Assembly: GCA_938030705.1 (NCBI GenBank) | Contig: CALHIR010000063.1 | Location: forward strand, 1-39,138 | Direction of reading: 5' to 3' | Length of the DNA: 39,138 nucleotides | Source of the DNA: Candidatus Poseidoniaceae archaeon | Lineage (GTDB): Archaea > Thermoplasmatota > Poseidoniia > Poseidoniales > Poseidoniaceae | Part shown: one piece after another, positions 1 to 39,138 of the stretch | How positions within the stretch are numbered: the first letter of the stretch is position 1 | Layout: each line of letters opens with the position of its first letter | The notes under the pieces: generated by a model | Databases searched by the model: none | The model's input: the letters and a program-made list of their open reading frames with translations, nothing else | What the model was told of the DNA's origin: nothing | Translations under genes and position numbers: made by a program

Positions 1-912
<912 letters not shown>

Positions 913-1245
913 TCTCTTGTTTCGATCCTTGGGCTACTTGTCGCATTGATTTGATTTTGCTGACCTAAAATTGATTGGCGAGAGAATAATGCACTTGAGC
1001 TTCTTGCACAAATACGTCATAATCTCGATCACCTACCTGACCCCAAAACCCGCTAAGGTCTGTTTGGGATCGCATTCGCTTCGGCTTTGCATCAGGGAGG
1101 ATGGAGGCGGTCATTGTCCGGAGACTCTGCCCCCAACGCCGTTCCCAGACGACGCAAGCAACCAAGCCACATACACACCCTATATCAACATAACCGCCGG
1201 AAAATGGGCCGTAAAATGAGGCACTGCGAGCCGAAGCATGGTAAT
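913..1245. other. intergenic region: 16S leader and promoter
   Basis: This stretch of about 330 bases lies between the 16S 5' end and the stop codon of the next gene. No convincing protein gene is present: a 103-codon open frame on the minus strand overlaps the neighbouring coding end, has no good ribosome site and no recognisable content. It should hold the rRNA promoter and the pre-rRNA leader. The matching 3' flank needed to draw the 16S processing stem lies outside the window. Confidence 0.6.
1178..1187 (-). promoter_or_regulatory. possible TATA element of the 16S transcription unit
   Basis: On the minus strand the text reads TTGATATAGGG, the best TATA-like element between the upstream gene and the 16S gene. 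It would place transcription start near 1155 and give a pre-rRNA leader of about 240 bases. A weaker AT-rich site (GATTATGACGTATTTG) lies closer, around 1010-1025. Choice between them is a guess from sequence alone. Confidence 0.3.
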
Positions 1246-2892
1246 TCACGGCTTTTCGGCTCCATCGAAGGACCAAAAGGAGCCCGTTGGAGCGTCGTCC
1301 TCCTGACCGAAACCGATTGGCGAGGCCACATCCACGTCCTTTTCCTCTGAAGCAGAGGTGAAGGCATAGGAGGCATCCTCCACGGACTTGGAAAGATTCT
1401 TTCCAACCTTCTCTTGTGTTCTTTCCCCCTGGTATCGCAGCGCCAAGACATGGTCAAGAAGGCGCTGAGCGTCCTCCGTTGAACGCACGGCGGTCAAACC
1501 GGCCCCTTCGTAAAGGGGGCGACGATAAACCTCCTTGAGCGGGCGGTTCCCGTGGGGTTCCAGCATGAATTCGGGGTCATGCTCGGCTTGAGGGTACTTC
1601 GTGATGAAATCCGGGTCGGATTCGTAGTACCATCCGATGATGAAATTCGCCGTGTCGTCGTTCCACTGAGCGACACCGCCGTTGTAATCTGCGAGGTAGT
1701 CCAACGTGGGCCGCGCATACAGCGCAGCTTGTTCATCACGCCAGGTATCCTGCCCGGCTTGAAACTCAAGACCCATGGCAGCCATAAAATCGGTGATGAC
1801 TTGGCCGTGAACGTTGATGTCGCCCCCGTCTTCGAAAAACAGGAGCATCTGTTGGTGCTGCCCGTATCTGATGACAATGTTCAGTCCGGGATGATGGGTC
1901 GTCCAATGTTGAGCGGGCGAGTCTTCCGTCGCCGCCGTGCTGTGCTGCTTTTGACGCACGCTTCGAACCACGGCCGTGGCTGAGAAGTCAACGCCCCTCC
2001 ACGTTTGTGAGAACGAAGGAAAACGGCCGCTACGCCTTCTCGTGATGGTGTTGCCTTGCCGGTTGATGACGAAGACACGAGGTCGCTGATCCGCTGCAAA
2101 CAGGAACAGGAGCGTGATGGGAACGGTGCAAAACAGCGTTCCCAAAGTGAATTGTTCTCCTTCAGCCCCCCATTCGGCTCGGTCCTGCTCAATGTAGCGT
2201 ATGCTGATGTATTGGCGCTCCATGTGGGCGCTTTCGGAGGTCTTGTGTGCGTACAGGAAAGACGACATGGCTCCTACATCGTCCGCTTCATACATCCACA
2301 CGTCTTCGTAAGGGTGGGCCCCCTCTTCGTACACTCGGTCCTCTTGACCTTCCACCGAGGACCCGCACCAATCAGGGTACTCGAACGCGTCGTCAATGTC
2401 CGCCGGCACCCAATCTTCGGGGAGGGCAAATTCAGGAACATATCGGACACAAGAGTATCGCTCATCCTCCACGAAACCGTAAACGATGGAGTCGCCAACG
2501 TCTTCCCAACGGTATTCTTCCGTGTAGGTGTAGCCGGTTTCCCGATCTTCGGTGCGTTCTCTGATGTGCTGGTCTTCGCTCACTTCAAGTGAATCAAAGC
2601 CTCTCCCGATAGGCCCGGGATAGCAATACGGAGGGTTGCCGCCAATGGTCACTTCAGTCTGCCAATCCCAACACCCTGAAACAGTGGATGAATCATCAGC
2701 GGATTGGACTTCGTTGTAAATGCCAACGCTGAACAGTGCCACGATGGAAGCCAGCACGAGGAAAAACACGGTGCCAACCACGCGAAGGACCATGCTCTTG
2801 GATTGCTCGAGACGGGTGCCGTGCTGGTCCGAGACCATCTTGTAAGCCCCGGGCCTTTTCTTGACCCAAACGACTGGATTTCCACCCACCAT
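1246..2892 (-). CDS. two-helix membrane protein of unknown function, paralogue of its neighbour
   Basis: I do not recognise a named family. The start at 2892 (548 residues) is chosen because GGGGTG and GAGGTG precede it; a longer frame begins at 2943 and overlaps the upstream gene by 19 bases. One hydrophobic helix lies at about residues 35-58, followed by a roughly 190-residue segment rich in acidic and aromatic residues with several cysteines (probably outside the cell), a second helix at about 248-267, and a C-terminal part of about 280 residues, probably cytoplasmic. The last residues include GSFWSFDGAEKP. The upstream gene has the same plan and a GSFWS end, so the two look like an old tandem duplication. 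They follow secY closely and may be read through from the ribosomal operon. Confidence 0.75.
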   Translation of the reverse strand: MVGGNPVVWVKKRPGAYKMVSDQHGTRLEQSKSMVLRVVGTVFFLVLASIVALFSVGIYNEVQSADDSSTVSGCWDWQTEVTIGGNPPYCYPGPIGRGFDSLEVSEDQHIRERTEDRETGYTYTEEYRWEDVGDSIVYGFVEDERYSCVRYVPEFALPEDWVPADIDDAFEYPDWCGSSVEGQEDRVYEEGAHPYEDVWMYEADDVGAMSSFLYAHKTSESAHMERQYISIRYIEQDRAEWGAEGEQFTLGTLFCTVPITLLFLFAADQRPRVFVINRQGNTITRRRSGRFPSFSQTWRGVDFSATAVVRSVRQKQHSTAATEDSPAQHWTTHHPGLNIVIRYGQHQQMLLFFEDGGDINVHGQVITDFMAAMGLEFQAGQDTWRDEQAALYARPTLDYLADYNGGVAQWNDDTANFIIGWYYESDPDFITKYPQAEHDPEFMLEPHGNRPLKEVYRRPLYEGAGLTAVRSTEDAQRLLDHVLALRYQGERTQEKVGKNLSKSVEDASYAFTSASEEKDVDVASPIGFGQEDDAPTGSFWSFDGAEKP

Positions 2893-2924
2893 GCACCTCA
2901 CACCCCTGCAAACCTCTTGAGAGT

Positions 2925-4178
2925 TCAGCCAATGTTTGACCAAAACGAGCCGTTCTCAAGGTCAACATCGTGTTCTTGAGAACCCGCTGTTTCGGGCGTG
3001 GGGGAAAGGGGAAGATGTTCCTCTCCGTCACTCTCTGTTTTGGTGAGGGATGCTTGGTCCATTACTCCGACCTCATCCTCTATGCGATGAACGGCCTTGA
3101 TGCCCACTGCTTGAGCCAAAGCCATGAGGAAAGGGTCGCTGTGTACGTCAAGTTTGGACCCAATGAAGAACACCAACTGTTGTTCAGCCCCCCCGACATG
3201 AACACTTAGGAGGTCGCCAGCCTCTGTGGAATAGTAGCCACCATCATCGTCGTCACCATACCAAATCTCCTTTGTTGTTCGTTTGACGTTCATCGTGTTC
3301 AGTTCAACATCCTCCCAACTCCATCCCGAGAAGGTGGTTCCTGCAAACGCTTTATGCCAGTGCAGTGCATTTGAAGGCCGATTGAAGGTCAGTCGAAACG
3401 GACGGAAGTCATCAACGCCACGGAGCATGAACACCCCCATGGCCGTGAAAAAGAATGGCATCAGCACCCCCAGCAAGCCATCGTTTGAATCAACGAGATA
3501 ACTCTGTTCAGTCACCGTGGCGTTGGTATATTCAAGAATAGACATTTCGCCGTAATCCGAGTCAAAGACCCGATACAGACGTTCCCCCCCGAAAGGTGCG
3601 GTGTCGGTTGGTGCGAAGTCCTCGTCGGCCCCAAGGCCAACATTGTTGCACCATGATGGTTGAGTTTCCCACAGATACGGGTACGTCAAGTCATCTGTTG
3701 ACCAGTTGGTAGGCAATTCAGTGGCTCGAAGATAAAAATCGCAAGTTGCATAACCATCGTCATAAATTTCTGCAATCACGAGGTAATCACCCTGCGAAGA
3801 CCAACGAAAGTGGGTGACCGCTTCTCCGTTGGAAAAACGGAAGCGGTCTTCAGAGGTTTCAAGCTCTCGATACGTTCGAGTGGCTTCATAATCTTGGCAG
3901 TAGGCCGTTCCATCACCGGAAAACAATGGTTCTTCATCAGAGAAGGTGCATGGTTCGTCGTCCACAATCAACCACTGGTAGGCGCCTACAGCAGACGTCC
4001 CGAGACCAACAACAATGAAGACCAAGGCAAAGGCAATGAACGGTAAGAAGAACAGGGCATCGCCCCATGCAAACTTACTGGTTTTGATAATGACATCGTC
4101 ATTCTGCACCTCTACGACCAATTCGCTCGAGCTGTCGACTTGGAAAAGGACGCCTACGGGCTGTCGCCGCTTGAACAT
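2925..4178 (-). CDS. two-helix membrane protein of unknown function, paralogue of its neighbour
   Basis: This 417-residue protein has one hydrophobic segment at about 41-63, an acidic, aromatic, cysteine-containing segment of about 170 residues, a second helix at about 234-253 and a C-terminal region ending NGSFWSNIG. Shared landmarks with the downstream protein are an LPxxW motif before a P-x-W-C motif in the outer segment (here LPTNW and PSWC) and the terminal GSFWS. The ATG at 4178 has GGGG seven bases upstream. It starts 33 bases after the secY stop, so it may be co-transcribed with secY. No enzymatic motif is visible; an envelope or sensor role is only inference. Confidence 0.75.
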   Translation of the reverse strand: MFKRRQPVGVLFQVDSSSELVVEVQNDDVIIKTSKFAWGDALFFLPFIAFALVFIVVGLGTSAVGAYQWLIVDDEPCTFSDEEPLFSGDGTAYCQDYEATRTYRELETSEDRFRFSNGEAVTHFRWSSQGDYLVIAEIYDDGYATCDFYLRATELPTNWSTDDLTYPYLWETQPSWCNNVGLGADEDFAPTDTAPFGGERLYRVFDSDYGEMSILEYTNATVTEQSYLVDSNDGLLGVLMPFFFTAMGVFMLRGVDDFRPFRLTFNRPSNALHWHKAFAGTTFSGWSWEDVELNTMNVKRTTKEIWYGDDDDGGYYSTEAGDLLSVHVGGAEQQLVFFIGSKLDVHSDPFLMALAQAVGIKAVHRIEDEVGVMDQASLTKTESDGEEHLPLSPTPETAGSQEHDVDLENGSFWSNIG

Positions 4179-4211
4179 AGACAGAGCCCCGCTCTGCTCC
4201 TACATGAAGGA

Positions 4212-6143
4212 TTACTCTGCACCGAAGAACTGACGAATCATTGGATGCATTTCCATGGCCTGTTCCTTCTGGATCTGCTCATATGTACGCAGGATAATTC
4301 CGACGGCCAGCAGCAGACCAGTACCGGTCGCATTCCCCACTGTACCGAGCAAGTCAGCACCTGCAGCAAGCAGACCGACAAACGCACCAGAGAAGTAAGT
4401 GACCGGCGGGATATAGTTCTCGAGGATTTTCTCCAAAACCTTGGGGTTCTTTCGGAAACCGGGAATCTGCATGCCCGTGCGCTCAATTTGTTTGGCGACG
4501 TCCTTGGTACCCATGTTGGTGGTGTCAATCCAAAACTTCGCGAAAACCATTGAACCGACCGTCATCAGAGCCACATAGAAAATCACGTGGACCATGATTT
4601 GTGTTAGCGAATGGCCAAACACGTCGCCTTGCTGATTGAGCAGTGGAATCAACCAGTCGTTCACGCCGTTCACCATGCTCGCATACCATGCAAATCCTCC
4701 TGAGGCGGTGGTTTGACCCGGTTCATAGGTCCCGATGAAGGCCGATGCCGACATCCAACCGTTCTGTCCAAGAATCGGTGTTTGACTCAGCGTCGGATGG
4801 CTCCAGAACAGGAGCGTGAACATGTTGATGTTCGCAAGCAAAGCAGCCATCAAAATGACCGGAATGTTCGAGGCGTAAACCAGACGAATCGGGTATTTTC
4901 CACGGTGGCCACGGACTTTCCCGTGGGTCAGTGGCAATTCCAGTTTACTGGATTCTGCGTAGGCCACGACCAAAAACACGATGATCGATGAAACCAAAGC
5001 TGCTACCGGATTGACGTGGGTGAGCAACATGATCTCGAAACCGTTCGCTTGAATCATCTCGTAGTTGGTGGATTCTCTGAACATGTAGAAAATCATCGGC
5101 AATGTACCCGAAGGTGGGTTTTGGATGGAGTAAGGTGCACCGGTGGTGGTCGCCAGTGGAGAGAGGGTTCCCACGAAAGTGGATTGCGCCACACCTGCAG
5201 CGATGAACAACGAGATACCGGACCCGATACCCCATTTGCTGACAAGTTCGTCAAGCAGGAACACCAGGTAGGAACCGGCAAAGAGTTGCGCCACAATGAC
5301 GAAGTTGGCCCAACCCAAGCCGTAGGCGTCGATAAGCCACTCACTTGGGTCAAGGAAACCGTAGGTCTGTGGAATGGACTCGATGGGAATCATGATGAGA
5401 ACCAAAAGTTTCTGCACACCTTGGTACATGGCTTTGTCCTCGGAGTTGCTCAAGTCCAGACGAATGATCTTGGCACCAGCAAACAATTGCATGATAATCG
5501 AACCCGTAACGATTGGACCGATACCCAAGTGCATGATGGTACCCGAGGCACCGGCCATGATGGACCGGAATCCACTGAACAAGTCAAGGGCTTGGCCGGA
5601 AAGACCGAACAGCATGACGTTGGTCATGCCGAAGTAAATGATGAGAACAAACGTGGTGGTCCACATTTTCTCGTTGAAGCGAACGTGTCGCTCGGGCTTG
5701 GTGATGGTTGGATAGACATCCACGAAGCGGCTGAGGGCGTAGAGACGACTGCTCTGGTCGCCGCTCCACATGAAACAGGTCAAAATAGCCGCCGCAGCGA
5801 AGCCCAGAAGGATGATACCAACGAGGAAAAAGCCAACCCCCTCGTCATAGCCGCCCCAAGCACCTGGTCGTACGTACCAAACAGCGATGGAGAGGAAAGC
5901 AAGCCAACCCGTGAGTTTACCATAACGGCCTACAAAGGGCATGTCTTTGAGTCCAGGAGGGAGATCTCGTTGGAAACACAGCATGCAGTAGCCGAGATAG
6001 AACACTGAGAACACCAATCCGAAGACGGCAGCGTCCCGGGCTTGACCGGTCCCCGACAGTTCATCGGACTGCCAGTAAATCAAAAGGGCATAGTACAAGA
6101 CACCGGTCAGTGCGATGGCCCAGGGGATTGGCTTGTGCTTCAT
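4212..6143 (-). CDS. secY: protein translocase subunit SecY with extra N-terminal membrane domain
   Basis: SecY is the channel of the Sec translocon. The recognisable SecY core begins near residue 137 (a conserved Y-P-T-I-T-K-P-E stretch, then the first core helix) and continues to the end with the usual ten-helix pattern, including a plug/TM2 region near 197-225 and the KVRG-KYPIRLVYASNIPVIL stretch of the cytosolic loop. Ahead of it are about 136 residues with four further hydrophobic segments (about 7-24, 38-57, 77-92 and 103-126). The whole is 643 residues, while most archaeal SecY are about 430-500. The ATG at 6143 has AGGTGA at proper distance, and no internal Met near 137 has a comparable site, so the extension looks translated. 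It ends the ribosomal operon, 19 bases behind L15. Confidence 0.95.
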   Translation of the reverse strand: MKHKPIPWAIALTGVLYYALLIYWQSDELSGTGQARDAAVFGLVFSVFYLGYCMLCFQRDLPPGLKDMPFVGRYGKLTGWLAFLSIAVWYVRPGAWGGYDEGVGFFLVGIILLGFAAAAILTCFMWSGDQSSRLYALSRFVDVYPTITKPERHVRFNEKMWTTTFVLIIYFGMTNVMLFGLSGQALDLFSGFRSIMAGASGTIMHLGIGPIVTGSIIMQLFAGAKIIRLDLSNSEDKAMYQGVQKLLVLIMIPIESIPQTYGFLDPSEWLIDAYGLGWANFVIVAQLFAGSYLVFLLDELVSKWGIGSGISLFIAAGVAQSTFVGTLSPLATTTGAPYSIQNPPSGTLPMIFYMFRESTNYEMIQANGFEIMLLTHVNPVAALVSSIIVFLVVAYAESSKLELPLTHGKVRGHRGKYPIRLVYASNIPVILMAALLANINMFTLLFWSHPTLSQTPILGQNGWMSASAFIGTYEPGQTTASGGFAWYASMVNGVNDWLIPLLNQQGDVFGHSLTQIMVHVIFYVALMTVGSMVFAKFWIDTTNMGTKDVAKQIERTGMQIPGFRKNPKVLEKILENYIPPVTYFSGAFVGLLAAGADLLGTVGNATGTGLLLAVGIILRTYEQIQKEQAMEMHPMIRQFFGAE

Positions 6144-6162
6144 CGTGAATCACCTGTGAAGT

Positions 6163-6591
6163 TCACTCTTCTTCCCATTCGTCGTCCCAGTCATCGTCTC
6201 CACCGGACTCGATGGAACCACCAGCAGCAGCAACCTTTTCGGCGGCTCGTGCGCTGACTTCGTCGACGATGACGGTCAAAGCCTTGCGGAGTTGGCCGCT
6301 CCCGAGGAGCTTATCGATGCCTTTCTCGGTCAAGTTCACCGTATCGGCGCCATTGGCCATCTCTTCGAGTTGACCGACGTTGGCGGTCACGTAGACCGTG
6401 CGAAGCGAAGGGTGTCGGTTGAAACCGTGCATGCCCCAATGATTGGGCATGTACTTGATTCGAGTCATGACACGATGCTTGTTCATACCTGCGTTTCCAC
6501 GGCCACCACGCTTTCCTGCGCCACGACCGGCTTTCTTTCCACGACCGTGGTATCGGTTGCGTCCACGATGTTTGTTTGCTTTTGTACCCAT
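6163..6591 (-). CDS. rpl15: 50S ribosomal protein L15 (uL15)
   Basis: This is the large-subunit protein uL15. The basic, glycine-rich N-terminus (HRGRNRYHGRGKKAGRGAGKRGG) and the position just before secY are diagnostic. A GTG at 6600 opens the same frame, but it is part of the GAGGTG ribosome site. The second of two adjacent ATGs, at 6591, is six bases from that site and is preferred, giving 142 residues. The C-terminus is unusual: after the conserved core comes a very acidic tail with tryptophans (ESGGDDDWDDEWEEE), similar in style to the acidic stretch in L32e of this operon. It starts ten bases behind the L30 stop. Confidence 0.96.
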   Translation of the reverse strand: MGTKANKHRGRNRYHGRGKKAGRGAGKRGGRGNAGMNKHRVMTRIKYMPNHWGMHGFNRHPSLRTVYVTANVGQLEEMANGADTVNLTEKGIDKLLGSGQLRKALTVIVDEVSARAAEKVAAAGGSIESGGDDDWDDEWEEE

Positions 6592-6601
6592 CATCTTCAC
6601 C

Positions 6602-7072
6602 TCAAATCATACGGTCGACAAGGTCGCCAATGGCATTGCCACGGGAGCCGAGGGCTCCACCAACGACGAAACTGCGCTTGATGCCGCCCCATCCCTTCGG
6701 TCCTCGAGGGGGGTGGAGGCGGAAGACGCGCTTCAGTCCTGGAATGTCTTTCACTTGGGCTTCACCGGCCGTGATGGCCTTGGCGAAGTCGCTGATGTTC
6801 TTGTAATCGGTGTGCTCGGCAACGATAGCATCGGTCAAAGGAGCGTTTCCAGCCATTCGACCTCGCTCGGAGAGCATACGCTCGACCATGGCTTCGTCGG
6901 CTTCGCCCCACGTGATGTAGTCCTTGGCCTTCTGAAGCATGCCACGGTATTGTGGGTTGTCAGGAATGATGACCGCATGGTTGACGCGGGTCAGGTTCAT
7001 GTGTCCCATGGTCTCGCGAATGGATCGCTCAACCTTCACATCGCTTCGTGCTCGTACAACAATAAACGTCAT
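6602..7072 (-). CDS. rpl30: 50S ribosomal protein L30 (uL30)
   Basis: 156 residues, the usual length of the archaeal/eukaryotic L30/L7 type. The N-terminal ferredoxin-like fold begins MTFIVVRARSDVKVERSI, followed by the LTRVNHAVIIPDNPQYRGML stretch typical of the family, and the C-terminal FRLHPPRGPKG segment. Its ATG overlaps the S5 stop as ATGA, a four-base overlap that implies coupled translation. It lies between S5 and L15, as in other archaea. Confidence 0.96.
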   Translation of the reverse strand: MTFIVVRARSDVKVERSIRETMGHMNLTRVNHAVIIPDNPQYRGMLQKAKDYITWGEADEAMVERMLSERGRMAGNAPLTDAIVAEHTDYKNISDFAKAITAGEAQVKDIPGLKRVFRLHPPRGPKGWGGIKRSFVVGGALGSRGNAIGDLVDRMI

Positions 7073-7836
7073 GCCTTTTTCCTCCCGGTGTGGATGTAGA
7101 GATTTTCACGCTGGGCGTTGGACACTCGGGTCGTGTTGATGTTCTTCAACGCATTGAAGGTCGCTGCGGCGTAATTGATGGTTGTGCGAGTCTGACCTTT
7201 GGTTCGGGACAGCACGTCCTCAATACCGGCGAGTTGCAGGACGCTCTTTCCGGTTTGACCGATGACCAAGCCCTTCCCCTTTGCAGCGGGCATGAGCGTG
7301 ACACGTGTTGATGCTGCGCGGCCGTTGACCTTGAACGGCACGGTGTTGCCGGGGCCGGGCGATGATTCCCATGAACCGTTTCCACGTTGGACTGAAATGA
7401 GGTTCAGTTTGGCAGCCGTGATGGCCTTGCGGATAGCGGTAGCGACTTCCTTGGCTTTGGCCATGCCGAGCCCGACATAGCCGTCTTTGTTGCCCACGCA
7501 GGCCATGACGTTGAAGCGAACACGACGACCGCTGTCGGTCATACGTTGAACCATGTTCACGTCGATAACCTCGTCCTCAAGATCGGGGATCAGAGCATCC
7601 ACAATTTCGACTTCCCGAATCGGCAGGCCGGAAGCCAGAGCGGCTTCGTAAGTGATGATCTTTCCAGCCATAACGGCTGCACCCAATCGGGTTCGTGGCT
7701 CCCACTTTCGCAAATTTGCGATGGGGTCGTCTTGGTTGCGTCGTCGGCGTCGAGGGTCTGGCTTTTCTTCGGTGTCTTCCGGAGCATAGGCTTGAAGCAA
7801 ACCGGGTGCCATGGTTGGAGTGTGTTCTTCGGTCAT
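7069..7836 (-). CDS. rps5: 30S ribosomal protein S5 (uS5)
   Basis: Small-subunit protein uS5, which shapes the mRNA entry and decoding area. At 255 residues it is slightly longer than many archaeal S5 because of an N-terminal segment of about 45 residues rich in acidic then arginine residues. The double-stranded-RNA-binding part (RVRFNVMACVGNKDGYVGLG) and the C-terminal domain (VNGRAASTRVTLMPAAKGKGL) are clear. The start codon overlaps the L18 stop by one base (TGATG), with a GGGGG-containing ribosome site inside the end of L18. It overlaps L30 by four bases. Confidence 0.97.
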   Translation of the reverse strand: MTEEHTPTMAPGLLQAYAPEDTEEKPDPRRRRRNQDDPIANLRKWEPRTRLGAAVMAGKIITYEAALASGLPIREVEIVDALIPDLEDEVIDVNMVQRMTDSGRRVRFNVMACVGNKDGYVGLGMAKAKEVATAIRKAITAAKLNLISVQRGNGSWESSPGPGNTVPFKVNGRAASTRVTLMPAAKGKGLVIGQTGKSVLQLAGIEDVLSRTKGQTRTTINYAAATFNALKNINTTRVSNAQRENLYIHTGRKKA

Positions 7837-8348
7837 CAGTAGGCCCCCTCAATGGTGTTCTTGGTGGTTTCAATATCTCCAGCGACGCTGTCGTCGATGT
7901 GAGCGCCGCTCAAGCGGCCCTCATCGGGATAGACGTCTTCGCTGTGTGGAATGTCAAGACCGGCATCACTCATGCCCTTGAGGGCGGCGTAAACACGGCC
8001 ACCTCGGGTGTTGGCGGCCAAACCGATGTCAAGCACGGCCTCGCTGGCACCTGAAGCTACGGCGGCTTTGCCCATGGCAAAACCGACGAGGTAGGACGCT
8101 GGAACTGATTTGAGCGAGCGGTTGCTGGGCCATCCATACTTCTTGACCAGGTCAGAACCGGTGACGGACACCGACACGAGGTCGCCGTCGGCCGCCCAAG
8201 TGACGAGTTGACAGGTGGTACGCGTGTTGGAGACACGGACAACAGCACGAGGCATTTGGCCACGAAGCAACTTCAAACGACGACGGTAGTCGGTCAAGCC
8301 GGACTTTCGTCGGCGGAAAATCGAACGTCGGTTGTTTCCAGCCATCAT
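7836..8348 (-). CDS. rpl18: 50S ribosomal protein L18 (uL18)
   Basis: uL18 binds 5S rRNA in the central protuberance. The N-terminal basic stretch (RRRKSGLTDYRRRLKLLRGQ) matches the archaeal/eukaryotic L18/L5 type, as does the RAVVRVSNTRTTCQLV stretch. Length is 170 residues. Two adjacent ATGs begin the gene; GGAGG lies six bases before the first. The first ATG overlaps the L19e stop by four bases. Confidence 0.96.
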   Translation of the reverse strand: MMAGNNRRSIFRRRKSGLTDYRRRLKLLRGQMPRAVVRVSNTRTTCQLVTWAADGDLVSVSVTGSDLVKKYGWPSNRSLKSVPASYLVGFAMGKAAVASGASEAVLDIGLAANTRGGRVYAALKGMSDAGLDIPHSEDVYPDEGRLSGAHIDDSVAGDIETTKNTIEGAY

Positions 8349-8806
8349 TCATCGCCTCCCTTGAATTCAACGCCCTCGAGCGTCATTTGAGAACGCATGT
8401 GAGCGATGGAACGGTAGGATCCACCCTTGGCCTTGAGGTAGTACCGGCGGTATTGCGAAGGCTCGATGGTCTTGTCTTCGCGGAGTTCCTTCAACACACG
8501 GCGTTGGCTGCGAATGGTTCGCATCCAGCGGTTCTTTCGTGGGTTTCGGGCGTTTGCCGACCCAGCACGTGTTCCTTGTCCCTTGCGTCGTCCCTTTCGC
8601 TTCTGAGCCAAACGGGCTCGCGCACGAACACGAGAGGTGCCCTTGACGGGCTTGGCTCGGATCCAGCCCTCATCGATGAATTCGCGAATGTCGTCGGTTT
8701 GGACGGCGGAAGCAACTTGGTCAACGTAGAGCGGGTTAATCCAGACTCGGTTTTCGCCGCATTTGAGCAGGCGAGCTGCGATTCGCTTTTGATTGGTGAT
8801 TTGCAT
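8345..8806 (-). CDS. rpl19e: 50S ribosomal protein L19e (eL19)
   Basis: eL19 occurs only in archaea and eukaryotes. The opening MQITNQKRIAARLLKCGENR and the very basic middle (ARARLAQKRKGRRKGQGTRAG) are diagnostic, with the long helical C-terminal arm in the last third. The open frame extends one codon to a TTG, but ATG at 8806 is seven bases behind GGAGGG and gives the family's usual N-terminus (153 residues). It overlaps the L32e stop by one base. Confidence 0.96.
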   Translation of the reverse strand: MQITNQKRIAARLLKCGENRVWINPLYVDQVASAVQTDDIREFIDEGWIRAKPVKGTSRVRARARLAQKRKGRRKGQGTRAGSANARNPRKNRWMRTIRSQRRVLKELREDKTIEPSQYRRYYLKAKGGSYRSIAHMRSQMTLEGVEFKGGDE

Positions 8807-9444
8807 CAAACATCCCTCCGTCGGTTCAACACACGAATGCCGAGTTCATCGGCTCGTGCGTAAATGTGCTCTCGCTTGCGTCCACCAACCGAACGGCCCA
8901 CACGGGCTGCTTCGGTTTCAGGGTCAACCGCTTCGAGATCAGCGAGGTTGTGCACCATCACTTCACGGAAGCCGGACGGGTGAAGGAATCGGGCAGCGGC
9001 GACTTTGCCGTGTCCGATTCGGACGAGGGAACCTCGGTATTTGTAATTACGACGCTGCTTGTTGTCCATTCCGTGAGGTGCGCGCCATCCAGAGTGCGAA
9101 AGGCGCTTGTAGCGGAACCATTCGGTTCGGCGGAAGGAAGGCGTCTTCTTCTTTTGTGCTGCACGAAGGGCCAAAGCAGCCTTCATCTCGTCGTCGAGAA
9201 CCGGCTTTTGCTTGACGATGTAGACGTCTTCGCCTTCATCGTCCCAGTCTTCATCGTCGTCCCATGCATCGTCATCGGAAGTCTCCTCAGTCGGAGTTTC
9301 TTCTTCAGCGAGGTCGTCGGCTTGACCGGCTGCTTCGTGCAGGCGGGCCATGAGATCGGATTTCTTTCCAGAAACAGGGAGGCCCATTTCTTTGAGGGCT
9401 TCCTTGAGTTGGGCGACGGTCATTGATTCGTAGTCTTCAGTCAT
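8806..9444 (-). CDS. rpl32e: 50S ribosomal protein L32e (eL32) with N-terminal SAP domain
   Basis: The C-terminal 130 residues are a normal eL32 (FRRTEWFRYKRLSHSGWRAP, then SLVRIGHGKVAAARFLHPSG). The first part is not: residues about 6-40 read TVAQLKEALKEMGLPVSGKK and SDLMARLHEA, a good match to the SAP motif, a helix-extension-helix module known for binding DNA or RNA. A strongly acidic linker with tryptophans (about 46-77) joins the two. Total is 212 residues. The frame opens at a GTG (9453) that belongs to the ribosome site GGAGTG; ATG at 9444 is six bases downstream and is preferred. Some archaeal L32e carry other N-terminal modules, so a fusion is not unprecedented; the SAP identification is by eye. 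Confidence 0.94.
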   Translation of the reverse strand: MTEDYESMTVAQLKEALKEMGLPVSGKKSDLMARLHEAAGQADDLAEEETPTEETSDDDAWDDDEDWDDEGEDVYIVKQKPVLDDEMKAALALRAAQKKKTPSFRRTEWFRYKRLSHSGWRAPHGMDNKQRRNYKYRGSLVRIGHGKVAAARFLHPSGFREVMVHNLADLEAVDPETEAARVGRSVGGRKREHIYARADELGIRVLNRRRDV

Positions 9445-9449
9445 CTCAA

Positions 9450-9992
9450 TCACTCCTTGGTCAACAGGTAAATACCATCCTGGAAGACTCGGCGGTCTCG
9501 GTTTTTCACGGTCGTGCAGCGCTCAATGTTCGCAGCGGTTTGACCAACAGCTTCCTTGTCAATGCCGGAAACGGTGACTTCAACTTTGTTGGACACCTTG
9601 ACATCGACGTTTTCGAGGATATGGGCCGTTCGAGGGACACGCTCGCCGAAGTAGTTGTTCACTTGGAAGGTGTTGCCGTTCACGGACAGGGTCATCGGGA
9701 AGTGAGAATAGAAGGCTTTGAGGTTGTACGTGAAACCGTTGGTAACACCCTTCACCATGTTGTTGAGATGGGCGTTCCAAGTTCCAGCGAGGGCTCGTTG
9801 CTTTCGTCGTGGCAAGTCCACACGAACAACGAGGCCTGAGCCGTCTTGGAAGATTCGGACCACGTCGCTTTCAAACGTTCGGGTGAGCGTCCCCTTGGGG
9901 CCGGTAATGGTCACGACGCCATCTTCGCTGATGTTGGCAGTGACGCCTTCAGGGATGGTTACGGTGTGTTCGATTCTGTCGAGTTTTACCAT
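9450..9992 (-). CDS. rpl6: 50S ribosomal protein L6 (uL6)
   Basis: 180 residues with the two repeated alpha/beta domains of uL6. The start has the typical TVTIPEGVTANI stretch, and the NMVKGVTNGFTYNLKAFYSHFP segment between the domains matches archaeal/eukaryotic L6/L9. The ATG at 9992 follows GAGGTGA by seven bases. It lies eleven bases after S8 and five before L32e, the usual archaeal order. Confidence 0.97.
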   Translation of the reverse strand: MVKLDRIEHTVTIPEGVTANISEDGVVTITGPKGTLTRTFESDVVRIFQDGSGLVVRVDLPRRKQRALAGTWNAHLNNMVKGVTNGFTYNLKAFYSHFPMTLSVNGNTFQVNNYFGERVPRTAHILENVDVKVSNKVEVTVSGIDKEAVGQTAANIERCTTVKNRDRRVFQDGIYLLTKE

Positions 9993-10003
9993 GTTTGTTC
10001 ACC

Positions 10004-10393
10004 TCAATACACGTAGGCCAGCAGTTTGCCGCCAATTCGAGCGTCCTTTGCATCGTTGTGATGCATCACGCCGGAGTTGGTCGTCAAGATGAGAAGCCCG
10101 AAGTCGCGGGCAGGAAGATATCGTGTCTCCCACTTCTCGTATTCTTGGCGACGAACACTGTGGCGGGGTTTTACCGTACCACAGCGGTTGATTGTTCCAC
10201 GCAGTTCGACGACGAAAGCATCGCCACGGCCGTTTTCGACACGTTCAATGCCACCGACGTAGCCTGAGTTCTGCATGATGTTGAGCACGTTGCCGAGAAG
10301 TTTTGAGGCCGGGGTCAACTCAACGTTGAATTTTCCAGCTTGCTCGGCGTTGTAGATTTTGACAAGAGCGTCATTCAATGGATCTAATTGCAT
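10004..10393 (-). CDS. rps8: 30S ribosomal protein S8 (uS8)
   Basis: 129 residues, standard length for archaeal uS8 (S15a type). It begins MQLDPLNDALVKIYNAEQAGK and ends with the rRNA-binding ARDFGLLILTTNSGVM stretch. GGAGGG precedes the ATG by eight bases. It stands between S14 and L6 as expected. Confidence 0.97.
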   Translation of the reverse strand: MQLDPLNDALVKIYNAEQAGKFNVELTPASKLLGNVLNIMQNSGYVGGIERVENGRGDAFVVELRGTINRCGTVKPRHSVRRQEYEKWETRYLPARDFGLLILTTNSGVMHHNDAKDARIGGKLLAYVY

Positions 10394-10406
10394 ACTTCAT
10401 CCCTCC

Positions 10407-10559
10407 TCAATTCATTTTCTTGAAACCGATTTTCGGTGCGACATCGCGGAAGCATTGTCGACACAATCGCAGCCCGTGGCGGCGAATCATACCTCGCTTG
10501 CGTCCGCATCGGCGGCATCCAATGGTTCGTCCAATTCTCTCTCCATGATCTCGTGCCAT
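10407..10559 (-). CDS. rps14: 30S ribosomal protein S14, zinc type (uS14)
   Basis: A 50-codon gene between L5 and S8 that is easily missed because it is so short. Translation gives [15 protein letters not shown], then the zinc ligands C15-x2-C18 and C33-x2-C36, and ends KIGFKKMN. This is the zinc-binding archaeal uS14 of 50-56 residues, found at exactly this place in archaeal operons. The ATG at 10559 follows GGAGGA, which overlaps the end of L5; the gap to the L5 stop is only two bases. Confidence 0.96.
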
Positions 10560-10561
10560 CT

Positions 10562-11089
10562 TCATTCCTCCAGGATATTGATGTTGAAGTTCTCAATAAA
10601 CCACGCTCTGGACTCATCGGCTGAAACGCGGTGCTTCATGCCGACCTTGCTCTTGGCACGTCGGCGGCGACTGACACGGTGACCTGGGCGTTCGAGCACA
10701 GCAGTGATGTCCATACCAAAGATGCCAATTTCTGGATCGTACTTTTGCCCGGGGAAATCCGTGTAGTCACGGACGCCGAAGGAAAGGTTGCCTTCTCGGT
10801 CAAAGTTCCAAGATGGAATGGTGTTATCACGGCAGTCAAAGGCACTGGTCAAGAAGGCCTTGATGTCCTCTTGCTTGCGCATGGTCGCTTTACAACCGAT
10901 GGGAGCACCAATACGGACCTTGAGGTCCCGGTTCTGAATGCGGCCAAGGGTTCGCTGTGGCTTCACACCGGTGACCATCTCGAGCACATTTTCGGCGTTG
11001 ACGAGGCGTTCACCACCTTCACCTACACCGATGTTCACGCACACTTTGGTGATGCGAAGTTGACTCATGGGGTTGGCAGTAGCGCTCAT
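10562..11089 (-). CDS. rpl5: 50S ribosomal protein L5 (uL5)
   Basis: uL5 contacts 5S rRNA and the P-site tRNA. At 175 residues it has the archaeal/eukaryotic L5/L11 features: [19 protein letters not shown] near the start, [25 protein letters not shown] in the middle, and [28 protein letters not shown] lies just before the ATG, which overlaps the S4e stop by four bases (ATGA). Confidence 0.97.
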
Positions 11090-11784
11090 TCAGCCACCTC
11101 CGTCAGCGGCATGCTGGCGTCGCCAATGGCAAACACGTTTCGAGCCACCGTGCCGAAGCCTTCGAATTGAACTTCGTTTGGCATGCTCGAGCGCTTCTCG
11201 ACGTATTCCTTCACTTCGGCGGTTGAGCCGACGTGTGCACCGCCGATGAGATAGCAACGGGTGCCCTCACCGAAGCGGATGTGCTCCAGAATCTTCTGGT
11301 CAGGGAGGTTCAACTTGAGCGAATCACCCGTGTTGTACTCCGACGGGTCATCAACGATGATGTTGCGACCGTCGTGGAGGTTGAGTTGCGTGCGACCGCC
11401 TTTGATGGTCGTCTTGCCCTCAATGCGGCAGACCTTCCAAGAGGCATCTTCCGCTCCGATTGGGCGGTATTGGAGTCGTCCGTTGTGATCGAGGACACAA
11501 CGGTAGTTGTCTTCACCAAGGGTGAGGACATCCATGAGGCCAACACCACGGCGGGTGTCTTTGACGACACGACCGTCGATCAGAGCCAACTCGTTGTGAA
11601 GGATGAATCGAACCTCACGGGCAGACTTGGCGAGATGAAGGACATCTCGGACCACGAGCGTGATGGGCATGCAGAGTTCAAGCGTGTGGGCGCCAGGTGT
11701 TGGGCGAGTGACCCAAACCGAGGTCTTTCGTGGCAGAGGCCAACTTCGTGGCATGGCCAAGCGCTTCAAGTGGTTGCTGCTCAT
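11086..11784 (-). CDS. rps4e: 30S ribosomal protein S4e (eS4)
   Basis: eS4 is restricted to archaea and eukaryotes. The opening HLKRLAMPRSWPLPRKTSVW is diagnostic, followed by an S4-type RNA-binding region (about 40-100) and a KOW-like stretch near the end (GGAHVGSTAEVKEY). A TTG at 11793 opens the frame, but the ATG at 11784 has GGAG nine bases upstream and is taken as the start, giving 232 residues. It follows L24 after five bases. Confidence 0.96.
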   Translation of the reverse strand: MSSNHLKRLAMPRSWPLPRKTSVWVTRPTPGAHTLELCMPITLVVRDVLHLAKSAREVRFILHNELALIDGRVVKDTRRGVGLMDVLTLGEDNYRCVLDHNGRLQYRPIGAEDASWKVCRIEGKTTIKGGRTQLNLHDGRNIIVDDPSEYNTGDSLKLNLPDQKILEHIRFGEGTRCYLIGGAHVGSTAEVKEYVEKRSSMPNEVQFEGFGTVARNVFAIGDASMPLTEVAE

Positions 11785-11789
11785 CTCAT

Positions 11790-12197
11790 TCAACTCCTGT
11801 TACCAGTTAATTTTGCGACGCGGAGGCGGTCTGACTCATCGAGCTGCGTGACCACCACGTTCGAGACGTGCACTGGTACCGCCTCTTCCTTGTTATCGGC
11901 CTTGCTGGCCTTGACACCTTCAATGTACAACCGACCCTTTTCAGCGTCGATACGCAACACGGCCCCGGTCAAGGGTTCGTTGTTGCGCTTGCCACCATGG
12001 CGTTTGCCGCCGTGGGCTTGATCGCCTCGGGTGACCTGAACCACATCGCCGACTCGGACGGTGACGGTTCGAACACCAGCGAAACGGGCGTCGGGCTTGC
12101 TCAATTGGAGGCGTGCCGCCACGCGCTTGCGCTTCTCATGCATGGGCGCATTGAAGTGCGCCTTGCGTTGTTTGCCTGGTTTCATACTTTTGACCAT
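11790..12197 (-). CDS. rpl24: 50S ribosomal protein L24 (uL24)
   Basis: 135 residues of the L24/L26 type. It has the basic start (KPGKQRKAHFNAPMHEKRKR) of archaeal L24 and a KOW motif near residues 48-70 (VRVGDVVQVTRGDQAHGGKR). GAGGGA lies six bases before the ATG. It is placed between L14 and S4e, which is the archaeal arrangement. Confidence 0.96.
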   Translation of the reverse strand: MVKSMKPGKQRKAHFNAPMHEKRKRVAARLQLSKPDARFAGVRTVTVRVGDVVQVTRGDQAHGGKRHGGKRNNEPLTGAVLRIDAEKGRLYIEGVKASKADNKEEAVPVHVSNVVVTQLDESDRLRVAKLTGNRS

Positions 12198-12206
12198 ATC
12201 AATCCC

Positions 12207-12605
12207 TCACACAATTTGCTTTGCATTGGCTGCGATACGAGGCCAGCGTTCTGCAGCCTCACGAGCAACGGGCCCCTTTATGTCGGAACCAGTGACGTCG
12301 CCTTTTTCGTTGACGATGACACATGCGTTGTCTTCGAATTGAACCCATGTTCCGTCAACACGGCGGAATGGACGACGCTGACGGATGATGACAGCGTTGA
12401 ACATTTGTCGGCGGGTGTCGGGTGTTCCTTTCTTGACAGAAACCTTGGCCATATCGCCTACGCCAGCGGCTGGGTATCGGCGCATGGTACCACCGAGTTT
12501 CAGCACGTTGAGGATTTGGACGACTTTGGCGCCCGTGTTATCGGCGACATGAAGCCGTGCTGCCGTGGGCAAGCCACGGGTTTGCTTACCGGCAATGCCC
12601 TTCAT
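12207..12605 (-). CDS. rpl14: 50S ribosomal protein L14 (uL14)
   Basis: 132 residues beginning MKGIAGKQTRGLPTAARL, the normal archaeal L14 start, with the conserved ADNTGAKVVQILNVLK and the VIIRQRRPFRR stretches. An open frame continues 21 codons further upstream into S17, but the ATG at 12605 has GGAGGTG at the right distance and overlaps the S17 stop by one base (TGATG). Confidence 0.97.
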   Translation of the reverse strand: MKGIAGKQTRGLPTAARLHVADNTGAKVVQILNVLKLGGTMRRYPAAGVGDMAKVSVKKGTPDTRRQMFNAVIIRQRRPFRRVDGTWVQFEDNACVIVNEKGDVTGSDIKGPVAREAAERWPRIAANAKQIV

Positions 12606-12940
12606 CAGACAACACCTCCGGAGTTTTCGATGACACAAAACGAGACGGTCTTGGAAAGCGGTCGGCATTCCATGACTTTCACGTTATCACCGATGCTGAC
12701 TTCACCGATGCACGATGGTAGGTGAGCGGAGACGACGCTGGTGCGCTTCTCAAACCGCTCGTACTTCTTCATGTAGCGAACATTGTGTCGCTCGATGGTG
12801 ATGGTCTTCTGCATACCAACACTGGAGACGGTGCCCTCGAGGACTTGTCCTCGGAGGCGCAAACTGCCGTAGAACGGACAGTTCACATCACCATCCCACT
12901 CGCCGGTGGGGTTCTTCACGTCAACGCCAATGTCTCGCAT
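12605..12940 (-). CDS. rps17: 30S ribosomal protein S17 (uS17)
   Basis: 111 residues. The archaeal S17 start (MRDIGVDVKNP) is followed by CPFYGSLRLRGQVLEGTV and the OB-fold stretch KTITIERHNVRYMKKYERFEKR. The frame is open for another 30 codons upstream, but those overlap Rpp29 in another frame. The ATG at 12940 is four bases after the Rpp29 stop, with AGGAAGG upstream. Confidence 0.96.
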   Translation of the reverse strand: MRDIGVDVKNPTGEWDGDVNCPFYGSLRLRGQVLEGTVSSVGMQKTITIERHNVRYMKKYERFEKRTSVVSAHLPSCIGEVSIGDNVKVMECRPLSKTVSFCVIENSGGVV

Positions 12941-12944
12941 CGTA

Positions 12945-13202
12945 TCATGCCTTCCTGTATGTTCGGTGGATCCTGTCTTCGGGGCGCTGACCCACCATGG
13001 CCCCCTTGATGACGACGTCGTTATCGTCAACGGTGAATGTGATGCTGGCCTTGTTCAGGACCAATGGTTGGTCGCCTTCGAGAAGAGCGACCGTGTTTCG
13101 GGTCTCGTCAATGACGATGCCCTGGCGACCGGTCAAGGTCGGGTCGGCGGACGTGGTGATGGTCAGCGAGCGACCGATCCAGGATTGATTGTACATGTTC
13201 AT
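12945..13202 (-). CDS. rnp1: ribonuclease P protein component 1 (Rpp29/Pop4)
   Basis: A protein subunit of archaeal RNase P, which trims the 5' leader from pre-tRNA. The 85-residue product has the Sm-like Rpp29 pattern: NQSWIGRSLTI, LTGRQGIVIDETRNTVAL and KASITFTVDDNDVVIKGAMVGQRPEDRI. Its place between aIF1 and S17 is the standard archaeal location. GGAGGTG stands seven bases before the ATG at 13202; an in-frame ATG further upstream (13220) itself overlaps the ribosome site and is unlikely. Confidence 0.93.
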   Translation of the reverse strand: MNMYNQSWIGRSLTITTSADPTLTGRQGIVIDETRNTVALLEGDQPLVLNKASITFTVDDNDVVIKGAMVGQRPEDRIHRTYRKA

Positions 13203-13203
13203 A

Positions 13204-13503
13204 TCATCGCACCTCCACATTGAATCCGTTATTTCTGAGCACTTCTGCAGCTTTCTTTTTGTGGTCTCCCTGAAGTTCAATCAATCGTCCTTTGACCGTT
13301 CCGCCTGCTGCACATTTGTTCTTCAGGAGTTTGGCAAGTTGATTGATGTCAATTGCTGCGTCGTCAATGCCCTCCACTTTTGTTACGATTTTTCCATAGC
13401 GTCTTCGGTCAGTAGAGAGAATGGCTTTTTGTTGCTCCTTTGCAATTTCTTGACAGATGCACAGTTCATCGGGTAATCCGCAAACATTGCAAATAGTCGC
13501 CAT
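13204..13503 (-). CDS. translation initiation factor aIF1 (SUI1 family)
   Basis: 99 residues. aIF1 assists start-codon selection on the small subunit. The N-terminal cysteine cluster (C5-x2-C8 with C15-x-C17) is the small zinc-knuckle-like region seen in archaeal aIF1, and the SUI1 fold follows with KIVTKVEGID, CAAGGTVKGRLIELQGDHK and NNGFNVEV. GAGGTGATGG precedes the ATG. It sits between L29 and Rpp29, the common archaeal arrangement. Confidence 0.94.
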   Translation of the reverse strand: MATICNVCGLPDELCICQEIAKEQQKAILSTDRRRYGKIVTKVEGIDDAAIDINQLAKLLKNKCAAGGTVKGRLIELQGDHKKKAAEVLRNNGFNVEVR

Positions 13504-13531
13504 TGTTCTCCATCACCTCTTGTCGTTGTCT

Positions 13532-13729
13532 TCACTGATCGTTGTTCATGTGCGTCTTGAGACGCGCAATGCTTCGACGAGTCGCTTTGTAGGCGCCCAT
13601 GTTGGATGGCGTACCACCCAAGGCTTTCTCAGCACGAAGTTGAAGCAACTCCTCCTGCAATTCAAGCAGGCGTGCCTCACGGGCTTCGGCGCTCATGGAA
13701 GCGATTTCACGGTTGGATACGTAGCTCAC
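13532..13729 (-). CDS. rpl29: 50S ribosomal protein L29 (uL29)
   Basis: 65 residues, a two-helix protein at the exit tunnel. The typical stretch EARLLELQEELLQLRAEKALGG and the final RRSIARLKTHMNN are present. Translation appears to begin at GTG: the GTG at 13729 overlaps the S3 stop as GTGA and has GAGGG six bases upstream. The next ATG would remove the conserved first helix. Confidence 0.94.
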   Translation of the reverse strand: MSYVSNREIASMSAEAREARLLELQEELLQLRAEKALGGTPSNMGAYKATRRSIARLKTHMNNDQ

Positions 13730-14385
13730 TCGGAACCCTCCTCTGCAGCGGCCTCTTGTGCGGCCTGGATTTTGAGTTCCTCTTCGGAAAAGATGCTGAT
13801 CTCGTGAGGCAGACGGGTTCCTGGGCGCATGATTTCAACGGTGACACCGATGGTTCCCAATTTCTTGACGGCCACGGAATAGCCTTTGTCCATGTGCTGA
13901 AGGGCTGTTTCTCCGCAGTACTTGACGTGGCCACGGATGTACTTCTCGGTTCGGTTTCGAGAGCCAGTCAACTTTCCAGCAACGGTGACAATGACGCCAC
14001 GAGCGCCTGCATCCATGATGTTCTGGGCGGCACTGTGACACGACCGTCGATGGTACCAGCCTCGCTCAAGCGAGGAGGCGATCTTCTCTGCCATGACCTG
14101 AGCGTTCAGCGTTGGGTTCTTGACTTCCTCAACCTTGAGTTTGGGGTTGGTGAGGTCGAATTCTTGGTTGAGTCGGCTTTGAAGGTCGTTGATGATCTTC
14201 CCCTTTCGGCCGATGACCATACCTGGGCGTTCGGCGTGAACGGTCACTTCTGTTCCTCCGGGGACCCGGCGAATGTCAAGACCGCCAAATCCAGATTTGG
14301 AGGTGTTCTTCATCAAGAATTCACGGACGAGCAATCGCTCGACGTTGCGGTTAACGAGGGTTCGTAGAATGCTTTGCTTACTCAT
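13726..14385 (-). CDS. rps3: 30S ribosomal protein S3 (uS3)
   Basis: uS3 forms part of the mRNA entry channel. The KH domain is visible with its GxxG loop (PGMVIGRKGKIINDL) near residues 54-70, and the C-terminal domain contains KGYSVAVKKLGTIGVTVEIM. The end is acidic (AAEEGSE). A GTG at 14394 opens the frame but is part of the GAGGTG site; ATG at 14385 lies seven bases after it, giving 219 residues. Confidence 0.97.
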   Translation of the reverse strand: MSKQSILRTLVNRNVERLLVREFLMKNTSKSGFGGLDIRRVPGGTEVTVHAERPGMVIGRKGKIINDLQSRLNQEFDLTNPKLKVEEVKNPTLNAQVMAEKIASSLERGWYHRRSCHSAAQNIMDAGARGVIVTVAGKLTGSRNRTEKYIRGHVKYCGETALQHMDKGYSVAVKKLGTIGVTVEIMRPGTRLPHEISIFSEEELKIQAAQEAAAEEGSE

Positions 14386-14395
14386 GATGTTCACC

Positions 14396-14992
14396 TCAGA
14401 AGTCGTCCTCCAACTCGTCGCCGATAGCGTTCATGTCTTCCAAGAAGACTTCCAAGTTCACGCGGTAGTGGTTGCTTGGTGTTGCACGCCCTCGTGCTCG
14501 TGGAATCCATCCTTTTCGGATAGGACCACGGTGAGCGGCGATGTGAGTGATGACCATGTCATCAGCATCGATGTCTTCGTATTGGAAGCGAGCGTTTTCC
14601 ATCGCACTCTCGATGAGTTTGATGATGGCCCGGGAGGCCTTCACGGGGTATCGTCCTGGGCCGACACCGCCTTTTCGGTGTCCGACCATGGAGGGGCCTG
14701 AGCGACGCTTTCGCTTGTTTCCACTTCCAAGTCGGAACGGAACAGCTGCCGCCTTGCGACGGACATCGGCACGGTCCGAATCGATTCGGAGAACCTCGTT
14801 GAGGAACGCCAGCGCGTCGCCAGCGGTCTTGTTCTTTACCGCACGACAGACTTCGAAACAGTGCTTGACGTGCATGTCCACGTTGGTTGCACGTGCAGTC
14901 GCAAGACGATTGCCCTGCAGGAGCTGCGTGTAACCGCGTTGTGGGAGTTGACGACGACGACTTCGTCGATCCAATTGGTTTCGCTTTGCCAT
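14396..14992 (-). CDS. rpl22: 50S ribosomal protein L22 (uL22)
   Basis: uL22 lines the nascent-peptide tunnel. The core is recognisable (VCRAVKNKTAGDALAFLNEV, KASRAIIKLIESAMENA, then RGRATPSNHYRVNLEVFLED). At 198 residues it is longer than most archaeal L22 (about 150), through a basic N-terminal segment with RRSRRRQ and an acidic end (DELEDDF). The start is placed at the second of two adjacent ATGs, six bases behind GAGGTG. Confidence 0.95.
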   Translation of the reverse strand: MAKRNQLDRRSRRRQLPQRGYTQLLQGNRLATARATNVDMHVKHCFEVCRAVKNKTAGDALAFLNEVLRIDSDRADVRRKAAAVPFRLGSGNKRKRRSGPSMVGHRKGGVGPGRYPVKASRAIIKLIESAMENARFQYEDIDADDMVITHIAAHRGPIRKGWIPRARGRATPSNHYRVNLEVFLEDMNAIGDELEDDF

Positions 14993-15002
14993 CATTTTCA
15001 CC

Positions 15003-15491
15003 TCACTTCAACGGAACGTGCTTGGACGAACGGGTAGCACCTACACCCGGGCCGCTGTGGGCCACGCCTCGTCGGGTCACGGCGAATTCGCCGAGATAGT
15101 GGCCAATCATCTCTGGTTTGATATCGATTTCAACGAAATGTTGACCGTTGTGGATAGCGATGCGGCGACCGACAAAATACGGAAGAATGGGCATGTCTCG
15201 GCGGTGGGTTCGAATGGTCTTGGCATTGGAACGCAGCACACGGTTCATGAAGTTCTCATTTTCCAAGGACATGCCTCGGCCGAGGCTTCGTCGTACTCTG
15301 GAAGGCAGAAGACCGACGATGTAATCTTGGTCGTCGGTTTCGGGCCACAAGGGCATTTGGGTCAACTCTTCCATGGTAAATCCACGGTAGGTGAACTCCT
15401 TTTTAACGCGGGCCGAGGTGGTCGAGAGGCGCTTACGTGCCTTACGTCGACTGGCCTTGGGGGTCATAAACGACTTCTTCTTCTTAGCCAT
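15003..15491 (-). CDS. rps19: 30S ribosomal protein S19 (uS19)
   Basis: 162 residues, somewhat longer than the usual 130-150 because of a lysine/arginine-rich start (MAKKKKSFMTPKASRRKARKR). The conserved core is clear: EFTYRGFTMEELTQMPL, then IRTHRRDMPILPYFVGRRIA, HNGQHFVEIDIKPEMIGHYL and GEFAVTRRGVAHSGPGVGAT. The ATG follows GAGGTGA closely. Confidence 0.97.
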   Translation of the reverse strand: MAKKKKSFMTPKASRRKARKRLSTTSARVKKEFTYRGFTMEELTQMPLWPETDDQDYIVGLLPSRVRRSLGRGMSLENENFMNRVLRSNAKTIRTHRRDMPILPYFVGRRIAIHNGQHFVEIDIKPEMIGHYLGEFAVTRRGVAHSGPGVGATRSSKHVPLK

Positions 15492-15502
15492 GCATCATCA
15501 CC

Positions 15503-16219
15503 TCAAATTTTCTTACCTCGTCCACGACCGGTTCGTCGTGGTGCAATCAAACCAACCTTGGCGCCAGGTGGCGTGCCACGGGCGACGGAGTTTGGTCCGT
15601 GAACAGCTTGGTGGTTTCCACCACCGTGCGGGTGATCCACAGGGTTCATGGCGACACCTGAAACGTGCGGGTAGAGTTTTCCACGAGCCTTGGCCTTGTA
15701 GTAGGCAGCACCGGCTGTCCGCATTGGCATCTCATCGCGCCCATGGCCTGCGAGCACACCGATGGTGGCTCGACAGTGAGCAGGAAGTTCCTTCAGGGCT
15801 CCCGAGGGCATGCGGATACGAACCATATCGCCAATACGGGACTCAACCATGCAGGAATTACCAGCAGAGCGAGCGACTTTGCCGCCGTCGCCAGGTCGGA
15901 GTTCAAGGTTATTGATGGCCGTACCTTCAGGGATGTTGCCGATTTCAGTAATGTTGCCTGGTCGCAGCGCAACGTTGTCGCCGATGGCCACTTTGCTGCC
16001 GACCGAAATGCCCTCAGTGGCGGCGACCAAGGTGGTGTCGCCGTCGGGGGTCTTGATGCGAGCCAGGGGTGCGCTGTGCACCGGGCTGTGAACAAGTTCA
16101 GTGACCTCGCAAACCACGTCTTTGTCGCGTGGCATGCGGTTCTTTCCAGGGAAGCGGTGACTGGCCACACGGTAGCGTGGCGAGGAACCTTTGCGTTGTG
16201 CACGAATTCTCTTACCCAT
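15503..16219 (-). CDS. rpl2: 50S ribosomal protein L2 (uL2)
   Basis: uL2 supports the peptidyl-transferase centre. The near-invariant GVAMNPVDHPHGGGNHQAV stretch, containing the functionally important histidine, is near residues 189-207. The OB fold and SH3-like regions precede it (PGNITEIGNIPEGTAINN, SRIGDMVRIRMPSGALKELP). Length is 238, normal for archaea. GAGGTGA precedes the ATG. Confidence 0.98.
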   Translation of the reverse strand: MGKRIRAQRKGSSPRYRVASHRFPGKNRMPRDKDVVCEVTELVHSPVHSAPLARIKTPDGDTTLVAATEGISVGSKVAIGDNVALRPGNITEIGNIPEGTAINNLELRPGDGGKVARSAGNSCMVESRIGDMVRIRMPSGALKELPAHCRATIGVLAGHGRDEMPMRTAGAAYYKAKARGKLYPHVSGVAMNPVDHPHGGGNHQAVHGPNSVARGTPPGAKVGLIAPRRTGRGRGKKI

Positions 16220-16230
16220 GATAAATCACC

Positions 16231-16488
16231 TCAGAATGCTCCCAGACGCATAGCAGCGTCTTCTGCGTCATAGCCTTCAGCGAGCTTCACCGAAGCGTGC
16301 TTGCCGTGCTTTGAATTTCGGACATTGACCTTGGCCACTTCAACGTCGAAGATGGTCTCAATGGCCCGTGCGATTTGGGCCTTGGTGGCACTGCGGCGAA
16401 CCAAGAATTCCAGGCGCTGCTCGCTGGTGCGAGCTTCCATGGATTTTTCAGTCAGCCAGGGTTGAATGATGATGTCGTATGCGTTCAT
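16231..16488 (-). CDS. rpl23: 50S ribosomal protein L23 (uL23)
   Basis: 85 residues, the short archaeal L23 form. It begins with the IIQPWLTEKSMEA stretch and contains FLVRRSATKAQIARAIETIF and VAKVNVRNSKHGKHASVKL. uL23 docks SRP and other factors at the tunnel exit. The ATG is seven bases behind GAGGTGA. Confidence 0.97.
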   Translation of the reverse strand: MNAYDIIIQPWLTEKSMEARTSEQRLEFLVRRSATKAQIARAIETIFDVEVAKVNVRNSKHGKHASVKLAEGYDAEDAAMRLGAF

Positions 16489-16497
16489 GATCTCACC

Positions 16498-17379
16498 TCA
16501 GTTCATGGCCTCCAAAGCCGCTTTGGTAAAGACAGTCAGTCGGCCGACGTCTCCACCTGGAGCAAGGTCCTCAGCGCACAAGTCCTTGGCAGCGACGACG
16601 TCGACACCCGGGAGGTTGCGAGCCGCTTGTGCCAATCCGGACTTTTCTTTCACGACCAAGAGAATGGACTTGGGCGTCTTGTGGACGCGTCCACGCATGG
16701 TCGCTTTTCCTGCACGGATTTTGCGGCCATTTCGGGCACGGTCCATATCAGGTCCGAGGCCGAGACCGGCAAAGATAGCCGCCGCCTTTCGGGTGGCAGA
16801 GCCATGGTTGAAGGTTTCAATATCGTATTCCGTGGATTTGCCGTCAACGACTTCGGTGTACGTGCCGAGAACGATGGGCAGGTGTTCGACGGTGTCGTCA
16901 AAGCGGTGTCCACGGGCAGCTACGGTCTCCATGGAGACGGTGGCGGCCAAAGCAGCGTTGCGTGCGGCTCGGCGTTGTTTGGCGTTGAGTTTTCGAGACC
17001 AGTCTTTCTCAACCTTTGGCCCGTGGGCTCGGCGACCACCCAGCGTGTGGGGGTTTTGAGCACCTCGGCGAGCGCCTGTACGTCGCATGATTCGAGACAC
17101 ACCACGGCCCTTGCCCCACCATTCGACGGAGTGCTTCATACCAGCCATTGGGCGGCGCTTACCAACGTGTGGGCGAGAACCGTAGGCTTGGCGGCGGTTG
17201 GCTCGGCTCGAGGCCACGGCCAACTTGATGAGGTCTTCACGGACTTCGGTTTCGAAGGCGGCGGGAAGACTTACTTTGGACCCGTCAGAAACATCGACGT
17301 CAAAGCGGGCTGACAACTTGCCAGCGTCCATTTCGGTCTGAGTGACCTTGTTGACGATATCTTTGGTTGCGATCTTCAT
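16498..17379 (-). CDS. rpl4: 50S ribosomal protein L4 (uL4)
   Basis: 293 residues, of the longer archaeal/eukaryotic L4 type. The tunnel loop is marked by SRANRRQAYGSRPHVGKRRP, then KGRGVSRIMRRTGARRGAQN and GGRRAHGPKVEKDWSRKLN. The Rossmann-like globular part follows. The ATG at 17379 has GGGGG upstream and lies two bases beyond the L3 stop. Confidence 0.97.
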   Translation of the reverse strand: MKIATKDIVNKVTQTEMDAGKLSARFDVDVSDGSKVSLPAAFETEVREDLIKLAVASSRANRRQAYGSRPHVGKRRPMAGMKHSVEWWGKGRGVSRIMRRTGARRGAQNPHTLGGRRAHGPKVEKDWSRKLNAKQRRAARNAALAATVSMETVAARGHRFDDTVEHLPIVLGTYTEVVDGKSTEYDIETFNHGSATRKAAAIFAGLGLGPDMDRARNGRKIRAGKATMRGRVHKTPKSILLVVKEKSGLAQAARNLPGVDVVAAKDLCAEDLAPGGDVGRLTVFTKAALEAMN

Positions 17380-17381
17380 CT

Positions 17382-18401
17382 TCAGGCCCCCTGCTTGGAT
17401 GCGGTACTCACGTACGTGATCTCGTAGTCATGGAGTGTTTTGTCCGAACCACGCGTGGCGTCTCGGAAGCGAATCAATCGCTTGGCAGGGCCAGGAACAC
17501 TTCCTTTGACAAGGATGTAGTCTGATTTGATTTCGCCATAGTGGAGGAATCCACCAGCGGGCGTAATGGAGTGGTCTTCGGGGTTGGCGACGCGCAGGAT
17601 GCGCTTGTTGTACTCCGTGCGCTGATGGTAGCCCGTTTGTCCACCCTGTCGGATGGTCTTTCGAACATATCCATCACCGAAGGCACCCATGTTACCGTGT
17701 TGTCGGCGCTTCTTGGAGTTCTTGTGCGATTGGAGTTTACCGCCAAATCGCTTGATGACACCCTGCCAGCCGTAGCCCTTGGTGATGGCGACGATATCGG
17801 TCATGGTGCCTTCTTCAAAGGCGTCGGCAAAGGAATATTCCTCGCCCAGGCGCTCATTGGCCCAGTTGAGTTGGTCGTCCATGGTGCCGCCGGTCAATCC
17901 CATTTCCATCACGTCGGGAACCTTGGAGGGGACGCTGGATAGGGTGTGAGGTTGGGTGGCCACGATGAGGCGAACTTCGCAAAGATCGGCCTGCTGAAGG
18001 TTGGTCATGTGCTTGGCTGCATCGTGTTCCTTTCGCTCAGGAACGCGCTTGAAGAGTTCTGAAAAAGCCTCTGCAATCTTCTCGCCATCGGCCCAAACCT
18101 CTCCACGAGCTTGAATGCCGTAGGGGGTCATTTCGTAGCCACGCACACCGAGAATTCGCATCTTGGGGCATTCAACGACGGTAACAGGAACTCGAATTTC
18201 CTGACCGGCCGAGGTGCTACGGGGGTTCAAATCACGAGCCAGAATGTGGGTCATGCCAGCTTTCCAGCCGGCAAAGCCCTGCACTCGGACTTCGCTCGCA
18301 TCGGTTGTGGGCCACGACTTGACGTGACCAAATGGGCGGTTCGCTCGCTTGCGCGGGCTGAACGCCATTGATCCACGACGTGGGTGGTTTCGCTTTGCCA
18401 T
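17382..18401 (-). CDS. rpl3: 50S ribosomal protein L3 (uL3)
   Basis: First gene of the operon, 339 residues. It begins MAKRNHPRRGSMAFSPRKRA, the standard archaeal L3 start, and has the HKNSKKRRQHGNMGAFGDGY tip region and the GYHQRTEYNKRILRV stretch. The reading frame stays open for 72 more codons upstream without a stop, but those residues do not look like L3. GGAGGA lies seven bases before the ATG at 18401, so the upstream part is treated as leader. Confidence 0.96.
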   Translation of the reverse strand: MAKRNHPRRGSMAFSPRKRANRPFGHVKSWPTTDASEVRVQGFAGWKAGMTHILARDLNPRSTSAGQEIRVPVTVVECPKMRILGVRGYEMTPYGIQARGEVWADGEKIAEAFSELFKRVPERKEHDAAKHMTNLQQADLCEVRLIVATQPHTLSSVPSKVPDVMEMGLTGGTMDDQLNWANERLGEEYSFADAFEEGTMTDIVAITKGYGWQGVIKRFGGKLQSHKNSKKRRQHGNMGAFGDGYVRKTIRQGGQTGYHQRTEYNKRILRVANPEDHSITPAGGFLHYGEIKSDYILVKGSVPGPAKRLIRFRDATRGSDKTLHDYEITYVSTASKQGA

Positions 18402-18750
18402 CTTGGATTCCTCCAGGTTTTCTACAGCGCAGTGGCCCCACCGTTGGGGGGCGTACGAGGGCCCATACAGCGTCGAAGCCGTGACACGGAGCCGCTTTCC
18501 CACGAGCGGGGAAGGCGCCAGTTGGGGTCCTCGGGGGATGGCCCAGTGTGTCTGGCTACTCACCTTTGAGCAACCCTCCGACTTACAACCCGTATATATG
18601 CGGTTCGGTGTGGACAACCGAGGGGTTGCGTGGGACGCTATGGCGATTGAAGGTCTTCAAACATTTCTCCGCTTGAAGGCCTTTTTCTGTTCAACCTTCC
18701 CGTTTCCCCCCCACATCATCCTTTTGAACCCTCGTCGGGAAGTTATTTTC
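18402..18750. other. divergent control region between L3 and hef
   Basis: About 350 bases separate the L3 start (minus) from the preferred hef start (plus). The 190 bases next to L3 are GC-rich and contain short inverted repeats, for example GAGCCGCTTTCCC/GAGCGGGGAAGG around 18487-18516, so the L3 leader could fold. There is one clear TATA-like element, at 18590-18599. Both flanking frames remain open across the region, but neither extension resembles its protein family. No RNA gene was recognised. Confidence 0.5.
18590..18599. promoter_or_regulatory. near-symmetric TATA element between L3 and hef
   Basis: The text CCGTATATATGCGG is almost palindromic and is the only strong TATA-like element in the gap. 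Used leftwards, it would start the ribosomal operon near 18570 with a leader of about 170 bases. Used rightwards, it would start hef near 18622 with a leader of about 130 bases. Orientation cannot be decided from sequence because the flanking bases give no clear BRE on either side. Confidence 0.5.
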
Positions 18751-21360
18751 ATGCCTCACGTTGTTCATCCTCTCTTGAGCGATGGCGTGGAAGCCAGGGG
18801 CTACCAATTGCGTTCGCTCGAACGAATTCTTTCGTTCTCCAGCCTGATGGTCATGCCAACCGGTTTTGGAAAAACGGCCGTTGAATGGATGGCGATGGCG
18901 GAATATCTTCGCAAAGGAAGCTGCAAAATTGTCCTCATCGCCCCAACCACGGGCTTGGTCGACCAGCAGCGGACGATGGCGGTTGAACGCTTGAACCTCG
19001 ACGAGGCATGCATCGTGGCATACACAGGTGAGACCGGGCCCGAAAAGAGAGAGGCCCTGTGGAAACAAGCCACGGTTGTAATGGCCACGCCCCAAGTTAT
19101 TCGCAACGATGCGATGAACGGTATCATCGATTTGACAGAAGTAGATTTGCTGATCTTGGATGAAGCCCACCACGCCACGGGAAACCATGCTTATGCCCAG
19201 GTAGGTAATCTCTACCAGCGCACGAACCCAAACGGCCGAGTGCTCGCCGCCACGGCAAGCCCCGGTTCAACGCTCAGGAACATCAACGAGGTTCGAACCA
19301 ACCTCAACGCCCACAACCTCGATTTGTGCAAGCGGGACGAACCCCTCCTGAAAGAGTACGATGTGGACATGAAGATCCACACCCATGCGGTGGACTTGCC
19401 TCCGTCTTTGGACCTACTTATCGCCCCGCTTCGAACGCATTTCAACGACGAGGTAAAGCATCTTCAGCGGCTTGGTTTCATGCCCACCAAGGAATACATT
19501 GGGACCAACGACATCGAACGTGCCCAACAAAGTGCAAGTCGGGCCATCCAACAACGCGACATGAGAGGGTATGATGCCGCCCGCAGGGTTGCAGACCTGC
19601 GCCGGATTCACATTCTCATCAACCTGATGCAAACGCAAGGAACCGACGTTGCTCAAGCCTTTCTTAACAGGGCAGAAGAAGAAGGGCGAAACGGGAGAAA
19701 AACCAACCGTATGTTGGCGCTACCCGTCGTTCACCAACTGCGGTTGGCCCTCAAAGACGTAGGTGAATTGCACCCGAAATCTTCCATCGTAGAAACTTTG
19801 GTCAAACAAGAAATCGCCGCAAAGCCGGAAGGAAAAGTCTTGATTTTCACCGAATACAGAGATTCCGTTGAGCGCATCGTGGACGTTTTGCAACAGCATG
19901 AAGGGTTGCAGCCAGATGCCTTCATCGGCCAGTCCTCTCGTGGCTCACAGAAGGGAATGACCCAAAAACAACAACTTGCACAACTCAATCGGTTTCGGAG
20001 TGGAGAAATCAACGTCCTCGTCGCCACCTCGGTGGGTGAAGAAGGCCTTGACGTACCCGCGGCAGATTTGGTGGTGCTTTACGAGCCCGTTCCCAGCGCT
20101 GTTCGGGCCATCCAACGACGAGGCCGGACAGCTCGGCAACGGGCCGGTTCAGTTCATGTCCTGATCACCAAAAACACACGCGACGCCTACGTCCATCGTG
20201 CCTCTGAACGCCAGGAAGAAAACATGCATCGACTGATGGTGCGACTCGTGCGTCAGAAGCAACTCAACGAAACTTACGTGGTAAACGACAAGGCACTTGA
20301 GGCCTTCAGCGTCAGAACCGACGTCGAAACGCTCCCTGCCAAGGCCTTCTTGGAATCGGAGTTGAAACGACTTCCACCGGCGAAGGAAGCGGTTCAAAAT
20401 TCTATAGGAAAAGAGACGCAGTCCGGGAAACGAAGCGATAACGTCGCAGCACCTTTACGACCGGACCAAATTCGACCGCAAGCCCAAGCCAGCCTGTTTC
20501 ACTTTAACCAACCTGGCCCCACCACGGCTGAATCGGCCGCCATACGAGAAGGCATGGAAGTGGTGCTGAACGCAGCTGAAGAAGAGGTCAAGGCGCTCAG
20601 TGATGTACGAGGCCGTGGCCAAGTGGTGTTCATCGACCACCGAGAGGCACGCTCCACGCTCCCGAGTTATCTCAACGGTCTGGGTTTCAAGACAACCTTT
20701 ACTCAACTTCCCTATGGCGACTTCCGCTTGTCTGAGCGGGTGTTGATCGAGCGGAAATCGGCCAGGGACCTCCTCGAGTCGGTGAAGTCAGGCCGCCTGC
20801 TCAGTCAATGCCGGAGTTTGGCAGCCAGCGCTCAACGCCCCTTGTTGTTGGTTGAAACGGGCGGTGAAGCACAATACAGCGTGCACCCAAATGCAGTTCT
20901 CGGTGCATTGGCCCACATCACCCTTGAGTTAGGTGTACCCGTCGTGATGGTGAAAGGGCCGCTTGAAGCCGCCCATTTCATCGCTGTCGCTGTGCGTCAA
21001 GAACACGAAGCCCTCGAGCGTTTGCATCAATTTGCAAGGTCTGCGAGCCGTGAACAGGATGATCTTCGGGCGGCCATCTCACGAGCAGGTGGCGAACTTG
21101 ACGCCATCGTTGACCAACCAGAGGCCTCACACCCATGGCTCGACGACCAGCGTGAACACCTGACCCGATGTTATGACCACGCCATGAGGCCACTTGTGGA
21201 ACAGGCACCACATCTTGAGCCCATTCTCATGCATTTTACGCCGCATCTCGGGCGGTTATTTTCAGCCTCCGATGAAGTGCTCGTCCAGAAAACGGGGTGT
21301 ACGGCTGAAGAGGCCAACCAGACCATCGCCTTGCTTCACGGAACGTTCACGAACCAATGA
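18751..21360 (+). CDS. hef: Hef, XPF/FANCM-type helicase-nuclease
   Basis: Hef remodels and cuts stalled replication forks. Numbered from the ATG at 18751 (869 residues), the helicase part has Walker A MPTGFGKTA (35-43), the DEAH box (137-140), a TAS motif (168-170) and motif VI QRRGRT (455-460). The nuclease part has the XPF signature: VFIDHRE, then GD (656-657) and ERKSARD (667-673), so the metal-binding and catalytic residues are intact. The last 70 residues should hold the helix-hairpin-helix region, though it reads as degenerate. The frame is open upstream to 18349, but that overlaps L3. The ribosome site before 18751 is weak (GGGAAG). It is the only large plus-strand gene and stands between two minus-strand blocks. 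Confidence 0.93.
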   Translation: MPHVVHPLLSDGVEARGYQLRSLERILSFSSLMVMPTGFGKTAVEWMAMAEYLRKGSCKIVLIAPTTGLVDQQRTMAVERLNLDEACIVAYTGETGPEKREALWKQATVVMATPQVIRNDAMNGIIDLTEVDLLILDEAHHATGNHAYAQVGNLYQRTNPNGRVLAATASPGSTLRNINEVRTNLNAHNLDLCKRDEPLLKEYDVDMKIHTHAVDLPPSLDLLIAPLRTHFNDEVKHLQRLGFMPTKEYIGTNDIERAQQSASRAIQQRDMRGYDAARRVADLRRIHILINLMQTQGTDVAQAFLNRAEEEGRNGRKTNRMLALPVVHQLRLALKDVGELHPKSSIVETLVKQEIAAKPEGKVLIFTEYRDSVERIVDVLQQHEGLQPDAFIGQSSRGSQKGMTQKQQLAQLNRFRSGEINVLVATSVGEEGLDVPAADLVVLYEPVPSAVRAIQRRGRTARQRAGSVHVLITKNTRDAYVHRASERQEENMHRLMVRLVRQKQLNETYVVNDKALEAFSVRTDVETLPAKAFLESELKRLPPAKEAVQNSIGKETQSGKRSDNVAAPLRPDQIRPQAQASLFHFNQPGPTTAESAAIREGMEVVLNAAEEEVKALSDVRGRGQVVFIDHREARSTLPSYLNGLGFKTTFTQLPYGDFRLSERVLIERKSARDLLESVKSGRLLSQCRSLAASAQRPLLLVETGGEAQYSVHPNAVLGALAHITLELGVPVVMVKGPLEAAHFIAVAVRQEHEALERLHQFARSASREQDDLRAAISRAGGELDAIVDQPEASHPWLDDQREHLTRCYDHAMRPLVEQAPHLEPILMHFTPHLGRLFSASDEVLVQKTGCTAEEANQTIALLHGTFTNQ

Positions 21361-22204
21361 GGCGAACTCGAGTGCGGAGTTGTGCCAGTCGGTCGGGATA
21401 GAAACCGAGGGCGAAGGCCACCAGTTCGGAGAGGTGGCAAACCGGAACCGTGGTGTTCTTTCCACTGACACGTCCAGCCTTGGACTGATAGGAATCGAGG
21501 TTGATGTGGGACATGGTGCAGGCGCTGACCACGAGTTCGGCACCGGATTGGATCGCATCCGAGAGGACGGCGGCCGTCATGGCAAGCGAAGAGTCTTCCA
21601 AAGTCAGCATGGATGTGGAACCGACGCTCATGCACTTGGAATCGTAATCCACGGCTGTCCCTCCGAGCGCTTCGATCAATTGCTCCATGTAGGTGGGCAT
21701 GAACGGGTCATCACCCGCACAAGCACCATCCCTTTGCATGTCAGGGCCGTAGTACGCAGCGATCTTCATCTTCAACGGGTTCTTCACCGCATCACGAATT
21801 TTATCCAACCCGATTTCTTCAACCAGATAATGAAGAAGGTGCCAGGATTGAGTTTCTCCGGTGTATTCAACCTTAGAGGTACGGGCCACAAGGTTGTTCA
21901 CGGTACTTGCGTACACGGGGTCCCTTGCCATGTCTTGAGCCGTGTTGCACATGATGGCATGGCTGGTGGCACAGGTCGTCATGACATCAAGGCCCTTCGA
22001 TTCAGCGAGAGCCAAGTTTCGGGCGACCAAAGCATCTTGCAGTTTCGGCGTGGCCTGCTTGATGACGTTGCCTCCGTCGCTGCTGGCCCGAGGAATTTCA
22101 ACGAGCTGGATGTTTAGCGCCCTGCATAGAGGTTGAATGGTGTCCTCAATTTCTGCGGCTCCTGCTCGGGCCACATTGCCGGGATAATATGCGATTTTTG
22201 CCAT
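21347..22204 (-). CDS. HdrB/SdhE-like CCG-domain protein lacking most cluster cysteines
   Basis: The fold order matches heterodisulfide reductase subunit B and the SdhE subunit of archaeal succinate dehydrogenases: YYPG start, TTCATSHA, then AAYYGPDMQRDG, the KCMSVGS region and VSACTMSH. In working members these spots carry Cys or Cys-Cys pairs that bind non-cubane iron-sulfur clusters. Here, numbered from the second Met (22204), the first is N10, the expected CC pair is S41-S42, C78 is kept but its partner is S81, the second half has P154, C191 followed by M192 instead of CC, and C229 with S232. At most three of ten ligands remain. It starts nine bases after the fusion gene, with GAGGTGAG between, so the two should be made together. 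Its 3' end overlaps the hef end by 14 bases. Confidence 0.85.
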   Translation of the reverse strand: MAKIAYYPGNVARAGAAEIEDTIQPLCRALNIQLVEIPRASSDGGNVIKQATPKLQDALVARNLALAESKGLDVMTTCATSHAIMCNTAQDMARDPVYASTVNNLVARTSKVEYTGETQSWHLLHYLVEEIGLDKIRDAVKNPLKMKIAAYYGPDMQRDGACAGDDPFMPTYMEQLIEALGGTAVDYDSKCMSVGSTSMLTLEDSSLAMTAAVLSDAIQSGAELVVSACTMSHINLDSYQSKAGRVSGKNTTVPVCHLSELVAFALGFYPDRLAQLRTRVRLIGS

Positions 22205-22213
22205 CATCTCACC

Positions 22214-24178
22214 TCAGAACCGTTGGTCAATTTCGTTGAAGAGACTGACTACTTCGTGATAATTCTCAACTCGTCCGTTGAACATTTTTGGAATACGACC
22301 GAGACCGGCCGGGGGAACGAGGAGCGCTTGCAGACCACGGATGGGCGGACCGCCGTTGCGGGTGAAAGCGAGGGCCATGCGAGCAGAGACACCGCTGAAG
22401 ACATTGCTGACCAAGCCCAAGGGCCCGAGGACCTGCCGGTAAAGGGTGGTTTCGTTCACGTTGCCAGACCACTTCACGCTGCGACCGTACCACTTGACGA
22501 GTCGGCCGGATTTCCCAGCGTAACGTGTTTGATTCAACAAGGCGCCTCGTGCTTCATTCAGAGAACGGGCCGCAAGACGGCCGTCCTCACCGTATCGCAT
22601 GAGGCTGGCATGGTCGGCTTCGGACCAAATGCCGTCCTTCTCTTGAAGCGAGTTCATGATGACACGGCGTTGCTTCTCGGAAGTGCGAGGGTCAAGGACC
22701 CGTAGCCATTGTTGGAAGTGAACACCGGGGCCTTCGTAGTGAGGGTCGTGAGGGAGCGTATCAGACATCGATTGAATCAGTTGGAAGGAGAGGACATCAC
22801 CGGCTTGGTGGAGGGCGGTGGCTGCAGCCGAGTCCATCGTACCCATGGCCATGCCGGACGGAAGGCGCTCTCCTTCACGCGGGTCTGCTCGCATCCAAGG
22901 CTCCGCACGGCTGCGGTGGCTTTCGTAGCGAGAGGTATCAACGATGAGGTCACGGATCACAGGATGGCCGGGAAGCGGTTCAATGCGGACGCGTCCACCG
23001 TCTTGAGCCAACGAACCGATTTGAGCGCTGTCGGCGAGAACGATACGACCGTTCACACGCACACCTGTTGTGGGGGTGCCAGCGGTTGTGCCCCTTCGGA
23101 AAGCGAGACTCCCGTCGAGATCCCGTTGCATGGTGATGAGAAGGTCCTGTACCGTGGCGTGTCCGGGAACGGTGCATGTCAAGGTATCCCAGCCGGATTC
23201 AGCGGCCTGTGGGCAATAGCGGAAAATTTCCAGGGTAATGGTCAACTCCGCCTGTTCAATGACACCAGGAGCGAAATCGCCCTCGATCACATCGTCATCA
23301 TCACCGGCGCCGTAGGCTTTCATTTCTTCAAGGAGTTCAACCTGAAGGGTTCCGGATTCGTTGACGCAAGCAAGAAGGGGAAGGGCTTCTTCAACCCAAA
23401 TCTTCCACGGGGGCTCAAAGTCAACATCGCATTCCTGAATGGGGTAGGCTTCGGTCCCACCGAGGGCGGCGAGCTTGTCGTTCCAATCATGGCCTGCCTT
23501 GCAGAACTCGTCGTAGGAGGTGTCGCCGATGGCACAGACAGAGAAGTGAACCGAGCCAAGCGCAGGTCCGTTGGCGTTGATGGCGTTCCACATGGCGTCT
23601 GCGTTGTCAGGCATCTCGCCTTCGCCCCACGTCGAGGTGATGATCATGACGCGCTTCATCGTCGCCAGTTGGGCAGGGTCAAGACCGTCCATGTCCACAA
23701 TTTTGGGTTCCAGTCCATAATTGGCGGCCAATTTTGCCGTCTTCTCAGCAAGGCCAGCAGCGTTGCCGGTTTGGGAACCGAAGAGGATGTTGATGGAACG
23801 GTCGCCGGCAAAGACGGCGTTGAGGGCCTCGGACACGCCGGCGGCAGGGGCAACAGCGGCGGCGGGCGCAGCGGCTTCAACCGCTGCCGGTGCGGCTTCA
23901 ACGGCTTCTTCTGCAGCGCCGTCGCTCACCAGTTCGTACTTGATGACTTCAACAGGACAGGCTTCAGCCGCCTCGATGATAATGTCCCCCAATTCGGTTC
24001 CAAGGGCGCCGACCAGAGGTGAGCCACCGACGTTGCGGTCAAAGACGCCGTCGGTTCGAACCGCCGCCAAAATCATCGATGAATCATCGGTGACCTCGAA
24101 GACCTCGGGACAGATGTCCTGGCAGGCGTCACAGGTGATACAGTCTTCGTCAATCCACACTTTTGCAACTGCTGCCAT
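22214..24178 (-). CDS. ferredoxin-flavodoxin-SdhB-like fusion protein
   Basis: 654 residues in three parts. Residues 1-85 are a single-cluster ferredoxin: C13-x2-C16-x2-C19-x3-C23-P and a remote C74-P. An alanine/proline linker (86-125) leads to a flavodoxin domain (about 128-270) with the FMN phosphate loop SQTGNA, STWGEGEMPDNA and AIGDTSYDEFC, like the FMN domain of P450 reductase or sulfite reductase. Residues 311-535 follow SdhB, the iron-sulfur subunit of succinate dehydrogenase, including LAFRR, VNGR, PLPGHPVIRDLIVD and YEGPG. Yet every cluster cysteine of SdhB is missing: there is no Cys at all after C335. The last 120 residues are unassigned. No NADPH-reductase domain and no SdhA lie nearby. 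The ATG has AAGGGG upstream, and a possible TATA (GATAATAAC, 24241-24250) precedes it. Confidence 0.85.
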   Translation of the reverse strand: MAAVAKVWIDEDCITCDACQDICPEVFEVTDDSSMILAAVRTDGVFDRNVGGSPLVGALGTELGDIIIEAAEACPVEVIKYELVSDGAAEEAVEAAPAAVEAAAPAAAVAPAAGVSEALNAVFAGDRSINILFGSQTGNAAGLAEKTAKLAANYGLEPKIVDMDGLDPAQLATMKRVMIITSTWGEGEMPDNADAMWNAINANGPALGSVHFSVCAIGDTSYDEFCKAGHDWNDKLAALGGTEAYPIQECDVDFEPPWKIWVEEALPLLACVNESGTLQVELLEEMKAYGAGDDDDVIEGDFAPGVIEQAELTITLEIFRYCPQAAESGWDTLTCTVPGHATVQDLLITMQRDLDGSLAFRRGTTAGTPTTGVRVNGRIVLADSAQIGSLAQDGGRVRIEPLPGHPVIRDLIVDTSRYESHRSRAEPWMRADPREGERLPSGMAMGTMDSAAATALHQAGDVLSFQLIQSMSDTLPHDPHYEGPGVHFQQWLRVLDPRTSEKQRRVIMNSLQEKDGIWSEADHASLMRYGEDGRLAARSLNEARGALLNQTRYAGKSGRLVKWYGRSVKWSGNVNETTLYRQVLGPLGLVSNVFSGVSARMALAFTRNGGPPIRGLQALLVPPAGLGRIPKMFNGRVENYHEVVSLFNEIDQRF

Positions 24179-24317
24179 AGGATGACCCCTTGCTCACGCT
24201 CTGTGAGTGTTCTTTGCCAGCCTTCAGTGGCCTTTGAAGGTTATTATCGGCCCACAGGCAAAAGAGGCTTCCTGTGGTTCGTTTTTCTGCTCAGATTCTT
24301 GCATTCCTAAAGCAATC

Positions 24318-25940
24318 TCACATGTGGAAATCGCCCATGTCGCCCATGCCCTGGTCCATGGGTACGCCCTTGGAAGATATGACGTCGTCAATACGGAGGA
24401 TCATGATAGCGGTTTCCGTCGCAGATTGAATGGCCTGCTCAACCACTCGGAGCGGCTCCACGACGTTGCCCTCTTTCATGTCGACTACGCCGCCTTCGTA
24501 GACGTTGATGCCTGCGTGTGTCTGGCCGTCAGCGTGTGCTTTGCGCAATTCAATGAGCGTGGTGACCGGGTCGAGGCCAGCATTTTCGGCCAAGGTTCTG
24601 GGAATGATCTCAAGGGCAGAAGCAAAAGCTTCAATCGCCATTTGTTCGCGACCACCGACGGTTTCGGCGTAGGTACGGAGGTCTCGGGAAAGCGCAGCGA
24701 GCACACTGCCGCCGCCCGTCAAAACGGCCCCGTCTTCCCATGCGACGGAAACGACTCCTACGGCGTCGTCAAAGGCACGTCGAATTTCATCCACCACATG
24801 TTCGGTACCGCCACGAAGAAGAACGGACACGGATTTTGCTTCGGGGCATCCGGTGATGAAGGTCATGTCGGAGTCTCCGATCTTCTTTTCTTCAACACGT
24901 GAGGCTTGGCCAAGGTCCTCGCCGTTCATGTCTTCGAGGTTGGTGATGATGGTCCCACCGGTGGCCTTCGCGAGCGCTTCCATGTCGGATTTCTTGGCTC
25001 GGCGGATTGCGAAAATGCCTTTCTTTGAAAGGTAGTGTTGGGCCAGTTCGTCAATGCCTTTCTGGCAAATCAAAACGTTTGCCCCGGCCTTTTCGATGGT
25101 GTTGACCAGATTGCGAATGTAGTTCTCTTCTTCTTCAAGGAAAAGCGCCAATTGATTCGGGTCCGTGATTTGGATTTTGGCGTCGACTTCAGTCTTTTTG
25201 ACCTCAATGGCGGAATTCACGAGGGCGATTTTGGCCTCACTTATGCTGCGAGGCATACCGGCATGAACACGCTCTTTGTCCAGCAGGATACCGTCGATGA
25301 GGGATGAGTCTTTGATGGAGCCACCTTGTCGTTTTTCGACCTTGATATCCGAGAGGTCAACCAGGCGCTCTCCGTCTTCCACAACGCCAACAGCGTTCAC
25401 GGCACGGACACAAATATCGGCCATAAAGGACTTCACGGCACCCGCCGATTTCCCCGTCAAAGCGGTCTTCGCAACCTCTTGGAGGACGCTGTCTTCGTTT
25501 TCCGTGGAGATGCCATGGCCATCCAACAAGCCAATGGCTCGTTCAGCCGCCAATCGGAAGCCCTCACAAATCACCGTAGGGTGAACGTTCTGTTCGATCA
25601 AATCCTCACTTCGCTTGAGCAGTTCGCCCGACAGAATGACCGCTGAAGTGGTCCCGTCGAAACAGTGTTGCTCCTGAGTTTTGGCCACTTCGATGATCAT
25701 CTTCGCCGCCGGGTGTTCAATATCCATCTCCTTGAGAATGGTAGCACCGTCGTTGGTGATGACGACATCCCCCATGGAATCAACGAGCATCTTGTCCATG
25801 CCTTTGGGACCGAGCGTGGAACGAACGGCGTCAGCTACCGCTTTGGCGGCAGCGATGTTGTTCGACTGGGCCGTCCGACCTCGCGTTCGCTGTGTACCGT
25901 CTTTCAAAATAAAAATGGGAGCCTGTCCGTTTCCATACAT
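24318..25940 (-). CDS. thsA: thermosome subunit (group II chaperonin)
   Basis: A subunit of the archaeal ATP-driven protein-folding double ring. The opening ([15 protein letters not shown]), [23 protein letters not shown] and [14 protein letters not shown] are group II chaperonin landmarks, and the end is the Gly/Met-rich tail [13 protein letters not shown]. One oddity: the phosphate-binding GDGTT motif reads FDGTT (residues 94-98), keeping the catalytic Asp but changing the first Gly. The start is set at the seventh codon of the open frame (25940), because GGAGGGC lies six bases before it and the resulting N-terminus fits the family (540 residues). The gene is followed by a 140-base gap. No second chaperonin gene is in the window. 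Confidence 0.96.
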
Positions 25941-25993
25941 GCGTTTGCCCTCCGGCATTCATGGCGAGGTTGCTTGCGACTTGAACCCTACGC

Positions 25994-26011
25994 TTCCACC
26001 GTGTGGTGGAA
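25994..26011. other. short perfect stem-loop in the thermosome leader
   Basis: TTCCACC-GTGT-GGTGGAA can form a seven-pair hairpin with a four-base loop. It lies in the gap between the surface-protein stop (26021) and the thermosome start. It could be a leader structure or end the upstream transcript; nothing else supports either. Confidence 0.35.
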
Positions 26012-26020
26012 TCGAACCGC

Positions 26021-29000
26021 TCATGGCTGGTTCTGCTCCAACCATTGCTGGCCGTAGTGCTTCCATTGTTCCATCGTCCAACCGGCTGGCAGACCCCCAT
26101 CTGGCAGTGGAGGCGTCGAGGCCTGTTCCACCGGAGCAGGAGTTGCCGGCGCAGGTGCTGGTGTGGGCATCGAGGCGGGGATGGAGGGCGCTGCGGCGAC
26201 GGCCCCGTAGGTAGCGGAGAGACTGTCCTCGTAACCGTCTTCGCCCCAGTTGGCGTATTCGTCTTCTTCTTCTTCTGTTCGAAGAATGGAGAGGAGAACA
26301 ACCACACCTCCAACGATGACCAAGAGGAACACACCCCACATGGCGATGGCTTCCAGCGGCAGACCGGAGCCTGTATCATCTTCACCGTTGGCACTGTTGC
26401 TGTCCATACGAATCAAGGTGACTTCCAACACGGCGTTGGCGGCGTCGCTCACGGTTTCCGAACGTGCCCAAACGGTCAGATTAACGATCAGTGAGTCTTC
26501 GTTGAGGTTCTTAAGTGTCGTTTCGGTGACGTCAACGGTGATGGTGATTTCTCTGGTCTCACCCGTGGCCAAGTTGAAGTCCTTGTCCAAACGAGCGATA
26601 GAAGTTTGGAACCATGAGTTGGAATCGCTGGTGTCAAGGTCCATAACGACGCGCTGACCCGTCGTGTACTGGTTGACAATACGAACGTTGACCTCATAGT
26701 CACCTTCTTCTGAAATCTCAAGGGGCTGGATGGCGAAGATGCGGAGCCAATCTTGCGAACCGACGAGGTAGGTGGCTTGACCGGAGGCGCTGATGCTGCT
26801 ATCGGCGACGCTGGTGGCGATGACCTGTAAGTTCAAACTGCCCTCTGTCCCTTCGATGAATGAAAATTCAACGGTGACGTTGTAGCTTGCTCCGATGTCA
26901 ATCTCGGGGGTGTTCCCGTCAATGAGGTTGGTGAAGGTAGCGCTCATGCCCACTGGGGCGTTCATCGACATGGCGAAACTGTCGGGGTTATTGCCGTCGT
27001 TGCGGACCTCAAACGACATGGTTTGGGGAAGGTCTCCGGGAATGTAGGATTGACCCGTCTCTTCATCAGAAACGAAGACGGCTGCGGTCTCCAAGATTTC
27101 GATAATGAGTTCCACAGAGTCTGACACGGAAGCATCGTCAACGCTTGTGGCCGTGATGGTCACGGAATAATATCCCGGGCTCAGACCGATGGGCATGGCC
27201 AACTGAACGACCACGGTTGATTCACCGTCCCATGCGTCGAGGACGGGCGATTGGTCGGCGGCCAAGGAGGCTTGCAAACGCCAGTTGCTCTGGCCGATGG
27301 ACAAATTGTACTGTTCATCGTCGTTGCCGAGGTTGAAGAGGCTGATGTAAAGCGACTTTCCGATACCGTTCGCTGCACCACTGAACGTGTTCTCTTCGGC
27401 CACGAGGTCCACTTCTCGTAGGACAGGTACCACGACATTTCGGACCAGAACATCCGTTCCAAACAGCGCCGTGCTGCACGAGGGGCAGGTCGCTCGGAGG
27501 TTGAAGGAAACGGCCCCTGGATTGGCCAATTCGGGCGAGGAGATGTTGAGCACAAGGTCCACGCGCTCGCCTTTGTAGAGCGTGATTGGGTTTTGCTTGA
27601 TGACGCCCGTATCGTTTTGAATGACGCCCTGCCAACCCGAATTTTCGGAGAAGGTCGTGGCGAGGTTGAACGCTGCATCTTTGTTCCCCGTGTTTTGCAA
27701 GCGGAAGTTTACCAGACCATAATCGTCGGGAGCAACCTCGGCGGCGACGAGTGGGACCGTTGAGGTTAAGGCGACACTGAATTGTTCACTCACGGCAAGA
27801 TCCATGCCGATTCGGGCTTTTTCACCGAGTTGAGCGCTGCTTGCGTCGGTGAGCCAGAAGTTCCAGTTTTGTTGCTGAACATCAGCACCGGCAGGCACCG
27901 TCAAGTTGGCCCACATCTCGATGGTATCTCCAGCCCCGAGTGGTGGAATGATCAGGTTCGTGCCGTGGCTGCTGCTGCCTTCAACGTCCATGCGAATGAT
28001 GGGGAAAGGAGCCATCCACGAGTCGTTGGAAACGTTCGTTTGCAGACGAATGGTGGCGGGAGCGTAGCCGTTATTGGTCAGCGTGCAGTAAAGCGAAGCC
28101 ATTTGATTGGGGGCGAGGGTGTAGCCGTTCAGTGGGTTATCGCACGACAGGTCGACCGTGTAGTCGGTGACGCGGCTCACACCAAAGTGAACAAAGTCGT
28201 CGACGTGGAAACCTTCGCTGGCGACGCTGCTGTCGGAAGTGAAGAGCACGCTGAACGTGTAGGAACTACCGCCGAGGAACACTTCTGGATTCGTCAAGTC
28301 GGGAATTTCTTCCCACGAGACTTGTGGGTCCCACGAAATGTTGGTCCACTGCCCAGGAGCGGCGCTTGGATTGCCTTGGGAAATGTCCCACGACACGGAT
28401 TCAAACGGGTCGTTGATGTTACCCGAGCCTCGCCAGAGTTCCATGGAGACCGAATCCCCTGCGGCCATGCTGCCCCATGCCTGAAGGTGGAACTGACTGG
28501 AAACAAATTCATTGGAATAAAACAGAAGCCTGCAGATGCCTACGCCATAGACATTCTGAATCAACCCGGTATCGGGCGTGTCGGTATCGCAGGAATTTGA
28601 AGTCGCAACACGAGCATTCACCAGCCGGGTTGCCTCGGCGTTTGAGGGGTAGTTGCTCCCGGGAGCTGAATGACGCCAATGCTTTGACCCCGAGGCACTT
28701 GACGTGGCTTCGGTTTCCCATGACCCGGCAGCGTAAGCATCGCCGCCGTCCGCAGGGTATTTTCCAGAGATGAAGCCCGGCGCTCCATTTGTCGGGAAGT
28801 CATCCATCTTGTCGGCAGAAACAGCCACCGGCACCACCATTTCTCGCTCGTCGTTGGTGTTCTTGTCGTCGTCAGCGAAGTTGGTGGCGGCTCGGATGAT
28901 CAGGCCACCGGAGAGGTCGTTGGTGGACGTGTTGAGAATGGAGTGAGCGGCGGAAGGCGTCCATTCAAGGAGGTGATTGTAGGATTGACCTCCCGTTAAC

Positions 29001-29347
29001 GGTGTGGTGGTGAAGTCAAAGGATTCCATAACAAACCCAATGGGGTGGACGATGTCAACGGAGACCGGAGAAGCATCACCGATACCAGAGGCACCAAAAC
29101 GCTGGACGCTGATGGTGATCTCGATGGTTTCTTCCATGAAGATGTAATCGACGACGGTTCCGTCGGATTGGACCCATTGCTCGGCAGGAGCGGAGGCGTT
29201 CCCGACCGAGATGGTCTTGACCGTAAAGTCGTCATTGGTACCACCGCGCCCTGAGGCGGCTTCAGCAGGCACGATGAGATTCAAGGCAAGGGTTTGCATC
29301 AAGAGCAGCACAACAATGGTGAAGGGCATCATTCGGCGCATGGACAT
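26021..29347 (-). CDS. giant secreted surface protein with C-terminal anchor and tail motif
   Basis: About 1108 residues with a signal peptide (MSMRRMM followed by a hydrophobic run ending near PAEAAS). A long outer region, rich in Thr, Ser, Asn and Asp, shows repeated beta-sandwich-like segments with [24 protein letters not shown] and [13 protein letters not shown], the pattern of CARDB/NEW3-type archaeal surface repeats. A single membrane helix follows ([20 protein letters not shown]), then an acidic, Pro/Ala-rich cytoplasmic tail ending in [20 protein letters not shown]. The frame can start earlier at TTG 29422, which overlaps the preceding stop as TTGA; ATG 29347 gives a more typical signal peptide, but neither start has a strong ribosome site. 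A role in cell surface structure or attachment is inference. Confidence 0.85.
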
Positions 29348-29418
29348 CAGCAATCTTGCCCAATACGATTGAGCATAAGAAGGTCGCCTTTTGATGGGCT
29401 TCCAGAAGGAGCCGTATC

Positions 29419-30666
29419 TCAAGCATCCTCGCTGCTTTCGAGGTCAAAACCTCGGATGACCGGTTCGTTATAGGAGGTGGGAGACGAGACATCCGGTGCC
29501 GATTCCCGTGCGACCCGATTGGCGAGGGCATCAAAGTCAAGATCGTCAACGGTGGAAGGCGATGGTTCGGGTTGAGGCATCGCAGGCTGCTGTGCTGGGA
29601 CGGGAACCATCACGTGTTGAACAACGGCTGGCGTGTACGACGATACGGGGCGGGTGGCCTTGGATTGGTTCACATCGGCAGCCAACCGGTCGATACCGGA
29701 AGAAAGCATGTCCAACTGCTCTTGTGTGTCGTCCACCGCCCCCTTCTTTCCGGGCTTCATCCATGCGGGTGGGGTTCCGGCACCACCTCCGAGAACAGCC
29801 AAGGTGGTGAAGGCCGCCATGGGCATAACGGCCAACGCCGTCAGGAGGTTAAGGAACGATGTTTCGGGCGAGGAACTGGCGGAGATTAGTGATTCAAACA
29901 ATTGCTTTTCAAAAGCGATGTTCAATGCAATATCCTCTCCGAGCGCCCGCTGGACGATGTAGGTTGATAATTGGCCCATGGACCACAGCAAGAAGATAGG
30001 AAAGGCCCAGGAAATTCGCAAGGTGTTGCCGAGAAATTTTCTGCCCAACGAGGCCAATGTGATGTAGCGGCGAGCAAAACTTGGAAAGACCCGAATGGAG
30101 ACATAAAGGCACATTCCGTACAGCAAAAGTGCCAATTCCAACTGACGGTTTTGATGAACAACACCTTCTGGAAACATCAACACCAAGGAAAGAGGGATCG
30201 TGGCCAGCAAGACTTGGAACGGGATGGCGAGAAGCACAAGGGAGCCACGAATGGTCCAGAGGGCATGACCGGCTTCGAAGCGCTCGTGGACCAGGAGGGA
30301 AAGGCGACCGTGGGCCGATGTGGCGTACTTTTGTCGGGCCGAAAAACGATGGGCGCTGCTGCCCTGATGACGAGTGAGGCCAAGCGCCAAGCGCCATCCA
30401 CCCGATTCAATAACTCGGAGGGGCGTGAAACCACCCATCCCAAGAGCCAGCAGCAATGCCAACATTCCGTAGAAAAGCGACGCCATCCCAATCCAAGGAA
30501 TCATGTCCACTTCAATGCTAAGACGAAAATCCCCCCCCTGAGCGGTAAACACCAACAGATAGGTCAACGCAAACGCTGCCATGGGGGTCAGGAAAATTTG
30601 GCCGAGCAATTGCCCTGTCAAGCCGACACGGGCAACCAACGAACCGACAGCGCGGCGGCTTTCCAT
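29419..30666 (-). CDS. multi-pass membrane protein of unknown function
   Basis: 415 residues from the ATG at 30666, which has GGTGG nine bases upstream; the open frame extends further but would overlap the gene above. About six to seven hydrophobic segments can be seen, the first near residues 20-42 and 52-76, others around 135-160, 170-190, 215-235 and 265-285. The last 130 residues are hydrophilic, with Pro/Gln-rich stretches and an acidic end, probably cytoplasmic. I do not recognise the family. The stop overlaps or nearly touches the start of the giant surface protein, so the two are likely expressed together and may form an envelope complex (inference). Confidence 0.75.
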   Translation of the reverse strand: MESRRAVGSLVARVGLTGQLLGQIFLTPMAAFALTYLLVFTAQGGDFRLSIEVDMIPWIGMASLFYGMLALLLALGMGGFTPLRVIESGGWRLALGLTRHQGSSAHRFSARQKYATSAHGRLSLLVHERFEAGHALWTIRGSLVLLAIPFQVLLATIPLSLVLMFPEGVVHQNRQLELALLLYGMCLYVSIRVFPSFARRYITLASLGRKFLGNTLRISWAFPIFLLWSMGQLSTYIVQRALGEDIALNIAFEKQLFESLISASSSPETSFLNLLTALAVMPMAAFTTLAVLGGGAGTPPAWMKPGKKGAVDDTQEQLDMLSSGIDRLAADVNQSKATRPVSSYTPAVVQHVMVPVPAQQPAMPQPEPSPSTVDDLDFDALANRVARESAPDVSSPTSYNEPVIRGFDLESSEDA

Positions 30667-30724
30667 ACGATGGAGCCACCGTGGTCTTTTCTCAAAGGTT
30701 GCCCCTGAGTGAGGGCAAAGAACC

Positions 30725-31333
30725 CTATTCTTGTTCAATCTTGACCTCGGGGAGAGGCGAAGCGATGGGGTGGCCGTCGGTGATGAGAAGGCGAAGCATG
30801 CCTGCGATACGACCTTCTGAACGAGGACGGCCGAGGTCCGGCCGAGCGATTCGAGAAAGCACGGCGCTGCAGGTTGAACATGCAATACACTGCACCTCCC
30901 ATTGAGGGGTGGGGTCGGAACAGCAGCGCTGCAAGCGGCTCCGGTTCATCACCGTCTGCAATTCAACAGCAAGGTCACGGCTCCAAGGTGCAGAACGACC
31001 TGCGAACCATGCTTGCAAACGGGAGAGCATCATCCAAGAGGAGGCCACCCACAAGCCGAAACCAAAGGAAGCCGAGCCCCAACGCAAACTTGCAGCCCCG
31101 AAGGCCAACATCAACAGACCCAAGACAAAACTGAGCCAGTAAAATACCCGCATGTGAAGCACACGCTGCGTTAGGTACGGCGAGAGAGGAACGGGGTGTG
31201 GATGGGGTGGGAATCGGCCGTTGAACCCTTTGGCCCGAGTCATCCAGAGCGTTGGCAAACGAGGCCCGACGTGGCCGATGCTCGCCCCGAGCAAAAACAA
31301 CCCCAAAGAGCCACCAACCGAAACGGGAATCAC
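30725..31333 (-). CDS. small membrane protein with cysteine cluster, unknown function
   Basis: The open frame of 202 codons has hydrophobic segments at about 8-24 and 62-103 (probably a hairpin of two helices) and a cytosolic C-terminal part with a CC, C-x2-C-x2-C cluster (near 136-154: CCSDPTPQWEVQCIACSTC) that could bind zinc. The start is unclear. GTG 31333 lies inside the GAGGTG ribosome site, and no ATG follows at a normal distance until codons 31 and 61, so a TTG near codon 7 or 9 is possible. It directly follows the aminotransferase. No family recognised. Confidence 0.55.
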   Translation of the reverse strand: MIPVSVGGSLGLFLLGASIGHVGPRLPTLWMTRAKGFNGRFPPHPHPVPLSPYLTQRVLHMRVFYWLSFVLGLLMLAFGAASLRWGSASFGFGLWVASSWMMLSRLQAWFAGRSAPWSRDLAVELQTVMNRSRLQRCCSDPTPQWEVQCIACSTCSAVLSRIARPDLGRPRSEGRIAGMLRLLITDGHPIASPLPEVKIEQE

Positions 31334-31334
31334 C

Positions 31335-32507
31335 TCATGCTTGTTGGAGTCGGTGCAGGGTCGCTTCGACCTTGTCCATACCCCGGGAAATGTCCTCTTG
31401 ACTGATGGTATAGGCGAACCGAAGGTGTCCCTCCCCTGAAGGTCCGAAGGCGCTTCCCGGCGAGCACAGAACGCCGTCTTTCAGGAGTTCAAGTGCTACC
31501 TCTTCCGAGGTCATTCCCGGAACGTCGACTTTGGGGAACACGTAGATGGCGCCCTTTGGGCGGTGGCACTGAACCCCGGGCATGGCGTTGAGTCGGTCAA
31601 CGATGAGGTTGCATCGCTTTTGGAATTCCACCGCCATCTCCGAGGGGTAGTCATTGGCTTTCTCCATGGCCTCGAGAACCGCATACTGCATGGCATCGTT
31701 GGAACATGCCGAGATGTAATATTGTATCTTCACCACCTGCTTCATCGCTTCAAGGTTGGTTGAGATAATGTAGCCAATGCGCCACCCGGTCATGGCGAAG
31801 GTCTTGGAAAAGGAATTGACGATCATGAGTTTGTCGTAGCCGGTGCCCATGAACGAGACGTGGTCTTCCTCAAACACGATGCGGTCGTAAACCTCGTCAG
31901 AGATGATCCAGAGGTCATGTTTCTCAGCAAACGCCAGCAGCTCGTCGCGTTGTGTTCCGTTCAGCGTCCCGCCTGTCGGGTTGCTGGGGAAGTTGTAGAG
32001 GATGGCCACCGTGTTTTCATCGACCATAGCTTCCAAATCTTTGATCTGAGGAATGAATTCGTGTTCAAACAAGCAAGGATAGTATTTCCCTTCGCCACCT
32101 ACAAGCGTCGCATCCGGCCCATAGAGCGGGAAGTAAGGCTCGGGGAGGAGGACGTTTTCACCGGGGTTGACGAGAGTCATGAAGAGATTGAGGAGGGCGT
32201 TGGTACCTGACATGGTCATGCACACGTTGTTCTCGTCCATGCCCGACTGGTAGGCCGACCACGAGGCGGCAATTTTCTTACGCAAGGCGGGGAGGCCTGC
32301 CGTGGTGGTGTATTTATTGCGTCCATCGAGCATGGCTTGATAGAACGCCTCGATGGCGACCTTTGGAGGTTGAAAATCGGGTTCGCCTAAGCCAAACGAG
32401 ATGACATCATCTCCCGCAAGATCGAACATCTTGCGAACACCCGTAGGCTGGATTGCAAGTGCTCGGTCGCTGTAGGTGGCCATGGCAGAGCCAAGTCCGC
32501 CGGCCAT
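31335..32507 (-). CDS. class I aminotransferase, aspartate aminotransferase type
   Basis: A PLP enzyme that moves amino groups between amino acids and 2-oxo acids; fold type I, subgroup I-gamma like archaeal AspC. Landmarks are FGLGEPDFQPP, KYTTTAGLPALRKKI, the NFPSNPTGG stretch, SDEVYDRIVFE and the PLP-lysine motif NSFSKTFAMTGWRIGY, with the lysine at 235 counting from 32507. The arginine for the substrate carboxylate is in GEGHLRFAY. Starts at 32507 (390 residues) or 32483 (382, MATYSDRALAI) are both possible; neither has a clear ribosome site. The frame further upstream overlaps the protease gene and is not used. Exact substrate cannot be read from sequence. Confidence 0.93.
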   Translation of the reverse strand: MAGGLGSAMATYSDRALAIQPTGVRKMFDLAGDDVISFGLGEPDFQPPKVAIEAFYQAMLDGRNKYTTTAGLPALRKKIAASWSAYQSGMDENNVCMTMSGTNALLNLFMTLVNPGENVLLPEPYFPLYGPDATLVGGEGKYYPCLFEHEFIPQIKDLEAMVDENTVAILYNFPSNPTGGTLNGTQRDELLAFAEKHDLWIISDEVYDRIVFEEDHVSFMGTGYDKLMIVNSFSKTFAMTGWRIGYIISTNLEAMKQVVKIQYYISACSNDAMQYAVLEAMEKANDYPSEMAVEFQKRCNLIVDRLNAMPGVQCHRPKGAIYVFPKVDVPGMTSEEVALELLKDGVLCSPGSAFGPSGEGHLRFAYTISQEDISRGMDKVEATLHRLQQA

Positions 32508-32517
32508 TTGAATGCAA

Positions 32518-34698
32518 TTACGATTTCTTGCGTTTCGTGGAAGACTTCGCCTCAACTTCCGGTGGCGCTTGGTCGTCCAATAACATCGCATCCTCAACCA
32601 CTCCATCGCCCAGCGAGTGAAGCGTGCTTGGTTCATCGGTTCGAGCGCCTTGGGCCAAAAGACCCAGCAAGATGAGGAGGACCAAAACGGCGCTCAGGGT
32701 GATGAGGTCAACGCCCAAATCCATGGCGTCGTCGCCATCGCCGACCCCCATCACGGTGGTGAAGAGGGGGAGGGAGGGCGCGCCCTGCTCGTTCAAGCCA
32801 CGAACCTCAACGCTTTGGTTGCCTTTGGGAAGTTGTTTGGGGTCGAGGGCGACAACCCATTCAAAACGTTCAAGCGCGCCTAGCCCGCCTTCTACGATTT
32901 CATAGGCCGCCTCCGTCCAAGGACCGTTGCCGATTCGGAACTCCACGCTCGCAATCGAGCCTGATTGCCCCCAAGCCAGGCCTCGGATTTCGTGAAGCCC
33001 CGTAGTTTCGTTCAATGAGGAATTGGTGATGTGGACCTGTGAAGTGACGTCGACGGTACCGGTTAAATTGGCTTCTCCGAGGTAGACCGAGAGCTTCACC
33101 GCTTCGTAGGCGTCCACCATGCCCCAGCCGAAGTCTCTGTTCCAAAACGGATCAACCGCTTCATTGGATGGCTCTCCACGTCGTTCGGCGGTCAATTTCA
33201 GAATTTCCTTCATTTCAGCGGTGGTCAAGTCGGGATTGGCTTCGATCATCAAAGCAAGAATCCCGGAAACGGAAGGCGTGGCGTAGGAGGTTCCGGAGCC
33301 GCGCCCGGTGTAACCGTTGTCTTCAGCCGACCCGCCCACGAGGTTGATGCATCCGCTTGAGGTGACACAGCCCTCTGCTTGAACGATGTTTGAGCCAGGA
33401 GCCGAAACTTCGGGCTTCAATTCGTTGAGCGGGTTTCCATCACCGTTGTCCCGGCGCTCGCCCCGCGAGGAATAGCCCGCCACGGTATCGTCGCTTCGGT
33501 CGATGGTGTTCTGGTCGTCGGTTGCCCCTACCGTGATGGAAAGGCTTGAGGAGCCCATGCCGGAAAGCCCGTCGTTGTCGGGACCGTCGTTTCCAGCGGC
33601 GACACTGACCACGACACCGAGTTCCATGGCCTCGTTGAGGATACGGCTGTGCATGTCCTCGCCGTCTGAGCCACCGTCTTCGTGGGACGTGATGCCCCAC
33701 GATAGTGAAATGATGTCAATGCCATAATTCTCTTCTTCGGCACCCTGCCAGGCCGTGTCCTTGTTGTCAATGATCCACTGAAGGCCGTTCATGGCCGATT
33801 CATAGAACTCTTGCGGAAGCAAGTAATTCTCAAACGGACCCGCACCAGCATCCGTGCCGATGCGTACATCGACCAGGTCGGCATCGGGAGCTGAGCCGTA
33901 GAAATCGGTTTGTGCGCCGCTGGCGTCAATGCCGGTGGCTGCGGCCATGCCCATGCAAGCCGTGCCGTGTTGATGGCCATCGTCTGGGTCGTATGTTCCG
34001 TCGGTTTCACGTACACCGCCGGCCGTACAGGACGGGTCGGAATGAAGATAACAAACGGCGTCATAGCCGGCGATGAACTTCTGATTCAGCCCCGGATGTT
34101 CGTTGTCTACGCCCGTATCGACCATGGCGATGTTCACGTCTTTGCCCGTGAAGCCGAGGTCCCATGCACCCACGGGGTAAAACGAGGAATTGCGGGCTTT
34201 GACCGCCGGCGTCTGGATATCACCATAGAGCACGATATTTCCGTAGCGTTCCACCATGACCACGTCATCGAGCGCAGCGAGTTGGAACGCCAGCGAGGCA
34301 TCAACCTGGCCGAGCAACACCGCATCGACGGATTCAATGACATCCACGACGGTCATGTTGATGGCTTCAAGTTCAGCGAGGTGAACGTCGTCGACCTCAA
34401 CACCGTAGGACAAACCGATGCCGGTGGTGCCGACATACGTTTCCAAACTGTCATGAATGCCGTTCCGATTCTGGTCAAGAGCCGTTCGTTCCCACCAGGG
34501 CGTGTGGTCGTTGACCCACGCCGCCTCCGCTTGTTGTGGAACATCAAGGCCGTAACCGACGGGCATCCATTGGAAGCCTTCGGTGTCCACGGCCGCCCAA
34601 CCGATCGGTTCGGGTTTGACGACCAAGGACCCCGTCAGTGGCCCCATCAACAGTGCGAGCACCACAACAGCCAGTATTCGACGCATTGTCTTCCCCAT
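32518..34698 (-). CDS. secreted, membrane-anchored subtilisin-like serine protease
   Basis: 726 residues. A signal peptide (MRRILAVVVLALLMGPLTG) is followed by a short calcium-loop-like stretch (DQNRNGIHDSLE, 75-86), an inhibitor-like propeptide (about 88-160) and an S8 catalytic domain. The triad is intact: D194 (AMVDTGVD), H244 (HQHGTACMG) and S471 (GSGTSYATP), with the oxyanion Asn N370 (AAGNDG). A beta-rich domain (about 540-650) precedes one membrane helix (661-684) and a lysine-ending cytoplasmic tail of about 40 residues. It is therefore probably held on the outer face of the membrane, in line with a lifestyle of degrading protein. Start at 34698, or at the fifth codon (34686), which has GGGG six bases before it. 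Confidence 0.95.
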   Translation of the reverse strand: MGKTMRRILAVVVLALLMGPLTGSLVVKPEPIGWAAVDTEGFQWMPVGYGLDVPQQAEAAWVNDHTPWWERTALDQNRNGIHDSLETYVGTTGIGLSYGVEVDDVHLAELEAINMTVVDVIESVDAVLLGQVDASLAFQLAALDDVVMVERYGNIVLYGDIQTPAVKARNSSFYPVGAWDLGFTGKDVNIAMVDTGVDNEHPGLNQKFIAGYDAVCYLHSDPSCTAGGVRETDGTYDPDDGHQHGTACMGMAAATGIDASGAQTDFYGSAPDADLVDVRIGTDAGAGPFENYLLPQEFYESAMNGLQWIIDNKDTAWQGAEEENYGIDIISLSWGITSHEDGGSDGEDMHSRILNEAMELGVVVSVAAGNDGPDNDGLSGMGSSSLSITVGATDDQNTIDRSDDTVAGYSSRGERRDNGDGNPLNELKPEVSAPGSNIVQAEGCVTSSGCINLVGGSAEDNGYTGRGSGTSYATPSVSGILALMIEANPDLTTAEMKEILKLTAERRGEPSNEAVDPFWNRDFGWGMVDAYEAVKLSVYLGEANLTGTVDVTSQVHITNSSLNETTGLHEIRGLAWGQSGSIASVEFRIGNGPWTEAAYEIVEGGLGALERFEWVVALDPKQLPKGNQSVEVRGLNEQGAPSLPLFTTVMGVGDGDDAMDLGVDLITLSAVLVLLILLGLLAQGARTDEPSTLHSLGDGVVEDAMLLDDQAPPEVEAKSSTKRKKS

Positions 34699-34780
34699 TC
34701 AAACCGAACCTGCTGCTTGGCATCAACCTAACGCCCAAGCGTTTGGAATCAAAGGGGCCGAAAAGAAGGGGTTGAATCCT

Positions 34781-34820
34781 CAAAAACACCGGGAAAGAGG
34801 CTACGCAAGGGATGTTTTTG
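34781..34820 (-). terminator. inverted repeat ending in T-run downstream of tRNA-Trp
   Basis: CAAAAACA (34781-34788) is the exact inverted repeat of TGTTTTTG (34813-34820), 24 bases apart. On the minus strand the right-hand copy lies just behind the tRNA and the left copy reads as a T-run, which suits archaeal termination. It falls in the gap before the protease gene. Confidence 0.4.
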
Positions 34821-34825
34821 TCATT

Positions 34826-35009
34826 TGGTGGGAGCAGAGGGATTTGAACCCCCCCCAGCGGATTTCTTCTGAAACTGCGCATCAGATGGGCAGTCTGCAG
34901 GATTGCAACGGGTCGGCGCTCCAGTTGGTCATCAACTTTCAGCAAACCCACTCGTCGTCATTCCCGTGCAACTGGAGCCCGCGATACTACCAAGCTATAC
35001 TATACTCCC
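34826..35009 (-). tRNA. tRNA-Trp (CCA anticodon) with 108-base intron, CCA end encoded
   Basis: Read on the minus strand, the acceptor GGGAGTA (35003-35009) pairs with TGCTCCC near 34830-34836, followed by discriminator A and an encoded CCA (34826-34828). The T arm is GGGGG-TTCAAAT-CCCTC and the D arm starts GTATAGCTTGGTAGTAT. The anticodon stem GCGGG/TCCGC closes a loop beginning C-T-CCA-G, so the anticodon is CCA. Exon 1 is 35009-34972 (to position 37), the intron 34971-34864, and exon 2 starts at A38 (34863). An intron after position 37 is the usual site in euryarchaeal tRNA-Trp. It follows the L41e gene by 18 bases, so the two are probably one transcript. Confidence 0.93.
34903..34971 (-). 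ncRNA. box C/D 2'-O-methylation guide inside the tRNA-Trp intron
   Basis: Boxes in order on the minus strand: C (AATGACGA, 34962-34955), D' (CTGA, 34942-34939), C' (TGATGA, 34934-34929) and D (CCGA, 34916-34913, a variant). CGGG and CCCG close the box C/D end, extended by TTGCA/TGCAA. The guide before D' (AGTGGGTTT, 34952-34944) pairs across nine bases with the 3' splice junction and puts U39 at the fifth base from the box. The guide before D (CAACTGGAGC, 34927-34918) pairs perfectly over ten bases with the anticodon loop and puts C34 at the fifth base. Both positions are the ones known to be methylated by this kind of intron in haloarchaea. Confidence 0.88.
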
Positions 35010-35027
35010 GTGTTGTTACCTTCCGCA

Positions 35028-35135
35028 TCAGTTCTTGGCCTGTCGGCGGGCACGCTTTCGGCGTCGCAACTTCTTCTTGCGCCACTTCCAACGTTGGTTG
35101 CCGGTTTTTTTCCAAGCACGTGACCCTCGCTTCAT
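35028..35135 (-). CDS. rpl41e: 50S ribosomal protein L41e (eL41)
   Basis: A 35-codon gene, short enough to be skipped by most gene finders. The product starts MKRGSRAWKKTG and continues with RWKWRKKKLRRRKRARRQ, the RWKW-plus-basic-helix pattern of eL41, a peptide found at the subunit interface in archaea and eukaryotes. Most eL41 are about 25 residues; here about ten extra residues precede the RWKW motif. A TATA-like element (CATATAG, 35163-35169) lies about 30 bases before the ATG. The tRNA-Trp gene begins 18 bases after the stop. Confidence 0.88.
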   Translation of the reverse strand: MKRGSRAWKKTGNQRWKWRKKKLRRRKRARRQAKN

Positions 35136-35162
35136 GGTGAACAGCCATCCCACTTGCCTTCC

Positions 35163-35169
35163 CTATATG
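35163..35169 (-). promoter_or_regulatory. TATA element for the L41e-tRNA-Trp unit
   Basis: The minus strand reads CTCATATAGGG here. Transcription would start near 35140, only a few bases before the L41e ATG, so the mRNA would be nearly leaderless. No other promoter-like element lies between L41e and the tRNA. Confidence 0.5.
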
Positions 35170-35406
35170 AGAGCATCGGGCGACCTATCAATGCCCCTAA
35201 GGAGACACACCATCCAACCATACCCACCCCTCACGCCAGCCATTCCGCAGGAAAACCAGCAGCACTCAGGACGATGAAGAAGGAAGGAAAGCCGGGGTGA
35301 GGCGCAGATAGCATGGAAGAAAAGCCCATACCCATGTTCTTGACTCTTCCTCGGGAAGGATGAGTCGCTCCAGTAAGACTATACTCCCCGGGAGGAGCCG
35401 CAATTC

Positions 35407-35718
35407 ATGGACCTCGCCCCCCTTCTTGGCGAAAACATCCCTCAAGGATTGATCATCGGTTTTTTGGTGGGTATCGTCTTTCAATTGGCGTCAAAAACCA
35501 TTCAACTCATGTTGGTGGTTCAGTTCGTACTCATTAAGTGGCTGGAGGCGAGAGGCATCCTTGTCATCGATTGGAACCGGCTCACAGCAGGATTCCTTGG
35601 CCAGAAGGAATTTGTCATTCAAGAGACCCAATCCTTGTTTGAGAGCCTCGTGGAAATGGGTGTCTTCGGAGCGAGCATGGCGCTCGGGTTCTTCATTGGA
35701 AGGAAAATCACCAAATAG
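35407..35718 (+). CDS. FUN14-family small membrane protein
   Basis: 103 residues with two or three hydrophobic segments (about 14-30, 33-46 and 86-99). The central stretch GILVIDWNRL resembles the GI-x-VNW-x-KL motif of FUN14 proteins, and the glycine-rich helix with GFxxGR near the end also fits. Archaeal members are about this long and of unknown role; eukaryotic relatives are mitochondrial outer-membrane proteins. GGAGGAG lies nine bases before the ATG. A possible TATA (ACTATAC, 35379-35385) is only about 25 bases from the start codon, which would put transcription start inside or next to the ribosome site, so one of the two is probably not used. Confidence 0.75.
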   Translation: MDLAPLLGENIPQGLIIGFLVGIVFQLASKTIQLMLVVQFVLIKWLEARGILVIDWNRLTAGFLGQKEFVIQETQSLFESLVEMGVFGASMALGFFIGRKITK

Positions 35719-35769
35719 ACACGGCTGGCCAAACCTGACGGGGTTACGAGAGAAAAGCGATGCGGTGAA

Positions 35770-35791
35770 GATCCCCCTCGAAGTGGGGGTC
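35770..35791. terminator. GC-rich hairpin between convergent genes
   Basis: GATCCCCC-TCGAAG-TGGGGGTC folds into a stem of about seven pairs. It stands 50 bases after the FUN14 gene (plus) and 30 bases after the end of the small membrane gene (minus), so it may mark the end of both transcripts. No long T-run follows. Confidence 0.35.
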
Positions 35792-35822
35792 GTGCGATGG
35801 TTCGCCAGTACGCACCGCTCAG

Positions 35823-36062
35823 TCAAATCACGTCGAGGCGAACAGGGCTTTGAGGCGCCCCCGTTTGACCGGACGAATTTTGCTGCGTTTTGTAGAGTAA
35901 AATGCAGAAAATCGTGCACACGGTTGGGGGTAAGAGGAGCGGCAAGAGAAACGTAAGTGATTGCTGAATCATCAAGGCTGCTACGCTAAAGAATCCGATT
36001 ACGAATCCAAGTCCGTTTGCCAAAGGCAAGGCTGCATCTGTGTCCAATTTGTGGGTTAACAT
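35823..36062 (-). CDS. 79-residue membrane protein, unknown function, probably leaderless
   Basis: The product has two hydrophobic segments (about 15-33 and 36-57, the second with PLLLPPTVCTIFCILL) and a polar C-terminus. No family is recognised. What supports a real gene is the promoter: a good TATA element (AATATAAA) is centred 27 bases before the ATG and there is no ribosome site, the arrangement of a leaderless archaeal mRNA. The frame has no competitor in the 450-base stretch between its neighbours. Confidence 0.5.
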   Translation of the reverse strand: MLTHKLDTDAALPLANGLGFVIGFFSVAALMIQQSLTFLLPLLLPPTVCTIFCILLYKTQQNSSGQTGAPQSPVRLDVI

Positions 36063-36085
36063 ACCACAGGCATCGAGTTGTGAGG

Positions 36086-36093
36086 TTTATATT
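36086..36093 (-). promoter_or_regulatory. TATA element of the 79-codon membrane gene
   Basis: AATATAAA on the minus strand, in an otherwise mixed-composition gap. Its centre is 27 bases from the ATG at 36062, so transcription should begin at or next to the start codon. Confidence 0.55.
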
Positions 36094-36170
36094 GCTGTGT
36101 ATTTTTCAAACCTACGGAAGAGAAGCAAGCGCAGCCAAAACCGAACCGGGGGTGCGACGCCCCGAGATGC

Positions 36171-37064
36171 TCAGCCGTATTTGTTGGGGTGAGGCTGACT
36201 GGGAAGCATCGACATGATGAGAAGAATAAATCCTCCAAAGTAAGGGACGAACAATCCAATGAGCACCCACCAACCCGAAACGCCAATGTCATGCAGGCGT
36301 CGTATTTGTTGACTGAGAAGAGGAACCAACATGACCAAAAACACCATCATGAAAATGAATATACCCATGAACCATCCAGCATCATCACTGCCGTAAGGAT
36401 CGGTTGCAGAAACCAAAAACAACGAGAAGAACCCGAATGCAAATGCAAGTGCAAAGTAATAGAGCAAAAGACCCCACCAAAACTCACTGCGCTGGCACCT
36501 TCCCTCTCCGTTCCAACTTTTCAGCGTACGACGAAGTGCGGTGATGGGGTCAATCATCTGCAGATTGAGGTAGGGATTGTACTGACCCGCATGCATGTGC
36601 TGAGCAGCGGATTGAATAACGCCACCAAAAGGTTGAGCGGGTTGGGCTTGTTGAGCAGCCATCTGATTGGTATACCCCACGACGACCTGTGTCGGCCGAG
36701 ATACCGTTTGGGGAGCTTGTTGAGGCTGGGTAGCCGCCGGTTGCTTTTGATTGAGGCCGGGAGGGGGCATCGGAATGGGGGCGCCAACGAATTCAGCGAT
36801 GTGCTCAGAACAATACGGTTTTTCTCCAGGTCCTCGTTCTGCTCGAAAAAACGATTCACAATTGTTGCAAAATAGGGTATCACATCCTTCTTTGAAGCAA
36901 TACAGGCCGGGGTTTGTTTTTGCATCGATGGGCGTTTTACACATACTGCACCGCTCAATGTTCCCTCCCGAATTGATGACAATATCACCCGTTGAAGGGC
37001 CGATAGCATTGTGCCCAACCTGCACCGAATCGGTCAGGTTAACGGTTGGGGAATTCGGCTCCAT
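36171..37064 (-). CDS. zinc-finger plus DUF805 membrane protein
   Basis: 297 residues. The N-terminal 100 contain a cysteine/histidine cluster that reads like a double zinc finger (C39-x2-C42, then CFKEGC, CNNC and CSEH). A Pro/Gln/Ala-rich linker (about 100-165) follows. The C-terminal 130 residues match DUF805: SWNGEGRCQRSEFWWGLLLY, three further hydrophobic segments, the RRLHDIGVSGWW motif and the PHPNKYG end. DUF805 proteins are inner-membrane proteins without a settled role. It starts 24 bases after the SPFH-like gene with GTGGTG upstream, so it is the last gene of a three-gene operon. The finger is probably cytosolic and could bind a partner or nucleic acid (inference). Confidence 0.85.
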   Translation of the reverse strand: MEPNSPTVNLTDSVQVGHNAIGPSTGDIVINSGGNIERCSMCKTPIDAKTNPGLYCFKEGCDTLFCNNCESFFRAERGPGEKPYCSEHIAEFVGAPIPMPPPGLNQKQPAATQPQQAPQTVSRPTQVVVGYTNQMAAQQAQPAQPFGGVIQSAAQHMHAGQYNPYLNLQMIDPITALRRTLKSWNGEGRCQRSEFWWGLLLYYFALAFAFGFFSLFLVSATDPYGSDDAGWFMGIFIFMMVFLVMLVPLLSQQIRRLHDIGVSGWWVLIGLFVPYFGGFILLIMSMLPSQPHPNKYG

Positions 37065-37088
37065 TTGTTAACACCACTTTTGAGTTAG

Positions 37089-38303
37089 TTAATCATCTTT
37101 GTAGGCGTCTTTTTGACCAGCCACGTCGGTTTTCCGCAGTTCAGCCAGCTGCTTGAGGGCCTCCAACTTGACAGCGGGATCATCCGAGGAGGCAGCGATG
37201 TCTTCCAAAACGGCGATGGTGGATTGCGAACCCTTGGCGTGTTGCTCCAAGCGCTGTTGCTCCTGTTCGTTTTGGAGTTGCATGCGTTCTCGCTTTCGGG
37301 CTTGCACCTGTTCAAACATCTCCATCGCTTTGTTCATCTTCTGCTCTTCAGCGTCCTGTGCGACCGTGCCAAGGGTTTTTTGCCGCTCAGCTTCAAGTTT
37401 GGCAAGTTCAACATCCGTTTCAGCGTTTTTCAGGGCCTCGTCTCTGGCTGCAGCCGATTGTTGGTCTCGAAGTTCCTGCTGCTGACGCCATTGTTGCAGG
37501 TTGTATGCTCCTGCACCTTTGAGTCGTTCAAGTTCCAATTTGAGTTCAGCCGCTTCCTTGGCTTGAACCCCGACGAGGGCCATCCGAGCGTTCACCTCGT
37601 GCTTGCGCTGTTCGGTCTTGATGAAATGGTCAAGTTCAATCGCTTGCTTGTCCGATTCAATATCCTTTGAGAGTTGCAGACGCTCCAAGTCGTGCTGGTG
37701 CTGAAGTTGCTGCTCGGCAGCGGTGCTGCTCCACGTAATGAAGCCGCTGCGGAACGCAAGACCGTACTCGTCCAGGGTTGCTCGCAGCGCCGTCTTCACA
37801 GCGTACATGACGTCTTCATTGGCTTGGACCGACCGCATGGCCGTGGCGTCCATGGCCCGGAAATGCTGCAAGGCAGCGGCGCTGGTGGCGGGGGAGAGAA
37901 CTTCGGCGATGTGGCTCGCTTGAACGGTCATCGTCCCTTTGGCAGGGAAGGTGATGAGGCGCACAGCAGTTTCCCGAGTAATCTCAAGTTTCAGTGTGAT
38001 GAGGCAGTTGATTTCGTCACCGTTGGCGGTGGTTCCTCTGACTTGGACAAGGACGGCGTGGGGCCCCGTAAAAGCGAACATAAAGGAGCGAATCGGGTTC
38101 TTTTTCAGAAACAATTTACTGAACAGCCCGATTTGGGGGTTCACCTCCATGTGCGTTTGAGATACAGAACCAACGATTTTGCCGTTTTCCAAGACCACGC
38201 AAACCTCGTTGGGCTTGAGGGTCACTTCGGCTTGCTGAGGCACGTCGGCGTCGTTCATGTAGTGGGCGATCACGGTAGGGTTGGTTCTCCATCTGAAATG
38301 CAT
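37089..38303 (-). CDS. SPFH/band-7-like protein with long coiled coil
   Basis: 404 residues from the ATG at 38303, six bases behind GAGGTG (the frame opens three codons earlier at a GTG inside that site). Residues about 25-190 read as a beta-rich SPFH-like domain (KPNEVCVVLENGKIVGSV, TGPHAVLVQVRGTTANGDEI, LITLKLEITRETAVRLITF). From about 200 to 360 it is a charged Gln/Glu/Lys/Arg-rich helix typical of stomatin/flotillin coiled coils. There is no membrane helix, as in the SPFH proteins that bind membranes through partners. Assignment is by pattern, not by motif identity. Its neighbours are a helical protein upstream and a DUF805 membrane protein downstream, so a scaffold on the inner membrane face is plausible. 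Confidence 0.7.
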   Translation of the reverse strand: MHFRWRTNPTVIAHYMNDADVPQQAEVTLKPNEVCVVLENGKIVGSVSQTHMEVNPQIGLFSKLFLKKNPIRSFMFAFTGPHAVLVQVRGTTANGDEINCLITLKLEITRETAVRLITFPAKGTMTVQASHIAEVLSPATSAAALQHFRAMDATAMRSVQANEDVMYAVKTALRATLDEYGLAFRSGFITWSSTAAEQQLQHQHDLERLQLSKDIESDKQAIELDHFIKTEQRKHEVNARMALVGVQAKEAAELKLELERLKGAGAYNLQQWRQQQELRDQQSAAARDEALKNAETDVELAKLEAERQKTLGTVAQDAEEQKMNKAMEMFEQVQARKRERMQLQNEQEQQRLEQHAKGSQSTIAVLEDIAASSDDPAVKLEALKQLAELRKTDVAGQKDAYKDD

Positions 38304-38308
38304 TGTCT

Positions 38309-38836
38309 TCACCTCTTGGTCAGTCCATCGATGTACATGTTTCTCTCCAGGTACATGTTTCGAGTTCGGGTCAGTTTTTGATGCCAGTCGGATATTCGGG
38401 CAACGATACCCTCATCGTCCAAATTACTCATTTCATCGGCCAATTCGTTGGCCATACGAGTGGTATCAACGAGGGCTTGCAGCACCTCGCTGTCATGGTT
38501 GACCAGTTTCCGAACGGCTTTGGCCTTGAGTTTGCCAATGCCCGTATGTTGTGAAACGTGATTGCTGGTGACGGAAAATTGGGCTTCGTTGCGCAAGAGG
38601 TTGATGGACTCAATCATGCTCTCAAGGCGGCCACGGGCGTCTCGATTACCCGCAGTGTGAACATCACCTTGCAATTTTTCTGCGTGCCGAGTCAGCATCT
38701 CGCAGCGTCGTTGGATCTCGGCTCGGACCGCTTCGTCCGATTTCATGAACCGGCCTTTTTCGTACCCGTCGTAGGCGGAAATCAAGGCGCGGACACCTTG
38801 GACGGTGGCCGCCAGCGCCGACGAGCTTACATCCAT
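38309..38836 (-). CDS. helical protein of unknown function, first gene of the SPFH operon
   Basis: 175 residues from the ATG at 38836. It is almost wholly helical by composition, without membrane segments or known motifs; heptad-like stretches occur at about 35-65 (EAVRAEIQRRCEMLTRHAEK) and 100-140. The frame can be read from 38854, but the TATA element (TTCTATATGG) is centred 26 bases before 38836, which fits a leaderless start there. The stop lies inside the ribosome site of the SPFH-like gene, so translation of the two is closely linked. Confidence 0.65.
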   Translation of the reverse strand: MDVSSSALAATVQGVRALISAYDGYEKGRFMKSDEAVRAEIQRRCEMLTRHAEKLQGDVHTAGNRDARGRLESMIESINLLRNEAQFSVTSNHVSQHTGIGKLKAKAVRKLVNHDSEVLQALVDTTRMANELADEMSNLDDEGIVARISDWHQKLTRTRNMYLERNMYIDGLTKR

Positions 38837-38857
38837 CAAACCCCCATTACCCATCTC

Positions 38858-38866
38858 CCATATAGA
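38858..38866 (-). promoter_or_regulatory. TATA element of the SPFH operon
   Basis: TTCTATATGG on the minus strand, centred 26 bases upstream of the ATG at 38836. It is the only TATA-like element between the tRNA-Arg and the operon. Confidence 0.55.
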
Positions 38867-39064
38867 ACTCTTGATTTCGTCTTTATTCGTGACCTAAAAC
38901 CATGCTGGAGTACCCCCTGACCTTATTCCTCCGACCAGAGAATGCACACCTTACTGTGAACCAGAAGACGATGTTCTTGTTCGTTCAATCCCAAATTTAA
39001 GGAGAGGGATTCCACAGTGGTAACGGTTTCCCTGATTCTGAAGATCTTTGCTCCAGGTGGGGAG

Positions 39065-39138
39065 CGGACGTACCAGGATTCGAACCCGGGTTTTCGGATT
39101 AGAAATCCGAAGTGATATCCAAACTACACTATACGTCC
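39065..39138 (-). tRNA. tRNA-Arg (TCT anticodon)
   Basis: Complete and ending exactly at the window edge. The acceptor GGACGTA/TACGTCC is perfect, the D arm is GTG...CAC, the anticodon stem TCGGA/TCCGA closes the loop TTTCTAA (anticodon TCT), and the T arm is CCGGG-TTCGAAT-CCTGG. The discriminator is G and no CCA is encoded, unlike the tRNA-Trp. No intron. It reads AGA, and by wobble AGG, codons. Confidence 0.96.

What the first reader, a model, noticed from the sequence alone, without database searches (positions are those of the whole stretch)
22214..24178. Ferredoxin-flavodoxin joined to an SdhB domain that has lost all its cluster cysteines
Seen: a ferredoxin with a full cysteine set and a flavodoxin with its FMN loops, followed by a region that keeps SdhB landmarks (FRR, VNGR, PLPGHPVIRDLIVD, YEGPG) but has no cysteine after residue 335. 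Known: SdhB normally carries 2Fe-2S, 4Fe-4S and 3Fe-4S clusters through about eleven cysteines. Inference: the SdhB fold has been kept as a structural or docking surface while electrons pass only between the ferredoxin and FMN parts. I know of no described protein with this architecture.
Basis: partly seen in the sequence, partly recalled or inferred. Interest (0 to 1): 0.85.

Follow-up and report, generated by a model that had tools for sequence, protein, structure and literature searches.

The report
Iron-sulfur-free relic of respiratory complex II
Marine Group II archaea carry a conserved pair of proteins that look like two subunits of a respiratory enzyme stripped of nearly all the cysteines that hold its iron-sulfur clusters, one of them fused to a ferredoxin and a flavin carrier; the pair is under selection, but its reaction is unknown.

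Summary
ORF 22214-24178(-), 654 aa, is a [4Fe-4S] ferredoxin, a CysJ-type FMN domain and a two-domain SdhB homologue whose cluster cysteines are gone. It is not decay or misassembly: in 134 distinct homologues only 4 of 1605 filled cells at the 12 SdhB cluster-cysteine columns are Cys, measurable dN/dS is 0.008-0.156, and thermosome>fusion>partner>Hef synteny is kept across order Poseidoniales where contigs allow. Cysteine-bearing counterparts in the phylum lie in sdhA-sdhB-sdhE order. I read the pair as B and E subunits of an E-type succinate dehydrogenase that lost SdhA and the cluster wire and acquired tethered Fd/FMN carriers; the 21 Fld-Fld members have no recognisable iron site left. Best mechanism: a cluster-free scaffold on which mobile carriers pass electrons to an external partner or a thiol pocket. 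Substrate unknown. The locus is in print under misleading names (PMC6741140); my searches found no description of the architecture or cluster loss.

The parts
23924..24178 (-). Ferredoxin module, residues 1-85; C13-x2-C16-x2-C19 ... C74, a single [4Fe-4S] site (C23 extra and variable)
   Evidence: Pfam Fer4_13 5.5e-10; 103 of 104 distinct rows with an Fd domain keep CxxCxxC..CP; C23 variable
23804..23923 (-). Ala/Pro-rich linker, residues 86-125
   Evidence: sequence; pLDDT below 50 over 82-114; the least conserved region in the two most distant comparisons, L016 and L026
23354..23803 (-). FMN-flavodoxin module of CysJ/CPR type, residues 126-275; loops SQTGNA 135-140, STWGEGEMPDNA 182-193, GDTSYDEFC 218-226
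   Evidence: Pfam 1.4e-25; TIGR01931 cysJ 9.2e-35 over this domain; 1ykg TMt 0.92; all three loop patterns in 103 of 103 rows with Fd and Fld. That these are the FMN loops is recalled
23249..23353 (-). Second linker, residues 276-310
   Evidence: pLDDT below 50 over 292-308
22904..23248 (-). SdhB N-domain (2Fe-2S fold) without its four cysteines, residues 311-425
   Evidence: Fer2_3 6.7e-13; columns 364,368,371,383 are Cys in the 10 E-type outgroup rows and not here
22529..22903 (-). SdhB C-domain (two further clusters) without its eight cysteines, residues 426-550; new invariants S472-D473 and E520-x-D522
22217..22528 (-). C-terminal tail, residues 551-654, E-type SdhB tail plus a conserved insert (R600-G609 and around)
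   Evidence: alignment with f6 SdhB; 134-row conservation
21347..22207 (-). Partner: HdrB/SdhE-like subunit, 286 aa, CCG-motif cysteines lost except C79 and C230
21971..21973 (-). Partner C79, first Cys of the first CxxC, kept in 131 of 131 distinct rows
21518..21520 (-). Partner C230, first Cys of the second CxxC, kept in 130 of 131 distinct rows (the other is X)
22760..22765 (-). S472-D473, replacing a Cys-Pro, 134 of 134 rows
22613..22621 (-). E520-x-D522, E520 replacing a cysteine, both invariant in 134 of 134 rows; that 472 and 520 belong to the same (third) cluster is recalled from SdhB structures

Best explanation
The two genes are the descendants of the B and E subunits of an E-type (sdhABE) succinate dehydrogenase. 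In the stem of Poseidoniales SdhA was lost from this locus, all SdhB clusters and the second HdrB-type cluster were lost, and a ferredoxin plus a CysJ-type FMN domain became fused in front of SdhB on flexible linkers. Later most lineages lost the remaining CCG cluster site too, and some replaced the ferredoxin by a second flavodoxin. (Shown: homology, gene order, cysteine loss, selection, carrier variation. Inferred: the order of events and everything that follows.) Mechanism proposed: the fixed wire of Fe-S clusters has been replaced by mobile tethered carriers. Fd and/or FMN arms pick up electrons from cytosolic donors and swing to a site organised by the cluster-free SdhB/HdrB-like scaffold, either a docked partner protein or the old HdrB cavity, where one thiol from each half (C79, C230) is kept. 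The selective advantage would be saving iron and avoiding oxygen-labile clusters in the surface ocean.
For: Fold and homology. Twelve SdhB cluster columns empty in 134 distinct rows (4 Cys of 1605 filled cells) against all-Cys in 8 f6 and 2 f27 rows. The 8 f6 and 3 f27 loci have SdhA directly upstream and the CCG subunit directly downstream. Ghost profile scores: f6 SdhB 54.6-78.5 bits, f27 46.6-48.7, canonical Poseidoniales SdhB 31.7 and 35.4. The own genome keeps a separate canonical SdhA-SdhB with 11 of the 12 cysteines. Synteny, purifying selection. CCG states: both motifs intact in 17 of 18 outgroup rows (L195 has CCCCG in each), first intact and second lost in 7 basal rows, both lost in the other 124. 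Carriers in 135 distinct rows: Fd-Fld 99, Fd-Fd-Fld 4, Fld-Fld 21, Fld 10, Fd 1; the 7 basal rows are all Fd-Fld and the 21 Fld-Fld rows all have both CCG motifs lost. Low-pLDDT linkers.
Against: No donor, acceptor or substrate is identified and nothing biochemical is known. One member (L130, on a 98-kb contig) has Fd but no Fld in the frame, and several have Fld but no Fd, so neither carrier is indispensable. C79 and C230 might be kept for packing only; I had no coordinates to measure their distance. The cysteines that bridge the catalytic iron in HdrB (81 and 234, PMC13083937 passages) correspond to the second Cys of each CxxC and are lost. Iron saving is inference: most members keep one [4Fe-4S] ferredoxin and the genome keeps other Fe-S enzymes. 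The partner gene tree and the flanking-gene tree disagree on how often the first CCG motif was lost. The ghost SdhB sits on a long branch and the SdhB tree carries a long-branch warning, and the partner tree does not decide between SdhE-type and HdrB-type neighbours, so descent from an f6-type operon rests on score and gene order. In one search, 17 f1/f2 genomes gave only weak matches and 11 gave none.
Confidence: 0.5

Rival explanations
1. Pure scaffold: the SdhB/HdrB-like pair has no chemistry of its own and only holds ferredoxin and flavodoxin near another enzyme. C79 and C230 are packing residues, and the old cluster cavities are filled with hydrophobic side chains and a salt-bridge network (new invariant D473, E520, D522 against new near-invariant R434, R493, R528).
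For: Cluster columns 462, 468 and 526 are filled mainly by V/I/F, L/I/V and I/L/V, and 465 by Y/F in 72 of 134 rows. New conserved acids (134 of 134) and arginines (134, 132 and 133 of 134) occur together in the C-domain and not in the outgroup rows. Carriers are exchangeable.
Against: The partner keeps pocket residues shared with the outgroups (Y153, D166, P171, D238, Q241) and has new S194, S233 and E261, more than plain packing seems to need. Salt bridges and cavity were not seen in a structure.
Confidence: 0.3
2. Thiol chemistry: C79 and C230 face each other across the former HdrB cavity and form a redox-active dithiol/disulfide, making the pair a ferredoxin/flavodoxin-dependent disulfide reductase (or oxidase).
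For: C79 in 131 of 131 and C230 in 130 of 131 distinct rows while their motif partners vanish. They align with the first Cys of each CxxC of HdrB, and HdrB is a disulfide reductase (PMC13083937 passages). An electron supply is fused to the SdhB half.
Against: Distance not measured. No disulfide substrate suggested by my calls. In the 7 basal members C79 lies in an intact 5-Cys motif and would be a cluster ligand.
Confidence: 0.15
3. Alternative metal site: S472-D473 with E520-x-D522 binds a mononuclear metal or a substrate where the third cluster used to be.
For: All four residues invariant in 134 of 134 rows and none present in the 10 outgroup rows. Residues 472 and 520 replace cysteines which, recalled from SdhB structures, ligate the same cluster.
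Against: No structural model of enough quality; salt bridges explain the same pattern.
Confidence: 0.07
4. Decayed or misassembled copy.
For: The loss itself; and 28 of at least 271 f1/f2 genomes gave a weak match or none, though these are incomplete assemblies.
Against: dN/dS 0.008-0.156 across regions, conserved synteny, E below 1e-30 in 243 of 292 class genomes (my count from the listing), intact frames in many assemblies including a single-contig genome (G060, L215).
Confidence: 0.01

Closest known systems
E-type ('non-classical') succinate dehydrogenase / 8-methylmenaquinol:fumarate reductase SdhABE (PMC2680327, passages seen)
   Same: SdhB two-domain fold with a C-terminal tail, followed directly by an HdrB-like SdhE; partner matches NF042965 MFR SdhE at 1.5e-33, below its cut-off
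   Different: No SdhA at the locus, no SdhB cluster cysteines, SdhE ten-cysteine motif reduced to two cysteines, Fd and FMN modules fused in front
Heterodisulfide reductase HdrB (5odc_B, 8rvu_B)
   Same: Fold (TM 0.87, 26-27% identity), TIGR03288 at 7.2e-39
   Different: Both catalytic bridging cysteines and most ligands lost; score (133.8 bits) far below the curated cut-off (345)
TfrB (thiol:fumarate reductase B; SdhB plus HdrB in one chain; architecture recalled)
   Same: SdhB part followed by an HdrB part in the same order; NF004898 at 2.3e-8
   Different: Split in two genes, cluster-free, no TfrA at the locus
CysJ FMN domain / diflavin reductases
   Same: FMN domain fold and loops; 54% identity to L228 and 58% to L231, long frames of other Poseidoniales, of which only L228 was confirmed by Pfam as FMN-FAD-NAD
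   Different: No FAD or NADPH domain here
Mycobacterial EtfD (PMC13083937, passages seen)
   Same: Precedent for altered cysteines in a CCG pair, which its authors say may be adaptation to aerobic conditions
   Different: EtfD keeps clusters in both CCG domains

Membership tests
E-type succinate dehydrogenase (SdhABE) | SdhA encoded with SdhB and SdhE | tested here: not met
   Upstream gene is the thermosome in conserved synteny. Searching the own genome (about 90% complete) for the SdhA C-terminal domain gave three places; the clear SdhA sits with canonical SdhB on contig C3, the others are NadB-like or divergent
E-type succinate dehydrogenase (SdhABE) | SdhB cluster cysteines | tested here: not met
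   0 of 12 in the window; 4 of 1605 filled cells in 134 rows
E-type succinate dehydrogenase (SdhABE) | SdhE ten-cysteine motif (two CCG motifs) | tested here: not met
   C79 and C230 only in the window protein; 7 basal rows keep the first motif
E-type succinate dehydrogenase (SdhABE) | SdhB fold followed by HdrB/SdhE-like fold | tested here: met
   (SdhB model of moderate confidence)
HdrB (heterodisulfide reductase B) | Overall fold | tested here: met
   TM 0.87 to 5odc_B and 8rvu_B
HdrB (heterodisulfide reductase B) | Two noncubane [4Fe-4S] sites and catalytic bridging Cys | tested here: not met
   positions 82 and 233 are Ser in the window; motifs lost
[4Fe-4S] ferredoxin module | CxxCxxC...CP ligand set | tested here: met
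   window C13, C16, C19, C74; 103 of 104 rows with an Fd domain
CysJ-type FMN domain | Flavodoxin fold and FMN loops | tested here: met
CysJ-type FMN domain | Bound FMN | not testable with these tools
   needs purified protein
Complex of fusion and partner | Physical interaction | not testable with these tools
   Only gene adjacency; one member (L129) encodes both in one open frame, with the fusion's tail shortened, which may be an assembly effect

The most novel reading that the evidence does not exclude
A respiratory complex has been rebuilt without its electron wire: evolution removed about five Fe-S clusters from the B and E subunits of an E-type complex II, stabilised the empty folds by new cores, and substituted tethered swinging FMN/ferredoxin arms that feed a two-thiol active site in the old HdrB cavity. 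In the Fld-Fld lineages this gives an enzyme of complex II ancestry with no recognisable iron site.
Probability: 0.15. Interest if true: 0.92.

Novelty: new variant of a known kind. Interest (0 to 1): 0.74.

Why it matters
Iron-sulfur folds such as SdhB are generally thought to need their clusters to be stable (general knowledge, not from a call), so an order-wide family in which both redox subunits of a complex II lineage kept their folds and lost their clusters is a natural experiment in how a cluster core can be replaced by protein. Intermediate states survive in living relatives. The gene is widespread in one of the most common archaeal groups of the surface ocean, sits beside the thermosome and ribosomal genes, and carries names in print (a succinate dehydrogenase cytochrome b subunit and a sulfite reductase flavoprotein, PMC6741140) that could mislead metabolic models.

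Tried and rejected
Rejected: decay or misassembly. Rejected: the apparent fusion of both genes in L090, where the stop codon holds an N. Not resolved: number of losses of the first CCG motif; the partner tree gives one starred branch of 57 rows, while the thermosome+Hef tree (35 loci) scatters the intact rows over both families, so parallel loss or homologous replacement is open. Weak Foldseek similarity of the partner to Asp/Glu racemases (E 2.5e-5, TM 0.37), which also use one Cys per half (recalled), was noted and not pursued. The own genome's other proteins matching the SdhA C-terminal domain (NadB-like on C10, a divergent protein on C25) are not at this locus; I did not test a link further. 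Weak points: the fusion's structure model is poor in the tail, and no coordinates were available for the C79-C230 distance. Corrected on recheck: of the ten Fld-only rows five are cut at the 5' edge of the locus and L027 comes from a genome where the match is split over two frames, leaving L124, L128, L151 and L216; G048 (L180, cut in my locus) has a 551-aa frame. Literature searches without the architecture: (an open-access library only); passages of PMC11237513 and PMC13096325 gave nothing on it. No scan of the metagenome or viral collections, and one scan of the genome collection (98 relatives, best 80 kept); outside the phylum only that scan bears on distribution.

Full report
What is there. 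The reported ORF is present as described: 654 aa, eleven cysteines, the last at 335. It reads Fd (1-85), Ala/Pro linker, CysJ-type FMN domain (126-275), linker, and an SdhB homologue (311 to the end). Pfam finds Fer4_13, Flavodoxin_1 and Fer2_3; NCBIfam SdhB models extend to residue 519, into the second SdhB domain, below their cut-offs; a profile of the C-terminal part finds SdhB chains in the PDB at E 1.1e-14 and weaker (24 sequences); Foldseek on the AlphaFold model ranks SdhB/FrdB chains 1-19. The model is only moderate (pLDDT 61.6) and poor in residues 556-654.

The missed half. Six bases downstream lies 21347-22207(-), 286 aa. Its model is good (pLDDT 89.4) and is HdrB (TM 0.87 to 5odc_B and 8rvu_B; PDB profile E 3.9e-54; NCBIfam HdrB 7.2e-39 and SdhE of methylmenaquinol:fumarate reductase 1.5e-33, both below cut-off). 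Of the ten CCG-motif cysteines only the first Cys of each CxxC remains, C79 and C230; the others read N11, S43, D44, S82, P155, S194, V195 and S233. C79 is kept in 131 of 131 distinct rows and C230 in 130 of 131, the other being X.

Distribution. In 59 relatives the full protein gives a match in 57; some matches are only partial or flavodoxin-only, for example in G005. In 292 genomes of the class, 264 match the SdhB part. By my reading of the listing 243 of these are below 1e-30, all in families f1 and f2; 17 f1/f2 genomes have only weaker matches (presumably canonical SdhB or fragments) and 11 listed f1/f2 genomes have none, in assemblies that are mostly 63-90% complete. The 13 listed genomes of family f3 show four weak matches and nine misses; 8 further misses are not listed. 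The one scan of the genome collection found 98 relatives and returned the best 80, labelled Poseidonia, Poseidoniales, Euryarchaeota or Thermoplasmatota except L053, labelled Rhodobiaceae, which clusters with a Poseidoniales row and is probably misbinned. The order thermosome > fusion > HdrB-like > Hef (convergent) > L3 is constant where the contig or fetched stretch allows; three odd orders in my table (L090, L129, L149) come from merged or long open frames. In the loci the partner follows in 106 of 110; the four without it (L025, L030, L052, L061) end inside, at or about 200 bases past the fusion gene. Loci from the two collections overlap, so these counts are not independent.

Cluster loss. 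I aligned 134 distinct ghosts with eight E-type SdhB proteins of family f6, two of f27, and the canonical SdhB of the own genome. Twelve columns are Cys in all ten E-type rows and eleven of twelve in the canonical one. The ghosts hold Cys in 4 of 1605 filled cells. Two replacements are invariant: Cys to S472 and Cys to E520; D473 and D522 are new invariants beside them. dN/dS was computed against seven relatives; six gave values, 0.008-0.156 (SdhB N- and C-domain 0.013-0.106), and L026 was saturated throughout, as were several regions in others.

Origin. In the eight f6 loci and three f27 loci SdhA lies directly upstream of SdhB and the CCG subunit directly downstream, that is sdhABE, the E-type complex II described for Wolinella (PMC2680327, passages seen). 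The ghost profile scores these SdhB proteins higher than canonical Poseidoniales SdhB. The own genome has a separate canonical SdhA-SdhB, in line with the statement that MGII have canonical complex II (PMC6336850, passages seen). I infer that a canonical enzyme made the E-type one dispensable and that its B and E subunits were reused. The ghost branch is long, the SdhB tree carries a long-branch warning, and the partner tree does not decide between SdhE-type and HdrB-type neighbours, so this step rests on score and gene order.

Steps of loss. Of 18 outgroup partner rows 17 have both CCG motifs complete (L195 has Gly at the last position of each). Seven Poseidoniales rows (L028, L207, L209, L113, L119, L121, L123) keep the first motif and have lost the second except C230; the other 124 distinct rows have lost both except C79 and C230, with C44 also kept in the f2 double losers. 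The partner tree puts one starred branch above the double losers; the tree of flanking genes does not, so loss may have happened more than once.

Carriers. Over 135 distinct rows: Fd-Fld 99, Fd-Fd-Fld 4 (possibly split hits), Fld-Fld 21, Fld 10, Fd only 1. Five of the ten Fld-only rows are cut at the locus edge; L124, L128, L151 and L216 are whole frames. All 103 rows with Fd and Fld keep three FMN loop patterns, 20 of 21 first and 21 of 21 second domains of Fld-Fld rows do, and 103 of 104 Fd domains keep CxxCxxC..CP. The seven basal rows are all Fd-Fld; all 21 Fld-Fld rows have partners with both CCG motifs lost, so in them no known iron site is left in the pair.

Mechanism. Shown: two cluster-free folds of an electron-transfer couple under constraint, with at least one carrier in front in each of the 135 rows. 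Inferred: the carriers replace the buried wire and swing on their linkers (low pLDDT), as FMN domains do in diflavin reductases (general knowledge). Whether the acceptor is a docked protein or the former HdrB cavity with C79 and C230 is open. In HdrB the bridging cysteines 81 and 234 sit on the catalytic irons (PMC13083937, passages seen), and by alignment these are among the lost ones, so heterodisulfide chemistry of the known kind is very unlikely. Saving iron and avoiding oxygen damage is the simplest selective reason, by analogy with the ferredoxin-to-flavodoxin exchange (PMC5322553, start of abstract in the listing only) and with the remark on aerobic adaptation by the authors of the EtfD paper.

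In print. [quoted passage not shown] That is this locus by gene order. The section gives no further analysis. My searches found no description of the architecture or of the cluster loss.

Noticed in passing
L227 (G063:C10:19000-25000): In a genome of family f3 (same class, not the same order; perhaps MGIII) a flavodoxin about 47% identical to the window's FMN domain is fused to a 2x[4Fe-4S] domain and lies in a row with a CCG protein, a Fer4 protein and a cytochrome b: another flavodoxin/CCG link.
   Followed up: partly
L228 (G090), L229, L230: Frames of 603-619 aa in some Poseidoniales, with an FMN domain 39-54% identical to that of the fusion; L228 is a diflavin reductase by Pfam, the others were not scanned. 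A possible source of the module.
   Followed up: partly
L130 (G044:C9): The one distinct row whose frame has ferredoxin plus SdhB part but no flavodoxin domain.
   Followed up: no
window 18349-21360: Hef-like DEAD helicase plus ERCC4 nuclease frame on the + strand, convergent with the partner gene and overlapping its 3' end by 14 bases.
   Followed up: no
window 26021-29422: 1133-aa ORF upstream of the thermosome, conserved in synteny but without any Pfam match at E 0.01.
   Followed up: no
L053: Contig labelled Rhodobiaceae that carries the Poseidoniales locus; it groups with a Poseidoniales row in the partner tree, so probably a misbinned contig.
   Followed up: partly
G000:C25:43354 (L200): SdhA-related protein of 560 aa, divergent, function unclear.
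   Followed up: no
window 21347-22207 (model m2a08aca20786): The HdrB-like fold gives weak Foldseek matches to Asp/Glu racemases (E 2.5e-5, TM 0.37), a family that also uses one Cys per half (recalled).
   Followed up: no
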